64,000 bases of DNA from Pseudomonadota bacterium (GTDB taxonomy: Bacteria > Bdellovibrionota > Bacteriovoracia > Bacteriovoracales > Bacteriovoracaceae): NCBI GenBank assembly GCA_027488375.1, contig JAIYBW010000006.1, positions 62,001-126,000 on the forward strand, given 5' to 3'. Position numbers and translations under genes: made by a program. The stretch's first letter is position 1; every line of letters starts with the position of its first letter. The notes beneath the pieces are model-generated. The model did no database searches and had not been told where the DNA came from. It saw nothing but the letters and a program-made list of their open reading frames with translations. Positions 1 to 64,000 of this stretch are shown piece by piece.

Positions 1-389
1 CAGCCAACTTCATAAGAAGTATTTTTTACTGTGATATCAGTTAACTCTTGCTCGGGTAGAAGATTCACTTCAGCGAAGATATCAAAAGGGATATGGACTC
101 GGGCCATAGCTCCGGCGTGGTAGAGATTTTCGACATCACTGGCACTGCCACCAGAACTTTCAACCACATCAGCGAGATCTGGAGTGGCTGTACTACCAGC
201 AAGGACACCTATTTCAACACCCCAAAGTCCATCAGTTTCAGGAGCAGAGACACCTGTATGAGCAAAGTTCGCAGAAAATTCGCGCGCAACGTTTTCAACA
301 TCAGATTTTGTAAGGCCACTAAATTGTGGGCCACCGGCGAGAGCGCTCAGAGATAAAAAAGAGAACGCCAGAGGGATAAATTTCTTCAT
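1..389 (-). CDS. Secreted or outer-membrane protein, N-terminal part (cut by window start)
   Basis: An open frame runs from an ATG at 389 down to the window edge, giving about 129 residues. It begins MKKFIPLAFSFLSLSALAGG, a typical Sec signal peptide with a likely cleavage site after SALA. The mature part reads like the start of an envelope protein (FSGLTKSDVENVAREFSANF, then AMARVHIPFDIFAEVNLLP), and the alternating hydrophobic stretch near residues 95-115 suggests beta strands. An AAGGAAG ribosome site lies just upstream of the ATG. The product is probably an outer-membrane beta-barrel or secreted protein, but I do not recognise the family and the C-terminus is missing. Confidence 0.7.
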   Translation of the reverse strand, partial: MKKFIPLAFSFLSLSALAGGPQFSGLTKSDVENVAREFSANFAHTGVSAPETDGLWGVEIGVLAGSTATPDLADVVESSGGSASDVENLYHAGAMARVHIPFDIFAEVNLLPEQELTDITVKNTSYEVG

Positions 390-471
390 AAGACTTCCTT
401 TGAGATGAAGGTATTTCCCTATTTTCTCTCGGAAGCCTGGCCAGGAAAAGAAAAAAAATAAATTAGTCGGA

Positions 472-1563
472 TTAGCCCATCCAGCTTTTCCAGTAATCCT
501 TATTCTCTAGACGAGAGAAATCATCACTCATCTCAAGAGGAAAACGGGTATCAATCATGACGGCAAATTCATCGGTCCATTCTTTTTCATCGGCCTTGGC
601 AAAAGCTTTAGGGTGAGGACCATGATTGATGCCTTGAGGATGATAAGTTATGGCCCCAGCATCGATATTATCCCGAGAAAAGAAATTTCCTTGGTGATAA
701 AAAAGCACTTCATCGTAATCAATATTTGAGTGATAGAAGGGAACTTTTAAAACACCTTCAGAGGTATGCTCAAGAGGGCGGGCCACAAAAGAGCACACCA
801 CAAAGTTATGGCACACAAAAGTGGTATGGCCTGATGGGGGAATATGGTACTTATGAGAATTCACCGGGCAGTAGTCATAGATTGAAACTTTCCAAGGATA
901 AAGGGAGCCTTTCCATCCAGCGGCATCAAGAGGATTGAAGGGATAAGTCACGATTGTTTTTTTTCCACGGTACTTAATGGTGACTTTATACTCAGAAAGA
1001 TTTTGTTCTGAACCAAGGGCCGCTTCAGGAACAAATTTAGCTGTTTGATCATAAAGGGCATTCGGGCCCAAAATTCCACGAGTTGGTTCTTCAAATTCAG
1101 ATTTCGATTCAACTTTTAAAATTTTACAAGGCTTTGTGAGGTAGGTTTTATACGTCGTTCCTCTCGGAATGATAATGTAGTCACCTTTTACAAAAGGAAT
1201 ATGGCCATAGACGGTTTCGATTTTTCCTTCACCTTCATGAATGAAATACATCTCATCATGATCAGCATTTCGATAGAAACTCTCATAGGCTTTTGAGCGT
1301 GTTCCAAGATAAATTTCCACATCATGATTAAAGAGAACTTTAACCATTTGGTTATTTAATTTTGAATCTTCAAAAATAGGGGGAAGGTTTCGAGGTTTTA
1401 AATCACCTTCGATATTGCTCCATTTTGTCGGTTGATTTTTTCGGTATAAATGAGAAACACGACCAAAAAATCCTTTGCGACCATGTTCTTCTTCAAAATG
1501 CCCAGCTGGAATTTTAACGTGAGCTTGTTTGGTATAGAGGCCTGAAGCCTTAAAGTTTTCCAT
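472..1563 (-). CDS. hmgA: Homogentisate 1,2-dioxygenase
   Basis: This cupin-fold enzyme opens the aromatic ring of homogentisate to give maleylacetoacetate in cytoplasmic tyrosine/phenylalanine breakdown. The 363 residues are shorter than the roughly 430-445 of classical HmgA but match the shorter bacterial type. Visible signatures are HNFVVCSFVARPLE, then FYHSNIDYDEVLFYHQGNFF and YHPQGINHGPHPKAF. These supply the His, Glu and His expected to bind the catalytic iron. The first cupin half carries DHDEMYFIHEGEG. The gene is last in a three-gene operon, 8 bp after the fumarylacetoacetase gene, so two consecutive steps of the pathway sit together. Confidence 0.9.
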   Translation of the reverse strand: MENFKASGLYTKQAHVKIPAGHFEEEHGRKGFFGRVSHLYRKNQPTKWSNIEGDLKPRNLPPIFEDSKLNNQMVKVLFNHDVEIYLGTRSKAYESFYRNADHDEMYFIHEGEGKIETVYGHIPFVKGDYIIIPRGTTYKTYLTKPCKILKVESKSEFEEPTRGILGPNALYDQTAKFVPEAALGSEQNLSEYKVTIKYRGKKTIVTYPFNPLDAAGWKGSLYPWKVSIYDYCPVNSHKYHIPPSGHTTFVCHNFVVCSFVARPLEHTSEGVLKVPFYHSNIDYDEVLFYHQGNFFSRDNIDAGAITYHPQGINHGPHPKAFAKADEKEWTDEFAVMIDTRFPLEMSDDFSRLENKDYWKSWMG

Positions 1564-1571
1564 AAAATTCC

Positions 1572-2588
1572 TTAGGGTTTCGAATGAGGTGTTCCCACAA
1601 TATTTTTTAGTTTTCCAATATGTTCAATTTCTAGTTCTAACAAATCACCAGGTTTGATCCATTTATCTAACTCGAGACCACAACCTGTTCCCACTGTTCC
1701 TGAACCTAAAAAATCAGTGGCACGAATCCACTCTTCCATGGAAAGATGCTCGATCATTTCTCCCCAGGTATAGTGAGAGTCCCCTGATTGGCCTTTAGAC
1801 CAAAGCTCTCCATTGACGGCCGCGGTCATGGTGAGGTTCGGTTCTTCATAATTAAACTCATCAAAGGTCACAATGACTGGCCCCATGACCGAGCACCAGT
1901 CTTTGCCTTTCGCTGGCCCAAGACGGATACTCATTTCTTTTCTTTGAATATCACGGGCCGATATATCATTGAGAATCGTGAAACCAAAAATATGCTTATG
2001 AATATCTTTGGCCTTAACGTTTTTCCCGTCTCGGCCAATCACAACACCGAGTTCAAGTTCATAATCAATTTGTTGAGAGTAATATGGCCATGGGATGATC
2101 TCACCATCGCCAATAAAGCCCGTATTTCCACCTTTATAATAAGCAGGAATTTCATACCAAGCAGGTGGAACCGCTTCGTTTCTTTTTTCAAAACCTTTTT
2201 TCACATGCTTTTCATGGGCATAGAAATCTCGGTACATGCCAATCTCGTCTAGAGGAACATCCAGCGTAAGATCACTAGCATCCAAAACATGCAAAGCAAT
2301 GTCGGCATGATTTTTAGTTTTTAAAATGCCTCTTGAGGCAAGGTCTCCCCAGCATTGGAGAGTTTCCTGAAGTTTTGAAATCGAGGCTTCTTGATAAAGT
2401 TTTAAAAAGGCGGCCAGGGAATTTGGGGCCAGCATCTCAGCTCTTTTTTCAGGAGCGTAGTAGCCAAATCTTTCAAAGATGGCCTGCCAGGTGAAATTCA
2501 CATCCACAATTGTTTTGTCATTGTAGAGGATCCCAAGACGTTTTTGAGTTCCGAAGACTGATTGACGTTTGTAGGTGAGGATTTTCAT
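1572..2588 (-). CDS. fahA: Fumarylacetoacetase (FAH family)
   Basis: It cleaves fumarylacetoacetate to fumarate and acetoacetate, the last step of homogentisate breakdown. The 338-residue protein has the FAH-family core: QQIDYELELGVVIGRDGKNV (metal-binding acidic residues), FGFTILNDISARDIQRKEM, GKDWCSVMGPVIVT, and a C-terminal GSGTVGTGCGLELDKWIKPGD. The length and N-terminal extension fit fumarylacetoacetase better than the 200-220 residue acylpyruvase type (compare the gene at 46047). Its ATG overlaps the stop codon of the upstream aminotransferase (TAATG), so translation is probably coupled. Its neighbour hmgA supports the assignment. Confidence 0.9.
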   Translation of the reverse strand: MKILTYKRQSVFGTQKRLGILYNDKTIVDVNFTWQAIFERFGYYAPEKRAEMLAPNSLAAFLKLYQEASISKLQETLQCWGDLASRGILKTKNHADIALHVLDASDLTLDVPLDEIGMYRDFYAHEKHVKKGFEKRNEAVPPAWYEIPAYYKGGNTGFIGDGEIIPWPYYSQQIDYELELGVVIGRDGKNVKAKDIHKHIFGFTILNDISARDIQRKEMSIRLGPAKGKDWCSVMGPVIVTFDEFNYEEPNLTMTAAVNGELWSKGQSGDSHYTWGEMIEHLSMEEWIRATDFLGSGTVGTGCGLELDKWIKPGDLLELEIEHIGKLKNIVGTPHSKP

Positions 2589-3712
2589 TATTTCATCCCA
2601 AATTTTTGTTTGTACTTTGGTATTACATCACTCATAGCTTCATAGAAATGATTCATCTCATCTTTTGTACCAATCGAGATTCGTACATGATCAGGCATAA
2701 GATTCGCACGTAGAGGGCGGATGATCACACCATGATTGAGAAGTTCATTAAAGAGAAATAGGCTTGCCTCTTCAGTTCCCGTTTTGATGGTAATAAAGTT
2801 TGTCACTGAGGGGATCGGATTAAAACCCTGGGCCTTGAGGTAATCAAAAAGGATCTCATATTGATCACTATTATTTTCCAGTGTGCGCTGAAGATGAGGA
2901 TAATCCTGAAGAGCACCAAAGGCTCCTTTTTGGGCAATGGAGCTTGGCTCGAAAGGAAGTTTTACTTTATGAAGATTGCCAATCAGGTAATCATGACCAA
3001 AACCATACCCACAACGAATGCCAGAAATTCCGTACGCCTTAGAAAAAGTTCGAAGGGTGATCACATTATCGTAACGGTAGTTCATGGAGTCTGGATAATC
3101 CCATGTGCCTTGAGCAAATTCAAAGTAAGCTTCATCTAAAATCACGATGGTATGTTCTGGAACATGCTTCATCAGAAAATCAAATTCTTCTTTAGTGATG
3201 TAGGTCCCTGTTGGATTATCGGGATTGGCGATATAAACGATTTTCGTATTTTGATTTATTTTTTTCGCCATGGCTTCGACGTCGTATTTATAGTCTGAAC
3301 GACGAGGCACTTGAATCAGTTTGGCTCCGACTGATTTTGCCAGGATCAAAAAACCAATAAAAGTATTTTCACTCGTCACCACTTCTTCATTGGGTTGAAG
3401 AAAAGCGCGCACAATATATCCCATGATACCTTCGGATCCATTTCCAAGAATGATATTTTGAGTTTTAAGGTTATAGAGTTCGGCGAGAGCATTTTTAAGT
3501 TGATGAGCGGCCATATCTGGATAGCGATGGACATCCCAAAGAGCATTGGTCATTTCTCGGATGGCAAAAGGAGAGGGGCCCAATGGATTCTCATTACTCG
3601 CGAGCTTAGAGATTTTAGTTAATCCCTTTTCTCGAGCAAGTTCATCAATCGGTTTTCCCGCCTGATAGACTTCAAGCTTTTCAATATAGTCAGGAACGAG
3701 CCGTTTTTGCAT
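2588..3712 (-). CDS. HisC-like PLP aminotransferase (probably aromatic/tyrosine)
   Basis: This is a fold-type I, class I/II aminotransferase of 374 residues in the HisC-like family. Visible motifs are SNENPLGPSPFAI, ANPDNPTGTYI, ILDEAYFEF, and TFSKAYGISGIRCGYG with the PLP-binding lysine in TFSKA. The C-terminal substrate-carboxylate arginine region is LMPDHVRISIGTKDEMNHF. By sequence alone it would be called histidinol-phosphate aminotransferase. However, no other his gene is present, and it heads an operon with fumarylacetoacetase and homogentisate dioxygenase. I therefore infer that it transaminates tyrosine or phenylalanine to feed this pathway. HisC-family enzymes are known to accept aromatic amino acids, so either role is possible. 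Confidence 0.85.
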   Translation of the reverse strand: MQKRLVPDYIEKLEVYQAGKPIDELAREKGLTKISKLASNENPLGPSPFAIREMTNALWDVHRYPDMAAHQLKNALAELYNLKTQNIILGNGSEGIMGYIVRAFLQPNEEVVTSENTFIGFLILAKSVGAKLIQVPRRSDYKYDVEAMAKKINQNTKIVYIANPDNPTGTYITKEEFDFLMKHVPEHTIVILDEAYFEFAQGTWDYPDSMNYRYDNVITLRTFSKAYGISGIRCGYGFGHDYLIGNLHKVKLPFEPSSIAQKGAFGALQDYPHLQRTLENNSDQYEILFDYLKAQGFNPIPSVTNFITIKTGTEEASLFLFNELLNHGVIIRPLRANLMPDHVRISIGTKDEMNHFYEAMSDVIPKYKQKFGMK

Positions 3713-3875
3713 AGTGTCTCAACTTGTTTGGTTCTCACCGAAAGTTACCATAATAAATTGTTTAAGTTAAAGTTTAATGCTCTGCTGCAAAGGAGGATTT
3801 TTCCAGTCTCCAAACCATTATGAGATTTCGGTCTCTTGCTTTTAAATAGAAAGACCATTTTTAAGGAGAGAGCTT

Positions 3876-4334
3876 ATGAAAAAACTTCATTTACTACCAT
3901 GTATTGGTCTACTTTTTCTTGCTTCTTGCTCAACGACTTATAATAAAAGCCACAAAAGCGGAGTACTTGATCTAAGAGTGAGATCTGAGCTTCAGGCCGA
4001 TATTGAGGTCGATATGACGAAGAAAATTTCTGGGGCTGCGACTCATTCAAAACTTTTTGGAATCTTCGATCTCCAGTCCTCGACTAATTTCGTGGATGGT
4101 ATTCAATATGGTGCCAATGATTCCACAAATTTTATCTTCTCAGGCGGGATGGTCGAAGAGGCCAAATCAGCAGCAGCCTTTAATGCTATTTTTCCAAATG
4201 ACGCCGATATTATTGTGACGCCACAGTATCTCATCAAAGTTAAAAAATACTTTTTTGGCGCTTACAGAGAAGTGACGGCTCAAGTCACTGGTTATGCTGG
4301 CAAAATTAAAAACATTGCTCAAGCTCCGAAGTAA
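3876..4334 (+). CDS. Putative lipoprotein, 152 aa
   Basis: The protein starts MKKLHLLPCIGLLFLASC, a lipoprotein signal peptide with lipobox LASC (Cys18). The mature part has short beta-like segments such as GVLDLRVRSELQADIEVDM and YLIKVKKYFFGAYREVTAQV. It contains a GGMVEEAKSAAAFNAIF segment that looks helical, and a Cys-less remainder. It resembles small envelope lipoproteins of the TRL/YaaC type in overall pattern, but I cannot name a family. A good AAGGAGAG ribosome site precedes the ATG by 7 bases. It stands alone, transcribed divergently from the aromatic catabolism operon and separated by a regulatory hairpin from fabI. Confidence 0.75.
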   Translation: MKKLHLLPCIGLLFLASCSTTYNKSHKSGVLDLRVRSELQADIEVDMTKKISGAATHSKLFGIFDLQSSTNFVDGIQYGANDSTNFIFSGGMVEEAKSAAAFNAIFPNDADIIVTPQYLIKVKKYFFGAYREVTAQVTGYAGKIKNIAQAPK

Positions 4335-4357
4335 TTGACCCGCTGCAAATAGTTGCT

Positions 4358-4409
4358 CAAAGGCCTCGCTCTCAGTTAAAGTTGATCACTTTAAAAAGCG
4401 AGGTCTTTG
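4358..4409 (+). promoter_or_regulatory. Hairpin burying the fabI ribosome site
   Basis: Bases 4358-4370 (CAAAGGCCTCGCT) pair with 4397-4409 (AGCGAGGTCTTTG) over 13 bp with one G-U wobble. Inside the loop a second perfect 7-bp stem forms between 4376-4382 and 4388-4394 around TGATC. The 3' arm contains the only Shine-Dalgarno-like sequence (GCGAGG) and ends directly before the fabI ATG at 4410. The 3' arm is not followed by a U-run, so it is not an ordinary terminator. It may be an RNA switch on translation, or the palindrome may bind a DNA regulator. Confidence 0.5.
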
Positions 4410-5180
4410 ATGAAATTACTAGAAGGTAAAAAAGCTCTTATTCTTGGTCTGGCCAATGACCGCTCCATCGCTTGGGGAATTACCAAAGCCTTCAAAGAGC
4501 AAGGTGCTTCCATTGCTCTTTCTTATATGAATGAAGCTATTCATAAACGTGTTGAACCTCTTTCTCAGGAAATTGGGGCCGATTTTATTTTTGAAATGGA
4601 TGTCACAAACGATGCTCACTATCCGGCCATGAAAAAAGTTGTGGAAGAAAAGTGGGGAAAATTTGATATTCTCGTTCACTCTTTGGCCTTTGCGGATAAA
4701 GAAGATTTGGCCCGTCCCTTCATTCACACCAGCCGCAAGGGTTTTGCTATGGCCTGTGATATTTCAGCTTTCTCTCTCGTTGGTCTCACAGATTCATTGA
4801 GTGATCTTATGAATGATAATGGCTCGATTATTTCCATGACTTATTATGGATCACAGAAAGTCGTGAAAAATTATAATGTGATGGGTGTGGCCAAAGCGGC
4901 CCTTGAAGCATCGACTCGTTATCTTGCTTATGACTTAGGTCCTCGTGGAATAAAAGTGAATTGTATTTCGGCTGGCCCTATTAAGACTCTCGCCGCTTCA
5001 GGGATCTCTGGTTTCAGAGGGCTTCTTAATCAAGTGGAAGAGATTTCTCCCATGAAGAAAAATGTGACTCCAGAGGATTGTGGAGGAGCTGCTCTCTATC
5101 TCGCTTCTTCTTTATCTGGTGGAGTGACTGGACAAGTTCTTTACGTAGACTCAGGTTTAAATATTTTGGGCGGATTTTAG
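4410..5180 (+). CDS. fabI: Enoyl-ACP reductase (NADH), FabI
   Basis: FabI performs the last reduction of each fatty-acid elongation cycle (enoyl-ACP to acyl-ACP). The 256-residue SDR protein shows the FabI cofactor loop GLANDRSIAWGITKAF near residues 13-28, VHSLAFAD near 89-96, and the active-site run TYYGSQKVVKNYNVMGVAK. Tyr145, Tyr155 and Lys162 line up with the catalytic residues of E. coli FabI. The C-terminus is GVTGQVLYVDSGLNILGGF. A TTG at 4407 is in frame, but the ATG at 4410 is the better start. The stop codon overlaps the GTG of the DUF309 gene (TAGTG). Its ribosome site lies in a long hairpin. Confidence 0.95.
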   Translation: MKLLEGKKALILGLANDRSIAWGITKAFKEQGASIALSYMNEAIHKRVEPLSQEIGADFIFEMDVTNDAHYPAMKKVVEEKWGKFDILVHSLAFADKEDLARPFIHTSRKGFAMACDISAFSLVGLTDSLSDLMNDNGSIISMTYYGSQKVVKNYNVMGVAKAALEASTRYLAYDLGPRGIKVNCISAGPIKTLAASGISGFRGLLNQVEEISPMKKNVTPEDCGGAALYLASSLSGGVTGQVLYVDSGLNILGGF

Positions 5181-5596
5181 TGGATTATAAGTTCGGTCAA
5201 TTCACGCCCGAGCATCTGGAAAAAATCCAAGAAGGTGTTGAGCTTTTTAATGAGCAAAAATACTGGGAGTGCCATGAGTCCCTCGAAGATTTATGGATGG
5301 AAGATAAGAATGATTCGGCCCGATATATTTATTGGGCCATCATTCAGGTGGCCGCTGCTTGTATTCATTACCGGGACTCTAAAATTATTGGGGCCCAGGG
5401 GATGATTAATAAGGCGCGAGAGAAATTTCGTCGCACTCGTGAGCTCCATGTCCTGACACCAATCGTTTTAAAATACCTTGATTGGGCAGAGCTCGAAGCC
5501 TTAGTGGCCCAAATTAAAGAAAAAGACGCCAAGCTAGAAGATTTCGAAGAATTGTATAACTTTCGCTTCAAAAATTATCGCTCAATTCCTGAGTAA
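5180..5596 (+). CDS. DUF309 family protein
   Basis: The frame stays open upstream into fabI, but the likely start is the GTG at 5180 that overlaps the fabI stop, giving 138 residues beginning VDYKFGQFTPEHLEK. The core GVELFNEQKYWECHESLEDL followed by W and an all-helical stretch (YIYWAIIQVAAACIHYRDSK) is the DUF309 signature, in which the E-x-H-E type residues are conserved. The biochemical role of DUF309 is not established. The overlap with fabI indicates translational coupling. I see no domain beyond the DUF309 helix bundle. Confidence 0.8.
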   Translation: MDYKFGQFTPEHLEKIQEGVELFNEQKYWECHESLEDLWMEDKNDSARYIYWAIIQVAAACIHYRDSKIIGAQGMINKAREKFRRTRELHVLTPIVLKYLDWAELEALVAQIKEKDAKLEDFEELYNFRFKNYRSIPE

Positions 5597-5629
5597 ACTT
5601 ACTGACAACATTCTTGCATCAAGCATAAG

Positions 5630-5656
5630 ATTCTCCTGAGATTTTCAGAGGAGAAT
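5630..5656 (+). promoter_or_regulatory. Hairpin covering the exbB ribosome site
   Basis: ATTCTCCT (5630-5637) is a perfect inverted repeat of AGGAGAAT (5649-5656), separated by 11 bases. The 3' arm contains the AGGAG Shine-Dalgarno sequence, 5 bases before the exbB ATG at 5659. In RNA this would be an 8-bp stem closing the ribosome site of the first gene of the TonB operon. A weak promoter-like pair (CTGACA at 5602, CATAAG at 5624) would start transcription near 5636 and remove the first arm, so the hairpin matters only if transcription starts further upstream. Confidence 0.4.
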
Positions 5657-5658
5657 TC

Positions 5659-6225
5659 ATGCTTTGGTTAACGATTGTTGAATGGCTTGCCCGCCTCATT
5701 TTAGTTTTTCTATTAGGACTCTCTTTTTGGTCGGTGACGATCATGATTGAGCGCCGAAGATTTTTTAAGGCCCTTCAACTTCCTGGTGAAAATTTAAAAT
5801 CTAAAATCAGATCGAAAGAAAACATTTTAAATGATCAGCATTTTTTCTCAGATCTTTTTAAAGAGATTGCAAAACTTAAAGGTTCTGAGCAAATTGAAAA
5901 AGCTTTTGATTCTCTGATCGTTGAGAAAAAAAAGGAACTTGAGAAAGGTCTTCCTATTCTAGGAACCATGGGCTCAACTACACCTTTTGTAGGACTTCTC
6001 GGAACAATCTTAGGAATTATTGTGAGTTTTGGAGAACTTTCTCAAGGAAGTGGAAGTACGAACTCTGTCATGTTCTCACTGGCCGAAGCTCTCATCCTTA
6101 CGGCCGTGGGACTTGTTGTGGCGATTCCTGCCGTGGTGGCGTTTAATTATTTTAACCGCCAAGTGAAGTCAGTGCTTAGTCAGGCCGCAAGTTTAAAAGA
6201 TCTTCTTATTGCATATAAGGATTAA
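5659..6225 (+). CDS. exbB: ExbB/TolQ/MotA-family proton channel subunit
   Basis: ExbB forms the inner-membrane proton-driven motor with ExbD that energises TonB. The 188-residue protein has one N-terminal membrane segment (about residues 10-30), a cytoplasmic region rich in Lys and Glu, and two C-terminal membrane segments (about 108-130 and 143-165). The family motif FVGLLGTILGIIVSFGELSQ lies at the second segment, and the third contains ALILTAVGLVVAIPAVVAFN. It is followed by exbD after 2 bases, and then by tonB, a receptor gene and a lipoprotein gene. This context favours ExbB of a dedicated TonB system over TolQ or a gliding motor subunit. Confidence 0.88.
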   Translation: MLWLTIVEWLARLILVFLLGLSFWSVTIMIERRRFFKALQLPGENLKSKIRSKENILNDQHFFSDLFKEIAKLKGSEQIEKAFDSLIVEKKKELEKGLPILGTMGSTTPFVGLLGTILGIIVSFGELSQGSGSTNSVMFSLAEALILTAVGLVVAIPAVVAFNYFNRQVKSVLSQAASLKDLLIAYKD

Positions 6226-6227
6226 TC

Positions 6228-6647
6228 GTGGCGACAAAACTTGATGATCAAGATGATGGCATTAACGATATTAACATTACACCCTTTGTGGATGTGGTTT
6301 TAGTTTTACTTGTTATTTTTATGGTCACAGCTCCTGTGATGATCAAAGAAAGTCTCAAGGTCAATCTTCCTAAAACTCTCACCTCTGATATCACCTCGAA
6401 GGCCGATTCCATAGGTGTGGCGATCACTAAAGAAGGGCAAGTTCTTCTGAATGGAAAACTTTTTACGGAAGATTCCTTAAAGGCTGAGTTTCAAAAAATT
6501 GCTAAAAATTCACCGAACACCAATTTCCTTCTTTCAGCTGATGCGGATTCTCGCCATGGAGACGTGGTGAAGGTGATTGATCTCTTGAAGAAAAATAATC
6601 TTAATCGGTTTGCCCTTCAGGTTGAAAAAATTAAGGAAGGCCCTTAG
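6228..6647 (+). CDS. exbD: ExbD/TolR-family protein
   Basis: ExbD has one membrane helix and a periplasmic domain and carries the proton-accepting aspartate. The 139-residue protein reads INDINITPFVDVVLVLLVIF near residues 12-31, in which the Asp of PFVDVVLVLL is the key conserved residue. The periplasmic part ends SADADSRHGDVVKVIDLLKK, the usual ExbD/TolR pattern. It starts with GTG at 6228, 2 bases after exbB, and its TAG overlaps the GTG of tonB (TAGTG). Gene order makes it part of one co-translated TonB energising unit. Confidence 0.9.
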   Translation: MATKLDDQDDGINDINITPFVDVVLVLLVIFMVTAPVMIKESLKVNLPKTLTSDITSKADSIGVAITKEGQVLLNGKLFTEDSLKAEFQKIAKNSPNTNFLLSADADSRHGDVVKVIDLLKKNNLNRFALQVEKIKEGP

Positions 6648-7303
6648 TGCACGAGACTTTGAAACCTTGGCAACTTTCCTTTCTCTATCATGGGATCTTT
6701 GTCGCATTCATCTTCTTTTTTATTTGGTTTAAACCCACAACGAATGAAACTTACGAAATTCCCATAGCTCCACCAGCTCCTCAAGAGGTGCAGAATTTAG
6801 CGGAAGTAAATAAAGAGCCTAAAGTTGTATTGAAGTCAGTGAATGAACCTGTCCCAACTGAAGCAAAGGCTCGAGAAGTTTTTGGGGCCTCTCGGGAATC
6901 CTATACTGATACGAGTCTTGGTGCTGAAGGGATTGAGGCCAAAAAAGGTAATACGTTAGCCAAGGAAGCTGATAAGGAAAAACTTCTGGATTCAGACGCC
7001 ACAAGTCTTCCAACTCCGACTGAGGAGTATCTTGTCTCAGAAATGCCTGTGGTCGTAAGTGAAGTACGACCGGTCTATCCAGCAGCGGCTAAAGAAAAAC
7101 AACTTGAAGGGGCCGTGGCCCTAGATGTGTTAATTGATGACCAGGGGCTTGTGAGACAGGTGACTGTTATTGAGGGGCCAGAGATTTTTCGAAGTGGGGC
7201 GATTGAGGCGATGAAGAAATTTCGTTTCAAACCGGCCAAAGTTGAAGGGAAAGCGGTGGCGGTAAGAGTTCGCTACACACTTAATTTTAAGTTGGAGTAT
7301 TAA
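6647..7303 (+). CDS. tonB: TonB-family energy transducer
   Basis: TonB spans the periplasm and transmits ExbBD energy to outer-membrane receptors. The 218-residue protein has an N-terminal membrane anchor (about residues 8-27, LSFLYHGIFVAFIFFFIWF). A Pro/Glu-rich linker begins IAPPAPQEVQNL. The C-terminal TonB domain runs from VVVSEVRPVYPAAAKEKQLE to the end. Its core VALDVLIDDQGLVRQVTVIE and AIEAMKKFRFKPAKVEGKAV is the standard TonB C-terminal signature. The linker is short, so the periplasmic reach may be modest. It starts with GTG overlapping the exbD stop, and its stop overlaps the receptor ATG. Confidence 0.9.
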   Translation: MHETLKPWQLSFLYHGIFVAFIFFFIWFKPTTNETYEIPIAPPAPQEVQNLAEVNKEPKVVLKSVNEPVPTEAKAREVFGASRESYTDTSLGAEGIEAKKGNTLAKEADKEKLLDSDATSLPTPTEEYLVSEMPVVVSEVRPVYPAAAKEKQLEGAVALDVLIDDQGLVRQVTVIEGPEIFRSGAIEAMKKFRFKPAKVEGKAVAVRVRYTLNFKLEY

Positions 7304-9504
7304 TGTCTTTTTTATTTGGACTACTTTTTATTGTTTCGGCTATGGCCCAAGTTGAGGTGAAGGGAATTCTTATTGAGAAGGGAACCCGTAAGGCCCTTAA
7401 AGATGTTTCCATTTTCATTCTCCCCCATAAAGTGAAAGCCGTCTCTGATGAGAAAGGAAATTTTAATTTTTCAAATGTTCCGGCCGGTGAATGTGAAGTG
7501 ATTGTGAATCTTTCCGGTTATAAAAAATATGAAAAGAAAACGAAGTGTGAAGCCTTAGGAGATTTAAAAATCTACCTTGAGAAAGTTTTCTACACGGGCT
7601 TTGAAACAACGGTCACAACGAAAGTGAATAAGCGCGATGATCAGGGGCAAAGCTTAACTCAAGAAGAATTTATTAAGGCCCCAGGTTCATTTGGCGGAGA
7701 TCCTGTACGAGCGGCCCAGAATCTTCCGGGTGTGGCGGCCAATGGAGCTTCGGCGCAAATTATTGTCCAAGGAGCAAGCCCAGAAGATACGAGCTATCTC
7801 ATCAATGGTCACAGAGTTCCTATTGTTTTCCACTTTGGTGGTCTCTCCTCAGTTATTGTTCCTGAGGCCGTTGAGCGAGTTGATCTTCTCCCAAGTGGTT
7901 ATGGCCCCGAGTACTCACGAGCGATTGGTGGGATTATTGGATTAACTACTAAGGCTCCTAAGACTGACCGTTGGCATGGTATGGCCTACGTAGATTTACT
8001 CAATACAGGAGGTCTCGTTGAAGGGCCCATTGATGATAAATCTAGTTTTCTTATGGCCGGAAGATATTCTTATATCGGCCAAGTACTTAAGGCCGTAGCA
8101 AAAAACAATGAAGACCTCGAGCTTACTGCAGCACCGACTTACTATGATCTGACTTCAATTTATAAAAATAAACTGAATGAGAAAAACGAATTCCGCACTA
8201 CTTTTGTCGCGAGTAAAGATGAGCTCGAGTTGGTTTTCAATAAACCAGTAGGGAATGATCCTAGTTTGCGTGGAGACTTTTATAATCGAACGGAATTTTT
8301 TCGTTTCATCCCGCAACTTGTGACGGAGATTAATTCTAAGCACCGTTTAGATAATTCGGTGGCGATCGGTCGTGATAATATTTTGGTGAATATCACTGGA
8401 AATTACCTTGATGTGAATAGTTTTGTGATCACCCAGCGCTCTGAACTCACCTCCCAATGGACACCAACCTATAAAACCTATGTGGGTCTAGATAATCAAT
8501 GGAATGATTCACGAGTCGGGATTAATCTTCCTGTCTCCACTGAAATTGGTGGCGTTCGCGGACCCTTTTCTGTGGGCGAGGAAAAAAAGTTCACCACCGA
8601 GGCAAATCAAACTCTCTTGGGTGCCTATATCCGCCAAGAGATCAAGACCTCGGAAGATTCGAAGTGGACTTATCTTCCTAATTTTCGAGCAGATCACTTT
8701 TCAATTAATCAAGAAACTCATCTTCAGCCTCGATTTCAACTTCGTCATCAGTGGGACTCAAGTCTTCTACTCAGAGGGGCTTGGGGAAAATATGTTCAGC
8801 CACCGCGCCCTCAAGAAAGTTCAGCGAAATACGGAAATAATGATGTCAGATCTCCCTATGCGTTTCACACCATGGTTGGTTTCACGAAAGATTTTAAAGA
8901 GGGAAGCACTCAAGGTTTTGAGGTGACGAATAATTATTTTTATAAAGAGCTTAAAGATCTTGTGAATCCGGATGTTCAAAAAAGATTTGTGAATAATGGT
9001 ACAGGGACTATTTTAGGTGGAGAGGTTCAGGCCAAATACCGCAAAGACAATTGGTCATCTCAAGTGGTTTACACTTTTCTAAAGAGTGAGCGCCATACGC
9101 CAGGTTATGGAACTCGTCCGTCTGAATTTGATCAAACTCATAATCTCAATATCATTGGGGCCTATAATCTTGAGCGCTGGACGTTCTCAGGAAGACTGCG
9201 TTTTGTGACTGGAAATCCTTATACACCTGTTATGGGAGCAACTTTTGATGCTGATAATGATGTTTATATTCCGACTCGTGGAAGTATTTATTCTCAGCGC
9301 TTTGAAGCCTTTAAACAACTCGATCTCAGAGTCGATCGAAAGTTTATCTATGATACTTGGATTCTGACTGCTTATTTAGATATTCTTAACGTGACGAATT
9401 CAGTTAACCCGCAGAGCATTGAGTATTCTTATGATTATACTCAAAATAAAAAAGTTCGCGGGCTTCCTATTTTACCAACGATTGGTGTTAAAGGAGAGTT
9501 CTAA
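7303..9504 (+). CDS. TonB-dependent outer-membrane receptor with CarboxypepD_reg-like domain
   Basis: The protein has 733 residues. A signal peptide ends near residue 15 (IVSAMA) and is followed by a carboxypeptidase-regulatory-like beta sandwich at about 17-95 (GTRKALKDVSIFILPHK, SNVPAGECEVIVNLSGYKK). A plug domain follows at about 105-225, with DPVRAAQNLPGVAANGASAQ and EYSRAIGGIIGLTTKAP. The rest is a beta barrel ending in the aromatic-rich LPTIGVKGEF, with a C-terminal Phe as in outer-membrane proteins. The architecture resembles SusC-like and myxobacterial receptors rather than classic siderophore receptors. The substrate cannot be told from sequence. It is translationally coupled to tonB upstream and to a lipoprotein gene downstream. 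Confidence 0.9.
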   Translation: MSFLFGLLFIVSAMAQVEVKGILIEKGTRKALKDVSIFILPHKVKAVSDEKGNFNFSNVPAGECEVIVNLSGYKKYEKKTKCEALGDLKIYLEKVFYTGFETTVTTKVNKRDDQGQSLTQEEFIKAPGSFGGDPVRAAQNLPGVAANGASAQIIVQGASPEDTSYLINGHRVPIVFHFGGLSSVIVPEAVERVDLLPSGYGPEYSRAIGGIIGLTTKAPKTDRWHGMAYVDLLNTGGLVEGPIDDKSSFLMAGRYSYIGQVLKAVAKNNEDLELTAAPTYYDLTSIYKNKLNEKNEFRTTFVASKDELELVFNKPVGNDPSLRGDFYNRTEFFRFIPQLVTEINSKHRLDNSVAIGRDNILVNITGNYLDVNSFVITQRSELTSQWTPTYKTYVGLDNQWNDSRVGINLPVSTEIGGVRGPFSVGEEKKFTTEANQTLLGAYIRQEIKTSEDSKWTYLPNFRADHFSINQETHLQPRFQLRHQWDSSLLLRGAWGKYVQPPRPQESSAKYGNNDVRSPYAFHTMVGFTKDFKEGSTQGFEVTNNYFYKELKDLVNPDVQKRFVNNGTGTILGGEVQAKYRKDNWSSQVVYTFLKSERHTPGYGTRPSEFDQTHNLNIIGAYNLERWTFSGRLRFVTGNPYTPVMGATFDADNDVYIPTRGSIYSQRFEAFKQLDLRVDRKFIYDTWILTAYLDILNVTNSVNPQSIEYSYDYTQNKKVRGLPILPTIGVKGEF

Positions 9505-10343
9505 TGAAGACTCTTAATTTCATATTATTACTTACGGTCCTTCTCTCTTGTGGTGATGATAACTTTAGAAAAGTTGAAAAGCTGAGTGGCTTTAGGGTTT
9601 TGGGGATTAAGGCTAGCTCACCTGAAGTTACAGACTCTCTTGTAGGAACATCTGTGACCCTGTCTCTAATCGTATCTGATGTAAATGGTGGAGGGAGAAC
9701 TGTTTCTGGAATTGTCGAAACTTGTTTTGATCCAGGAGTTGGTTATGGAGCCGAAGTAAGTTGTGATCATGATCCAAATGCCACTACTGGACCTTATTCT
9801 ATAAATTTTAGTGGCATTGGGCCGGATCAACCTTACTCATTAAATCGTTATACAGGTTTTGTTACTTACCCAGTGGATATTCCAGAAAATTTATTAACAG
9901 GCAGAAGTTCCCGAGATCAATTTAATGGAGTCGCTTATTTAACGATTTTTACTTTTAATGTGGATGGCGAGACACTGAAATTTTTTAAAAGGATAATCGT
10001 AACTAATCGTACAGGTGCTGAGCTCAATTCAAATCCTACGGCCGGAAATATTCAACTCAATGGCTCTGATATCTTGGCCTTCCCTCAGAGTGGTCAAGAG
10101 TTAAGTATTGGATCAAGTGTTCCTCAGACCTACACATATAGGACCGTTGAAAATATTGATGAAACTCGCACTGAAGAATTTCAGGTGGCCTGGTATGTTT
10201 CGGAAGGGGAGCTAAGTCTCTCTAAAACCTATATTGATGAAGCTACAGAATATGATGGGAGTGCTCCGACTGGGGACTCTGTTGTTGTGGCCATTGTGCG
10301 AGATGATCGTGGTGGTTTAGATTTTAAGATTTTTTCTCCTTAA
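9504..10343 (+). CDS. Putative lipoprotein linked to the TonB receptor
   Basis: The 279-residue protein begins MKTLNFILLLTVLLSCGDD, a lipoprotein signal with Cys at position 16. The mature part is beta-rich with Ig-like features (SLIVSDVNGGGRTVSGIVET, FQVAWYVSEGELSLSKTYID) and ends SVVVAIVRDDRGGLDFKIFS. Two cysteines (ETCFDPG and EVSCDHDP) could form a disulfide. Its ATG overlaps the receptor stop codon (TAATG), so the two products are made together. By analogy with other receptor-lipoprotein pairs it may bind the transported substrate at the cell surface, but that is inference from position. I do not recognise a family. Confidence 0.75.
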   Translation: MKTLNFILLLTVLLSCGDDNFRKVEKLSGFRVLGIKASSPEVTDSLVGTSVTLSLIVSDVNGGGRTVSGIVETCFDPGVGYGAEVSCDHDPNATTGPYSINFSGIGPDQPYSLNRYTGFVTYPVDIPENLLTGRSSRDQFNGVAYLTIFTFNVDGETLKFFKRIIVTNRTGAELNSNPTAGNIQLNGSDILAFPQSGQELSIGSSVPQTYTYRTVENIDETRTEEFQVAWYVSEGELSLSKTYIDEATEYDGSAPTGDSVVVAIVRDDRGGLDFKIFSP

Positions 10344-10352
10344 GGATTTTAA

Positions 10353-11081
10353 ATGCATCATATTTTTAAATCTTTCCCTGTTGCTCTTCGGATGATCTTT
10401 AAAGATCCTGTTAATTTGATCTTAGCGATTCTTCCGACACTCATGGCGCTGGCGCTTTATTTTTCTGCGATTACTTATATCTTCTGGAATTCCACAGAAA
10501 TTTTATCTTTGATTAAAACCTATGTGACCTCTGGTGATCAGGCGACATTGCTGGCCCAGATTTTAACCGTGGTGCTGATTATTCTTATTTTCTTTTTCAT
10601 GAGTTGGACTTTTGTCTTTGCTGTGGGAATCATAGCCTCTCCCTTTAATGCCCTTTTAAGTTATCGGATTGAGAAAAAGCTTCTTAGTGAAGTGATTGAT
10701 GAAGATAAGAAAAAAGCATTAGAAAAAGTACGATTAGGTCTCTGGGCCAGTTTGAAAAATGAAGCGAAAAAGGTGCTTCTCATACTCATTATTGGAACCT
10801 TGACCTTCTTTCTCAACATTTTCCCCTTGTTTTACCCGGTCAGTCTCTTTCTCATGGCCCTGTTGTTAGCGGTGCAATTCCTTGATTATTCATGGTCTAG
10901 GCATGAAATGAGATTTGGCGCCTGTTTGAGAGAGGTCTTTGCTCATTTAATTCCTTATGGTTTTTCAGGATTTCTCTTTCTCTTACTCATTACTGTGCCG
11001 ATAATAAATGCATTCATCCCAGCATTAGCAACAAGTTACTTTACGGTGTTATGGCTTTATCGACAGAACAAAATTCACTAG
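10353..11081 (+). CDS. EI24/CysZ-like integral membrane protein
   Basis: The 242-residue protein has about six hydrophobic segments: residues 18-45, 68-95, two close segments at about 138-175, and two near 200-240. It starts MHHIFKSFPVALRMIFKDPV, and the phrase GIIASPFNALLSYRIEKKLL at 90-109 is typical of the EI24 (CysZ-like) family, where a helical pair flanks a SPFND-like motif. CysZ is a sulfate permease in enterobacteria; other family members have no known role, so I do not transfer the function. It overlaps the following glycosyltransferase gene by 31 bp. Confidence 0.7.
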   Translation: MHHIFKSFPVALRMIFKDPVNLILAILPTLMALALYFSAITYIFWNSTEILSLIKTYVTSGDQATLLAQILTVVLIILIFFFMSWTFVFAVGIIASPFNALLSYRIEKKLLSEVIDEDKKKALEKVRLGLWASLKNEAKKVLLILIIGTLTFFLNIFPLFYPVSLFLMALLLAVQFLDYSWSRHEMRFGACLREVFAHLIPYGFSGFLFLLLITVPIINAFIPALATSYFTVLWLYRQNKIH

Positions 11082-12082
11082 TCCCTGCAAAAGAAAATGA
11101 AGTCAAAACGATTGTCATTAAGTTGCCTTTTGATTTGCAGGAAAGACTTTTAAGTGTTCCCTTTATTCACCAAATTAAAGAGAAGTATCCGAGTGCTGAT
11201 CTTCATTTCATCACACCTAAAAAACAAATCGAAGTTTTGAATCTGCTTCCCTTCTCTGCTTACTACCATGAATTTGATGAAGATGAGATTGAGACTGTTT
11301 TCGATGTTCACCGTTATACGGCCACAGCGAAAATTTATAATGTGGATCTCTATATTTCTCTTACTAATTCTTTTGTGGATGCCTGCCTAGGACTTGGTCT
11401 TCGGGCGAAAAATCGACTTGGCTTTTCTGATGGATGGAAAACGCTTCTTTTTACTCATAAAACTCCACGTCCTCAGGGTCATCACATAAGTGAAGATTTT
11501 TTCTATCTTCTCGATGCTTTGAATGGATCCACATCGGATCATCGCTTGAAGGTAATGTCGCGAGAATTAGTTCCGGTCATGGTTGATTGGGAAGCCAATC
11601 CCTATATTGCCATCAATTTATCGCCGATTCGTCAGGCGGCGATTGAAGAGGAACTCGCCGAACTCATAGGCTATTTTGAAAATCAAAAAATTGTCCTCTT
11701 TTCTTCTGATGATCAAGATAAGGTCCAGCTTCTGATTGAGCCTTTTATGGAGCGCTTGTCTCGAAAAAATAATTACGTTCATTTTATCCATAAAAATTGG
11801 ATTGAGATGAGTAAGATGCTGGCCTTCTCTCGGGGACTGATCACCTTTAATGGTCCTGTGGCGAATCTTTCGAGTTACTTAGGAAATAAAACGATTATCC
11901 TTTTTGATAGTGAGGATCCAAGGCGCTTAGGTCCATTTTCGTTCTTAGGCGATAGTATCATTTTAGATGTGACAGACCCTTCGGTTTCACTTCGGCAAGA
12001 GACTTCATCTGCTCTTAAAGAGCGAAAAAAGTTTGATATGTCGGAAGTCTTTTTAAGAGCAAAAAGATTATTTCAACTTTAA
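11051..12082 (+). CDS. Glycosyltransferase family 9 (heptosyltransferase-like)
   Basis: The 343-residue protein has the two-domain GT-B layout of ADP-heptose:LPS heptosyltransferases. The N-terminal half reads IVIKLPFDLQERLLSVPFIH, then YPSADLHFITPKKQIEVLNL. A C-terminal nucleotide-binding half includes GLITFNGPVANLSSYLGNKT and IILFDSEDPRRLGPFSF, which corresponds to the donor-binding GPxxHLA/G-P region of the family. The usual His of that motif is replaced (GPVANLSS), so substrate or activity may differ. It probably acts on lipopolysaccharide core on the cytoplasmic face. The start at 11051 lies inside the preceding gene and has no strong ribosome site, so coupling is likely. Confidence 0.75.
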   Translation: MALSTEQNSLVPAKENEVKTIVIKLPFDLQERLLSVPFIHQIKEKYPSADLHFITPKKQIEVLNLLPFSAYYHEFDEDEIETVFDVHRYTATAKIYNVDLYISLTNSFVDACLGLGLRAKNRLGFSDGWKTLLFTHKTPRPQGHHISEDFFYLLDALNGSTSDHRLKVMSRELVPVMVDWEANPYIAINLSPIRQAAIEEELAELIGYFENQKIVLFSSDDQDKVQLLIEPFMERLSRKNNYVHFIHKNWIEMSKMLAFSRGLITFNGPVANLSSYLGNKTIILFDSEDPRRLGPFSFLGDSIILDVTDPSVSLRQETSSALKERKKFDMSEVFLRAKRLFQL

Positions 12083-12099
12083 GGGCCCGCAAGGGGCCC
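12083..12099. terminator. Candidate bidirectional terminator hairpin
   Basis: GGGCCC at 12083-12088 and GGGCCC at 12094-12099 pair perfectly around a GCAAG loop. The hairpin sits in the 23-bp gap between the convergent glycosyltransferase and valS genes. The flanks are AT-rich (ATAAAATTATT on one side) but lack a clean T-run, so it is a weak intrinsic terminator at best. Confidence 0.45.
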
Positions 12100-12105
12100 A
12101 TAAAA

Positions 12106-14769
12106 TTATTGAAAGCTTTGAAGAATTTCTGTTAAGGAAGCAAGTTTATCTTGGAAAAGTTTCGCCTTCTCCTGAACCTCTGCCCGTACTTCTTCCGGGG
12201 CATTATTCATAAAGTTAGCATTATTAAGCTTGGCGTGAACCTTACTATACTCCGCTTGAGTCTTTTCCATGTCCTTCTTGATACGATTAACCTGGTCATT
12301 AATATCAATCAAACCTTCAAGAGGAATGAAGATTTCAGTATGTGAAGTGGCAAGCGATGCTGATTTTTTTGGCTTCTCTGCTGACTTGTTGCGGATCGTA
12401 CCTGATTTCACATTCGCGAGGTCTTTCATAAAATGACGAGATTCAAAAACAAACTTCGCAAGTTTTTTATCATCAGTGAAAAGTCTTACATCAATTTCAT
12501 CTTTCGGCTTAAGATTCACAGATGATCGGATGTTACGAATTCCAGTTGTCACATCAATAAACTTATTCATCATCTCTTGAACTTCAGCATTTTCTAAAGA
12601 GGCATCAAATTCGACATACTCTTGATTGATGAGAAGTGTTTTTTCATTCTCAAGGTAGCCCCAGATCTCCTCAGTGATGAAAGGCACAATCGGGTGAAGA
12701 AGAGTCACGATTTTTCTAAAGCAGTACTTGAGCATCGTCGCACGAATGATTTTGGCTTTCTCATCTTGCCCATAGAGAATGTTTTTTGAAAGCTCAATAT
12801 ACCATGAGCAAAATTTTTCATAAACGAATTGATAAATTTCTGAACAGGCATCATCAAAGCGGTAAACGTCCATGGCCTCATTCATAGATTTTGCCACAGT
12901 ATTAAGTTCGGCCAGGATCCATTTATCATGAAGGTGCCATTCCGATTTTACAGGAAGAGTATCATTGGCCTTATCTAGATAAGGATGAATAAACCTAAAA
13001 GCATTCCAGAGTTTATTGACAAAATTTCTGTAGCCTTCAATTCTTTCTGGATCAAGATTAAGATCACGGTTGTAGCCCGAACCTGCGGCCAGAGTAAATC
13101 TCATGGCATCAGCGCCATACTGCTTCACCATATCCAGAGGATCAATACCGTTCCCAAGAGATTTGCTCATCTTGCGGCCTTGTTTGTCTCTCACGATGGC
13201 GTGGATATAAACGTGCTGAAAAGGAACCTTACCAGTCACTTTCATGCCCATCATCATCATCCGAGCAACCCAGAAGAAGATAATATCAAACCCTGTGATA
13301 AGAGTGGCATTCGGATAGAACTCATCAAAGCGCTTTTCTTTCATCGCCTGTTCATCTGGCCATCCAAGAGTTGAAAGTGGCCAAAGCCCTGAAGAAAACC
13401 AGGTATCAAGCACATCCGGATCTTGGAAAATATCTTTATCTTTACACTGAATACATTCGTGAGGAGTTTCAATGGAGGCCCACTGATGCTGACAGTGGCG
13501 GCAATAATAAACTGGGATTTGATGACCCCACCAAAGTTGGCGAGAGATACACCAGTCTTTTGGATTTCTGAGCCAAGCAAAATAAGTATTCTCCCAGCCT
13601 TTAGGGAAGAACGTCATCTCTCCACTCTCAACCGCTTTCACTGCTGCTTCAGACATCGCCGTCGTGTTGAGAAACCATTGTTTAGAAACCATGGGCTCTA
13701 CAATTTCATCTGAACGCTGGCCGTGTCCCACGGGATGAACGTGATCTTTTTTCTCTACGAGCTCACCCAGCTCAATCAGGATTTCTTCTACTTTCTTACG
13801 AGCATCTTTAGGCTTAAGACCTTCGATTTCTGGAGCGTTGGTATTAAATGAGCCATCTTTATTGAGAATATTGATGATAGGGAGACTATTACGTTTACCA
13901 ATCTCAAAATCGTTAAAGTCATGGCCTGGAGTTACTTTAAGGCAGCCCGTTCCTTTTTCAATGTCCACATGCTCATCACCGATAATAGGAACTTCTCGAT
14001 TACAAATCGGCACGATGGCGGTTTTACCGATAAGATCTTTAAAGCGCTCATCATTTGGATTCACGGCGACGGCGGTGTCCGCGAAAATTGTTTCCGGTCT
14101 TGTTGTGGCAATAATAAGTTCAAGATTTGGATCTTCTTTCACTTTATATTTAAGGTGATAGAAAAAGCCTTTTACTTCTTTGTGTTCCACCTCTGCATCG
14201 GAGATCGCTGATTGAAGGATCGGATCCCAGTTTACAATATAGTCTGATTGATAAATGAGTCCTTCATTATAAAGATCCACAAAGAATTTTTTTACAGCCT
14301 TATTTGGCACTTCATCTAAGGTGAAGCAAGAGTAGTCCCAATCACAGGAGACACCCATCTTCTTTTGTTGATTGACGATTTCATTGCCGTATTCTTCCTT
14401 CCACGCCCAAACGCGTTTCATGAATTCATCACGGCCTAGGTCATGACGATTTTTCTTTTCTTGTTTCCAGATGAGTTTTTCCACCACCGCTTGAGTTGAA
14501 ATTCCGGCATGATCGGTGCCGGGAATCCATAAGGTTTCAAAACCCTTCATCCGCTTATAGCGGATAAGAGCATCTTGAGTCGTAGCATCGAGGGCATGGC
14601 CCATGTGAAGTTTTCCCGTCACATTGGGAGGTGGCATGAGAACAGTAAAGGTTTTATTTTGTTTACCCTTTTTCGGTTTGAAACATTGAGTTTGTAACCA
14701 CTTGTCGTACCACTTATTTTCAGCACCTTCAGGATTAAAAGTTTTAGGGAGATTGTTTTCGATTTCCAT
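12106..14769 (-). CDS. valS: Valyl-tRNA synthetase
   Basis: ValS is a class I aminoacyl-tRNA synthetase charging tRNA-Val in the cytoplasm. The 887 residues match the usual bacterial length. Visible parts are the HIGH signature in MPPPNVTGKLHMGHALDA near residues 45-62 and an editing domain with IIATTRPETIFADTAVAVNP near 217-236. The KMSKS loop is in RDKQGRKMSKSLGNGIDPLD near 525-545, and a C-terminal coiled-coil arm reads IDINDQVNRIKKDMEKTQAE. Its ATG overlaps the hisS stop codon (TAATG). All core motifs are intact. Confidence 0.97.
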   Translation of the reverse strand: MEIENNLPKTFNPEGAENKWYDKWLQTQCFKPKKGKQNKTFTVLMPPPNVTGKLHMGHALDATTQDALIRYKRMKGFETLWIPGTDHAGISTQAVVEKLIWKQEKKNRHDLGRDEFMKRVWAWKEEYGNEIVNQQKKMGVSCDWDYSCFTLDEVPNKAVKKFFVDLYNEGLIYQSDYIVNWDPILQSAISDAEVEHKEVKGFFYHLKYKVKEDPNLELIIATTRPETIFADTAVAVNPNDERFKDLIGKTAIVPICNREVPIIGDEHVDIEKGTGCLKVTPGHDFNDFEIGKRNSLPIINILNKDGSFNTNAPEIEGLKPKDARKKVEEILIELGELVEKKDHVHPVGHGQRSDEIVEPMVSKQWFLNTTAMSEAAVKAVESGEMTFFPKGWENTYFAWLRNPKDWCISRQLWWGHQIPVYYCRHCQHQWASIETPHECIQCKDKDIFQDPDVLDTWFSSGLWPLSTLGWPDEQAMKEKRFDEFYPNATLITGFDIIFFWVARMMMMGMKVTGKVPFQHVYIHAIVRDKQGRKMSKSLGNGIDPLDMVKQYGADAMRFTLAAGSGYNRDLNLDPERIEGYRNFVNKLWNAFRFIHPYLDKANDTLPVKSEWHLHDKWILAELNTVAKSMNEAMDVYRFDDACSEIYQFVYEKFCSWYIELSKNILYGQDEKAKIIRATMLKYCFRKIVTLLHPIVPFITEEIWGYLENEKTLLINQEYVEFDASLENAEVQEMMNKFIDVTTGIRNIRSSVNLKPKDEIDVRLFTDDKKLAKFVFESRHFMKDLANVKSGTIRNKSAEKPKKSASLATSHTEIFIPLEGLIDINDQVNRIKKDMEKTQAEYSKVHAKLNNANFMNNAPEEVRAEVQEKAKLFQDKLASLTEILQSFQ

Positions 14770-16109
14770 TAGTTCGATCCTTTCAAGAGTTCCATCATCT
14801 TATCCACATCTTTTAAATTTACTTTGTGGACAGCTTTAGTTTTTAAATCTTTGAGTTGGGCCTCTCCGGTATTAACTTCATCTTGACCGAGCATGAGAAG
14901 AAAATGAGGCTCTTTTTTATCACAATGAGAAAATATTTTTTTCGGCTTAGCTTCACCAAGAAAGACTTCAACTTTGATCTCTTGCTTTCTCATCACTCCG
15001 GCCATGCTAAAAGCCGTATTTTCGGCTGTCATATCAAGATAACCAATAAGAAGTGTGACTTCTTGTTTGGCAAACGATGGAAGCAGTTTATGAGTCGTGA
15101 GAAAATCCGTCAGAGGAACTTCACCCATCCCAAAACCAATACCTGGAAGTGGTGTTTCTCCAAAAATTCCTAGAAGATTGGCATAGGCCCCTCCTCCTGC
15201 AATGGCCCGACGGTTCTCAGGATGCTTATCAAATATTTCAAAGACCACATCGGTGTAATAATCAAGTCCTCTCACAATTGAAGGATCAAACTTAATGTAG
15301 TCTTTAAAACCGAGGGCTTCTAGTTGAGAGAAAAGATTCATCAGTGGCTTAAGGGTCCCTTTAAAATCCTCATCTTTTTGAGATCCCGAATAAGTTTCTT
15401 CAAAAAAGACTTCAATTTCTTTCATCGTGGAAAGAGAAACATATTTTTCAAAGATTGCCGTTTTATGAGGGTCAGCTGTAATTTCTTGAACTTCAGCAGA
15501 GAATTTCTCGGCCGGCATCTTATTTTTTTTATCAATCAGTTTGTAGAGCTTTTTATTTTTTTCTGCATCAAGCTTGATGGGCCCTGAAAAAACGTAGTCC
15601 ACAAAACGACGGCTGTTGATGAGGATTTCAAAGTGTTCTTGATTCGCACCAAAAGATTGCATGATAGATATCGCGAGCTGAATGATTTCAAGATCACCTA
15701 AATTTTCGGGAGCACCAAAAATATCTGCATTGTACTGCCAAAACTCTCTAAGTCTTCCTTTCTGAGGTTTTTCATAGCGCATGAGATTAGGTATGGCATA
15801 CCATCTGAGTGGTTTAGAAACTTCGCGATGAATTTGCGCCACCATTCTTGCTACGGTTGGAGTCATTTCAGGACGAATCGCCACTTCTCGTTCGCCACGA
15901 TCTACAAAATTATAAACTTGTTCATTAATCAGTTCTTCACCAGATTTCGCCCGATAAAGGTCAAGTTCTTCCAAGAGTGGACCATCATAAGGTTCATAGG
16001 CAAAGAGCTCTGAAACTTGGGACATCTTGGAGAAAATATAATTGCGCAAGCGCATTTGCTCTGGAAAAAAATCCCTCGTTCCACGATAAGGGGTTTTTGA
16101 GAGTGCCAT
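14769..16109 (-). CDS. hisS: Histidyl-tRNA synthetase
   Basis: HisS is a class II synthetase charging tRNA-His. The 446-residue protein shows motif 1 near the N-terminus (YRGTRDFFPEQMRLRNYIFS), motif 2 (REVAIRPEMTPTVARMVAQI and LMRYEKPQKGRLREFWQYN), and the histidine-specific loop SIVRGLDYYTDVVFEIF. Motif 3 reads PLPGIGFGMGEVPLTDFL, followed by the C-terminal anticodon-binding domain. The length slightly exceeds the common 420-430. It is the first gene of a hisS-valS pair; the 88-bp upstream gap should hold its promoter, but I cannot point to a clear one. Confidence 0.96.
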   Translation of the reverse strand: MALSKTPYRGTRDFFPEQMRLRNYIFSKMSQVSELFAYEPYDGPLLEELDLYRAKSGEELINEQVYNFVDRGEREVAIRPEMTPTVARMVAQIHREVSKPLRWYAIPNLMRYEKPQKGRLREFWQYNADIFGAPENLGDLEIIQLAISIMQSFGANQEHFEILINSRRFVDYVFSGPIKLDAEKNKKLYKLIDKKNKMPAEKFSAEVQEITADPHKTAIFEKYVSLSTMKEIEVFFEETYSGSQKDEDFKGTLKPLMNLFSQLEALGFKDYIKFDPSIVRGLDYYTDVVFEIFDKHPENRRAIAGGGAYANLLGIFGETPLPGIGFGMGEVPLTDFLTTHKLLPSFAKQEVTLLIGYLDMTAENTAFSMAGVMRKQEIKVEVFLGEAKPKKIFSHCDKKEPHFLLMLGQDEVNTGEAQLKDLKTKAVHKVNLKDVDKMMELLKGSN

Positions 16110-16197
16110 AGGGGTCCTTTGGATGGGAAAAATAGCAGAGAAGAGTATACAGAAAAGAGGTCTAAAAAGGTACTTTTAAGCTAAGATTTGGCCTGCG

Positions 16198-17070
16198 TCA
16201 TTGAGGCGCTTCAGTCTTTTTTTTGAGTTCGTCGGAGATATCGTCGCTCAAAGTACTCATATCTAAGGGAGTCACTTGATCCATTTGTTGAGAGGCTTCA
16301 CTTTTTTCTTTTTTTGACTGCTCAGAAAGGGTCGGGGGAAGCGAATCATTTTGCATGCTTTTGATTTCTTCTGGTTTGAGATCAAGCAATTTTTGAGGAA
16401 TATTAATGAGGACAGTTTTTTCTTTTGCAGCTGCTGTAGAAGCGTAGCGCTTAAAAAGGAGAGAGCGATCATTGAGTCTTTCAAGCAGAGACCATCCCAC
16501 TTCTTTGGAAAGCTTATTAAAAGCTGTCGCCTCAAGGCTGTCCATTTTATCAATCCATGGAAAAAGATAGTTAAGGTACTTTTGAAAACGTTGGGCCTCA
16601 ATTCTTTTTTGGCCCTCAAAATTTCCTGGATTAAAACTACTATTCGAAATGAGCCCCATACTTTTTCTATGATAGAGTTCAGAAATAATTGACTGCCAAA
16701 TCCATTTTGAGAAACTATTTAAATATGCTTTCTTAGACTTAAAATCCTCTTCCAGCCTTGAAATTAAACTAAGATTCATATCAAACTGACGAACTTTGGA
16801 AAATTTATATTCCATCGTCCCTTTAATCATCTCCGTTTTCATGAGCATATAGATATGTTCTTTATTTAAGCTTCCAAGATTATCATTGATATCTTTACAA
16901 AGACCAATCATGCGAATTTTCTCAGAGGGCTTTTTTATTTCAAGCTTCATCGAATCAAATAAAAGATTAAATTCTAATGGAACTTTATCACTAATAGTCT
17001 TTAAATCCTTGTCGAAGGCTAACGCTGAGGAAAGATAAAATAGAGTTATTAAAAAGAATTTAAAGTTCAA
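16198..17070 (-). CDS. Secreted protein of unknown function, 290 aa
   Basis: The N-terminus MNFKFFLITLFYLSSALAFD is a Sec signal peptide cleaved after SALA. The rest is mostly helical and charged (SEKIRMIGLCKDINDNLGSL, YRKVRQ-like and KRIEAQRFQKYLNYLF). A C-terminal tail rich in Ser, Lys, Glu and Asp ends SDDISDELKKKTEAPQ, which looks disordered. No family is recognised. It overlaps the upstream gene by 11 bp and is the last of four coupled genes that start with a membrane Fe-S oxidoreductase. It is probably periplasmic. Confidence 0.65.
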   Translation of the reverse strand: MNFKFFLITLFYLSSALAFDKDLKTISDKVPLEFNLLFDSMKLEIKKPSEKIRMIGLCKDINDNLGSLNKEHIYMLMKTEMIKGTMEYKFSKVRQFDMNLSLISRLEEDFKSKKAYLNSFSKWIWQSIISELYHRKSMGLISNSSFNPGNFEGQKRIEAQRFQKYLNYLFPWIDKMDSLEATAFNKLSKEVGWSLLERLNDRSLLFKRYASTAAAKEKTVLINIPQKLLDLKPEEIKSMQNDSLPPTLSEQSKKEKSEASQQMDQVTPLDMSTLSDDISDELKKKTEAPQ

Positions 17071-18121
17071 GAGGAAGCTCCTCTTCTTTATTGGTTGGAG
17101 CCTTTAAGCGATCATCAGTGAGATTGGCCCCACCCTCAACCACAAAAAATTCTCCGCGATAGGGGATAAGAACTCTTCCATCCATGGCCATGATCTGATT
17201 AACCGATCCTAAGTCTGAAATCGTTTCGATTTGTGTCGTTTTGAAATCAAGTTTAACAGCTTCAGTTTGTTTATAGTTGAGCTTCTTTAAATGAGTGAGA
17301 GTTTTAATAAAATAGATATGCTTTTCGAGACAAACCATGTGACCAAGATCTGAATCCGTTGAGGAATAAAGTGTCGTAAAACCAGCAAGATTAGTCGAAG
17401 CTGAAAGTTTAATTTGAAGGATTTTACTACTTCGATTCAAATCATCATAAGGAAATTCTCCAAAGGCGAGATAGTCCTTCTGTTGGCATAATTCGATTCG
17501 AGTTCCTGACTGACTCGCCTTATAGAGAATAAGGCTTTTTTGTGTAATGAGATTAAACTGAACAACACCAACGAATCCTTTTTCATTGATATCAGTATAA
17601 ACTACGGTATCCTGACTCACCATCTCGACTTCAGGGCTGTAAAAAGGGGAGAGACGTGGAGAGAGTTTAATTTGAAATTTTTTCTGCGTTAAAACATTTT
17701 GAAGAAAGATCGTTCTTTCGCTTGCATCGTAGTAACTGATCCATTCATCATTTAAATGAAGTCTTGCATTCTTTCCAAATCCAATTTCTTTGGTTTGAGT
17801 TTTACCCCAATCAACGACCATAATCTTATGGTTTTTAATGAAGTTCATCTCTTGATGAGCGAAGGGAATAATTTCGATAATAAGACGTTGTTTAGCACGG
17901 GAATCTTTGACAAGAAAATCACTGGCAGAAGTTTCAGATATAAAATCGGAACTTCTAAAACTACTGACAAGACCCAAAACTCCTGGTCTTTTTTGAAGGT
18001 AAGCAAACTGTCCATCATAAGAAACAAATCGAATAGAATCAGTAGAGTGCTTCGTGAGAAATTTTGGTAAATCCTTCGCCCATAGAGTGAAGGATAAAAT
18101 AAGTAAATTAATCCAGACCAT
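17060..18121 (-). CDS. Secreted protein, possible beta-propeller, 353 aa
   Basis: An N-terminal signal (MVWINLLILSFTLWAKDLPK) is followed by repeating beta-type segments of about 40-45 residues. Examples are SIRFVSYDGQFAYLQKRPGV, EWISYYDASERTIFLQNVLT, DTVVYTDINEKGFVGVVQFN, LGHMVCLEKHIYFIKTLTHL and MDGRVLIPYRGEFFVVEG. The pattern suggests a WD40/YVTN-like propeller, but no canonical motif is present, so this is structural inference. It overlaps both neighbours (14 bp upstream, 11 bp downstream), so it is translated with them. It is likely periplasmic or surface-exposed. Confidence 0.65.
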   Translation of the reverse strand: MVWINLLILSFTLWAKDLPKFLTKHSTDSIRFVSYDGQFAYLQKRPGVLGLVSSFRSSDFISETSASDFLVKDSRAKQRLIIEIIPFAHQEMNFIKNHKIMVVDWGKTQTKEIGFGKNARLHLNDEWISYYDASERTIFLQNVLTQKKFQIKLSPRLSPFYSPEVEMVSQDTVVYTDINEKGFVGVVQFNLITQKSLILYKASQSGTRIELCQQKDYLAFGEFPYDDLNRSSKILQIKLSASTNLAGFTTLYSSTDSDLGHMVCLEKHIYFIKTLTHLKKLNYKQTEAVKLDFKTTQIETISDLGSVNQIMAMDGRVLIPYRGEFFVVEGGANLTDDRLKAPTNKEEELPLEL

Positions 18122-20045
18122 AAAGTGTCCATAGTCTAAGAGGATGAATACGCTGGTAAGATTTTACTGCAGAGAAAACCAGACTCCAATTGATCAGGCG
18201 AGGTGCCTGAAGTGAGTCAAGGGCCGTTCTCGTGACAAAAACAGTCTTATCATTTTCTCTAATCATCCCATCAATAATAAAAGGAAGTGGAGAGCATTGA
18301 TTGAAAGCTTGATTCTTAAAAAATGAAGGGAGAAGATCCTCAGCGCACCCCACGCCATGGATGATTCCTTTTTTACTCTTTTTAAAGAAAGAATTTATTC
18401 CAATAAGGCTATTAAGGCTGCGCCCATTTTGTCTATAATCCCTTGTCAGAAGATAGTGCTGAGAAAATCTCTCATTCGCTATGCTCGTAGGGAAATAATC
18501 AATGGCAACTCGATTTTTTATTTTAATATGGTCAATGGTGCGGTCGTTGTAGATGATTTTCATTTTACATTGAGAGATAAAACATTTACTCCGATCATAA
18601 ATAATATAACAGCCTGACTTAAACTCAAGAAGGATTGGATTATAGTCCTCAGAGTCAACCATTTTACATTTCAATGTTTGATCTGCACCTCTTGTTTTTC
18701 TTAGAATGTCGGCCACTGTATATGTGATTGATGCAGACTGATCTCCATAGCTTCCGAAAAATATTTTTTGGCAAACTTCTTTTTCAGCTAAAGCGTCGTC
18801 ATAACAGGCTTCAAGTTTCCAGCCTTCATCATTGTTAAATCTTTTATTAAATTCAAAAGTGACACCTGTTGAAATTGTTGAACATGGGCCACCAACAGGT
18901 TGTACGTTCTCTTTGCTGATATTGAGAAGAATGCGACCCATATTAGTTATAATTTGCTGATCACTAGAAACTGGACAGTCTCGATAATCCGATCTTAGAG
19001 ACGAATAGTTCAGAGCTGTTGCTAGATTGTCACATTGAGGCATTGGAGTCAGACCCTGGCTTCGCCCTGAAGGATAAAGGCAGAGATCATTTTCTTTGCG
19101 CATTTTAGCAAGACATTGCTTCAGTTGATCTTGTGTCAGAGCCTTGGTGCCCATGACTTGCGAGCAAATATCTTCGGCGAAAATTTTATTTTCTGCACCA
19201 ATAGCTATTTTTGACCAAAAAGAAACATTGAGAAAATCTTGGCAGAAATTTTCCTCATGATCTAATGATTCACAGAGTGTTTCTAAATAATCTTTTTGTG
19301 GAGGAGAGAGTTTTTTTTCTAAAATCTTAGTGATCGCCATTCTTTGAGGCAGATCACTTGGCTCACCCTGGCCCGACTTCGCCTCTTTCATGAATTCATG
19401 CAATTTACAAAAGTAAGCCGTTTTTGAATTAGTCAGCCATTCTCCAAAATTGCTATGACACTGCTCTTGGCTGGTTGGGTGCTCAAAATTAGCAGAGCTA
19501 ATAGTTTTGTCGAGGTTTTTAATTTGAAATTGATCAATTAAAGAAGAAGACTCTGGACATTCAGTTGAAACAACACTGTTGATAAAATCTTTCTTCGTCA
19601 TAAGAGCAGAGTCATACTGCTGATTCTTATTTTGAAAAGTAATCAAAATATTTTTTATTTTTCCCTCAGGTCCTCTCAAAAGGTCGTTAATGAGGGCATG
19701 AAAAAATAAACAGCGGTTACCTGAAGCTAGTTTTACGTAAGCCGGTGATGAATGAAGAATAACCGAATTTAAAAAATCAGGATCTAAATCTATTGAAGAA
19801 AGACCATTTGTGTTTTGCAGAGTCTTATTGGCCTTGATCAACAGCTCATTTTTTTTGTTGAGCTTTGTATTATCAATTTGAATCAATTTTTCTAAAGAAT
19901 CTAAAATTCCAGGGTATTCAATAGAGGGAGGAGGATTAAGAGGAGAAGTTTGAGAAAAAGAACTAAACGAAAGGCACAGCCCTAGAAGAGCTGTGCCCCA
20001 TTTATTATAAAACTGATTTGGCGAGAATAGAGGCAACATCTTCAA
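18108..20045 (-). CDS. Large cysteine-rich secreted protein, 645 aa
   Basis: The likely start is a TTG at 20045 with GAGGA 8 bases upstream; an ATG two codons later at 20039 is the alternative. The signal peptide is NKWGTALLGLCLSFSSFSQT. The mature protein carries well over 20 cysteines spread along its length, for example SGNRCLFFHALINDLL, FGEWLTNSKTAYFCKLHEF, LETLCESLDHEENFCQDFL and KCFISQCKMKIIYNDRTIDH. This suggests many disulfides and export. A C-terminal region near 540-600 (LNSLIGINSFFKKSKKGIIH, GVGCAEDLLPSFFKNQ) may be a separate enzymatic or binding fold. I recognise no family. It overlaps the upstream oxidoreductase gene by 41 bp. Confidence 0.7.
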   Translation of the reverse strand: MKMLPLFSPNQFYNKWGTALLGLCLSFSSFSQTSPLNPPPSIEYPGILDSLEKLIQIDNTKLNKKNELLIKANKTLQNTNGLSSIDLDPDFLNSVILHSSPAYVKLASGNRCLFFHALINDLLRGPEGKIKNILITFQNKNQQYDSALMTKKDFINSVVSTECPESSSLIDQFQIKNLDKTISSANFEHPTSQEQCHSNFGEWLTNSKTAYFCKLHEFMKEAKSGQGEPSDLPQRMAITKILEKKLSPPQKDYLETLCESLDHEENFCQDFLNVSFWSKIAIGAENKIFAEDICSQVMGTKALTQDQLKQCLAKMRKENDLCLYPSGRSQGLTPMPQCDNLATALNYSSLRSDYRDCPVSSDQQIITNMGRILLNISKENVQPVGGPCSTISTGVTFEFNKRFNNDEGWKLEACYDDALAEKEVCQKIFFGSYGDQSASITYTVADILRKTRGADQTLKCKMVDSEDYNPILLEFKSGCYIIYDRSKCFISQCKMKIIYNDRTIDHIKIKNRVAIDYFPTSIANERFSQHYLLTRDYRQNGRSLNSLIGINSFFKKSKKGIIHGVGCAEDLLPSFFKNQAFNQCSPLPFIIDGMIRENDKTVFVTRTALDSLQAPRLINWSLVFSAVKSYQRIHPLRLWTLYGLD

Positions 20046-22026
20046 CTTGTAGTTCCTCAGTTTTCTTAACTGTTCCCTTAGAGGAGTTGAAGTTAATCAT
20101 ACAATATGAGCACGATGTTGCAAGTTTTGGAGCATTGGTTTCACCAATTTGTTCCAATCTATTATGAGCGAGGTGATGGCCTTCAGGGAGTTCATACCAC
20201 ATGTTTCCGCCACCCATACCGCAGCAAAGCGCTTTATCTTTATTTTTTTCCATCTCTTTGAGTTTAATACCAGGGATAGAAGTTAAAATGTCACGAGGAG
20301 CATTGTACTGGCCATGGTGGCGCCCAAGATAGCATGGATCATGAAAAGTGAGCTCATCTGCTACTTCTTTGAGGGCCTTTAATTTTCCACTTCTTAGAAG
20401 TTCAGAGAGAAGCTCTGTGTGGTGAACTGTTTCAAAGGCACCATCATCAAACTTGGCATATTCTTTACCAATTGTGTGAAGGCAATGAGGACAATGGGTG
20501 ACCACTTTATCAAAGGTGTATTGTCTCATGTTAGCGATATTTTCAATGGCGATTTCATAGAAAGAATATTCATCACCAAAACGACGGATAGGATCACCAT
20601 TACATTTTTCTGTTTTCCCCATTACGGCAAATGAAACTCCAGCCTTCTTCAGGAGAGAAACAGTATCACGCACGACTTTTTGGTTAGAGGCATCGTAAGA
20701 TCCTGCACAACCTACATAGTAGAGGTAATCAACTTTTTTTCCAGCTTCAATCACAGGAACATCAAGTCCCTCTGACCATTTGAAGCGGTCATCTTGAGAA
20801 ATTCCCCAAGGGTTACCATTGTTTTTAATTTTGTTTGTGGCATCCGCAGCTGCTGGAGGTAAATCACCTAGAGTGAGGGCCTTATAACGTTTAAGATCCA
20901 TGATCATTTGTACGTGCTCAATATTGGCCGGGCACTCTTCCATACAGGCCCCACAAGTCGTACATGAATCAAGTTCATTTGAGGCATAAATCGGATTATC
21001 CCAAAGATTGATATCCTCACCTTTGAGTTTTGCTTCAAGAGGCTGGCCAGCAATCGTATCGCGCATTTTGGTCACAATCAATTTTGGATCAAGCGGTTTT
21101 TCTGCCTGATTCGCAGGACAAACTTGTGTACAACGACCGCACTCTACGCAGGCGAGAGTATCAAGGCGCTCCTTCATTGTGAGTTCAGAAATCTTACCGA
21201 GTCCGAAAGTCTCTGCATTTTCATTGTTAAAATCCATAGGATTTAACACGGCCCCTCGGCGGTATGGAGTGATTAAAGCATTAAGTGGAAGAGCAATAAT
21301 ATGGAAAAATTTTGAATGAGTCAGAGATGCAATAAAGGCCATGGTGTTAAGCATGTGAAAGAGCCACAGACCTTTATAAAGTCCTGCCCAGCTTGAATCA
21401 CTTAAGCCGAATGAACCAAAAATTGATCCGAGAGAAAAACCAATTGGAGACCAAACTTGTTCACCAACCGGCATACCTGTTCCAAGTATTCTGATACCTT
21501 CGAGTAAATAACCGACAACGACTAAGATCACGAGCATGGCATACATGAACTTTTCTTGATTCGGTTTCGTGGCAGAAAGATATTTTGGATTCTTAATGTA
21601 GCGACGGTAATAAGCTAGAGAGATACCCATGAGCACAAAGAGTCCGCCGATATCAGCGATGAAAGAAACTATTTTATAGGCCGTGCCGGTAAAAACCTTG
21701 AAAGGCGTGTCGTATTGAATGGCCACAAACTCAGTAGCAATAAAGAGAGTGACAAAACCATAGAATATCATGGAGTGAAACAAACCAACGAATGGGTCAC
21801 GAGTCACTTTGCCTTGGAAGAAAATAGTTTTTAAAAGGTTTTCTAGATTAAGTTGTTTTGGAAGAATATCTTTTGGATTTTTTCCTTGAGTTACATAAAG
21901 AAATTTTTCATAAAGTCCTTTAAGAAAAATTCCAGTTGCAACGGCCAGGGCCAGGTACATTCCTACCTTCATCCACAAAGGGATGTTCCACATGATTTCC
22001 CGACTGGCTTCCATTGTCACGTCCAT
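20005..22026 (-). CDS. Membrane-bound Fe-S oxidoreductase (heterodisulfide-reductase-like)
   Basis: The start is the ATG at 22026 with TAAGGAGAGG just upstream; the frame stays open 10 codons further. The 673-residue protein has an N-terminal NarI-like membrane domain with about five helices. Two [4Fe-4S] ferredoxin motifs follow (CVECGRCTQVCPANQ and CTTCGACMEECPANI). Two CCG-type cysteine domains come last (HCPHCLHTIGKEYAKF, HDPCYLGRHHGQYNAPRDI, LCCGMGGGNMWYE, TSCSYCMINFN). The architecture matches the HdrD/GlpC-like class and in particular ETF:menaquinone oxidoreductases that take electrons from fatty-acid oxidation. No ETF gene is nearby, so the electron donor is inferred. It leads four coupled genes. 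Confidence 0.85.
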   Translation of the reverse strand: MDVTMEASREIMWNIPLWMKVGMYLALAVATGIFLKGLYEKFLYVTQGKNPKDILPKQLNLENLLKTIFFQGKVTRDPFVGLFHSMIFYGFVTLFIATEFVAIQYDTPFKVFTGTAYKIVSFIADIGGLFVLMGISLAYYRRYIKNPKYLSATKPNQEKFMYAMLVILVVVGYLLEGIRILGTGMPVGEQVWSPIGFSLGSIFGSFGLSDSSWAGLYKGLWLFHMLNTMAFIASLTHSKFFHIIALPLNALITPYRRGAVLNPMDFNNENAETFGLGKISELTMKERLDTLACVECGRCTQVCPANQAEKPLDPKLIVTKMRDTIAGQPLEAKLKGEDINLWDNPIYASNELDSCTTCGACMEECPANIEHVQMIMDLKRYKALTLGDLPPAAADATNKIKNNGNPWGISQDDRFKWSEGLDVPVIEAGKKVDYLYYVGCAGSYDASNQKVVRDTVSLLKKAGVSFAVMGKTEKCNGDPIRRFGDEYSFYEIAIENIANMRQYTFDKVVTHCPHCLHTIGKEYAKFDDGAFETVHHTELLSELLRSGKLKALKEVADELTFHDPCYLGRHHGQYNAPRDILTSIPGIKLKEMEKNKDKALCCGMGGGNMWYELPEGHHLAHNRLEQIGETNAPKLATSCSYCMINFNSSKGTVKKTEELQVEDVASILAKSVL

Positions 22027-22134
22027 AGTCCTCTCCTTAATCACGCTACGTATCATTTTTTCAAAAAATGACTCTAAGACAATTACCTAAAAATGTTTAT
22101 AATCAGATTAATATTTTATCTGGTGGATGGCACG

Positions 22135-22758
22135 ATGGATAGTCCTTTCCTCATCACAATTCATGGTCTCATAGCAATACTAACTTGTGTGTTGTTTATT
22201 AAATGGGTGGTTCAGTTTGGCTGGCCAAACCATCCGGGACGAATGACCGCTTTTCTGATTGGTCTTTGCGCAACTTTCTACTTTGTAGGTTCTTTCATCG
22301 TTGATTTAGGTTATGTTCCGCAAAAAGCTTGGGAACATTGGAGGGCCCTCCCCCTTATCGCTGGGAGCCTTTGTTTACTCCTACAAACGATGATGGCCGG
22401 TGGAAATTTTTCTCTCATTCAGCAAAAAATTATTTCTCGAATCCCTGTTATTGGAGCACTTATTTGCAGTACGCTTTTTCCTCAAGTCGCTTTACAACTC
22501 AGTATAAGCTTTATTTTATGTGGTGCTCTATTCTTTATCATTTCAGTAAGGAAATCTCGTTATCAAAAAAGAATATACTACAGATTAGTCATTTTTATTT
22601 TATTCTATGTTTCTCTCATGGCTTCACAGATCACAGGTTTGTTAGTGTTGGGCCAGATTTTTTTAATCGGTGCTATTTTTACACTTTTTGCCTTTGAGAA
22701 TTCGTTCGGGGTTTGGGCCCTGACAGATGATTTTAGACAGGATTCAGAAGGAGCTTAA
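22135..22758 (+). CDS. Polytopic membrane protein of unknown function
   Basis: From the ATG at 22135 this is a 207-residue protein starting MDSPFLITIHGLIAILTCVL; an in-frame ATG at 22093 would add 14 hydrophobic residues but has no ribosome site. At least six hydrophobic segments follow, including MTAFLIGLCATFYFVGSFIV, ALPLIAGSLCLLLQTMMAGG, LQLSISFILCGALFFIISV and YRLVIFILFYVSLMASQITG. Short charged loops separate them. No transporter or enzyme motif is visible. It is divergent from the Fe-S oxidoreductase, and its TAA abuts the ATG of the following lipoprotein gene, so those two are cotranscribed. Confidence 0.6.
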   Translation: MDSPFLITIHGLIAILTCVLFIKWVVQFGWPNHPGRMTAFLIGLCATFYFVGSFIVDLGYVPQKAWEHWRALPLIAGSLCLLLQTMMAGGNFSLIQQKIISRIPVIGALICSTLFPQVALQLSISFILCGALFFIISVRKSRYQKRIYYRLVIFILFYVSLMASQITGLLVLGQIFLIGAIFTLFAFENSFGVWALTDDFRQDSEGA

Positions 22759-23775
22759 ATGCGCTGGGTATTTTTTTTATTTTTTATTTCTAGTTGTGCT
22801 CAAGTCACAAGTCTTAATATGCAAAAGCATGAGTTCGGAATTCTACCGACAAAGATCATTTGGTTTCAAATTGCCGGACTAGAAGAAGAACAGCTCGCGA
22901 TGCTGCGTTTTAATCAAGCGGGAGAAGTGAAAACAGCTTTTGAGGAAAATACCTGTATTGGAAAAACCTGGTCTTATAACTTATATCACTTGCGCCCTGA
23001 CGCCCAGGCCAGCTTTCTCGCCCAAATGACGGGTAAGAAAAATATAAAAATGAGTTGTGAAGATGCAGAACTGAGACCGATCTGGAGTTATCTCGGCGGA
23101 AATGGATATAAAACTGGTCTATTGGAAATTGGTGCAACTCCAAAACAGAGCTTAGCAGGTCTAAAAGCTTGCGGTGATAAAGGAAATCTTTTTACTCATC
23201 AATTGTATTATTGGGTAAGAAAAGAAGGAGCTGCCTTTGGTGAAACGTTTAATTATCGAGAATCCATAGAACTCGATAATGATAAAATTTACTATGACCA
23301 GACTTGTGATAAAAATCAATGCTTCTCATCTATCACTGACGATTATAAGAGTTTGTACTCTACTTTTAAGACTGCTTCGAAAAAACATCTTTTTATTGTG
23401 AGAGACTTTAGCTACTTGGCAGCCCTAGAAAAGAAAGATTTTTTAAAAGCTAAAGGAACTTTGAATGATTTAGGTCATTCGATCGCTGAAGCGTTGAAAG
23501 AATCAAAAGCCTCAGTCGATACTCTTGTACTTATTACATCTGGAGATTCTCGATTTATGGACTTACCTGATGAGGGACGTACATGGTCTGAGTTTGAGAA
23601 AAATAAAATCCAACCCCAAATGAAGAGATCAAAACTCACGAATCTTGTGATTGCAAACGGTGCTCGTTCAGAAAATTTTTGTGGGCTTTATGAAGATTCT
23701 CAGATCATGGAGAGAATCTTAAGCGGCCCAAAGCAACTCGGTCTTGAACTTAAATTTCTCAATCCGTTTAAATAG
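22759..23775 (+). CDS. Lipoprotein with a degenerate sulfatase/phosphatase-like fold
   Basis: The N-terminus MRWVFFLFFISSCAQVTS is a lipoprotein signal with Cys at position 13. The body resembles the alkaline-phosphatase superfamily in outline. KIIWFQIAGLEEEQLAMLRF takes the place of the usual metal-binding start. It is followed by ENTCIGKTWSYNLYHLRPDA, IWSYLGGNGYKTGLLEIGA (compare L...GY.T..IG of sulfatases) and DTLVLITSGDSRFMDLPDEG where D-H-G is expected. The metal ligands are not preserved, so it is probably not a phosphatase or sulfatase. The fold call is inference from pattern only. It ends one base before the convergent hslO stop. Confidence 0.55.
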   Translation: MRWVFFLFFISSCAQVTSLNMQKHEFGILPTKIIWFQIAGLEEEQLAMLRFNQAGEVKTAFEENTCIGKTWSYNLYHLRPDAQASFLAQMTGKKNIKMSCEDAELRPIWSYLGGNGYKTGLLEIGATPKQSLAGLKACGDKGNLFTHQLYYWVRKEGAAFGETFNYRESIELDNDKIYYDQTCDKNQCFSSITDDYKSLYSTFKTASKKHLFIVRDFSYLAALEKKDFLKAKGTLNDLGHSIAEALKESKASVDTLVLITSGDSRFMDLPDEGRTWSEFEKNKIQPQMKRSKLTNLVIANGARSENFCGLYEDSQIMERILSGPKQLGLELKFLNPFK

Positions 23776-23776
23776 A

Positions 23777-24607
23777 TCAGTTGCCTAATATATCTGATTT
23801 TTGAATCTCGTATTCTTTACGGCAGTAATCACATTTAATTTGAAGATGATCTTTACCTTCAAAAAGATGGTCAATATCTTGAGAGAAAAGTCCTCTTAAA
23901 TTCAGCACCATTCTTTCTTGAGAACATGGGCAATAGAAAGAAATTTGTCGGGATCCAAGGTAGGTATAGCCATGATCTTCAAAATTTTTAACAATTTTTT
24001 CAATATCATCCGTAGCAAGTTTAAAAATATCCTGAAAAAAGAGATCATTTTTCTTAATATATTCTTTTCGGCCAACACTCTCATCAATAACTGTATTCAC
24101 ATTAAGCGGTGGAAGTTTTGTGACCATGATGGATTGATCACTTTGAGTGGCCACCATCACTTCTGAATTAGTTTGATAAGAGTCACACAATACTTTATTG
24201 ATGACCTCACTGGAGTCGACATCTTTTAACTCCAGCATAGAAGTATAAGGAGATTTATTATTCGTAAATATTTTAGTGATTCTTATTTGACCAGTAATTT
24301 TCTCCGGAAATTGATTGAAGTCCTCTGGAAGGAGGAGAGTTCTTGTGTGGCCAGCACTATTTGTTTCAATTTTAAGTCTGAAATAAGGATCTTCTGAATC
24401 GATATAAAGCCCTAAACTTTCTCCTGGTTTGAGAAAAAAAATGATCGGTAACAGACCCAAAAATGTTTCTCGGAAATATGAAAAGCCTTGTCCTTTCATG
24501 GGATGAAGGAGGACGAGGTCATGAATAATTTTCTGCCCTTCAAAAAAATTGATATTAAAACCATTTTTATGATCAAGAAAACTATATATTCGACTATTGG
24601 CCAGCAT
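23777..24607 (-). CDS. hslO: Hsp33 redox-regulated chaperone
   Basis: Hsp33 holds unfolding proteins under oxidative and heat stress, activated when a C-terminal zinc centre is oxidised. The C-terminus has the signature CPCSQERMVLNLRGLF, then CDYCRKEYEI, giving the CxC...CxxC zinc ligands. The N-terminal domain carries the conserved LLLPEDFNQFPEKITGQIRI-type strands and CDSYQTNSEVMVATQ. The frame extends up to 24745, but the ATG at 24607 has an ideal AGGAG site 6 bases ahead and gives 276 residues, near the family's usual 290. The longer form would overlap the divergent addB-like gene. Assignment is good though the N-terminal half is divergent. Confidence 0.85.
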   Translation of the reverse strand: MLANSRIYSFLDHKNGFNINFFEGQKIIHDLVLLHPMKGQGFSYFRETFLGLLPIIFFLKPGESLGLYIDSEDPYFRLKIETNSAGHTRTLLLPEDFNQFPEKITGQIRITKIFTNNKSPYTSMLELKDVDSSEVINKVLCDSYQTNSEVMVATQSDQSIMVTKLPPLNVNTVIDESVGRKEYIKKNDLFFQDIFKLATDDIEKIVKNFEDHGYTYLGSRQISFYCPCSQERMVLNLRGLFSQDIDHLFEGKDHLQIKCDYCRKEYEIQKSDILGN

Positions 24608-24691
24608 GAGATACTCCTGATATTTCATTTTATCATAATTGGTACCTTTTTTGTTAATCTTTCTCCATGAAATAGGTACAATCATTCCACT

Positions 24692-27091
24692 ATGATGCAT
24701 CTGGTTTATTTTTCTCAAAGATCTCAGCTTTTTGAATTTTTTCAAACAATCAAAGGCTCAAAGAAAATCATGGCCCCAAGTCCGGCCAAAGCGGATGGAA
24801 TTCGAACTGGTTTAAAGGGAACGGGGGATTTTGATGTCGTTACGATCTCAAAATTTACTTCTGATATTCTAAAATCCTTAGACCAGGGGACAAGCGAAAT
24901 TCCCCTCAAGAGAAAAGCCGAATTACTTTTAATTTTAGGGTTTCTCAAGAATCGACACTTGCCTGAATTAGGTTTTGAACAATTTATTCAGGCGTATAAT
25001 TTGTTTTCGGATCTAAGAAGTTTTTCTTTATCCTTAGATGCCCTGAGTACTGTGCTAGAGGAGCAATCTCCTGAAATTCAAAAAACAATTCAGCTCTTTT
25101 TTAGTCTGATGGAGATTACGGGTCACCTTGATGAGCATGGAGCTTATCATTTTATTGCTGAACAGCTCCGCTGTGCTGAGGAAGTTGATTCTTTACGAAA
25201 AAATTATATTTTTTGGGGATTTCAACATTTAAATGGCCAGCAAGTCGATTTACTCAAAGCCTTAAGCATTAGATACGAAGTTTATATTCCCTTTCCTCTC
25301 GAGCTCAAGGATAAGATCAAGCGGACTGACTGGATATCTTGGATAAAAGATTCAAAGACAAAAGAGATCATGTTACCGGCGATTCCTAAAGATCCGAAAG
25401 CCGAATGGGTTAAAGTTAACTCAAGAGAAATGGCGAAAACAATCGATAAATGGTCTGAACTCCCTTCACAAATTGTTCTGGGTGTTTCGAAGATGACTCA
25501 GTCTTTTTTAGACTACGTTCCTTCAAAGTCAGTTTCTTTTAAAATCCCCTTGATGGTCGTTGAATCAGAGATTTTAATACTCTTTGATGAAATTAAAATG
25601 CAAAAAGATTTATTTCAAGAAATCGAACATCTTCATCATTTTTTTCTCCAAAAGAGGCAGAAGCTTATTCAAAATGGGGATCATAAAAATTTAAAAGTAC
25701 TCAAGGCAATCGAACTTTATCTTTCAGCCTTAAATTTCATTCGAGAACAAACAGATGAAGTGATTCAAGTGAATACTTTTTTCTTAAAACTTCTAAAAGA
25801 GGTCGTTCTACTCAATCAGCCGAGAACTTCTTATGTTCCTGTTTCTTCGACTCCAATGACTATCGAGCTTAAGGACATGTCATCTCTAGAAGAAATTCAA
25901 AGAGATAAACCTGTTATTTTTTGTTTGGATGAACGATTTGATGAAATTCAAGGCTTAGGTCAAAATTATACAGAATCGATTCAAAAAGCCCTGTCATCTT
26001 TAGGGCCTATGAAAAGACCCGAGTTGGAATTGCTTTTTAAACAATGGGAATTTCAAGATATTCTCTCTCAAACACAAGCCACTGTTCTTATGTCAGATAC
26101 CATTCTTAAGCACAGTCTAGTTTGGAAGAAGATGTTTCATGGGGTCACCTTAGTCGCTAAAGATATATCTTCGGCCCATGAATCTCACGTTATTAAGGAT
26201 CAGCTTCTTTTAACTGATCTTAAAAAATATGAGGGAAGTTTATCGGCCAGTAAACTACAGACTTACCTCGATTGTCCTCGTAAGTTTTATTATAACTATG
26301 TCGAAAAGATTTTTCCGTCTGTTAAACTGGAAAAAGACTTTGATGCTCTCACGATTGGATCAATTTCTCATAAAATTATTGAAGATTTTTATCTTAAGGC
26401 GATTGAGCTTGAAAATCTTCCTGAACTCACAAAGAAAATTATGGATGAGTATATCCATTCACAGGGTATTACATTGTCCCAAGAGAAATACTTAAAGCAT
26501 GGTCTGGTTTTTAATCAGCGGGCCGGAAATGGAATTAAGTTTTTAAAAAAGATAGAAGAAGTCTTAAATAAAAAGATCGACTGGGAAAATGAAAAAGAAT
26601 TTAAGTTACAAACACCCTATATTTTAAATGGAAAAATAGATTGTATCGCGACTATAAATGATGTGGTTTTTCTTCTTGATTTTAAATCGACAAAATTCTC
26701 TGCTTCAACCAATAAACAAATTGAAGGCCTTGAAAGCCTACAGCTTTGGGTTTATGCGCTGGCTGCCGCCCAGGAGATCAAAGATTTTGCTCATAAATCG
26801 ATTGTGATGGGCTTCATTTCACTTGATAATCCAAGTGAATCAAATTTGCTTTTTTCTGATAGTCATTTATTTGAAGAATTCAAAGCTGCAAAAATTTCTA
26901 AAAATCATCTTTTTAAAAATCCATTCCCTGATCTTTATAAAGAGGCCCTAACAAAAATTGACCAAGTTAAAAATTCAATCGTGGAAGACAGAGTCTTTTT
27001 GCCTCTTCCAAAAAAACTCGATGTCTGTAAGTTTTGTGAATTAAATAAAATCTGTACAAAAAGTGAGATGAGTCTTGAGTCGATCACCTAA
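24692..27091 (+). CDS. addB: AddB-like subunit with Fe-S PD-(D/E)XK nuclease
   Basis: The protein has 799 residues. The C-terminal 280 residues form a RecB-type nuclease: LSASKLQTYLDCPRKFYYNY, TIGSISHKIIEDFY (the GxxxH-like helix), NGKIDCIATINDV then LLDFKSTK (Asp and D-x-K catalytic residues), and SLQLWVYALAAAQ (the Q-x3-Y element). It ends DVCKFCELNKICTK. The lone Cys of LDCPRKF plus the CxxCx5C cluster are the four ligands of the AddB iron-sulfur staple. No Walker A motif is visible near the N-terminus, so the helicase half is probably inactive and structural, as in RecC. It is followed directly by addA with a 17-bp overlap. Confidence 0.82.
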   Translation: MMHLVYFSQRSQLFEFFQTIKGSKKIMAPSPAKADGIRTGLKGTGDFDVVTISKFTSDILKSLDQGTSEIPLKRKAELLLILGFLKNRHLPELGFEQFIQAYNLFSDLRSFSLSLDALSTVLEEQSPEIQKTIQLFFSLMEITGHLDEHGAYHFIAEQLRCAEEVDSLRKNYIFWGFQHLNGQQVDLLKALSIRYEVYIPFPLELKDKIKRTDWISWIKDSKTKEIMLPAIPKDPKAEWVKVNSREMAKTIDKWSELPSQIVLGVSKMTQSFLDYVPSKSVSFKIPLMVVESEILILFDEIKMQKDLFQEIEHLHHFFLQKRQKLIQNGDHKNLKVLKAIELYLSALNFIREQTDEVIQVNTFFLKLLKEVVLLNQPRTSYVPVSSTPMTIELKDMSSLEEIQRDKPVIFCLDERFDEIQGLGQNYTESIQKALSSLGPMKRPELELLFKQWEFQDILSQTQATVLMSDTILKHSLVWKKMFHGVTLVAKDISSAHESHVIKDQLLLTDLKKYEGSLSASKLQTYLDCPRKFYYNYVEKIFPSVKLEKDFDALTIGSISHKIIEDFYLKAIELENLPELTKKIMDEYIHSQGITLSQEKYLKHGLVFNQRAGNGIKFLKKIEEVLNKKIDWENEKEFKLQTPYILNGKIDCIATINDVVFLLDFKSTKFSASTNKQIEGLESLQLWVYALAAAQEIKDFAHKSIVMGFISLDNPSESNLLFSDSHLFEEFKAAKISKNHLFKNPFPDLYKEALTKIDQVKNSIVEDRVFLPLPKKLDVCKFCELNKICTKSEMSLESIT

Positions 27092-30000
27092 TCCAGAACA
27101 ATTATTGGCGATTAATCACACGGGTGGAGTTCTTCTTAAGGCCGGTGCAGGTTCAGGTAAGACTTTTGTCCTTGTTGAACATATTTATTATTTGTGTGGA
27201 ACTTGGATTGAGTCTTTCAAAAAGAAGTCTTTTGGTAGTTTTGAGGACCACATTCGTCTTCATTTTTCTCAAGTCGTGATGATGACTTTTACTAAAAAAG
27301 CCGCAGGTGAAATGAGTATACGCTTAGCCGAGAAATTTCAACAGCTAGCTCTAGAGAAGAGCGAGGATCAGTCTTATTGGATTATCATTAATGACCATCT
27401 TCCTTTACTTTTAGTCACCACTATTGATGGATTTTGTCGCAAGCTTATTACCTCGGGTTATTTCCCTCATCTCTCTAATGAAGCTAAAATTATTTTTAAT
27501 GCTGAAAGAAAAGATCAGGTTGGAGAATTAATTGATCTTTGGTTTGAGTATAAATCTTCTCAGTTTGATCAAGAATTACTCAATATTGTGATTCGTGAAA
27601 AAGAGTCGCTTTTAAAAGCTTTTACGGCAATTTTTAGTGATCCCGGTTTGCGTTTGTCCTGGAGAAAATTTGATCCTCAGATGTCCCATCCTCAACGGTT
27701 AGGAGCTGTTCTTAAGCAATCCTTTAAATTAAATGATTTTGATCATTCTCTGAGCAGTATTTCGATTTTAGATTTACCTGAAGAGTCTGAACGTAGTGCA
27801 TTTGAGAAAGGGATGGCCGAATTTCAAAGCCTCGGCTTGAGTGAAGTACAGTCCGTTGAGCTTTTAGAGAAGTACTACTTCTATCTCAGTTCAAAAACTT
27901 TTCAACCTGAGCGTACAGCCGCGAAGAAGTGTGCTCAGTACACCAGGGCCCATGAGGCCCGGGCCGATTTTAAAAAATGGGCCGTTGATTGGTTTAATTC
28001 TGTGAAGCCTTATCAAGAACATTATGAAACAAAAATTTTACCTTGGATAAAAATCTGCTTAGATATATTTAATTGGATTGATGATGGACTCGATCCAAAT
28101 CTAGGTCTCACTTTTGGTGATATTGAGTATCATGTGGCCCTTGGTTTAGAAAATAAGAGTGATCGCGAGAGAATTCAAAAAATATTTCATTATTTTATTG
28201 TGGATGAATTTCAAGACACATCGGCCTTGCAGTTTAAAATTATAAGATCTCTTATCAATAATGATTTTAATCATCTTTTTTGTGTCGGGGATGCGAAGCA
28301 GGCGATTTATGGATTTCGTGGTGGTGAACTTTCTGTTTTTCAAGATTGTGCAGAACTTGTTCCCAATGTCAGAACCCTGGCCAATAACTATCGCTCATTT
28401 CCTGAAATTATCAGATTCAATAATTCACTCTTTAGAACCGTCCTTCCTTTGGGCCAGGATTTTATTGGTCTCGATCCATTTACTGTTCTCCCTGAGGATC
28501 AGGCCATACCAGTTGAATTAGATTTTAAGCAGGTTCTAGGTGAAATTGAGCTCCTTAAATTAAAACTTGATCGAGACATTAAAGAAGAAGGTAAGTTTAA
28601 AAACGAGCATATTAACCGTTTGGAGGCTTTTGCTATAGCCCAGTCGATCAAAAAAGAAAGAGAGCTTCATCCCCATCAGGTTTGCACCATCCTTTATAGT
28701 AAATTGAAGCCTAGTATGGATCTTATCCGCTATCTGATGCAGCATAAGATTGGATTTACTGCCCAATTTAAGATCGATCTACTTGATGACCCTTTGATGG
28801 GAATATTTCTGACACTTTTAAAAAGGAAATTTGATTCTAAAGTTGAAGCGAAGGATCGTTTCCCACTTTTTATGATAGAGAATTATTTAAAAATTCTGAA
28901 TCTCCCATCACAGGTTGATCAACATAAAATTCAAAAATTTGAACAAGATGTTTCTTTCTGGGGACTAGTCCCGGCCTTTCGAAAATTTCTCCACTCTTTG
29001 GGAGTTACGAACGAAAATTTCGACATCAACTTTGAAGAAATTGAAACGATGGCAACGATTTATCATCAGGATCCTGAGTCTATTATGTCTCAACTTGCAA
29101 AAGGTGATAATGAGAGGATGAGCCTAGAGCTTCGTTGGGGAAAATCTTCGGCGATGGTGCAATTGATGTCGGCCCATGCCTCGAAGGGACTTGAATTTGA
29201 TACCGTTTATTTAGGTGGTATTTATACCAATGGTAAAGAGAATAGTGATGGAAGTCTTTTTGGGCAATTACCAGCAAGCTTTAAGTGGTATATGGATCTT
29301 TCTCAAAGAGATAAGCGTGATTCTCCTTTTTATTTATTTGAAAATGAGCTTTCTCAATATAAAAATTTCTCCGAATCAAAACGACTTTTTTATGTTGCCT
29401 GTACGAGAGCGAAAAAGAAGCTGAGTTGGGTTGAACTTGAATTACCTGATGGCAGTTTCAGTATTCCTGGTAATAGTTGGATTGAAGGTCTGAGGGCCTG
29501 GTTTAATCACCAAAATATGCTCGAGTGCAAAGAATCTTTAATCATGTCAGAGCTTGATTCTAGTTTGGCCCAAAAGGAATTAAGCTCAAAGTCTCAACCA
29601 CAGCTGCCTTTATTTTTTCATGACTCTGTAGGTGTTGTCAGTAAAGGTGTTGGAGAGAGTGAGCTCTTTATCTCAGGTGAATTAAGTGTGACAAAGCTTA
29701 ATTCCTTAATTGATTGTCCTCGAAAATTTTATCTCGAAAATACGCTTAAGCTTAAACCGACCAGTGATCTTGAAATGAGTTTTGATTATCACGCCGATGA
29801 AGCCGAGGAACTCGCGACGGTGGTTCGATCTTCCTCTGGTCGAGGCACCCATATTCACGAACAAATTGCTTACGGAATTGAACATAATTTTGTGGTTCCC
29901 TTGGAAAGTTTTCAGCAAGAATTTCATCAACCCATAAAATGGGCCCTTGATCTGGCCAAAAATTGCCAGGCCGATTTTGAACTTATTTCTGAGAAGTCTT

Positions 30001-30368
30001 TAAAATTCAAATTTTTTAATTTCATGATCTCTGGAATACCTGATCTTATTTTACTTTCAAAACTTCAGCAAAATGCTCAGGTTTGGGACTTTAAAACAGG
30101 GCGAATTACTCAAGAAAATTTAGCTCATTATTGGATCCAGCTTAAAGTCTATGCCTATGCACTTTATAGTCTAAAGCGAGTTCCCCTTAGCTCAGAAATA
30201 GAGCTAAAACTTGTGTTTGTGGACCAAGAAAAGGTGCTTGAGCAAAAAGTCACCTTCAACCAAGTTGAATCTGATCTTTATCCTTTGTGGCAGTCCCAAA
30301 ACGAACCTTGGAAAATTAAAACTGATCATTGTAGTCAATGTCCTTATGGTGATATTTGCCCTCGTTAA
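27075..30368 (+). CDS. addA: AddA-like UvrD-family helicase-nuclease
   Basis: This subunit processes double-strand breaks for RecA-dependent repair. The 1097 residues carry all SF1A motifs: Walker A AGAGSGKT near 19-26, VVMMTFTKKAAGEM, VDEFQDTSALQF, CVGDAKQAIYGFRGGE, ANNYRSFPEIIRF, MSAHASKGLEFDTVYLGG and FYVACTRAKKKLSW. The C-terminal nuclease has LIDCPRKFYLENTLK, GTHIHEQIAYGIEHN, SGIPDLILL with WDFKTGRI, QLKVYAYAL, and CSQCPYGDICPR. This nuclease also has the Cys + CxxCx5C pattern of an iron-sulfur staple, which is usually reported for AddB rather than AddA. The start is a TTG at 27075 inside addB, with GAGATGAG upstream. Confidence 0.92.
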   Translation: MSRSPNPEQLLAINHTGGVLLKAGAGSGKTFVLVEHIYYLCGTWIESFKKKSFGSFEDHIRLHFSQVVMMTFTKKAAGEMSIRLAEKFQQLALEKSEDQSYWIIINDHLPLLLVTTIDGFCRKLITSGYFPHLSNEAKIIFNAERKDQVGELIDLWFEYKSSQFDQELLNIVIREKESLLKAFTAIFSDPGLRLSWRKFDPQMSHPQRLGAVLKQSFKLNDFDHSLSSISILDLPEESERSAFEKGMAEFQSLGLSEVQSVELLEKYYFYLSSKTFQPERTAAKKCAQYTRAHEARADFKKWAVDWFNSVKPYQEHYETKILPWIKICLDIFNWIDDGLDPNLGLTFGDIEYHVALGLENKSDRERIQKIFHYFIVDEFQDTSALQFKIIRSLINNDFNHLFCVGDAKQAIYGFRGGELSVFQDCAELVPNVRTLANNYRSFPEIIRFNNSLFRTVLPLGQDFIGLDPFTVLPEDQAIPVELDFKQVLGEIELLKLKLDRDIKEEGKFKNEHINRLEAFAIAQSIKKERELHPHQVCTILYSKLKPSMDLIRYLMQHKIGFTAQFKIDLLDDPLMGIFLTLLKRKFDSKVEAKDRFPLFMIENYLKILNLPSQVDQHKIQKFEQDVSFWGLVPAFRKFLHSLGVTNENFDINFEEIETMATIYHQDPESIMSQLAKGDNERMSLELRWGKSSAMVQLMSAHASKGLEFDTVYLGGIYTNGKENSDGSLFGQLPASFKWYMDLSQRDKRDSPFYLFENELSQYKNFSESKRLFYVACTRAKKKLSWVELELPDGSFSIPGNSWIEGLRAWFNHQNMLECKESLIMSELDSSLAQKELSSKSQPQLPLFFHDSVGVVSKGVGESELFISGELSVTKLNSLIDCPRKFYLENTLKLKPTSDLEMSFDYHADEAEELATVVRSSSGRGTHIHEQIAYGIEHNFVVPLESFQQEFHQPIKWALDLAKNCQADFELISEKSLKFKFFNFMISGIPDLILLSKLQQNAQVWDFKTGRITQENLAHYWIQLKVYAYALYSLKRVPLSSEIELKLVFVDQEKVLEQKVTFNQVESDLYPLWQSQNEPWKIKTDHCSQCPYGDICPR

Positions 30369-30377
30369 AACAGGAAC

Positions 30378-30405
30378 TTGCACCACACTCACGGCATGTT
30401 AGAAT
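30378..30405 (+). promoter_or_regulatory. Candidate promoter of the Glt-like operon
   Basis: TTGCAC at 30378-30383 and TAGAAT at 30400-30405 are separated by 16 bp, a fair sigma-70-type match ahead of the first gene at 30442. An inverted repeat, TGTTAGA at 30397-30403 and TCTAACA at 30423-30429, overlaps the -10 region and could be an operator or a short leader hairpin. No transcription data support it. Confidence 0.35.
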
Positions 30406-30441
30406 TTTATAAGATAGTAAAGTCTAACAAGTGAAGTAAAC

Positions 30442-31146
30442 ATGATTAAAAAATTAGTCCTCCTCTTGAGCAGTCTGCTTTTAAGTACGATCGTGCTCGC
30501 CAATGAAAAGTCTCTTTATAATTTTTCCTGGCTGGATAAAGACAAAGAAATTTACGTTCTTCAAAATCGACGTTTTAGAAAAGTGGGCACAGTCTATATG
30601 GGACTCACTGGTCAAAAAACAATTAGTGGTGCCTTCATTGATTCCTATGGCGGTACGGCCAGAGGTGGTTTTTTCTTCTCAGAGGATTGGGGAATTGAAG
30701 GAGTCTTTGGAAAAAGTTCTGGAACAAAAAATGATACGGCCAAAGGTGTGGAGGATCAGCAGTCTAAAGCTTTCTACCGTAAAGTAGATAATTACATGGG
30801 AGCGATGCTGATGTGGTCTCCTTTCTATTCAAAGATCAATACTTTCAATCAGGTCTTTTATTATGATTGGATGTTTGGAATTGGGGCCGCCAGTGTGAAA
30901 TTAATTGATAACCGTGGAGAATTTGAAACTCCTACCACTTCACTCACGACAACGAATAATATCGGTGCCATGTGGAATACTGGTCTAAGAGTTTATATTA
31001 GTGATAGCTGGTCCCTACGTATCGATTTTACGGGATTGCATGTGAAGCCAAAAAAAGAAAATGTAAAAGATGGTGCTAATTCGGTAACGACGAGTACCTT
31101 GTTTAGCAACTACGACCTCGGTGTAGGTCTCAATTACGCCTTTTAA
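30442..31146 (+). CDS. Outer-membrane beta-barrel protein (GltA/GltB-like)
   Basis: The 234-residue protein has a signal peptide MIKKLVLLLSSLLLSTIVLA and then alternating strands ending in a C-terminal Phe (YDLGVGLNYAF), typical of BAM-inserted barrels. Strand-like segments include RKVGTVYMGLTGQKTISGAF, GGFFFSEDWGIEGVFGKSS and SDSWSLRIDFTGLHVKP. The pattern fits the small outer-membrane barrel family found in myxobacteria and Bdellovibrio next to gliding or envelope-complex genes. In the M. xanthus Glt machinery, GltA and GltB are barrels of this kind. It is the first of six consecutive genes here. The homology is judged by eye, so family membership is likely but not proven. Confidence 0.7.
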   Translation: MIKKLVLLLSSLLLSTIVLANEKSLYNFSWLDKDKEIYVLQNRRFRKVGTVYMGLTGQKTISGAFIDSYGGTARGGFFFSEDWGIEGVFGKSSGTKNDTAKGVEDQQSKAFYRKVDNYMGAMLMWSPFYSKINTFNQVFYYDWMFGIGAASVKLIDNRGEFETPTTSLTTTNNIGAMWNTGLRVYISDSWSLRIDFTGLHVKPKKENVKDGANSVTTSTLFSNYDLGVGLNYAF

Positions 31147-31173
31147 GAATTTATTTTAAAAAGGAGAACACGG

Positions 31174-32583
31174 ATGTTCTCAAAAATATGTCTGGCACTC
31201 TTCATTTCAACTTCGGCTTTTGCTTCTTATGAAGGAGCCGAAAAATTTTATGGGCGTGGAACCATTAATTTAAGTGGTTACCGCCGAACGGTGATTGAGC
31301 TCGTTAATGGTGGATATTATTTTTCTGCTGTCCCATGGATGAAAAACTTTCTGGTGAAAAATGACCGGACTCTTGATGCTGATCTAGAGTATGCTTTTGA
31401 TAAGATGCTTTATCACACAGGTGTGAAACCTTTTGAGTCCTTACCTGTTGAGATACTTTCTCGATCAAGATCAGGAAATATTAGATATATCCTGGCGAAA
31501 CGATTATTTAAGCAAGGTAATCTTCGTGAAGCTATTGAGCAGCTTGAGCAGGTTTCGGCCGATCACCCGGCCTATCCATTTGTGGCCCATATGAAAGGGA
31601 CAATTTATGGAGCTCTTAATAATTCTAATGAAGCCGAGGGCCAATTTAAAGATTGTATCAGGGCCTCTGAGCGCCAAATGGGGCGAGTGGATTCCAATCT
31701 CCAAAGAGAGCAACTGGCGTTAAATAAGGATTACTGTGTCGCAGGTATCGGCAGAGTTCAGTTTGCCAATAAAAAATACCAAGATGCAGATTTAACTTAT
31801 CTTGATATTCAAAAGAGTTCCTTTGTGTGGCCGGAGATCCTTTTTGAGGAAGCCTGGACAAGTTATTATGTTAAAAATTATAACCGCACTCTTGGAAAGC
31901 TCGTTTCCTATAAGGCACCTGTCTTTGATTTCATTTTTAAGCCAGAGGTTGAAGTTCTTAAGGCGTTAACTTATATGAAGATGTGTCTCTATGATGACGC
32001 TAAAAAAACCGCTGATGACTTCTATAAAGATCTTTTTGAAAATTCAAAACAACTTCGAGCGTTTTTAAATTCTCGTGGCAAGGACTATAAGTATTTCTAT
32101 GGTCTTATGGCAGACAATGAAGAGGGGAAGTCACTTCCTATTGCTCTAGGAGCACCTATTTTAAGATCAATCCAAAAAGATGGGGCGTTTCTTGAAATGA
32201 AAGGGTCATTAAGTTCAGCTCTAGCAGAGTACAATAATCTTCGTAAAAAATCAGAAAGTAGTTTTCGTGCAAATCTGATGCAAAATCTCAAACAAGTTCT
32301 TGATGATTATCGCACTGTAATTGGTGCTTATGTTCGCTCAGGCATGATCAGTAAATATGGTGAACTTTTTTCTGCTTTTCAGGGCATGAGCTTCATTAAA
32401 TTAGAAATCCTGGCACAGAAAAAAGAGCGGCTTTATCAAACAGATGCACCGGTCGGAGATAAAAAACGTGGTGATGTGAAATACATTGATCGAAATGATA
32501 AGCAGTACTTTTGGACGTTCAATGGTGAGTTTTGGGCCGATGAATTAGGTGATTATGTATTTGCGTTGAGGTCAGAATGTTAA
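31174..32583 (+). CDS. Periplasmic TPR-type protein (GltC-like)
   Basis: The 469-residue protein has a signal peptide (MFSKICLALFISTSAFASYE) and a helical repeat body. TPR-like segments include RYILAKRLFKQGNLREAIEQ, YPFVAHMKGTIYGALNNSNE, YCVAGIGRVQFANKKYQDAD and EEAWTSYYVKNYNRTLGKL. A long helical part with KKESSFRANLMQNLK-like sequence follows, and the C-terminus is aromatic (YFWTFNGEFWADELGDYVFA). It is preceded by AAGGAGAAC and overlaps the next gene by 7 bp. Position right after a barrel gene and before a larger TPR protein parallels GltC. It probably sits in the periplasm as part of an envelope-spanning complex. Confidence 0.65.
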   Translation: MFSKICLALFISTSAFASYEGAEKFYGRGTINLSGYRRTVIELVNGGYYFSAVPWMKNFLVKNDRTLDADLEYAFDKMLYHTGVKPFESLPVEILSRSRSGNIRYILAKRLFKQGNLREAIEQLEQVSADHPAYPFVAHMKGTIYGALNNSNEAEGQFKDCIRASERQMGRVDSNLQREQLALNKDYCVAGIGRVQFANKKYQDADLTYLDIQKSSFVWPEILFEEAWTSYYVKNYNRTLGKLVSYKAPVFDFIFKPEVEVLKALTYMKMCLYDDAKKTADDFYKDLFENSKQLRAFLNSRGKDYKYFYGLMADNEEGKSLPIALGAPILRSIQKDGAFLEMKGSLSSALAEYNNLRKKSESSFRANLMQNLKQVLDDYRTVIGAYVRSGMISKYGELFSAFQGMSFIKLEILAQKKERLYQTDAPVGDKKRGDVKYIDRNDKQYFWTFNGEFWADELGDYVFALRSEC

Positions 32584-35450
32584 AACCACTTTTTATCACT
32601 CTACTCGTTATGAATTTTGCTCTCGCAGAGAAGCTCACAATGGATGCGAGAAGAAAGCAGATATTGGAAATTGTAGATCAAGAGTTATCAGAAGTGACTC
32701 GTCTTGCAAAACAAGAAAACTTTGGTTCTCCCGATACACTTTTAAGAGTTTCAGAACTTAATTTAGAAAAAGCAAGACTATGGCGAGAAACAGAAAATGA
32801 ACAGTTTCTTTCAATTCCTCCTGAGGAAAGAAGAAATTTAAACAAAAAAGATTATTTTAAAAAATCAGCTCAATATTTTGAATCGGCCAATGATGCTGCT
32901 GAAGTTGTCGTTAAGCGCTTTCCTCGTTATAAGGCTATAGGCGAAGTCTATTACATCCTGGCCTACAATAATAAGGAACTTGGGAATAACGATCTGGCAC
33001 GAAAATATTTTGAACTTTCTGCCGGGAAATCTTCTTCTCAATCAAAAATAAAATTGAAATCAAATCTCGCTTTAGCAGATTTTAAATTTAATTCTCATAA
33101 GTATGATGAGGCGATTCCTCTTTATGAGTCAGGCTTGAGTAAGATTGATGAACGCTGGTGGACCAAGGATGCTTTTAACCTCGCCTGGTGTTACTACCGT
33201 ACCAGAAATTATGAAAAAGCTATTTCAATGATGAAAGATGTTCATCGAAAAAGTTCTAATGAAAAATATATCAATATGAAAAATAATGTTGAGCGGGATA
33301 TTGGCATATTTTTTATTGATGCCGGAAAAATGAATGAAGCCGTTAAGTTTTATAGCTCTCTAGGCATCAATTACACAGAACAATTTGTAAAGATTGCCAA
33401 TTCGATCACCACTCAAGGTCGATTTTCCCAAGCTGAAGGTCTGCTAGAACAAGCCGCTAAATTTGAGAAAGACAGATCTCGTAAAATAACGATTGGTCTC
33501 GCGCAATTAGATCTCTTTGATAAGTACAATAAAGTTGAGCAGCATCTCGAGGTTTCTCAGGCCCTCATGAAGCTTCACCTAGAGAAAGCTTTCGCAGAAG
33601 ATGAACTGAAAAAATTTACTTATCAAGTGAATAAAAAAGCGGCTGAATTACAAAAAGTGGTAGCAGCACAAACCTATAAAGATGTGCCAAAAGTTCAGAA
33701 AGCCAAATCTAACCAGACCATGAGTTATTTTGAACTCGCCTCCCAATTATCGCCGGGTCAAAAAAGCGAGAAAATCTTCTATCAAGCTGAGACAGCTTAT
33801 GCGGCTGCTGATTATGCTAAGGCCCTTGAGCTTTATCTTAAGTCTTTTGAAAGTGCACAAGCTCAACAAGATAAAAAGCTCATCTCTCAAACCATTGAAG
33901 GGATGCTTTCTTCACTCGGACAAGAAAGTTTGAATAAATCAGTGGCAGATAAATTCTATATTCCGGTTTATTCAAAATACTTATCAGTGGATAAGAAATC
34001 AGACCGCGCTAATTCGATTTTCGTGAAGCTCTTTAATGCTCAAATGGAAAAAAATGATGTGGCCCTAGCTGAGAAAACCCTTGCTGACTTTGCAGCTAAT
34101 TTTCCTCAAGATTATAAAACCCAAGAAGGAATGCTCGCTAAGGTCATGGAGCATTACCGCTCAAAAAAAGATTACTCAAAAGTTAAATTTTATGTGGCCG
34201 CTATTAATGACGGTCAATTCAAAGTTTCTAAAAAATATGCAGATGCCCTGAGAAGCCTCATGACCAAAATTCAAATTGAGGGTGTTCAGCAATCTCTTGA
34301 AAAGGGTGATAAGGATGTTGCTCTCAAAGGGTATCATAAAATTTATGAAAGCTCTGATAGTACTCCGAAGGCTAAAGTAAATGCTGCCTATAACCTCTCG
34401 GCCCTTTATTATGAATTAGGTGAAACGACTCAAAGCTATGAATGGGGAGTTACTGCACTTAATGAAATGGAAGCTGCTGATGTCATAAAGTTTGCTGATT
34501 CCTATATTACAATTGCTGCAGGATTGTTTTTAAAACAAAAGTTTTCTGAGTCAGCTGATATGTCTCATAAAGTGTTGAGAAAAATCTGTAAGGAAAATTC
34601 TTCAAATAAAGTTGTCGCCTTTAAAAATGCTACTTTTATCTCTCTTGCAAATGGGGATGTAGAAAAAGCTCTCGAAATTAAAGAATTAGGGAAAACGTGT
34701 CTTATTCCAGATGCTGTTATTACTGAAGTCACTCTCGAGCTCATCAAAGATCTCAGTAAACTAAAAAAATGGGAACAAGTTGAGACTCAAATAGCAGAGC
34801 TTGAAAAGAATTCAAAAAATCTTCCCTTTTTAATTCGGCCTTACGAGGATCTTAGAAAAGTGTACGTGAACCTTGGAGATCTTGGGCGCGCCAAAGAAAT
34901 TGAGCAAAAACAGAATCAATTTTTTGAGCAAGCTCGAACTCAAAAACTTGATATCCCAGTTGAGGCTTTAGATCTCATGGCGAATAGAATGATCGCTGTT
35001 TTAGTTGAAAAGAAATCTAAGCTTGATCAAATTCAGCTGCAGTTTCCTGAAAATGACTTCAATAATGCTGTCAAGGCCAAGCTTCAACTACTGGATCAAA
35101 TGGCGCTTCAGGTTAATCAGGTTCAAAAAATTGGATCAGGTAAAGGAATTGTTGATGCCTATAAAATAGTCATTGAGTCCTATGAAGTGTTTGGGGATTC
35201 ACTAAAAAAATTCATCCCTGAGGGCAAAGGTCCTGAGTACGTGGAAAGTTTTCAAGCAGCGATGAGTAAGGTTTATCTTCCTATTTTAGATACGGCAAGA
35301 AAACAAAGAAGCGAAATAAAAAAATTAGTTGCTGATAATAAAATTCTTTCGACATCTAATTTCTCTGTTCTTTTCTCTTCTCAGGAAGGATTTAAAAGAT
35401 ATTTTGCACCTAAACAGGCGGTCCTTATGGAAAGAGGAGGTAAAAGATGA
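32577..35450 (+). CDS. Large periplasmic TPR protein (GltD/AgmU-like)
   Basis: The 957-residue protein has a signal peptide MLKPLFITLLVMNFALAEK and then a long array of degenerate tetratricopeptide repeats. Examples are RYKAIGEVYYILAYNNKELG, DAFNLAWCYYRTRNYEKAIS, IFYQAETAYAAADYAKALEL and AKVNAAYNLSALYYELGETT. A cluster of Lys-rich segments lies near residues 330-380. It resembles the large TPR protein AgmU (GltD) of the myxobacterial gliding complex in size class, export and gene order. It overlaps the genes on both sides by a few bases. It probably acts as a periplasmic scaffold; the exact partners are inferred. Confidence 0.7.
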   Translation: MLKPLFITLLVMNFALAEKLTMDARRKQILEIVDQELSEVTRLAKQENFGSPDTLLRVSELNLEKARLWRETENEQFLSIPPEERRNLNKKDYFKKSAQYFESANDAAEVVVKRFPRYKAIGEVYYILAYNNKELGNNDLARKYFELSAGKSSSQSKIKLKSNLALADFKFNSHKYDEAIPLYESGLSKIDERWWTKDAFNLAWCYYRTRNYEKAISMMKDVHRKSSNEKYINMKNNVERDIGIFFIDAGKMNEAVKFYSSLGINYTEQFVKIANSITTQGRFSQAEGLLEQAAKFEKDRSRKITIGLAQLDLFDKYNKVEQHLEVSQALMKLHLEKAFAEDELKKFTYQVNKKAAELQKVVAAQTYKDVPKVQKAKSNQTMSYFELASQLSPGQKSEKIFYQAETAYAAADYAKALELYLKSFESAQAQQDKKLISQTIEGMLSSLGQESLNKSVADKFYIPVYSKYLSVDKKSDRANSIFVKLFNAQMEKNDVALAEKTLADFAANFPQDYKTQEGMLAKVMEHYRSKKDYSKVKFYVAAINDGQFKVSKKYADALRSLMTKIQIEGVQQSLEKGDKDVALKGYHKIYESSDSTPKAKVNAAYNLSALYYELGETTQSYEWGVTALNEMEAADVIKFADSYITIAAGLFLKQKFSESADMSHKVLRKICKENSSNKVVAFKNATFISLANGDVEKALEIKELGKTCLIPDAVITEVTLELIKDLSKLKKWEQVETQIAELEKNSKNLPFLIRPYEDLRKVYVNLGDLGRAKEIEQKQNQFFEQARTQKLDIPVEALDLMANRMIAVLVEKKSKLDQIQLQFPENDFNNAVKAKLQLLDQMALQVNQVQKIGSGKGIVDAYKIVIESYEVFGDSLKKFIPEGKGPEYVESFQAAMSKVYLPILDTARKQRSEIKKLVADNKILSTSNFSVLFSSQEGFKRYFAPKQAVLMERGGKR

Positions 35451-36352
35451 AAACCTCTTATTTATTCATTCTCTTATTTTTAGTAGCTTGTTCTTCTCAA
35501 AAAGGCTCAGAATCTCGTCGAGGTGAAGCCCCTGAGAATGTGAGTAAATCTTCCTTTAAAAAAGAAAAAGTCCTTCTTCCGCAAGAAATTAAAGATTATA
35601 TCGCTGATCAAACGAAATCGGAGTCTCCTGCTCTTCAAGATGAATCTCTTGATCGCTATTCAAGTGATGAATTAAAAAAACTCGAAGGAACTAAAGACCC
35701 CCTGATGGCCATCTCTCTTAGTTGCTCTAAGGGGGACTATGAAGCAGGTTTTTCCTTGGCTTCAAAGAATTATAATCGCTATCAAAAAATTCCCGGTTAT
35801 TGGACAAGTGTGGCCAACTGTCATTTACTCCAAGGCAACCAGCGCAAGGCCCTTCTTTTTTACAATAAGGCGATTGAGGTTTCCCCAGGCTACATTCCGG
35901 CCCTCAATAATATAGGTGTGCTCTATTCAAGACAGGGCGAAGATCAGAAAGCTCTTATAGCTTTCGATAAGGCGAATAAACAATCACGCTTTACCAAGTC
36001 GCCTCGTTATAATCTTGCTCGCCTTTATTTAAGATACGGTTTGGCCGAAATGGCCCTTCCTTATTATCAGGGCTTATTGAATGATTCACCCAATGATCTT
36101 GATTTGATCAATGCAGTCGCTCACTGTTACTTCATTATGTCAGACTATCAAAAAGCATCAGCTTATTTCTCAAAACTTCCAGCGAAGATGTTAGAGAAAG
36201 CAGAATTTGGGCTCAATTACGCCATGACTTTAAAAAAACTAGGTAAATCTAAAGAGGCACTAGCTTTGATTGATAAAATGGAAAAGCCAAAATCAAAAGC
36301 TGTGCAGGATTATTACGCTCAGATTTCGACTGTCATAGGAGTTAAGCCATGA
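35447..36352 (+). CDS. TPR lipoprotein (GltE/AglT-like)
   Basis: The 301-residue protein begins MKTSYLFILLFLVACSSQKG, a lipoprotein signal with lipobox LVAC (Cys15). A linker with SPALQDESLDRYSSDELKKL leads into TPR units: YWTSVANCHLLQGNQRKALL, YIPALNNIGVLYSRQGEDQK, PRYNLARLYLRYGLAEMALP, DLINAVAHCYFIMSDYQKAS and LNYAMTLKKLGKSKEALAL. A lipidated TPR protein lying between a large TPR gene and a small exported protein is the arrangement of AglT (GltE) in M. xanthus. It is coupled by 4-bp overlaps to the genes on both sides. It is probably anchored in the outer membrane, facing the periplasm. Confidence 0.75.
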   Translation: MKTSYLFILLFLVACSSQKGSESRRGEAPENVSKSSFKKEKVLLPQEIKDYIADQTKSESPALQDESLDRYSSDELKKLEGTKDPLMAISLSCSKGDYEAGFSLASKNYNRYQKIPGYWTSVANCHLLQGNQRKALLFYNKAIEVSPGYIPALNNIGVLYSRQGEDQKALIAFDKANKQSRFTKSPRYNLARLYLRYGLAEMALPYYQGLLNDSPNDLDLINAVAHCYFIMSDYQKASAYFSKLPAKMLEKAEFGLNYAMTLKKLGKSKEALALIDKMEKPKSKAVQDYYAQISTVIGVKP

Positions 36353-36594
36353 AAGCACTCTTTTTATTTATATTATTTGTAACTTCTGCCATGGCGGAGG
36401 ATAAAAAAAATATCCGTTACGAATATAAAAAATATGAAAAATTCGATTTTGATGAAATTGGTGTTGAGGGCGAGGCTGGATCACCTGGGGATCTTTCGAT
36501 CTCACCAAGACTTCGAAATGAATTTAGAAATAAGCTTCCAGAAAGAGAAAATTTTAATCGAGAAATGAAGAAGGCCATAGACGGCATTCGTTAG
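36349..36594 (+). CDS. Small exported protein (GltF-like)
   Basis: The 81-residue protein has a signal peptide, MKALFLFILFVTSAMAED, and a short acidic/basic mature part. The stretch KYEKFDFDEIGVEGEAGSPG followed by NFNREMKKAIDGI recalls, from memory, the FDF-x-VEGE-x-P and FN-x-EM pattern of small proteins in myxobacterial Glt clusters. Its place between a TPR lipoprotein and an FHA/TonB-like protein is where GltF lies. The function of GltF-type proteins is not known. It is coupled to the upstream gene by a 4-bp overlap, and the next gene starts 9 bases later. Confidence 0.65.
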   Translation: MKALFLFILFVTSAMAEDKKNIRYEYKKYEKFDFDEIGVEGEAGSPGDLSISPRLRNEFRNKLPERENFNREMKKAIDGIR

Positions 36595-36602
36595 AGGGTA
36601 AT

Positions 36603-38621
36603 ATGGAAATTCAAAAAGGTTCACAATTCAAGATGTATGAGCTGAAGTCCACTACGGATAGCACCAAAATTAAAAGTGGTGTTTTTCCCAAAGGGCGCTA
36701 TCTCTTAGGCCGAACTGAAAGCAGTGATCTTGTTATTAACAATGACGCTGTCTCTGCAGTTCATGCTGTTCTTGAAATATTTGACGATCGGGCGGTTATC
36801 TATGACATGAATTCCACCAATGGGACTTATGTGAATGATGACAAGATTCTCGTTAAAGAACTTCGACTCGGTGATCATTTTCGATTGGCCGATGTGGAAT
36901 TTGTTTTCACTCGCTATGATGTGATTAATAGCTTACCCCCGGTTCTAGAATCACTTGAACCTGAAGCAGGGAGTGCTTCTGTCAAATTACCTCCAATGCC
37001 AGCAGAGATTGAAACTCCTAAAACTCTGCCTAAAAGTGCTCCGGCCGTCACAAGTAATGTGCCTTCTATTGTTTATCCTTTAGCTTCAGATCCTAAAGCA
37101 GAATTCAGTGAATATATTTTCGAAGATAAGCAAGATCTTTATCCTATCTTTAAATATGAAACGGCCAAGCAGGCCGTTGAAGTTATTATTCTCTTCAAAG
37201 ACCAAGTGTTCAGCGTTGATTATTTACCTGAAGATAAAAGCACTTATTTTATTACAGGACTTTTGAAGGCCAAAGATGAAGTTGAATTTCCTTATCTTGG
37301 TAAAACAGAAAAGTTTCCATTCCTTGATATTAATGGAAGCACAACTATTGTTCATACCTTACCAGGCTTTGGTGTTTTTCATTTAAGTGATAAAAAGAAG
37401 GATACGGGTCATCAAGGTGCAACGGTTGAACTCAAAGGGCAAGATCTCGTTCGACTTGAGAAAGATCAGCTTCAAATTTTTGTCAGAAATGTTCAGGCCC
37501 CTCCAAAAGTTCTGGCAGCTCCCATCCTTAAGCGTGATCCAGATTTTAGGAAATACCTTTTCCTCTTTCTTTTCATGACCGGTCTTTTTTCTGCCGGAAT
37601 AAGTGTTTATGATGTGCCAGAAGATAAAAAAGATGAAGAATTAGCACCTGAGAGGCTAGCGACGATCCTTTATAAGCAAGAACTCTTTGTTAATAAAAAC
37701 AAAGCTGTTGAAAAAACAGAAAATGCTCCGAAGATTGCTCAAAAAGCTCCGGAAAAGCCAGCTGTCAAAAAAGAATCGACACCTGAAAAACAACCAGAAG
37801 TAAAAAATCCAGATGTGGTCGAGACTAAAGATCAGAGTAAAAAGCCAGATCCTGGTAAAAAAACCGCCACAGAGAAAAAAGTGGTGAAGCAAGGGACTGA
37901 GCCCGTGGTGAAGCCAACGAATCAAATCGCAGCTCCTGCTCCGGCCAAATCCCAAGCAAAAACAACAAATACTCAGAGTCCAGCAGCGTTGGCCAATACC
38001 AATCTCAAATCTGCCGGAAATGTAGAAGTGTATAAAGCTGCAGATTTCTCTTCCTCCGTTTCATCGGTGGTTGCGAAAGGTGGGTCACTGACAGGCATAA
38101 AAACTTCATCTGCTTCTGGAACAACTGGTGAGCTCGCTGGAGCGATGACTGGTGTGAGTACTGGAGTTGGAAGTATAAAAACAGCAGGGATCCAAACCAA
38201 TCAAGGAAGCCTTGTTGGGGCCACAACAGGTGTCCTAGGCGATTCTAAAGGTGCAGAAGGGCTCTCAGCAAAAAAAGCCATTTACACCGCTGGTATTCCC
38301 TCTGAAACTGTGGTTTTAGGCTCTATGGATCCAGATGTTATTCGCAGAATCCTTTTAGATCACTTACCTCAATTTCGCTATTGTTATCAAAAAGAGCTTG
38401 AGAGATCAGGGGCCGAGCTATCAGGTGTTATTAAATTAGACTTTACGATTGGAGCCTCTGGTCACGTCTCAGGTGCTGGTGTTGAGAGTGCTTCTGGTCT
38501 TCCGGCCGATGTTAAGAAATGTGTCGTTGGTGTTTTACGAGGAATAACATTTCCTGAACCGATGGGTGGCGGAACTGTTGAAGTTAAACAGCCAATGAAC
38601 TTCTATCCGAAGAAGCTCTAG
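36603..38621 (+). CDS. FHA-domain, TonB-like envelope-spanning protein (GltG/PglI-like)
   Basis: The 672-residue protein starts with a cytoplasmic FHA domain at about 25-110 (GRYLLGRTESSDLVINNDAV, then SAVHAVLE and MNSTNGTYVND, the phosphothreonine-binding loop). A region of unknown fold is followed by one membrane helix near 318-338 (KYLFLFLFMTGLFSAGISVY). A periplasmic stalk rich in Pro, Lys and Ala spans about 360-460. The C-terminal domain, about 570-672, has VIRRILLDHLPQFRYCYQKE and SGVIKLDFTIGASGHVSGAG, the TonB-like AgmX/PglI C-terminal type. The architecture and the neighbours match GltG (PglI) of myxobacterial gliding. It could link a phospho-signal to the envelope complex. Confidence 0.8.
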   Translation: MEIQKGSQFKMYELKSTTDSTKIKSGVFPKGRYLLGRTESSDLVINNDAVSAVHAVLEIFDDRAVIYDMNSTNGTYVNDDKILVKELRLGDHFRLADVEFVFTRYDVINSLPPVLESLEPEAGSASVKLPPMPAEIETPKTLPKSAPAVTSNVPSIVYPLASDPKAEFSEYIFEDKQDLYPIFKYETAKQAVEVIILFKDQVFSVDYLPEDKSTYFITGLLKAKDEVEFPYLGKTEKFPFLDINGSTTIVHTLPGFGVFHLSDKKKDTGHQGATVELKGQDLVRLEKDQLQIFVRNVQAPPKVLAAPILKRDPDFRKYLFLFLFMTGLFSAGISVYDVPEDKKDEELAPERLATILYKQELFVNKNKAVEKTENAPKIAQKAPEKPAVKKESTPEKQPEVKNPDVVETKDQSKKPDPGKKTATEKKVVKQGTEPVVKPTNQIAAPAPAKSQAKTTNTQSPAALANTNLKSAGNVEVYKAADFSSSVSSVVAKGGSLTGIKTSSASGTTGELAGAMTGVSTGVGSIKTAGIQTNQGSLVGATTGVLGDSKGAEGLSAKKAIYTAGIPSETVVLGSMDPDVIRRILLDHLPQFRYCYQKELERSGAELSGVIKLDFTIGASGHVSGAGVESASGLPADVKKCVVGVLRGITFPEPMGGGTVEVKQPMNFYPKKL

Positions 38622-39574
38622 AAGAGACTTGAGGCGATTTGTTGGATGGCCGTGGATTTACCCATGGAATAGAAATGCAGGCAAGGGACTTTATGATTCA
38701 TAAGTTCCTTAGCCTGATGAATCGCCCATTCGACTCCCACATTTTTCACTTCATCATCTGAGCGGCATCGCTCGACAGCGTCGATGAGATCTTCAGGCAT
38801 ATCGATATAAAAATTTCGAGGAAGATTAGTCATCTGAGATTTGGCCGTAATCGGTTTTAGTCCCGGAATAATCGGAACATTAATTCCTTCGGCCCGGCAG
38901 CGGTCCACAAACTCAAAGAATTTCTTATTATCAAAAAACATTTGAGTCACAATATAGTCGGCCCCATTGTCTATTTTTTGTTTTAAATATTTGAGGTCTG
39001 TTTTTAAATTCGGAGCCTCAAAATGTTTTTCAGGATATCCGGCCACTCCAATACAAAATTTTGTGGGAGTAGGGTTTTGAAGTTCATCAGAAAGATAAAT
39101 TCCTTTATTCATCTGGTTGATTTGTCCCACGAGCTCGTCAGCGTAGCGGTGTCCACCAGATGTTGGCTCAAATGATTTTTGCCCCTTAATACAATCGCCC
39201 CTTAAAGCAAGGACATTATCAATTCCTAAAAAGTTGAGATCAATAAGAGCGTACTCTGTTTCTTCTTTGGTAAAGCCTCCGCAAATAATATGAGGCACAG
39301 TATCGATATCAAATTTATGCATAAGAGCTGCACAAATAGAAACAGTTCCTGGACGCTTACGGATTGATTTTTGCTCGAGCAATCCATTCGGCATTTTTTT
39401 AAAAACATATTCTTCACGATGATAAGTCACATCGATGAATTTTGGCTTAAACTCCATAAGAGGAGAGATATTATCAAAAAGTTTTTGGATACTCTCACCA
39501 GTACTCGGGGGAAGTATCTCTAAAGAAAAGAGAGTGCTTTTAGCATTTTTTATGTGATCAATTACTTTGGCCAT
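38618..39574 (-). CDS. metF: Methylenetetrahydrofolate reductase
   Basis: MetF reduces 5,10-methylene-THF to 5-methyl-THF for methionine synthesis. The 318-residue TIM-barrel flavoprotein shows SLEILPPSTGESIQKLF at the N-terminus, FIDVTYH, VPHIICGGFTKEETEYALID and NVLALRGDCIKG. YIVTQMFFDNKKFFEFVDRC and VPIIPGLKPITAKSQM follow, all family-typical. The gene starts 2 bp after the metH stop, and its stop overlaps the convergent glt operon end by 4 bp. It is paired in one operon with the enzyme that uses its product. Confidence 0.95.
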   Translation of the reverse strand: MAKVIDHIKNAKSTLFSLEILPPSTGESIQKLFDNISPLMEFKPKFIDVTYHREEYVFKKMPNGLLEQKSIRKRPGTVSICAALMHKFDIDTVPHIICGGFTKEETEYALIDLNFLGIDNVLALRGDCIKGQKSFEPTSGGHRYADELVGQINQMNKGIYLSDELQNPTPTKFCIGVAGYPEKHFEAPNLKTDLKYLKQKIDNGADYIVTQMFFDNKKFFEFVDRCRAEGINVPIIPGLKPITAKSQMTNLPRNFYIDMPEDLIDAVERCRSDDEVKNVGVEWAIHQAKELMNHKVPCLHFYSMGKSTAIQQIASSLF

Positions 39575-39576
39575 GT

Positions 39577-42500
39577 TTACATTAAGTTAGCTGAAAGCCA
39601 CTTCTCCATCTCTGAAATTGATTTATCTTTTCTCTTAGCATAATCCTCAAGTTGATCTCTGCCAATCTTTCCCACGTTAAAATAACGACTTTCAGGGTGA
39701 GAAAAATACCAGCCACTGACTGAAGAGGCCGGTGTCATGGCCATTGATTCAGTTAAGTTTACACCGATATTTTTTTCGACATCTAAAAGTTTAAAGAGCG
39801 AGATTTTCTCCAAGTGATCAGGGCAAGCCGCATAACCAGGGGCAGGACGAATGCCTTGGTAAGATTCTTTGACGAGCTCTGATGTTGCAATATCTTCTGT
39901 CGGAACATAACCCCAGTACTCTTTACGTACTTTTTGATGAAGTCTTTCAGCAAAAGCCTCGGCCAGGCGATCGGCCAGGGCCTTCACCATGATCACGTTG
40001 TAATCATCATGGAGAGCTTCATATTTTTTTGAAAGTTCTTCTAAACCTTGTCCCGTCGTTACACAAAAGGCTCCCATATAATCAGTTTTACCAATTTCTT
40101 TAGGAGCAACAAAATCAGCGAGACTTGGATTTGGCGAACTGGCCTCATCCATAACCCTTTGAGTTCTCAACATGTGGAGAGTGGTTTGTATTTTAGTTTC
40201 ATTTCCAACTTGAAGAACTTTTTGATGTTTACCATGTTTTTCACAAGTCCATTCATGGACCTTATCCTCAACAGCATAAAGATCAATATCATCGCCACGA
40301 GAGTTGGCCGGAAAGAGTCCAAAAACAGCTCTCGCCTTTAGAGATTTATTTTTAATAATTTCTTTCAGAAGATTTTGAGCATCTTGAAAAAGTTTTTTGG
40401 CTTCAGTTCCATAGGTGGCATCTTCAAAAATGGCCGGATAACTTCCTCGAAGCCTCCAAGTCATAAAAAAAGGTGTCCAATCAATATACTGAGCAAGTTC
40501 ACTTAAAGGATAATCATCGAGAACTGTCACACCGAGTTTTATCGGTTTCACAAATGTAGCTTGATCCCAATTAACTTGGACTTTATTTTTCCTCGCCTCA
40601 TCAAGAGTGAGAAAGCGCTCTTGTTTTTGACTGGCCTCATGCTGGGCCCGCATTTTTATGTACTCAGTCTTTTGATCCTCATGGGCCTTTTGTTTAGAAT
40701 TTGGATTAAGGAGTTTTTCCACTGCAGGAACCGCTCGAGAGGCATCGGCCACGTGGAGAACTGACCCCTCATAATGAGGATCAATTTTGACGGCTGTATG
40801 AACTCTTGAAGTCGTCGCTCCACCAATCAGAAGTGGTACTTTAAAATTTAACCTCTGCATCTCTTTGGCCACATGAACCATTTCATCTAAAGAAGGAGTG
40901 ATGAGTCCAGATAGCCCAATCATATCCACTTGCTGTTTTTGGGCTTCTTGAAGAATTTTCTCACAAGGAACCATCACACCCATATCGATCACTTCATAAT
41001 TATTACAACCAAGAACAACTCCCACGATATTTTTTCCAATATCATGAACATCACCTTTCACAGTTGCGAGAAGAATTTTTCCATTGTTTTTTGCTGCTTG
41101 ATTGGCCTTCTCTTTTTCGATGTAAGGCTGAAGATAGGCCACAGCTTTTTTCATCACGCGAGCTGATTTCACCACTTGAGGCAGAAACATTTTCCCTTCA
41201 CCAAAAAGATCACCCACCACTGTCATCCCGGCCATGAGAGGTCCCTCAATCACTTCCAGAGGGCGATTGACTTTTTTCCGAACTTCCTCAGTGTCTTGCT
41301 CAATAAAGTCTACAATCCCTTTTATCAAAGCGTGCTCTAAACGCTTTTCTACAGGAAGTGTTCTCCATTCTTCATCTTTCTTTTCAGTTTTTCCCTGACC
41401 TTTAATTTTTGAGGCAAACTCAATCAGGCGCTCAGTTGAATCGGGACGGCGATTAAAGATCACATCTTCAACCAGTGTAAGAAGGTCTTGAGGAATATCA
41501 GTGTAAACAGGAAGTGCTCCTGCATTCACAATCCCCATATCAAGCCCTGCTTTAATAGCATGATAAAGGAAAGCCGAGTGCATAGCTTCTCGAACCGTGT
41601 TGTTTCCTCTGAAAGAAAAAGAAAGATTGGAAACTCCTCCACTCACTTTAGCAAAAGGAAGATTGGCCTTAATCCACTTTGTGGCTTCAATAAAATCTTT
41701 CGCGTAATTATTGTGCTCATCCATCCCGGTGGCGATGGTGAGAATATTCGGATCAAAAATAATATCTTCAGCTTTGAATTTAACTTTTTCTGTTAGAGTT
41801 TTGTAAGCACGCTCACAAATTTCGACCCGGCGAGAATAGGAATCGGCCTGACCTTTTTCATCAAAGGCCATCACCACGACAGCTGCTCCATACTTTCTTA
41901 TAAGTTTTGCTTGCTCAATAAACTTCTGTTCGCCTTCTTTAAGGGAGATAGAATTTACTATCGCTTTACCTTGAACCCGTTTTAACCCTTCTTCGATGAC
42001 ACTCCATTTAGAGGAATCAATCATGACAGGAACCCGAGAGATATCTGGCTCTGAAGCAATGAGATTAAGAAACTGGACCATGGTTTCTTCGGAATTAATC
42101 ATTCCTTCGTCCATATTGATATCGATAATCTGAGCACCATTTTCAACTTGATCGCGGGCCACTTTAAGAGCATCTTCAAAATTTTTCTCAATGATAAGTT
42201 TTTTAAATGCTAATGAACCAGTGAGATTTGTTCTCTCACCAATGTTAATAAAGTTTGAACCTGGAAAAATTTTAAGGGGCTCAAGACCAGAGAGACGCGG
42301 AATTTTCTCTAAATGAGGAAGGGCCCTAGGAGCTTTGCCCTCGGACATTTGAGCAATCGCTGCAATATGTTCATTAGTCGTCCCACAACAGCCACCAACT
42401 ATATTAACCCACTTATTTTTTAAAAATTCTGAAAGGGTGCCGGACATATGGGCCGGAGTTTCATCGTATTGACCAAATTCGTTAGGGAGTCCTGCATTTG

Positions 42501-43308
42501 GGTAAACAGAAATATGAAAGGGAGATTCTTTTGCGAGGATCTCGATATAAGGCCGCATGAGCTCAGCACCTAGCGCACAGTTAATTCCTATAGAAAGAAG
42601 CGGGTAGTGTGAAACTGAATACAAAAAAGCTTCAATCGTTTGGCCCGAGAGAGTTCTTCCCGAGGCATCCGTAATAGTTCCAGAAACCATCACGGGTAAT
42701 GGCTCTCTTTTTTCTTTTTCAAAATAATCTGCAATCGCAAAGAGCGCTGCTTTACAGTTAAGGGTATCAAAGACCGTTTCCACGAGAAGAATATCCACGC
42801 CGCCTTCAACAAGATACTTCGTTTGTTCGTAATAATTTTTAACGAGCTCATCAAAATCCACGGCCCGGAAGCCAGGATTATTTACATCTGGAGATAGAGA
42901 AGCCGTTTTAGTTGTTGGGCCAATAGAGCCCGCGACAAAGCGAGGTTTCCCTGGATTTTTTTGAGTAAAGGCATCAGCACATCGACGAGCGAGTTTTGCT
43001 GCTTCTAGATTAAGTTCTGGCACGAGGTCTTCCATGTGATAGTCACCCATGGAAATTCGCGTACAGCTAAAAGTATTTGTTTCAATAATATCAGAGCCAG
43101 CTTCCAGATATTTGTTGTGGATCTCTTCGATGATTTTCGGATTTGAAAGAACCAGAAGATCGTTATTACCTTTGAGAGAGCCTTGCCAGTCTTGAAAGCG
43201 CTTGCCGCGATAATCTTCTTCTTGAAGTTTATATTTTTGAATCATGGTGCCCATGGCCCCATCTAAAATAAGCACGCGCTCTTGGAGTAAGTTTTCAATT
43301 TGTGTCAC
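39577..43308 (-). CDS. metH: Cobalamin-dependent methionine synthase
   Basis: MetH moves a methyl group from methyl-THF to homocysteine through cobalamin. All four modules are present in 1243 residues. The homocysteine domain (1-330) has zinc ligands in GINCALGAE and [11 protein letters not shown]. The pterin domain (about 350-620) has [18 protein letters not shown]. The B12 domain (about 650-890) has the [17 protein letters not shown] cobalt-histidine motif. The AdoMet activation domain (about 920-1243) has [20 protein letters not shown]. The start is a GTG at 43308 with AAGGAA upstream. No cobalamin or SAM riboswitch fits the short leader. It is first in a metH-metF operon. Confidence 0.97.
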
Positions 43309-43330
43309 AGCACTTTCCTTCTCAATGTTG

Positions 43331-43368
43331 AATACACTAGAGTATTATTTATTTACACGAGAAGTCAA
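43331..43368 (-). promoter_or_regulatory. metH promoter with overlapping palindrome
   Basis: On the minus strand TTGACT (complement of 43363-43368) and AATACT (complement of 43341-43346) are 16 bp apart, a plausible promoter reading into metH. A near-perfect palindrome, AATACACTAGAGTATT at 43331-43346 with 14 of 16 positions symmetric, covers the -10 and the likely start site. Such placement fits a repressor operator for the methionine operon; the regulator is unknown. Confidence 0.45.
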
Positions 43369-43444
43369 GATAAAATCCTGTAATATTAGCTAGTTAATAA
43401 TTATTTAGAGTTTAACCATCTAAATTGCTTCAGTTTTTATTAAT

Positions 43445-43465
43445 GCCCTGCCGATAAGAGAGGGC
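43445..43465 (+). promoter_or_regulatory. Short GC hairpin over a ribosome site
   Basis: GCCCT at 43445-43449 can pair with AGGGC at 43461-43465. The second arm contains the AGAGAGGG ribosome site of the gene starting at 43468. The stem is only 5 bp but GC-rich. It may lower translation; chance is also possible. Confidence 0.25.
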
Positions 43466-43467
43466 CT

Positions 43468-44181
43468 ATGATAAATCGATTAGTTACTATTATTATATTT
43501 TTATTTTCTTTCTCGGTTCTGGCCCAGACGGAATGTCATGAAGAAAAGCAAAACCTTTTAAGTGAGTTCATCCCCACAAGTTTTGATAAAGGACGCTCAA
43601 CTGTTGGTGCTGATGTGGTTGTGCCCATAAAATTAAAAATCCAAGACTTTATCTCATCTCGTCCCGATCTTTTGATTACTGATATTTCGATTGATTCCAT
43701 GTCCTCTAGAGCTCCATTTTTTATCAGTAAAACACTCATTGACCCGCGAAGTGATGAGCGGAATTTTGAGCTCGCTCAAGAGAGGGCCATATTTGCTGCC
43801 AAAGCCTTGGAAGAAATTAAGAATTCCCGCTCTGAACATTCTTCTATCAAAATAACGACGAAAGCTTTTTTGGCCGGCCCTGCTTTTAATCGAATTGATT
43901 TAAATACTCGCTTTGTCACCAAGATGACACCTGGATTCGATGAGAAAATGAGAGCCCTTTTTGAAGAGAATAAGGAATTTTACATCAATCAAGCTCTAGT
44001 GAAGTCTCCACAAGAATTGATGGATGAAACTAAATTTGTGAATTATTACCAGGCAAAATTTAAAGCCTTTCAAGGGTTTAAATTAAGTATTCTTGGATAT
44101 ATCAAAAGTGATCTTAAATGTTCTGAGGATAAAGCCTCAAAAAATAAAAAAATGATGCCTTCAAAGACGACTAAGCAGTAA
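43468..44181 (+). CDS. Exported protein with OmpA-like C-terminal pattern, 237 aa
   Basis: The signal peptide MINRLVTIIIFLFSFSVLAQ is cleaved after VLA. The central part has ITDISIDSMSSRAPFFISKT followed by RNFELAQERAIFAAKALEEI. The spacing of a beta strand followed by N-x-x-L-A-x-x-R-A-x-x-x-x-x-x-L is like the peptidoglycan-binding region of OmpA domains, although the canonical TD-x-x-G and N-x-x-LS-x-x-RA residues are partly lost. The tail is Lys-rich (SKNKKMMPSKTTKQ). It may bind cell wall or be a degenerate relative; I am not certain. It is convergent with the EamA permease gene, overlapping 11 bp. Confidence 0.6.
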   Translation: MINRLVTIIIFLFSFSVLAQTECHEEKQNLLSEFIPTSFDKGRSTVGADVVVPIKLKIQDFISSRPDLLITDISIDSMSSRAPFFISKTLIDPRSDERNFELAQERAIFAAKALEEIKNSRSEHSSIKITTKAFLAGPAFNRIDLNTRFVTKMTPGFDEKMRALFEENKEFYINQALVKSPQELMDETKFVNYYQAKFKAFQGFKLSILGYIKSDLKCSEDKASKNKKMMPSKTTKQ

Positions 44182-45082
44182 CCATTAAATAAAATCCAAC
44201 CGTAAAGAAACTGAAAGCTCCAATGAGATACTTTCCAGGTAGTTTTTTATAATAAACGCATTCAAGAAGTGAGACCCAGACAGGCCCTGTGATGGCAATT
44301 GAAGTCAGCATGCCTACATGAGCATGTTTTAAGGCTGCCAAGTAGAGAGTGAGAGAGAGGAAGCAACCGATAAAACTCGCCGACAAAATGACGGTTTTTT
44401 CTTTGAGAGCAATTTTAGTCAAATCTTGATAAAGGCGCTGATAGCTTTTTGGATTAATGAGGAGAAATCCAATGAGGGCGCCCAGGCAACGGATCACATT
44501 GACTTGAAATGTTTGGAGATCAGGATCATGCTCATAGGCCGTTCTGGTTAAGACAATGCCAAGAGCATCCAAACAAATTCCACTAAATGCCCAGAGAAAA
44601 CTCTTGAGGTCCCAATGACCAACAGATTTATTTCTTTCTAGCATGAAAATAAAAACACAAACCATCATGCAAAGAAAGGCAACCACATGTTGAGTATGAA
44701 AAAATTGGGCCAGAAAAAAGTAGCCATATATACCAAGTATTAAAGGTTGGAAGCTATAAAGAACTAATGAGCGTCCTGCTCCTAATGTAGTAAACGCCTT
44801 AAAAATAAAAATATCTCCCAGGCATAGTCCCACAAGGCCACTTAATAAAAGCAAAATAAATGAAGCTGGACTTATGGACACAAATTGTTGCGAGAGCGCC
44901 ATGGCAATTAAAAATGCAATAAAAGCGGTAAACACTTTAATTTGATTAATCCAAACTGAGGAAAAGCGCTTGGCGTAAATAGAATAAATAAGACTAGCCG
45001 AGGAGTAGGCCAAATTTGCGCCAATTGCTAGACCATACACTTCAAATGAATTCAAATCTCTTCCTTTGTTCACTGCCTTCAT
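44171..45082 (-). CDS. EamA/DMT-family permease
   Basis: The protein is about 303 residues with ten predicted membrane helices in two EamA repeats. Examples are GLAIGANLAYSSASLIYSIY, AFIAFLIAMALSQQFV, ILLLLSGLVGLCLGDIFIFK, LGILTRTAYEHDPDLQTF-like loops and a final YLIGAFSFFTVGFYLMV. The substrate is unknown (metabolites or amino acids in other DMT members). I place the start at the ATG at 45082 (MKAVNKGRDLNSF), because the upstream in-frame ATG at 45106 would overlap the divergent msrB start at 45098. Neither start has a strong ribosome site. Confidence 0.8.
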   Translation of the reverse strand: MKAVNKGRDLNSFEVYGLAIGANLAYSSASLIYSIYAKRFSSVWINQIKVFTAFIAFLIAMALSQQFVSISPASFILLLLSGLVGLCLGDIFIFKAFTTLGAGRSLVLYSFQPLILGIYGYFFLAQFFHTQHVVAFLCMMVCVFIFMLERNKSVGHWDLKSFLWAFSGICLDALGIVLTRTAYEHDPDLQTFQVNVIRCLGALIGFLLINPKSYQRLYQDLTKIALKEKTVILSASFIGCFLSLTLYLAALKHAHVGMLTSIAITGPVWVSLLECVYYKKLPGKYLIGAFSFFTVGFYLMVTA

Positions 45083-45097
45083 ACTATAATCTCGCTC

Positions 45098-45490
45098 ATG
45101 AGTCATGAAGATTGGAAAAAAAAATTAACTCCTGAACAATTTAATGTTTGTCGCATGGGTGGCACTGAAAGCCCTTACTCAGGTAAGTACTATCATCACA
45201 AAGAAGAGGGGACCTATATCTGTGTCGCCTGTAAACAGCCGCTTTTTGAGTCTTTAACTAAATTTGAATCTGGCTCAGGATGGCCCAGTTTTTTTGAAGT
45301 GATGCAATCTCAGGCCGTGAAACTTAAAGAAGATTTTAGCTATGGCATGCATCGGGTAGAAGTCCTTTGCTCAAATTGTGAGTCTCATCTCGGTCATGTG
45401 TTTGATGATGGCCCACGGCCAACAGGTAAAAGGTACTGTATTAATTCCATTGCCCTGGATTTTATTCCTCTGCAAAAGGATCAAAAATGA
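45098..45490 (+). CDS. msrB: Peptide methionine (R)-S-oxide reductase MsrB
   Basis: MsrB repairs oxidised methionine R-sulfoxide in proteins. The 130-residue protein shows the two zinc CxxC pairs (VACKQPL and LCSNCESH), the substrate loop GSGWPSFFEVM, HLGHVFDDGPRPTG, and the catalytic region KRYCINSIALDF with the active-site cysteine. There is no signal peptide, so it is cytoplasmic. Its stop overlaps the apaG start by 4 bp, so the two are coupled. The ATG at 45098 lies just outside the divergent permease start. Confidence 0.94.
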   Translation: MSHEDWKKKLTPEQFNVCRMGGTESPYSGKYYHHKEEGTYICVACKQPLFESLTKFESGSGWPSFFEVMQSQAVKLKEDFSYGMHRVEVLCSNCESHLGHVFDDGPRPTGKRYCINSIALDFIPLQKDQK

Positions 45491-45888
45491 GTGATGCCTA
45501 TATTTCGCAAAATAATGAATTTAAAATAGAAGTTAAAACTGAATTTGATTTTGATCAATCAAATCCAATCAACTTTCAATATCTCTTTCGCTACACCATT
45601 CTCATTACAAATGAGGGAGAAGTGTCAGCGCAACTTCTCTCAAGGAAGTGGAATATTAAAGATGCTCGGGGAGAAATCAAAATAGTTGAAGGTCCTGGAG
45701 TTGTGGGAAATCAGCCTTTATTTGATCCTGGGATGAGTTTTGAGTACTCGAGTTTTTGCCCACTACCAACCATGACTGGAGAGATGTGGGGACATTTTAA
45801 TATGATCAATAAGTATGGCCAGAGTTTTAAGATCGAGACTCCGGTCTTTAAATTTCATGTGCCTCAGGAATTTATTGATCGGTATTAG
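45487..45888 (+). CDS. apaG: ApaG-domain protein
   Basis: The 133-residue protein is a single ApaG fibronectin-III-like beta domain. Signatures are FRYTILITNEGEVSAQLLSR, KWNIKDARGEIKIVEGPGVV, GNQPLFDPGMSFEYSSFCPL and GEMWGHFNMINKYGQSF. ApaG is historically tied to cobalt/magnesium handling and diadenosine tetraphosphate metabolism in enterobacteria, but its molecular role is not settled. It is coupled to msrB upstream, and its end overlaps the end of a small minus-strand gene by 17 bp. Confidence 0.92.
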   Translation: MSDAYISQNNEFKIEVKTEFDFDQSNPINFQYLFRYTILITNEGEVSAQLLSRKWNIKDARGEIKIVEGPGVVGNQPLFDPGMSFEYSSFCPLPTMTGEMWGHFNMINKYGQSFKIETPVFKFHVPQEFIDRY

Positions 45889-46054
45889 CGAGGTCGATAA
45901 ATCTTTGATCTAAAAGCTTTAAAGCTTCTTTTAAATCAACCATAACCTCATCCTTGGGAATGTGATCAAATTTCTTATCCTTAAGAATGTCATGCATGAT
46001 CCGTAGTCTTTCCAAAAGATTGAGGATGTCGTGGGAGATGTGCTTTTTATCCAT
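45872..46054 (-). CDS. Small helical protein, 60 aa, with an H-box-like motif
   Basis: The protein starts MDKKHISHDILNLLERLRIM and continues as charged amphipathic helix to LANTDQ. The HISHDILNLL segment looks like the H-box of sensor kinases (S-H-D/E-L-x-x-P), and two helices of this length could form a dimerising hairpin, but no ATP-binding domain is present. The ATG overlaps the stop of the FAHD1-like gene by 8 bp, so the two are cotranscribed, which supports it as a real gene. Function unknown; a histidine phosphotransfer or regulatory role is only a guess. Confidence 0.6.
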   Translation of the reverse strand: MDKKHISHDILNLLERLRIMHDILKDKKFDHIPKDEVMVDLKEALKLLDQRFIDLANTDQ

Positions 46055-46643
46055 GATGAGCTTCTAGCTGGAATTTTAGATCAATCGGTCCAAATTTCAT
46101 TTCAACCAAATCAAGGGGCTTAAGAGGACCAACTCCAGAGGGAGTTCCGGTAAAAATCAAGTCTCCATCACAAAGCGGGAAGTATTGATCAATGTAATGA
46201 ATCATTTCATTGGGCTTCATGATAGCTTGAGTGAGCTGAGATTCCTGACGAGTTTCTCCATTGATTTTGAGAGTGAACAACGTCTCTTCCCAATTTCCAA
46301 AGTCTCTCACTCCATAAATGGGAGAGCATAAAGCAGAGTTTTTAAAAACCTTAGAAATCTCCCAGGGATGTCCCTTAGATTTTAATTCTTTTTGCGTTTC
46401 TCTTAAGGTGAGGTCGAGACCAAGACCGAGTCCAATAATATTTTTTTTATAAAGCTTAAAGACAACTTCGCACTCATGATGAATGACTCCACGATGCCAG
46501 GGAAGTTGAAGTGTCGAGTCATTTTTTAACTCTTTAAAAACGCTTGGAGGTTTAAGAAAGAGTACTGGCTTTTCCGGAGCTGCTTCCTTCATTTCTGCAA
46601 TATGATCTTTATAATTTTTGCCCAAACAAATGATTTTATCCAT
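46047..46643 (-). CDS. FAH-family acylpyruvase/decarboxylase (FAHD1-like)
   Basis: This small FAH-fold enzyme is about 198 residues from the ATG at 46643. It starts MDKIICLGKNYKDHIAEMKE, with LPWHRGVIHHECEVVFKL supplying acidic metal ligands. GLGLDLTLRETQKELKSKGH and LIFTGTPSGVGPLKPLDLVE close the core. The size fits FAHD1/YcgM-type enzymes that cut acylpyruvates or decarboxylate oxaloacetate, not the longer fumarylacetoacetase at 1572. An in-frame ATG at 46691 would add 16 residues with no family support. The substrate is not certain. Confidence 0.8.
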   Translation of the reverse strand: MDKIICLGKNYKDHIAEMKEAAPEKPVLFLKPPSVFKELKNDSTLQLPWHRGVIHHECEVVFKLYKKNIIGLGLGLDLTLRETQKELKSKGHPWEISKVFKNSALCSPIYGVRDFGNWEETLFTLKINGETRQESQLTQAIMKPNEMIHYIDQYFPLCDGDLIFTGTPSGVGPLKPLDLVEMKFGPIDLKFQLEAHHG

Positions 46644-46700
46644 GCCACAAAGCATAGTCATGTGCTTTTTGATTGGCAAATTGAAACCCACGGCCCTAAG

Positions 46701-46991
46701 ATGATTTTGATGCTTAAACGTTTAAATTTCTTAAACTTAACTCTTTTTCTCTTCATCTCGTTTGTGGCCCCCTACGTGTCGGCCCAAGGGGTGAGCCTTG
46801 CCTTTTCTCAAAATCCTGAAGAATGCACTAAATCATTAGAGAAAGATTTTTTTGATGATTTTTCGCTTGATGAAAAATTCTTTTGTGATGACCAAATATT
46901 TCTTTTTTTAACAGTTTCTTTTCCGAACTACCTTGAACTCAAACCACAAAATTCTCCTGATGACCTTTTAAGGCCTCCGCGTTTTTCTTAG
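46701..46991 (+). CDS. Small exported protein of unknown function, 96 aa
   Basis: From 46701 it reads MILMLKRLNFLNLTLFLFIS, then FVAPYVSAQGVSLAF, a signal peptide cleaved after VSA. The mature protein is only about 70 residues, acidic, with two cysteines (PEECTKSLEK and EKFFCDDQIF) and a proline-rich tail ending PDDLLRPPRFS. The frame is open further left to 46602, but that part overlaps the divergent hydrolase start and lacks a ribosome site. It ends 41 bp before the SulP gene. No family recognised. Confidence 0.5.
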   Translation: MILMLKRLNFLNLTLFLFISFVAPYVSAQGVSLAFSQNPEECTKSLEKDFFDDFSLDEKFFCDDQIFLFLTVSFPNYLELKPQNSPDDLLRPPRFS

Positions 46992-47032
46992 ATTTTTTGT
47001 TTTCAATTACTAAATATTTTTAGGAAAACCTT

Positions 47033-48574
47033 ATGAATTTTAATTCAGTGAAAAAAGACATTCAGTCTTCACTCGTCGTTTTTTTAGTCGCACTCCCTTT
47101 ATGTCTTGGGATTGCACTGGCCTCAAATGCACCTTTAGCGGCCGGTATTTTTTCAGGCATTATTGGTGGAATTGTGATTGGGATGATGAGTGGCTCACAG
47201 ATCAGTGTTTCTGGCCCTGCCAATACTCTGACCTTGGTTTTTGCAGCGGGCATGGCGAGTCTTGGTTCACTTGAGGCCATGGCCTTGGCCGTTTTTTTAG
47301 CAGGACTTATTCAAGTGTTTTTTAGTTTCCTAAGAGGCGGGGTGATTGGAGATTTTTTTCCAAATGCTGTGATTAAAGGAATGCTCGCAGCGATTGGTAT
47401 TATTCTCATCTTAAAACAGTTTCCTCATGCTGTTGGTTATGATGTGGATTACATGGGGGACGATGCTTTTTTTGAAAAATCTGGGAACAATACCTTTGGG
47501 CAGATCATAAATGCTTTTCAATTCATTCATCCTGGAGCTGTCCTTGTTTCAATCATGAGTTTGGCCATTATGCTAGGTTGGGATAAAGGAGCGATTAAGG
47601 GATTTCGTTTTTTTCAAATTATTCCAGGTGCCCTCATGGCGATTCTAGGCGCCGTGATAGTCAATTCTCTATTTAAGTCATTTTTTCCAGCTGTACTGAT
47701 TGACGGGGAACACCTCGTAAATCTTCCTTTTGAAGGGGGATTTAGAGAATTAGTGGATCAAGTTAAAGCACCCGCCTGGGAAATGCTTAAAAATCCTAAA
47801 ATCTACCCGATTGCTTTTTCCATTGCCATCATTGGCTCGCTAGAAAGTCTTTTGTCTGTAGATGCAGCTGATAAATTTGATGAGCATGGACGATTTACCA
47901 ATAAAAATCGTGAGCTACTCGCTCAAGGTGTGGGGAATGCCTTATGTGGACTTGTAGGGGGAATCCCTGTGGCCTCCGTCATTGTTCGATCTTCTGTGAA
48001 CGTAAATGCTGGGGCCCAATCAAAACTTTCCTCTATTTTTCACGGAGGCTGGATCCTGTTAAGTGTGGTGTTTATCCCTCATCTCTTAAACAAAATTCCT
48101 CTGCCTGTTTTGGCCTCCGTTCTTCTACTCGTGGGATATAAATTATCTCGACCGGGACTTTTTATCTCAATGTACCGCAAAGGCTGGAATCAGTTTATTC
48201 CCTTTATTGTGACAGTGCTGGCGATACTTTTTAGTAATCTTCTTATTGGAATTAGCATTGGGATGATAATTGGATTTATCTTTGTCATACGTTCTAATAT
48301 TCATAAATCAATTGTCGAAGTAAACGCAGATAATAGATATCTCATACGTTTTTATAAAGATGTTTCTTTTTTACAGAAAGCGGAGTTACAAAAAATATTT
48401 TTAACCATCCCTGAAAATGCCAATGTGGTGATTGATGGTTCACAAGGTGTTTTTGTAGATGATGATATCATTGATGTGATTGAAGAGTTTATCAAACGCG
48501 GGCAGACGATGGGGATAACGGTTCAACTAAAAAAATCGTCACTTGCCCTTTGTCCTATTTTTAAAGAGGTTTAA
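47033..48574 (+). CDS. SulP-family anion transporter (probable bicarbonate)
   Basis: This 513-residue SulP/SLC26-type carrier has about 12-14 membrane spans and a short C-terminal STAS-like part. Visible are VVFLVALPLCLGIALASNAP, SGSQISVSGPANTLTLVFAA (transport core), GVIGDFFPNAVIKGMLAAIG, SIAIIGSLESLLSVDAADKF and GLVGGIPVASVIVRSSVNVN. The C-terminus has NVVIDGSQGVFVDDDIIDVI. It is followed directly by a beta-carbonic anhydrase gene, a known pairing of bicarbonate-type SulP (BicA-like) with a CA. Sulfate cannot be ruled out by sequence. A second SulP lies at 52444. Confidence 0.88.
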   Translation: MNFNSVKKDIQSSLVVFLVALPLCLGIALASNAPLAAGIFSGIIGGIVIGMMSGSQISVSGPANTLTLVFAAGMASLGSLEAMALAVFLAGLIQVFFSFLRGGVIGDFFPNAVIKGMLAAIGIILILKQFPHAVGYDVDYMGDDAFFEKSGNNTFGQIINAFQFIHPGAVLVSIMSLAIMLGWDKGAIKGFRFFQIIPGALMAILGAVIVNSLFKSFFPAVLIDGEHLVNLPFEGGFRELVDQVKAPAWEMLKNPKIYPIAFSIAIIGSLESLLSVDAADKFDEHGRFTNKNRELLAQGVGNALCGLVGGIPVASVIVRSSVNVNAGAQSKLSSIFHGGWILLSVVFIPHLLNKIPLPVLASVLLLVGYKLSRPGLFISMYRKGWNQFIPFIVTVLAILFSNLLIGISIGMIIGFIFVIRSNIHKSIVEVNADNRYLIRFYKDVSFLQKAELQKIFLTIPENANVVIDGSQGVFVDDDIIDVIEEFIKRGQTMGITVQLKKSSLALCPIFKEV

Positions 48575-48575
48575 C

Positions 48576-49205
48576 ATGGATAGAATTAAGCATTTACTAC
48601 TAGAAAATAAAGCTTGGGCCCAAAGTCATTTAGATTTAAATCCAAATTACTTTAAAGATATGGCCCGAGACCAAAACCCTGAATACCTTTGGATTGGATG
48701 CTCTGACTCAAGAGTCCCAGAGTCTGAGATCACCAATAGTCGTCCTGGTGAAATTTTTGTTCACCGAAATATTGCGAATTTGGTTGTTCATACGGATACA
48801 AATTTTTTGAGTGTTTTAAGTTATGCTGTTCACTCACTTAAGGTTCCCCATGTGATTGTCTGTGGACATTATAATTGTGGAGGAGTTCGTGCCGCCTTAG
48901 CGCAAAATAGTTTTGGACTCATTGATAACTGGGTAAGAAATATTAAAGATACTTATTTTACTCATAAGTTTGAGATAGATGGTGCGAAGTCAGAAAACGA
49001 GCGCGTGAATAAACTCGTCGAATTTAATGTTATGGAACAAGTTAAAAATCTTGCTCATACCTCAATTATTCAGAGGGCGTGGCATGAGCGTCAAGCTCCC
49101 CATATTCATGGTTGGGTTTATGACTTGAATCAGGGATTACTCAAAGAACTAGTAACGATGGGGCCTGAGAGTAAATTAGATTCAGTTTATAAATATGATT
49201 TTTAA
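48576..49205 (+). CDS. can: Beta-class carbonic anhydrase
   Basis: The enzyme interconverts CO2 and bicarbonate. From the ATG at 48576 (AAAGAGG 7 bases ahead) it has 209 residues. Zinc ligands are in IGCSDSRVPESE (Cys, with catalytic Asp-Arg) and VIVCGHYNCGGVRAALA (His and Cys). PGEIFVHRNIANLVVHTD is the usual middle motif. There is no signal peptide, so it works in the cytoplasm, where it would convert bicarbonate imported by the preceding SulP protein. It starts 1 base after the SulP stop, indicating one transcript. Confidence 0.94.
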   Translation: MDRIKHLLLENKAWAQSHLDLNPNYFKDMARDQNPEYLWIGCSDSRVPESEITNSRPGEIFVHRNIANLVVHTDTNFLSVLSYAVHSLKVPHVIVCGHYNCGGVRAALAQNSFGLIDNWVRNIKDTYFTHKFEIDGAKSENERVNKLVEFNVMEQVKNLAHTSIIQRAWHERQAPHIHGWVYDLNQGLLKELVTMGPESKLDSVYKYDF

Positions 49206-49870
49206 TTCCAAGTAGAATTAATCCAGTCTCTCTCATGACTTAATAGAGGATTGAGAGAGAATTTTCCTTCGGGCCCATAAGAAAGAGTTGAATGAATCGC
49301 TACAAGATACATCTGACCATTTTCTTGAACATAGATCGGCCCACCAGAATCACCGGAGTATGAGTACATGTCATTGAGTTCAAGAGTTTCCTCTTGAGTC
49401 TTTAATGATTTCATCACAGGAGTGATAAGGGTGCGGGCATTGAGTCCTGATCTTGCTCCAAAACCAATTCTTAAAAGACGACCTTTCACTTGTTTTGCTG
49501 ATTTAGCAATTGGATAAAAGATTGTTGTCTCAGGTAGTTTTGCATTTAATTTAAGACGAGCAATATCGGAGCGGTAATTTGATTTTTCTTTATTATAGCT
49601 AGGATGAAGTTCAAAACTTTTTACTGTCCAAGAATCTGCTTTCGGATCATAAGCTGATTGATTAAAAACTTTGATATCGATAATCTCGCCTTCAAGACAA
49701 TGAGCGGCTGTCAGAACGACATCTTTATCAATCGCCACACCACTGCAAGTAAATTTTCCTTGAGGTCGAGTGACTTCGATGACGAGACTTGCGTTAAAAT
49801 TACTCCAATCAATTTCTTGCGCAAAAGCATTAATCATAAGGCCCACCATAATCCCTGGTATATATTTCAC
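49202..49870 (-). CDS. Trypsin-like serine protease, exported
   Basis: The 222-residue S1 family protease has a signal peptide (MKYIPGIMVGLMINAFAQ). The catalytic triad is complete: His57 in VVLTAAHC, Asp102 in YRSDIARLKLNA and Ser175 in YSYSGDSGGPIY. A TCSGVAIDKD segment precedes the active-site His. There is no clear propeptide, so it may be active after signal cleavage. Predatory bacteria export many such enzymes. It stands alone between the carbonic anhydrase and the sensor kinase, overlapping the CA 3' end by 4 bp. Confidence 0.92.
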   Translation of the reverse strand: MKYIPGIMVGLMINAFAQEIDWSNFNASLVIEVTRPQGKFTCSGVAIDKDVVLTAAHCLEGEIIDIKVFNQSAYDPKADSWTVKSFELHPSYNKEKSNYRSDIARLKLNAKLPETTIFYPIAKSAKQVKGRLLRIGFGARSGLNARTLITPVMKSLKTQEETLELNDMYSYSGDSGGPIYVQENGQMYLVAIHSTLSYGPEGKFSLNPLLSHERDWINSTWN

Positions 49871-49903
49871 AATCCCTCCATGGGTTTGTGCTTGTCGCCG
49901 ACT

Positions 49904-49933
49904 ATTATAGCCATGGGAAAATTTCTGTGTCCA
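49904..49933 (-). promoter_or_regulatory. Promoter of the serine protease gene
   Basis: On the minus strand TGGACA (complement of 49928-49933) and a perfect TATAAT (complement of 49904-49909) are 18 bp apart. Transcription would begin near 49897, about 27 bases before the protease ATG at 49870. Confidence 0.6.
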
Positions 49934-50020
49934 AGGTGCAATTTGATACTCGATAAGAATGATAGGATTTGTTAGATCCTCATCATTAACCTACTGAAAA
50001 TACAATTGACTCAAAACGAA

Positions 50021-51691
50021 CTAGATCAGGATCTGAAAGCAGGCCCCTTTAGGATTTGAGACGTAATGAATTTCAGCTTGGTGGAGATCAAGAATTTTCT
50101 TCGTGATCGCAAGCCCCAACCCTGTACCTTTTCGCTTAGGATCCGTTGAAACTTTCATTTTTCTTTCAAAGAGGGAAGGAAGCTCTTTTGGATCAATTCC
50201 TGGGCCCTGATCTTCAAAACGAATGAGAACCTTCGTATTAGACATACTGATTGAAATCGTAATCGTCGAGTTTCTTGGACTAAAATCAATTGAGTTATCT
50301 AAAAGATTTAAAAAGGCTGATTTTAAAAGTTCTGGGAGAACATTTTTATCCAAGGCCTGCAGAGCATCGGTAAGCTCCTCTTGAAGATTTAAGCGAATCG
50401 TGATGGATTTTTTTGAAGCCTTGGCCCCCACAAGAGAAATCGTTTCATTAAGGATTTCAAGAATATTTTCTTTCTCAAGAGGGATTGATTGAAGTGAATC
50501 GATTTGCCCCAAGAGTAAAAAGTCTTCCACCACTTTTATCAGATGATCGACCTCTTTTTTAACTTCCGGAATATTTTGTACGAGCTCATTAGGTTGCCCC
50601 AAATAATTGTGAATAATAGTGAGGGGGGTTTTAAGCTGATGAGAAACATTCTGAATAAATTCACTTCTTTCTTTTAAAAGAACTTGAACAACTTCTTCAC
50701 GATGACGCTTTTTATCATCTCTCCAAAACCAGAAAACAAGGAGGAGATAGATGGCAGCTTCCCAAAAAATTCTCGTTAGATGCTGATGATAGATCGCTTT
50801 TTTAATTGAATTTTCTGGAATTGTTGAGAGAAGATACCAGGTTCCAGAACTCTTTGGGAGCGGAAGGCGCGTAAAATTAAAGATATCATTTTTACGAGTA
50901 AAACTTCCTTGGAAAACAGTTTTTTTACTCAAGACTTTAAAGGTCTTTTCAGAGATATCTATTTTCTTTTTTGTGTACTCTTCCTCCTCAAGGAGAGGGT
51001 AACTAGCAACAGTGAATCCCTTATGATCAACGAGGAATTTTTCTGTGGCGAATGTTGGATCAAATGTTTGACCGACAAAAAGTTGAAATATTTCAGATCC
51101 ATCTATATTGAGAACAAGTAGTGCTTCGCGATTATTTTGATATTTAATTCTTTTAGAAACTCGAATGGCCGGTCTGATTGGATTTTCTGGAACCCCATTG
51201 ATAATATTGGCCTCCATCGAAGAAAAATAAAACTCCTCAAATTTAACCTGGCTTAATTCTTTAAAAAAATCTTGCCCTGAGAGGTTATAAAGATTTTTAG
51301 ACTGCTCATATTTTTTTGAATCTCGATTTTGAACAATTTTAAAAATCTCATTCCCTTCATTGGTCGCAATTCTGAGTTTAAAGTAGTGAGCATGTGTGTT
51401 TAAAAAATCAATCAGGTTATTGATATCTTTTTCTTGATTTTTACTGGCGAGGATAATCTGGATTTTCTTTTCAATAAAATTGAGGTCATCTTCAAGGCTA
51501 TAAAGGAGGCGGTAGACTTCACTGGAGAGTATTTTGTCGGACTGAATAATCTCGAGGGATATCTGTGCTTTTTTTTCTTGAATATTGAAACGAGTTAAAA
51601 AGAAGTCAATGATGATGACGCCAATGAGGAGAAGGATTGCAAAGAAGAGTGTTCTATTTTTAGATTTCAAATTATTCATGATTGAAGACAT
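50021..51691 (-). CDS. Sensor histidine kinase of the SulP-dab region
   Basis: The 556-residue membrane kinase has a first membrane helix near 14-33 (TLFFAILLLIGVIIIDFFL) and a large periplasmic sensor of about 270 residues, possibly a dCache type. A second helix lies near 308-325 (EAAIYLLLVFWFWRDD). The HisKA domain carries the phosphorylated His351 in IQNVSHQLKTPLTIIHNYL. The ATPase domain has LLDNSIDFSPRNSTITISI (N-box), RFEDQGPGIDPKELP and GTGLGLAITKKILDLH. It starts inside the response regulator stop region (20-bp overlap), so kinase and regulator are coupled. The ligand is unknown, but the flanking CO2/bicarbonate genes make it a candidate sensor. Confidence 0.92.
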   Translation of the reverse strand: MSSIMNNLKSKNRTLFFAILLLIGVIIIDFFLTRFNIQEKKAQISLEIIQSDKILSSEVYRLLYSLEDDLNFIEKKIQIILASKNQEKDINNLIDFLNTHAHYFKLRIATNEGNEIFKIVQNRDSKKYEQSKNLYNLSGQDFFKELSQVKFEEFYFSSMEANIINGVPENPIRPAIRVSKRIKYQNNREALLVLNIDGSEIFQLFVGQTFDPTFATEKFLVDHKGFTVASYPLLEEEEYTKKKIDISEKTFKVLSKKTVFQGSFTRKNDIFNFTRLPLPKSSGTWYLLSTIPENSIKKAIYHQHLTRIFWEAAIYLLLVFWFWRDDKKRHREEVVQVLLKERSEFIQNVSHQLKTPLTIIHNYLGQPNELVQNIPEVKKEVDHLIKVVEDFLLLGQIDSLQSIPLEKENILEILNETISLVGAKASKKSITIRLNLQEELTDALQALDKNVLPELLKSAFLNLLDNSIDFSPRNSTITISISMSNTKVLIRFEDQGPGIDPKELPSLFERKMKVSTDPKRKGTGLGLAITKKILDLHQAEIHYVSNPKGACFQILI

Positions 51692-52340
51692 AACCTATAC
51701 CTACGATTGTTTTAATTAATTTTTTATCCGAGACCGAATCAATTTTTTTTCTTAATTGTTTAACGTAAACATCAACCACATTGGATTCTGGATCAAAGTG
51801 CAAATCCCACACATGCTGAGCGATTTGAACTCTTGAGAGTGGTCTTCCAATATTGCGTAAAAAATATTCTAAAAGAGAAAATTCTTTTGTCGTTAATTTA
51901 ATAACCTGCCCTGATCTTGAAACTTGGCGTTTCACAAGGTCCATTTCTAAATCTGCACATCTTAAATAATGGGAATTGCCTTGATGGCGCCTCATGAGCA
52001 CTCTCACCCTGGCCGTTAATTCCTCAACATGAAAGGGCTTAGTCATGTAATCATCAGCTCCTGAGTTGAGTCCACTTACCTTGTCATGAATTTCGGCCAG
52101 TGTGGTCAACATAAGGATAGGAGTATTAGATTTTTGGGACTTAAAATCTTTGCAAAGCGAGAGCCCATCATCATCTGGGAGCATGAGATCAAGAATCACT
52201 AAACCATAGTCATGGAGTGAGAAAAGCTCCCTGGCCCTCACGCCAGAGCTCGCGAGCTCCGGAATGTAACCCAGACTGGAGAGAACCTGAGCTGTATACT
52301 GTGCAATTTTAATTTCATCTTCTACAACAAGAATTCTCAT
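51672..52340 (-). CDS. OmpR/PhoB-family response regulator
   Basis: The 222-residue regulator has a receiver domain with the acceptor Asp51 in LVILDLMLPDDDGLSL, acidic residues in VVEDE and the conserved Lys in DDYMTKPFHVEELTARV. The C-terminal winged helix reads LTTKEFSLLEYFLRNIGRPL, then VDVYVKQLRKKIDSVSDKKL and IKTIVGIGYVF, as in OmpR-type regulators. It is the first gene of a regulator-kinase pair, divergent from SulP-dabA-dabB. Its own start lies 29 bp from an array of 11-bp direct repeats, likely its DNA site, which would allow both autoregulation and control of the dab operon. Confidence 0.94.
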   Translation of the reverse strand: MRILVVEDEIKIAQYTAQVLSSLGYIPELASSGVRARELFSLHDYGLVILDLMLPDDDGLSLCKDFKSQKSNTPILMLTTLAEIHDKVSGLNSGADDYMTKPFHVEELTARVRVLMRRHQGNSHYLRCADLEMDLVKRQVSRSGQVIKLTTKEFSLLEYFLRNIGRPLSRVQIAQHVWDLHFDPESNVVDVYVKQLRKKIDSVSDKKLIKTIVGIGYVFNHE

Positions 52341-52368
52341 GATTTCAGTGCCTTGCGAGATGAAGAAA

Positions 52369-52401
52369 TTTTCATTTCGTTTTCATCTCATTCTCATTTC
52401 A
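52369..52401 (+). promoter_or_regulatory. Three tandem 11-bp direct repeats (OmpR-type box)
   Basis: TTTTCATTTCG (52369-52379), TTTTCATCTCA (52380-52390) and TTCTCATTTCA (52391-52401) lie back to back with an exact 11-bp period. Eleven-bp direct repeats read by a winged-helix regulator are the classic OmpR/PhoB box. They occupy the -35 zone of a TATAAT at 52408 and sit between the divergent regulator and SulP genes. The link to this regulator is inferred. Confidence 0.65.
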
Positions 52402-52407
52402 TGTTCT

Positions 52408-52413
52408 TATAAT
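52408..52413 (+). promoter_or_regulatory. -10 element of the SulP-dabAB promoter
   Basis: A perfect TATAAT lies 6 bp after the last 11-bp repeat and 30 bp before the SulP ATG at 52444. No good -35 is present at the right distance, only the repeats, so the promoter probably needs the activator. Confidence 0.6.
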
Positions 52414-52443
52414 GATTAAAAATTTTACTCTCAGGCCCGGACG

Positions 52444-53976
52444 ATGACAAATTCAAATTCTCTTAATTCTCCCTTCCAAAAATTTGCCCTCCAAGATTTA
52501 AAAGCTGGAATGGTAGTTTTTCTTATCGCCTTACCGCTCTCTCTTGGAATTTCTCTTGCGAGTGGGGCCCCTTCTACGGCGGGACTGATTTCGGCTGCTT
52601 TAGGAGGAATTCTTGGTGCTTACCTGGGAGGATCTTACGTCACGATTAATGGGCCGGCTGCAGGTTTAATTGTTGTGGTCTTGAACGCTATACAAAATTT
52701 AGGGGAAGGCGATGCGGCCCTTGGATTTAAGAGAATGCTTGCCTGTGTGATCGTAGTGGGCATTCTTCAGATTCTAAGTGGATTGTTAAGATTTGGAAGA
52801 TTTGCCGCCCTTTTTCCCCTTTCAGTTGTTCACGGGATGCTCAGTGCAATTGGGCTCATTATCATTATTAAACAATCCCATGTCTTCTTTGGACAAAAAG
52901 CTCTAGGCTCGATCATAAATTCAATCATCACGATTCCACAAACAATAGGGAATCTTAATCCAGAATCATCTCTCATTGGACTCATGAGTCTGGTGCTCCT
53001 ACTGGTTTATCCTTATTTAAAAATTAAAATAACCAAAGTTATCCCTGCACCACTCGTTGTGGTTGTTTTAGGTGTGCTTCTCGCTAAGTATTTTAGCTCG
53101 GCTTCTTTAGTGAATATCCCGACTGATATCTCTTCATTCTTTATCACTCCATCTTTTGATATTATTTTTAGCCCAGCTTCTCTCATGGCCATTTTCTCTC
53201 TTTATTTTGTCGCCAGCCTTGAATCTATCCTTTCTGCTAGTGCCGTGGATAAACTTGATCCCTTAAATCGTGAGTCTAATTTTGATCGTGAGCTTTGGAG
53301 TAAGGGAATTGTTAACATTGGCTGTGGTTTAGTAGGAGGGCTCCCGATTATTGCTGAAATCGTCCGTTCTTCGGCCAGTATCTCTCAAGGTGCAAGATCT
53401 CCACTCGCTAATTTTTCCCATGGTTTTTATATTTTAATATTCCTGATACTTTTCCCAGCTGTGTTGAACATGATTCCACTCTCATCACTCGCCGCCATCT
53501 TAATCTTAGTGGGGTATCGGCTAGCGCAGCCTAAGCAAGTTTTGCATATGAAAAAACTTGGAACAGGTTCTTTTATAAGTTTTTTAACGACGATTATTTT
53601 AACGTTGGTAGAAGATCTCTTGATCGGAATTTTCGCTGGGATGATGATAAAAATAATAGTTTCTCTAGTAAAAGGAGCAACTGTCGCGAGTCTCTTAAAA
53701 CCCAAGTACCAGCTCACAAATCAGGGAGAGTCTGCCTTACTAGAATTTGAAGGCGCCCTCATTTTCTTCTCGGCTTTAAGTCAAAAAAGTATTCTTGGTA
53801 AATTAAGTCAATTCAGACAAATCGAAATCAAAATTGATAATGTTCATTATATTGATGCAACGTCTTTAACGATTTTTATCAATGAAATTCATAAAATGGA
53901 AAAACAGGGACTTCATATCTCTTTTAATGTTCCGCCTAAATTTATGACATTATTCATTCATGTAAATAATCATTAG
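52444..53976 (+). CDS. SulP-family anion transporter upstream of dabAB
   Basis: The 510-residue SulP protein starts MTNSNSLNSPFQKFALQDLK. Core helices are seen in VVFLIALPLSLGISLASGAP, GGSYVTINGPAAGLIVVVLN and FPLSVVHGMLSAIGLIIIIK. ASLESILSASAVDKLDPLNR and GLVGGLPIIAEIVRSSASIS follow. A C-terminal STAS domain reads FEGALIFFSALSQKSILGKL and DNVHYIDATSLTIFINEIHK. It is a paralogue of the protein at 47033 but more distant, and the STAS part is better preserved. It is probably the first gene of a SulP-dabA-dabB operon. The transported anion is inferred to be bicarbonate from the neighbours. Confidence 0.88.
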   Translation: MTNSNSLNSPFQKFALQDLKAGMVVFLIALPLSLGISLASGAPSTAGLISAALGGILGAYLGGSYVTINGPAAGLIVVVLNAIQNLGEGDAALGFKRMLACVIVVGILQILSGLLRFGRFAALFPLSVVHGMLSAIGLIIIIKQSHVFFGQKALGSIINSIITIPQTIGNLNPESSLIGLMSLVLLLVYPYLKIKITKVIPAPLVVVVLGVLLAKYFSSASLVNIPTDISSFFITPSFDIIFSPASLMAIFSLYFVASLESILSASAVDKLDPLNRESNFDRELWSKGIVNIGCGLVGGLPIIAEIVRSSASISQGARSPLANFSHGFYILIFLILFPAVLNMIPLSSLAAILILVGYRLAQPKQVLHMKKLGTGSFISFLTTIILTLVEDLLIGIFAGMMIKIIVSLVKGATVASLLKPKYQLTNQGESALLEFEGALIFFSALSQKSILGKLSQFRQIEIKIDNVHYIDATSLTIFINEIHKMEKQGLHISFNVPPKFMTLFIHVNNH

Positions 53977-53997
53977 AAAGGTGATGAGGACAACATT

Positions 53998-56451
53998 TTG
54001 GAAAAGTTAACTGAAGATGATTTAAAAATAACGGGACGTTTAGAAATGGATCGCTTCCTAGAAGAGATAGCTCAAGAGCTACCGATTATTCGACCGATCT
54101 CAGAATTTATCCATTTAAATCTTTTGCTTCCTTATCAAAACCTCCCTTTTTGGGAAGCCGTCAAAACTGTCAGTAAAAAATTTGAAGCGATGCCTTTTGG
54201 CGAGCTTGATCTTTATCGAGAAAAAATAAAGAGTGGATTTTTATCAGAAGAACTCATCAAACAAAAACTTGCACAAATAGCTCCATCTGAGGTTTCAGAT
54301 ATTATAGATCTTCTCCATCATAAGCATATTGAATTCATTCACCATGATCTTCGGAACGGAAAGCTTCATCATCATTGGAACTCTTCATTGGGAGTCAATG
54401 TCGCCTCACTCGCTGATAGTATGCTCATTAAATGGATGGGCATGTATATTGATCAGGGTATTGGACTTTGGGAAATGCCAGGGGCCGACGATTATAGTTT
54501 TTACGAGACGATTAAAAATCTTTTTCAAGAAAGTCTCGTTAAACCTGCCCCTTTTTCCAGCAAAAATTTTGAATTTCTTTTTGCTGATTCAGCTGAAAAT
54601 GCCATCAACCGCCATTTAAAATTTCTTTGTCCGGATCCAATGACTCAAGCCGAGTATTTAAGAGAATCTATTTTTACCTTAAGAGGTTGGGCGGGACTTA
54701 TATATTGCTTGGAGAAAAATCCAACGCTTATTCCTTTTAAAAGGAAAGTAAGTCTCATTGATTTTATGGCGGTTAAACTTATTTTAGAACGGGCCTGGAT
54801 CATAAACCATAATCCCAAAGCTGAAGCCCCAAACTTTAAAGAACTTCAATTAGATGATTCTAACCCTATTAAAGATGAAAAAATCTTCAGTCTCTTTAGG
54901 GCCTGCCAAGAAGCCTTAGAGGAGCAAACTTATAAACACTATTTTCAAAAGTTAAACTTAACTTCAAGAAAAGAAGTCAAAAATCCAAACTATCAGGCCA
55001 TCTTTTGTATGGATGATAGGGAATGTGCTCTCAGAAGAAATTTAGAAAACTTAAATGAGGGCATAGAAACTTTTGGAACGGCTGGACACTTTGGTATTGA
55101 AGGTGTTTTTCAGCACTCAGAAGATGCTTTCCCAAAAAAACAATGCCCGGCCCCTTTGACACCACGATACCTAATTAAGGATAGTGTTTTTAAAAAAGAA
55201 AAAAGGCAAGAGCTGACTCATGATTTGATTCAGCCCTCTCATAAATTCTTAGGAGATTTTTTTCAATCGATTACTGGCGGTTTGAAATCAGGATTTCTTT
55301 TGGCGATGAATCTCTTTTTCCCATTGGCCTTCAAGAAAACGGAGACAGTGAGAGAAATAAAACTAAATTCTCATTTAAAATTTATTAACAACGGTGAAGG
55401 GCCAGGGGCTGATGGACTAAAAGTGGGCTACACTTTTGAGGAAATCGCTGAATTATTAAATGGGCAACTTCGGCTCATTGGTTTTATTCATCAATTTGCT
55501 CCACTCATTTTTGTTTTTGGACACGGCTCAAATAGTGTGAACAACCCTTATTTTGCGACTTATGGTTGTGGCGCCTGTTCAGGAAGACCTGGCTCGGCCA
55601 ATGCCAGAACATTTGCTTCTATGGCCAATTTACCTGAGGTTAGAGAGATTTTAAGATTAAAATATAATATCAATATTCCTCCTACGACATATTTTGTGGC
55701 AGGCTTTCATGATACTTGTCGTGATCTTATCGATCTCTATGAAACTCATCTTCTGCCTGACTCGCTTAAGCCTTCATTTCATAAATTTAAAAAATATCTC
55801 TCGCTGGCAGTTTATAAAAATGCCCGAGAGAGATCCCAAATGTTTAAACTTGTGACTTATAGGCCTGTGAGTAAATTAGCTCAGAAAGAAGTCTTGAGAA
55901 GATCTTATTCTCTATTTGAAACAAGACCAGAAATGGGCCATACAAATGTCGCTTTTTCAATTGTAGGAAATAGAAGTCTTACTAAAGATGTTGACCTCAA
56001 TCGACGATCTTTTTTGCAATCCTATGATCGGGAGATTGATCCAGAAGGGGACATTCTCGCAAGTTCTTTAGGTGCGGTGATTCCTGTAACTTCAGGAATT
56101 AATCTTGATTATTATTTTTCTCGAGTTGATAATTTACGTTTTGGAGCTGGCTCTAAACTCCCCCAGAATATTGTGGGTAATATTGGTGTGAGCCATGGAA
56201 CTGAGAGTGATCTCTTATTTGGATTACCTTTTCAGATGATTGATCAGCACACACCTTTAAGGCTTTTTGTTCTGGTTGAACAGTCTCCAGAAATAGCTCT
56301 GTCTGCTATTCAGAAAAATCCTTTAGTAAAAGAAATTGTTTATAACAACTGGGTTCATTATGGATGTTGGGATTACAAGACCCATTCGTACTATGTCTTT
56401 CGTAAGGGTGAGATGATTAAACTAAATCATTCATTGGAAGAATTATGCTAG
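53998..56451 (+). CDS. dabA: DabA: zinc-containing inorganic-carbon accumulation subunit
   Basis: DabA (DUF2309, formerly UPF0753) is a cytoplasmic protein with a beta-carbonic-anhydrase-like zinc site that makes bicarbonate from CO2 when coupled to DabB. The 817 residues include Cys337 and Asp339 in AIFCMDDRECALRRN, His509 in FVFGHGSNSVNNPYF and Cys524 in TYGCGACSGRPGSANAR. The spacing 337/339/509/524 closely matches the published C351/D353/H524/C539 of Halothiobacillus DabA (from memory). The start is a TTG at 53998 with GATGAGGA upstream; no in-frame ATG fits. The stop overlaps dabB by 7 bp. Confidence 0.93.
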   Translation: MEKLTEDDLKITGRLEMDRFLEEIAQELPIIRPISEFIHLNLLLPYQNLPFWEAVKTVSKKFEAMPFGELDLYREKIKSGFLSEELIKQKLAQIAPSEVSDIIDLLHHKHIEFIHHDLRNGKLHHHWNSSLGVNVASLADSMLIKWMGMYIDQGIGLWEMPGADDYSFYETIKNLFQESLVKPAPFSSKNFEFLFADSAENAINRHLKFLCPDPMTQAEYLRESIFTLRGWAGLIYCLEKNPTLIPFKRKVSLIDFMAVKLILERAWIINHNPKAEAPNFKELQLDDSNPIKDEKIFSLFRACQEALEEQTYKHYFQKLNLTSRKEVKNPNYQAIFCMDDRECALRRNLENLNEGIETFGTAGHFGIEGVFQHSEDAFPKKQCPAPLTPRYLIKDSVFKKEKRQELTHDLIQPSHKFLGDFFQSITGGLKSGFLLAMNLFFPLAFKKTETVREIKLNSHLKFINNGEGPGADGLKVGYTFEEIAELLNGQLRLIGFIHQFAPLIFVFGHGSNSVNNPYFATYGCGACSGRPGSANARTFASMANLPEVREILRLKYNINIPPTTYFVAGFHDTCRDLIDLYETHLLPDSLKPSFHKFKKYLSLAVYKNARERSQMFKLVTYRPVSKLAQKEVLRRSYSLFETRPEMGHTNVAFSIVGNRSLTKDVDLNRRSFLQSYDREIDPEGDILASSLGAVIPVTSGINLDYYFSRVDNLRFGAGSKLPQNIVGNIGVSHGTESDLLFGLPFQMIDQHTPLRLFVLVEQSPEIALSAIQKNPLVKEIVYNNWVHYGCWDYKTHSYYVFRKGEMIKLNHSLEELC

Positions 56452-58259
56452 AAATTTTTGTTTGGATTTATATTCTCCCTATTCTGTCTTGTCTCGTACT
56501 GTGCTTGCCTTATCGTTTTCAAGAAAAGACAGTGACTCGTCTAACTGGAATGAGCCTCCTTATACCGGCGATTTTCACTCTTTCTCTGCTTCTCTATGAA
56601 GGGTGGTTAGGAGCGCTACCCCTCGAGCACAATGCTTTATCACTTAATTTATTTGGGCACGTTTTTGATCTCGTGATTTGGATAGATTTCAATACCATCA
56701 TCATGATGATGCTAACCCATATTTTGGGTTTAATGGTTGTCAAATATGCCCATGGTTATTTGCATTTAGAAAAGGGATACCAGCGTTTTTTTAGCACTAT
56801 CCTTTTTTTTATTTTCGGGATGTACGTCCTCAGTCTTGCTGGAACACTAGATCTCTTCTTTGCTGGCTGGGAACTCGTTGGTTTTAGTTCCTTTTTCCTT
56901 ATTGCCTTTTATCGCTCTCACACTCGATCAGTCATGAATGCTTGGCGAGTTTATAATATTTACCGAGTCTGTGATGTCGGAATCCTTATGGGAGCGGTTC
57001 TGGGACATGTGCTTTGGCATGAAGCCACTCGATTTTCAGAGATTATTCAAATTTCAAATACAACTTTTCTGAATACGCCAAAACTTTACATCGTGATTAT
57101 GGGACTGTTTCTTGTGATGGCCTCTGTTGGAAAGTCTGCCCAATTCCCTTTCCATACTTGGCCTTCTAAAGCCATGGAAGGGCCAACGCCATCGAGTGCT
57201 ATTTTTTATGGTGCACTTTCTATTCATGCAGGAGTTTTTCTCCTCGTGAGAACATTTCCCATTTGGTCCATCTCGACTGAAATAAAGGTATTAGTGATGT
57301 TCATTGGAATGATCACTTTTATCTTATCCACTCTTCAGGGAAGAGTTCAGGCCAATATTAAAGGTCAGATTGCCTTCGCTAGTACCGCCCAGATTGGGAT
57401 CATGTTTGTGGAATTATCCCTTGGATTGACAACATTAGCGATGATCCATCTCTTTCTACATGCTCTCTACAGATGTTTTCAACTTCTTGTTTCTCCTTCG
57501 GTTGTGGCCAATTCCCTCACACTTAATAATAAAGTTATGCTTGATCGAATCTCTAAAGGTAAAGAGTGGGAATTAAGATTTCTTCCTAAAAAGTTAAATG
57601 CAACTCTCTACACTCTGGCGCTTAATGATTTCTCCATGGATCCCTCGTGGAGAGGCTTTGGTCTTATCCCGTGGAGAAAAGCTTACATGCTCTTGAGAAA
57701 TATCCTTTCAAAACCGGTTTATGTCATTCCCCTTTTCTTTTTACTGCTCTTGCCAGATTTTGCTCTTCATCGCTGGCCGTGGATTCTTTCTTCCATTTCA
57801 CTACTCTATAGTATGAGGGCACTTTTCTACCAGACGGATCCTTTTCATTCGATGATTGATCTTTCTATTTCACTTGCGATGGATATGTTGAGTATTGTTT
57901 TGATTGATACCCATGCCATCATCGGGATTAAAATTTTCTTACTCTCAGTCATCCCTGCTCAGATTTTAGGCCTTTATATTTGTAGTCACTATAGGCATTT
58001 GAGTTTAAGAGAATTTCATGCCATGGGAACCGCTCATCCCTTGCATGGGAATCTATTCCTCGTAAGTTTTATGATTCTAGCAGGTATGCCTATTAGTACG
58101 GCTTTTTTTGGAGAAGATATTATTTTAGAGGAATTGATTAATCACTCTCTTTATATGTCTTTTGCTACAACAATAAGCCTGATGATGAATGGCTTAATAT
58201 GTGTAAGAATTTACACCAGAATATTTATGGGAAGTCGTTCTCTCATTCATGAAGATTAG
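56445..58259 (+). CDS. dabB: DabB: NuoL-like proton-conducting membrane subunit
   Basis: DabB resembles the NuoL/MrpA antiporter-like subunit of complex I and is thought to pass cations to drive DabA. The 604-residue protein has about 14 membrane helices. LAGTLDLFFAGWELVGFSSF carries the conserved Glu of TM5, and SAQFPFHTWPSKAMEGPTPS is the strongly conserved proton-path loop with Lys, His and Glu. IKGQIAFASTAQIGIMFVEL and IHLFLHALYRCFQLLVSP follow. It starts 7 bp inside dabA. No other complex I genes are nearby, which separates it from NuoL. Confidence 0.92.
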   Translation: MLEIFVWIYILPILSCLVLCLPYRFQEKTVTRLTGMSLLIPAIFTLSLLLYEGWLGALPLEHNALSLNLFGHVFDLVIWIDFNTIIMMMLTHILGLMVVKYAHGYLHLEKGYQRFFSTILFFIFGMYVLSLAGTLDLFFAGWELVGFSSFFLIAFYRSHTRSVMNAWRVYNIYRVCDVGILMGAVLGHVLWHEATRFSEIIQISNTTFLNTPKLYIVIMGLFLVMASVGKSAQFPFHTWPSKAMEGPTPSSAIFYGALSIHAGVFLLVRTFPIWSISTEIKVLVMFIGMITFILSTLQGRVQANIKGQIAFASTAQIGIMFVELSLGLTTLAMIHLFLHALYRCFQLLVSPSVVANSLTLNNKVMLDRISKGKEWELRFLPKKLNATLYTLALNDFSMDPSWRGFGLIPWRKAYMLLRNILSKPVYVIPLFFLLLLPDFALHRWPWILSSISLLYSMRALFYQTDPFHSMIDLSISLAMDMLSIVLIDTHAIIGIKIFLLSVIPAQILGLYICSHYRHLSLREFHAMGTAHPLHGNLFLVSFMILAGMPISTAFFGEDIILEELINHSLYMSFATTISLMMNGLICVRIYTRIFMGSRSLIHED

Positions 58260-58262
58260 GAT

Positions 58263-58922
58263 ATGAAACCGATTGCTTTTATAGAAACTCCCTTTAAGGA
58301 AAAATTTGGTGTTCCTCGCCAATCCCTTCTCATTGAAGAGGCTTGGGGAAAGCTTGAGTTTATTAAAAATGATTTTAATCTAGAGGCTTTTCGTGGCATT
58401 GATGAGTTTACCCACCTCTGGCTTATTTTTTCATTTCATAGGGTGATTGAAGAAGGAGTGAAGGCGTTGGTCAGGCCTCCGCGCTTTTCTGGTTCTGAAA
58501 AATGGGGTGTCTATGCTACACGATCACCTCATCGCCCCAATCATTTAGGACTCTCAGTTGTAAAATTCAAGAAACTTGAAGTGACTAAAGATAAAGTCAT
58601 TCTTTGGGTGGATGGGGTTGATCTCGTTTCTGGAACTCCTATTCTAGATATTAAACCTTATATCACTTATTCGGATTCGATTATCGAGGCAAAAAGTGGG
58701 GTCTTTCATCAGAGTCCGGAGTTTAAAAAAGTAAGATGGATTCAAGCTCAGGATCTCGATTCAAATATTAAAACACTGATTGAAAAAGTGATTGCTTTAG
58801 ATCCGCGGCCAAGCTTTGATCAGGACCTGTCATTTGGAGTATCAGTGGCCGGATACAATGTGAGATTTCACGCTGAGGGAGATGAGTTTGTGATCGATTC
58901 ATGCCTTAAGGAAGATGGATAA
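58263..58922 (+). CDS. trmO: tRNA N6-threonylcarbamoyladenosine methyltransferase TrmO
   Basis: TrmO (TsaA, YaeB) methylates t6A37 in tRNA-Thr. The 219 residues show IAFIETPFKEKFGVPRQSLL at the start, FTHLWLIFSFHR, ALVRPPRFSGSEKWGVYATR, SPHRPNHLGLSVVKFKKL and DGVDLVSGTPILDIKPYIT, all typical of the TsaA beta-barrel and its SAM site. It starts 3 bases after dabB and so may be cotranscribed, though no functional link is expected. The end overlaps the convergent phosphoethanolamine-transferase-like gene by 17 bp. Confidence 0.93.
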   Translation: MKPIAFIETPFKEKFGVPRQSLLIEEAWGKLEFIKNDFNLEAFRGIDEFTHLWLIFSFHRVIEEGVKALVRPPRFSGSEKWGVYATRSPHRPNHLGLSVVKFKKLEVTKDKVILWVDGVDLVSGTPILDIKPYITYSDSIIEAKSGVFHQSPEFKKVRWIQAQDLDSNIKTLIEKVIALDPRPSFDQDLSFGVSVAGYNVRFHAEGDEFVIDSCLKEDG

Positions 58923-60525
58923 ATTCGTAAGTCCCATCGGGCTTAAAACTGACTTTCCCTTTCCCTGCAAAACCATCAATATCATTTCCAAATATTGTGA
59001 AATCTTCGATCGGTCTGTTTTTGTTGTGATTGGTTTTCCAACCCAATTCTTCAATCAGGTACAGAGAAAAATTGTACTGGGGAAGAAAGGATGGAAGTTT
59101 TTTTGTATCCTTTGGCAGCGCTCGATTAAAACTAAAAAAGAAAAGAGGAATTTCAAAAGAGCTTGGGGCAAGAAAGCCATGTCCAAATTTTTGATTTCTT
59201 CCGGCCGCTTCACCATGATCAGATAGATAAACCACAAGAGTTTTAGATTTATTTTTGCTTAAAACATCATGTAGTTCTTTCCAGAAATGATCAAATTCCA
59301 CGACCGAATTATCGTAATCATTAATCCGAGAATCCGTCTGGGAATCCAAAAACTTCTTTGATTCTTGAGTGGATCTTAGTTCCCAAGGGCCATGAGATCC
59401 CCGTTGATGGAGCATAATAAAATTCTTATTTTTCTTCGCTAAGAGATCTGAGAGATTGGGAAGTAGGTGGCGATCGATCGCCGCATTCGCATTTTGTGTT
59501 GCTGGAGATACTTCTTCAAGGCTTCTAAAATCGTCTAAAGAAGCTGAGCAAATATAAGGCGTAATATAGCGCAGCTGCTGAGAGGATTGGGCCGAAAGAA
59601 AATGAGTGGAAAATCCCTGCAGCTTGGCGAGCTTAAACAGGCAGTGCTCTCCTTTCGCCGCTTTGATGACACCAGCCTCTCCATAAGTGACATTCAGAAA
59701 AAAAGCCACACTTATATCAGTTGAAACTCCGCTTGAGAGTCCTTTCATGGCGTGAAAATGATCAGAGGATTTTAATTGTTGAAGAAAGGGGGTTGTTGGT
59801 CTGTGATAACCAAAGAGTTCCATGTGATCCGGACTTTGGCTCTCGCCTAAAACAACGATAATATTATCCCAGTCAGATTCACTCTTATCTAGCAGTTTAA
59901 GTTTTAAGGATTCATTTTCTAGTGTCCCATTCTCAGCTTTTGCAAGTTTAGCTGGTAGAATCCGTCCACTAAAATAACTTAAAGCAAGATAGAGATTCAT
60001 TCCCGCTAATTCTCGAGTTGATGGCTGGCGACCCCAGGTATTTCCAGTGACTGCAGTCCTGACGGGATTATAAATAAAATAAAGACCAACCATGATCGGT
60101 ATCCATTTCACTTTATAGTGAGGAGGATATTTTTTGACGGCATAAAAACCAATCATGAGGGGAATCAACGTAAAAAGAAGAGGAATGAAAAGATGAGATA
60201 ATTCAGCAGAGAGAGTTCCTGCTATTTCATGAAATTCAGCAAAGAGTAAATAAATTTCTGAAGGGAGAATGAGGGTCCCAAAATAGGAAAGGTGACACAT
60301 CTGAAAAAAATTTAAAATAAGAAAAAAACTTAAAAGTGAAAAACGAATACGAGGATTAGGAGTTAAACTCAAAAGCCCAAAAAATAGAAAGATCAGAAAA
60401 TATTTTTCTAATGGTAGCCCTATGATCGGAAGTCCCTTAAGCCAGTAAAAGCCATACTGCTGGGCCAGAGTCAGAATAAGAAAGATAACACTGACTAAAA
60501 GATGATTTTTAAGTTTTTGAAGCAT
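58906..60525 (-). CDS. Phosphoethanolamine-transferase-like membrane enzyme (EptA/Cpt family)
   Basis: The 539-residue protein has about five N-terminal membrane helices (about 10-160) and a periplasmic sulfatase-fold domain. Signatures are NIIVVLGESQSPDHMELFGY, SSGVSTDISVAFFLNV (nucleophile Thr), HQRGSHGPWELRS and VVYLSDHGEAAGRNQKFGHG (metal-binding Asp-His). Family members transfer phosphoethanolamine from phosphatidylethanolamine to lipid A or LPS core, changing surface charge. It is next to a GT2 glycosyltransferase, 8 bp apart, so the pair may modify surface glycans. The acceptor is not known. Confidence 0.88.
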   Translation of the reverse strand: MLQKLKNHLLVSVIFLILTLAQQYGFYWLKGLPIIGLPLEKYFLIFLFFGLLSLTPNPRIRFSLLSFFLILNFFQMCHLSYFGTLILPSEIYLLFAEFHEIAGTLSAELSHLFIPLLFTLIPLMIGFYAVKKYPPHYKVKWIPIMVGLYFIYNPVRTAVTGNTWGRQPSTRELAGMNLYLALSYFSGRILPAKLAKAENGTLENESLKLKLLDKSESDWDNIIVVLGESQSPDHMELFGYHRPTTPFLQQLKSSDHFHAMKGLSSGVSTDISVAFFLNVTYGEAGVIKAAKGEHCLFKLAKLQGFSTHFLSAQSSQQLRYITPYICSASLDDFRSLEEVSPATQNANAAIDRHLLPNLSDLLAKKNKNFIMLHQRGSHGPWELRSTQESKKFLDSQTDSRINDYDNSVVEFDHFWKELHDVLSKNKSKTLVVYLSDHGEAAGRNQKFGHGFLAPSSFEIPLFFFSFNRALPKDTKKLPSFLPQYNFSLYLIEELGWKTNHNKNRPIEDFTIFGNDIDGFAGKGKVSFKPDGTYEFIHLP

Positions 60526-60533
60526 ACTTTATT

Positions 60534-61235
60534 TTATAGTCGATAGCGCTGAGAGACAATATCTCGATTTCGTTTGAAAAGGTGATTAGTATAGAAAGGA
60601 TCTTTATGACAAGTCTTACCCACTTTGTGGATAAGTTCAAAATTTAAATTGAGATCTATCTTGAGGCCTCCGAGTCTTACCCGTTGAGAATAGTCCACAT
60701 CTTCCCAATAAGTATGTAAGGACTCATCCAAGTCTCCCGTATGTTTAAAAATTTCTCGATGAATGAGAAAAGCCGTTCCAGGCACATAAGGTAAGTGACC
60801 TGAAGGGAGATTCAGAAACTCTTCTTTTGTTTTTAAGTGATAGAGTTTTGATTCTTCAGGAATAAAAGCTGCGCCCATGGAATCCACCACATCTTTTTTT
60901 CTCCGCCATATAAGGGGAGCATACAAACCAGGTGCATCGGGCAATGGGCCCAATTGAAGTAAGGTGATATCGTTAGTCAGAAAATAGAGCCACTCATATT
61001 TTTCAAGAACAACTCTCATGGCCTCATTACAGCCACCGGTAAAACCTTTATTTTCTGGCATGATCACATGTTGAAGCTCGGGAAACTCTGATTGAACTTT
61101 CTCACGATGCTCTGATAAACTGCCGTTGTGAATAACATAAAGAAGTTCCGAGGGAACAAGAGGCACCACAGATTTTAAGCAGTCGATGGTGATATTTGGA
61201 TGATTATAAGTCAAAACGGCAACGGCAAAATTCAT
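60534..61235 (-). CDS. Family 2 glycosyltransferase
   Basis: The 233-residue GT-A enzyme starts MNFAVAVLTYNHPNITIDCL and has NKGFTGGCNEAMRVVLEKYE, a TNDITLL segment in place of the DXD motif and TYWEDVDYSQRVRLGGLKI (the WED acceptor motif). It belongs to the rhamnosyl/galactofuranosyl-like GT2 group acting on surface polysaccharide. There is no membrane segment, so it is cytoplasmic or peripheral. It is first in a two-gene unit with the phosphoethanolamine-transferase-like gene and diverges from a sugar nucleotidyltransferase gene. Confidence 0.88.
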   Translation of the reverse strand: MNFAVAVLTYNHPNITIDCLKSVVPLVPSELLYVIHNGSLSEHREKVQSEFPELQHVIMPENKGFTGGCNEAMRVVLEKYEWLYFLTNDITLLQLGPLPDAPGLYAPLIWRRKKDVVDSMGAAFIPEESKLYHLKTKEEFLNLPSGHLPYVPGTAFLIHREIFKHTGDLDESLHTYWEDVDYSQRVRLGGLKIDLNLNFELIHKVGKTCHKDPFYTNHLFKRNRDIVSQRYRL

Positions 61236-61238
61236 GAG

Positions 61239-61898
61239 GTGAGCATAGTTCAGGAAGCTTTTTTAAGCAAGCTCACGGGACAGAGAGTGATCATCCCTGC
61301 GGCCGGTCTCGGGACTCGTATGGGATCTCCTGCGGCCAAGGAGCTTCTCCCTCATCCTAATTACCCCATGAGTTTTATGGAAAAAGCTTTGGAGAGAGTT
61401 GAGAAGGCGGGAGCTACACCTCTTGTGATTTCTCGAAGTGATAAAGGGGTGCTTAATTCTTGGCTAGAGGCGAGAGAAGTGCCTCATATTCAAATTGAAA
61501 AAACTCCGGAATGGGTTCAAACTGTTTGGGCCAGTCGACACTATTGGGGTAAAAAAAATCTCTTACTTTTACCAGATACAGAGTTTTCTCCAGAAAAGAT
61601 CATGGAAGACATCTTTTCAGATCTTGAAACCACGGAGCTTTCGCTAGGTGTGTTTTCGGTTGAGAATTTATCTCTCTGGGGTGGGATCAAACAAGAGGGC
61701 GAGAGATTTTTTATCGCTGAAAAATTATCTGAGATCCAAGCGGGACTGGCCTGGGGACTCATCGGTTTTCAAGCTGATTCGGGAGAGAGCTTTTGGCAGA
61801 ACTATCTCGCCGCTCAAAAGACTCATGAATGGACTCAAGTTTCTCAAACCGTCTCCCTTCATCAACTAGAAAAATTTGAAGATTTGACCCGGGGTTAG
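61239..61898 (+). CDS. Sugar-phosphate nucleotidyltransferase-like protein
   Basis: The protein is a Rossmann-type NTP transferase with RVIIPAAGLGTRMGSPAAKE, the GxGTR-M nucleotide loop and downstream Lys, then LLLLPDTEFSPEKIMEDIFS holding the catalytic Asp. LSLGVFSVENLSLWGGIKQE and AGLAWGLIGFQADSGESFW follow. At about 220 residues it is shorter than RmlA or GlmU, so it is probably a minimal NTP_transferase domain. The start is not clear: the frame is open from 61200, and I choose the GTG at 61239 outside the divergent GT2 gene. A link to that glycosyltransferase is likely but unproven. Confidence 0.75.
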   Translation: MSIVQEAFLSKLTGQRVIIPAAGLGTRMGSPAAKELLPHPNYPMSFMEKALERVEKAGATPLVISRSDKGVLNSWLEAREVPHIQIEKTPEWVQTVWASRHYWGKKNLLLLPDTEFSPEKIMEDIFSDLETTELSLGVFSVENLSLWGGIKQEGERFFIAEKLSEIQAGLAWGLIGFQADSGESFWQNYLAAQKTHEWTQVSQTVSLHQLEKFEDLTRG

Positions 61899-62095
61899 AA
61901 CCTCGTTTTTAATTCTTTAATCACTCTTTCCAAAAGAGCTTTGCACTGGGCCTCATCAAGGCCATGGAGCATGTGGCTTGGAGGGAGATTTTTTTGAGAA
62001 GGTGCTTTAAAAGCTACTAAGCGATTATTAAGATTATTACGAAGTGTTCTTAGTTTTTTATCACTTAGAGTGCTTAGATCTGAATAGTCTTTCAT
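61895..62095 (-). CDS. Small conserved-looking protein, 66 aa, coupled to the RNA helicase
   Basis: It reads MKDYSDLSTLSDKKLRTLRN, then NLNNRLVAFKAPSQKNLPPS and a C-terminal helix with EAQCKALLERVIKELKTRF. Two basic amphipathic helices are separated by a Pro-rich linker. The ATG overlaps the helicase stop by 4 bp, which supports a real gene translated after the helicase. Basic helices and the partner suggest RNA binding, but this is a guess. No family recognised. Confidence 0.6.
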   Translation of the reverse strand: MKDYSDLSTLSDKKLRTLRNNLNNRLVAFKAPSQKNLPPSHMLHGLDEAQCKALLERVIKELKTRF

Positions 62096-63351
62096 CTTTT
62101 ATTCCTGAATTTAAAACCAACTTTATTTTTTTCTTCTTTCTGAGGAGCTTGGGGAGCCTTCGGTTTAGCGCGAGGATCGCGGTAAGGTCTTGCGGGTCTT
62201 GTATCCTTAACTGATTTTTCCGCGACACCTACAAATGTATCTGTAGGTAGTTTTAGACCAATAAGTTTTTGAATACGTGCGAGAGCATCTCTTTCTGTTT
62301 CATCACAGAATGATATCGCGTCCCCATCTTTTCCGGCCCGGGCCGTTCTTCCAATTCGGTGAACATAGCTTTCAGCATCCACGGGAAGATCAAAATTCAT
62401 CACGTGGGAGACACCTTGAACATCAATTCCTCGGGCCGCAATATCTGTGGCCACAAGAACTTTAATTGTTCCAGATTTAAAATTTTCTAGAGCTGCTTCA
62501 CGAGCATTTTGAGATTTATTTCCATGAATAGCTGCACATTTAATCTGATGAGCATTCAAGTAATCAACGATTTTATTCGCTCCATGCTTCGTACGGGTGA
62601 AAACGAGAGTGAGTTCTACGTTTTCCTCCTGAAGAAGTTTTCTCAGGAGTTGATATTTATGGGCCTTCTGGCAGAAAATAATTTTTTGATTAATTCTTTC
62701 AACTGTTGTTGAAGGAGGAGTGACTTCCACGCGAATAGGATTTTTAAGAATCCGGTTAGCGATAGAAACGACTTCTTTTGGCATAGTCGCCGAAAAAAGG
62801 AGTGTTTGTTTTTTTTCTGGAAGAACAGCAATTACTTTTTTGATGTCATGAATAAAGCCCATATCAAGCATACGGTCAGCTTCATCAAGAACAAAAATTT
62901 CTACCGATGAGAGTTTGCAGTGACCCTGATTCATCAGATCTAAGAGGCGTCCAGGTGTCGCGACTAAAATATCAAGACCATTGCGAAGAGCGCTGACCTG
63001 GCTTGCCTGGCCCACACCTCCAAAAATCACCGCATACTTTAGTTTAAGTCCCTCGCCGTATTTATCGAGGCTTTCTTTAATTTGTGAAGCGAGTTCTCGT
63101 GTGGGGGCGAGAATCAGGGCCCGAGGCTGGCCCGGTGTGAGACTAAAATCTCTCGGAGATAGACGCTCGAGCATAGGCAGTGTGAAGGCCGCTGTTTTTC
63201 CCGTTCCTGTTTGAGCAATTCCTAGGAGGTCTTTGCCTTCAAGCAGTGAAGGAATGGACTCACCTTGGATTGGAGTGGGAGTAGTGTAACCGACTTTTTC
63301 AAGATTAGTCAGAATCTGTGGCTTAAGCCTGAGGTCATTAAATTTCAACAT
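62092..63351 (-). CDS. rhlE: DEAD-box RNA helicase, RhlE type
   Basis: From the ATG at 63351 the protein has 419 residues. Motifs are GYTTPTPIQGESIPSLLEGK (Q motif), AQTGTGKTAAFTLPMLERLS (I), ALILAPTRELASQI (Ia), VLDEADRMLDMGFI (II), LFSATMPKEVVS (III), VATDIAARGIDVQGVSHVMN (V) and YVHRIGRTARAGKDGD (VI). A C-terminal basic tail (KPKAPQAPQKEEKNKVGFKF) follows. RhlE-type helicases act in ribosome assembly and RNA decay. The frame remains open upstream to 63420, but that extension lacks family similarity. Confidence 0.94.
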   Translation of the reverse strand: MLKFNDLRLKPQILTNLEKVGYTTPTPIQGESIPSLLEGKDLLGIAQTGTGKTAAFTLPMLERLSPRDFSLTPGQPRALILAPTRELASQIKESLDKYGEGLKLKYAVIFGGVGQASQVSALRNGLDILVATPGRLLDLMNQGHCKLSSVEIFVLDEADRMLDMGFIHDIKKVIAVLPEKKQTLLFSATMPKEVVSIANRILKNPIRVEVTPPSTTVERINQKIIFCQKAHKYQLLRKLLQEENVELTLVFTRTKHGANKIVDYLNAHQIKCAAIHGNKSQNAREAALENFKSGTIKVLVATDIAARGIDVQGVSHVMNFDLPVDAESYVHRIGRTARAGKDGDAISFCDETERDALARIQKLIGLKLPTDTFVGVAEKSVKDTRPARPYRDPRAKPKAPQAPQKEEKNKVGFKFRNKR

Positions 63352-63480
63352 AGGCTGCACAATCCTTCTTTTAGGTCTCTTCGTCAAATGGAAACTCAAT
63401 TCAGTTTTGAGAAATTTCAAGGGATTAGGATGAATTTCATGGAGATATTTGCAAGAGGGGGACTAGAGTCTATCGGTGGA

Positions 63481-63508
63481 TTGACTATTGTAGCTAATTA
63501 GCTACAAT
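63481..63508 (+). promoter_or_regulatory. Toxin-antitoxin promoter with perfect palindrome operator
   Basis: TTGACT (63481-63486) and TACAAT (63503-63508) are 16 bp apart, close to sigma-70 consensus. Bases 63487-63508 are a perfect 22-bp palindrome with half site ATTGTAGCTAA, filling the spacer and the -10. That is the usual place for an antitoxin operator. The predicted transcript would start near 63515, giving a leader of only about 7 bases before the GTG at 63522. Confidence 0.65.
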
Positions 63509-63521
63509 TAAGGAGTTTCTG

Positions 63522-63854
63522 GTGCAGGTTCTAATTTATGAAACAAGAGATGGATTTAACCCATTTGAGTATTGGTTAAATTCGATACAGGATCAGCTGA
63601 TACGAGATAGAGTTCGACTAAGAATTTTACGACTCCAGAATGGAAATTTCGGAGATCATAAGTTTTTATCTCATGGCGTTTGGGAACTCCGCATGACTTT
63701 TGGCGGTGGCATAAGAATTTATTATGGATTTTTTGAAGATAATGTTGTGTTGCTTCTTTCTGGAGGCAATAAGAATACACAGAAAAGAGATATTCAAAAA
63801 GCTATCTTTTATATGAGTGAGTTTTTAGAGGTAAAGAATGAAAAGAAAATTTAA
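63522..63854 (+). CDS. HigB/Gp49-like (RelE/ParE superfamily) toxin
   Basis: The 110-residue protein begins with a GTG preceded by AAGGAG. RDGFNPFEYWLNSIQDQLIR, RDRVRLRILRLQNGNFGDHK, VWELRMTFGGGIRIYYGFFE and VVLLLSGGNKNTQKRDIQKA follow the pattern of phage-derived Gp49-like / HI1419-type addiction toxins of the RelE/ParE superfamily, with conserved Arg, Tyr and the final K-x-x-x-Q-x-x-D-I-x-K-A. Such toxins usually cleave mRNA on ribosomes. It overlaps the following antitoxin-like gene by 17 bp; toxin-first order is typical of this group. Confidence 0.88.
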   Translation: MQVLIYETRDGFNPFEYWLNSIQDQLIRDRVRLRILRLQNGNFGDHKFLSHGVWELRMTFGGGIRIYYGFFEDNVVLLLSGGNKNTQKRDIQKAIFYMSEFLEVKNEKKI

Positions 63855-64000
63855 AACCTGGGAAGAGGTAGTTCATGATCAATTAAAAGACAAACCTGAA
63901 GATCAATATAACTACCTTAAAACTGCCTTCGAAGAAAGCTATGACATGCCCAACGTTATCATGAGTGCCATCCGCCAAGTCGCTGAGGTTCGGGGTATAT
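63838..64000 (+). CDS. Antitoxin-like protein, N-terminal part (cut by window end)
   Basis: The ATG at 63838 opens a frame through the window end giving about 54 residues: MKRKFKTWEEVVHDQLKDKP, then a helical stretch with YNYLKTAFEESYDMPNVIMS and AIRQVAEVRGI. The order after a Gp49-like toxin and the start FKTWEEV with downstream AI-x-x-V-A-E-x-R-G fit HigA-type XRE antitoxins, in which the helix-turn-helix begins just past the visible end. It would bind the palindrome at 63487. Only the first part is visible. Confidence 0.7.
   Translation, partial: MKRKFKTWEEVVHDQLKDKPEDQYNYLKTAFEESYDMPNVIMSAIRQVAEVRGI

Follow-up and report, generated by a model that had tools for sequence, protein, structure and literature searches.

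The gap between a two-component regulator gene and a divergent SulP-family transporter gene, in the 64,000-nucleotide stretch of DNA analysed here (the window), carries a compact element made of an inverted repeat, two further half-sites in phase with it and a −10 box. The same element stands in all five regulator|SulP gaps that could be compared. It is likely that a dedicated two-component system uses it to activate the divergent SulP gene, as a class II activator would, carrying along in this genome the dabAB genes of inorganic-carbon uptake. It is well supported that we are dealing with an ordinary kind of switch with an unusual target.

The gap spans 103 bp (52341-52443), from the ATG of the regulator gene, on the minus strand, to that of SulP. 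Its plus strand holds three contiguous 11-mers (52369-52401), with TCAT half-sites at 11-bp steps: TTTTCATTTCG (52369-52379), TTTTCATCTCA (52380-52390) and TTCTCATTTCA (52391-52401), the last of which deviates from the 11-mer consensus at one position. Six base pairs (TGTTCT) then lead to a −10 box, TATAAT (52408-52413, plus strand), 10 bp past the last TCAT. The original prediction had described three phased 11-mers ending 6 bp before TATAAT at 52408, and this is exact to the base. It had also stated that a normal −35 is lacking; indeed, at a spacing of 16-18 bp from TATAAT the best hexamer has at most three of six matches to TTGACA. The element is nevertheless bigger than had been noticed, an inverted-repeat arm having been overlooked. 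An ATGA at 52360 precedes the TCAT of the first repeat by a fixed 8 bp, which gives a 16-bp inverted repeat, ATGA-N8-TCAT (ATGAAGAAATTTTCAT, 52360-52375, plus strand). Its right arm is repeat 1, and we propose it as the operator core. In full, the element of the window consists of this inverted repeat, two more half-sites at 11-bp steps, N10 and the −10 box.

Three TCAT at 11-bp steps were attained in 6 of 20,000 dinucleotide shuffles of the window gap, and the whole element (inverted repeat, repeats and −10) in none, figures that are flattering, the pattern having been picked once the sequences had been seen. Along the 64-kb window, the repeats with the −10 occur once when up to three mismatches are allowed, with 0.19 expected. 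A search of the window's genome for a second target (repeats and −10, at most two mismatches) returned this gap alone, while the backward control also gave one place. Reading the inverted repeat as a terminator was rejected: sites resembling terminators number 7, vs 8.0 in shuffles, and the upstream gene is on the other strand.

The regulator gene (51672-52340, minus strand) encodes a receiver and a winged-helix domain (PF00072, 90.2 bits; PF00486, 89.7 bits), matches that bear out the membership of the OmpR/PhoB family initially ascribed to it. The best of 89 NCBIfam models for this protein is TIGR01387 (heavy-metal response regulators, CztR/SilR/CopR); with 228.4 bits against a curated cut-off of 279.2, assignment to that family was discarded. 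The companion gene (50021-51691, minus strand) encodes a membrane sensor histidine kinase, with HisKA and HATPase_c domains found by profile search and a dCache sensor domain predicted from a structure model and a fold search. The model of the sensor region has a mean pLDDT of 76.4 (4 sequences), and its best match in the fold search is 3lid (E 7.7e-16, TM 0.57/0.64). The region is accordingly predicted to adopt the dCache fold, a term that names a fold and not a ligand.

A regulator search in 129 genomes of the family gave six regulators with at least 61% identity, the window's included, and five of the six (window, G007, G004, G005 and G015) are divergent from an orthologous SulP gene. Identity to the regulator of the window is 86% for G007, a near relative, and 64-68% for the other three; the G007 contig holds SulP for its first 18 codons only, which read as in the window. 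Every one of these five gaps displays ATGA-N8-TCAY-N7-TCAT-N7-TCAT-N10-(−10), with TATAAT, TATAAT, TATACT, CATAAT and TATTGT as −10 boxes, and the sequence flanking the element is poorly conserved among them. When the first 105 bases of each gap were shuffled 20,000 times, the full element never appeared, in any of the five; the three repeats alone came up 0 to 41 times per gap. The inverted repeat is weak by itself (39 to 2,902 of 20,000 shuffles per gap). Its arms pair at 6, 7, 4, 4 and 4 of 8 positions across the five gaps and, beyond ATGA/TCAT, good pairing is confined to the window, G007 and G024 (6, 7 and 6 of 8). In G024, a SulP orthologue lies behind a shortened element, one direct half-site being missing (L202, L237); no orthologous regulator is present on its 8.8-kb contig, which starts about 0.4 kb upstream. 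All six promoters, the five and that of G024, have at most three of six −35 matches to TTGACA at 16-18 bp. G005 and G015 possess a 4-of-6 hexamer at 15-bp spacing, so that some basal promoter activity is possible there. The SulP orthologues of G023 and G020, with contigs that end at the gene start, were left outside this promoter comparison. Finally, in a tree of 25 regulators the five form one clade with that of G017 (support 100/100). This sister regulator (L093, 37-3952) adjoins SulP and SbtA (PF05982) genes; it lacks the box, is not in divergent orientation to SulP, and sits on a contig that ends before any kinase gene.

Since the pattern was fixed after looking, tests on sequences outside its definition weigh more. 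Among 368 genomes of the phylum, five have the element in its exact form, at one place each, with none in the backward control; no copy is more than 0.5 kb away from an OmpR-family regulator gene. Three copies stand in SulP gaps. The remaining two belong to other systems, not used to define the element, and stand in front of other regulator genes (PF00072 and PF00486): one in G192 (L234, 1812-1865), with the gene of a 101-aa protein in between, and one in G262 (L235, 5346-5399). Allowing one mismatch in the same genomes yields 12 places, the five exact ones included, vs six in the control, so that about half of what this search returns is noise. A regulator is present within 1.5 kb of eight of the 12 places and not of the other four, while about 1% of random places would be expected so close to one, by arithmetic from the window's genome (8 winged-helix matches in 3.2 Mb).

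More distant regulators were surveyed over 876 kb around the best 80 listed. The repeats with the −10 turned up at three places there, and 11 permuted half-sites combined with the same −10 pattern at none; the TTCA permutation, which overlaps the repeats out of frame, gave one place with each of two other −10 patterns. Two of the three places immediately follow a gene that, judged by eye, is presumably that of the kinase, and both precede transporter genes. In a Bacteroidetes bin (L129) the transporter is an RND pump of AcrB type, a 128-aa frame intervenes and the inverted arm is present; in an Actinomycetota bin it is an ABC transporter. The third (L144), 6.2 kb from the regulator, was left uncounted, and most loci of these best-listed 80 have no element. 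Without the −10, TCAT steps in the scanned flanks number two at 11 bp, vs three at 12 and five at 15; as the 11-bp spacing does not then rise above other spacings, weight is given only to the repeats combined with the −10. Among paralogues, the regulator of G029, divergent from an HlyD-RND pair, is preceded by 13 of 15 positions at the same spacing, and 11 other paralogue gaps reach at most 12 of 15.

That the element might reflect chance, or AT-rich repeats devoid of regulatory meaning, is thus very hard to believe: the region is T-rich and the one-mismatch searches are noisy, but shuffling failed to produce the element in each of the five gaps, and its exact form occurs five times against none in the control, always close to regulator genes. 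Because it is present in five gaps out of five, at a fixed distance from the −10 and with a poor −35, and because it recurs before two other two-component operons, the element very probably serves the neighbouring regulator as its operator, at a promoter that depends on an activator.

Starting from an element, a conservation and a gene layout that are established, we infer the following course of events. Once phosphorylated, the OmpR-family regulator would bind the inverted repeat together with the two half-sites in phase with it. The copies bound nearest the promoter would occupy the −35 region and recruit RNA polymerase to TATAAT, a class II activation suggested by the end of the last TCAT 10 bp before the −10 and by the poor −35 hexamers. 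The divergent SulP gene would thereby be switched on, with DabAB inorganic-carbon uptake carried along via a probable SulP-dabA-dabB-trmO operon, and the kinase would read its signal through the predicted dCache domain. Counterpoints are the G017 regulator without a box, the reduced box of G024 and the weakness of the inverted repeat alone. The layout of OmpR/PhoB-activated promoters, invoked at the outset, is retained here as to operator geometry and dependence on an activator; a pure PhoB-type direct repeat fits less well, the core looking like an inverted repeat joined by two in-phase direct half-sites.

The same element could mainly serve repression or autoregulation, the regulator blocking its own operon instead of activating SulP. 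A consensus scan places a possible sigma-70 promoter for the regulator and kinase genes, TTGTCA-17-TAAAAT, at 52422-52450 on the minus strand; it is the best minus-strand match, and its transcript would cross the operator. Matches of 9-10/12 that end 77-84 bp before the regulator start are seen in three of the five gaps (window, G007 and G004), and the left arm of the inverted repeat faces the regulator. Yet the TCAT half-sites are in tandem in the SulP direction, with the same distance to the −10 of SulP in all five gaps, no comparable minus-strand match exists in G005 and G015, and the region as a whole has promoter matches at the level of its shuffles (26 in total vs 22.5). We therefore consider a mainly repressive or autoregulatory element quite improbable. 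Autoregulation of the regulator operon in addition to activation of SulP is, by contrast, likely, because in the window, G007 and G004 transcription from a promoter of the regulator may pass through the element.

What, then, is the target? The SulP-family anion transporter gene (52444-53976, plus strand; PF00916) has orthologues behind the same box. In the window it is followed 21 bp later by dabA (53998-56451, plus strand; PF10070, 606 bits over positions 2-747 of 747), which dabB overlaps (56445-58259, plus strand; PF00361, 120.9 bits, and PF00662). A PF10070 DabA adjoining an antiporter-like DabB is the mark of a DabAB pump. A gene for a TrmO-like tRNA methyltransferase (58263-58922, plus strand) starts 3 bp after dabB and closes what is, from this spacing, probably a single SulP-dabA-dabB-trmO operon in the window's genome. 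Control of SulP-dabAB by the kinase and regulator had been predicted. As a general rule for dabAB this is not supported, for the box tracks SulP. Upstream of the dab operons of relatives, it was absent from all 25 regions of 400 bp (20 genomes, out of 31 others with a DabA match), the best score being 13/19, when the SulP gap of the window scores 19/19 on the same scale. Directly upstream of the window's own dabA, the best score is 13/19, with a background of 10-13.

The order of genes in the relatives tells the same tale. Genes for dabAB are seen behind the box in the window's genome only, the contigs of G007 lacking the greater part of SulP as well as the beginning of dabA. In G004 one finds dabA, dabB, then the kinase and regulator genes on the other strand, then SulP, which is followed by genes other than dabAB; the dabA upstream regions there score 11-12/19, with no box. 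In G005 a different gene comes after SulP, and dabA, of another type of about 920 aa, is on another contig. A DabA match is lacking in G015, a genome 81% complete whose contig ends inside SulP. Judged by these arrangements, the conserved target of the element is SulP, not dabAB, and DabAB would probably be under its control here, in one genome, only via co-transcription of SulP, dabA and dabB.

Retention of the box with SulP rather than with dabA in G004, G005 and G015 would also suit a switch that serves SulP alone, dabAB having its own promoter or being partially co-transcribed, so that the two-component system would not set DabAB levels. There is indeed a weak promoter match (ATGACA-18-AATCAT, 9/12) whose end is 25 bp upstream of dabA, and dabA and dabB contain three terminator-like sites on the plus strand; across the region, sites of either kind are at shuffle level. 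We find this unlikely for the window, given the short distance from SulP to dabA, the overlap of dabA and dabB, and the want of any terminator-like site between SulP and dabA.

Activation of SulP from this operator, with DabAB in its wake, has parallels among known systems. The operator looks closer to those of AgrR, from Cupriavidus metallidurans, than to a pure PhoB-type direct repeat. In the accessible part of the AgrR report, this OmpR-family protein, a proposed type II activator, has its operators in divergent gaps, as 16-bp inverted repeats of 6-4-6 layout (consensus ATKACANNNNTGTMAT) with extra in-phase direct half-sites at some of them (PMC7380067). As far as that text goes, the in-phase direct half-sites, the proposed type II activation, the divergent gap and the family of the regulator are common to both. 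As to the inverted repeat, a 16-bp span with outer ATGA/TCAY is kept here in five gaps of five, but the arms pair at 6, 7, 4, 4 and 4 of 8; two more TCAT follow at 11-bp steps in all five. The AgrR consensus as given there is not matched: the ATGAAGAAATTTTCAT of the window differs from it in both arms, its half-sites are TTCAT-like, and the inner arm bases are not kept. Moreover, AgrR targets silver/copper resistance, whereas the target here is a SulP/Dab operon.

The HssR box of hrtAB, a heme efflux system, has a TTCAT-like sequence in two repeats, and we know of no inverted arm in it. Like the present element, it stands ahead of a transporter operon and consists of direct repeats; a response regulator binds it, according to the accessible portion of its description (PMC6305404). 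CusR, HprR, CopR and CzcR, in the portions of their reports at hand, also have two-component genes divergent from the operon they control, with the operator in the gap (PMC11195947, PMC8249747). For CusR this operon is a transporter operon, and CusR and HprR share the single-target divergent layout, with a very small regulon (PMC8249747, PMC11195947). In the same portions their operators are given as palindromes and their signals are metals or peroxide, unlike here. The DabA-DabB pair itself recalls the MpsAB/DAB systems of non-autotrophs, as these appear in accessible text (PMC8567241, PMC13144422). Two-component control of such systems was not found in the literature searched, most subscription journals being beyond reach.

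With reference to carbon metabolism, the RuBisCO large subunit (PF00016) is matched in none of 26 genus genomes, the window's own (91% complete) included. The role is therefore one of inorganic-carbon supply, not of a classical carbon-concentrating mechanism, and the comparison with carbon-concentrating systems drawn in the original prediction is not apt. That prediction had also set the sensor kinase against the LysR-type regulators of many such systems, a contrast that stays tentative: the word LysR does not occur in PMC12628692, PMC10880623 or PMC13144422, and it does in the carbon-fixation literature, as in PMC2942843 (12 times). One may tentatively imagine, as a possibility that falls short of probable, that the dCache two-component system senses inorganic carbon outside the cell, pH or some related metabolite, and turns on SulP and the DabAB pump in response, with no RuBisCO, for heterotrophic growth. 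The link to carbon recurs elsewhere, the G017 regulator being next to genes for SulP and SbtA, while in G024 SulP is downstream of an alpha-carbonic anhydrase-like fragment (translation judged by eye). If the proposed activation of SulP is right, supply through SulP (and DabAB here) would be set in this lineage by a membrane sensor, which would offer a way to learn what heterotrophs perceive when carbon dioxide or bicarbonate is short. As an operator the element is, besides, precise enough to search for: with all five exact copies in 368 genomes near an OmpR-type regulator gene, its sequence by itself can connect two-component systems with the genes they target.

Several features of the surroundings deserve mention. 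The window contains another SulP gene, which overlaps one for a beta-carbonic anhydrase (47033-49205); the pair ends about 0.8 kb away from where the kinase gene ends, and no box precedes this operon (best score 11/19 upstream of 47033, background 10-13). A LysR-like gene, recognised by eye from its translation, lies about 3.5 kb downstream of the G024 SulP (L237, 5466-6320). Two types of DabA coexist within the genus, one of about 810 aa (window, G003, G009, G010 and G012), the other of about 920 aa with a different operon; besides G015, the genus genome without a DabA match is G019 (91% complete). In G003 and G012, a receiver gene (L032, 5058-5537, PF00072 alone; L035, 11383-11757, by similarity) points away from the SulP-dabAB operon, with a frame of about 118 aa in between.
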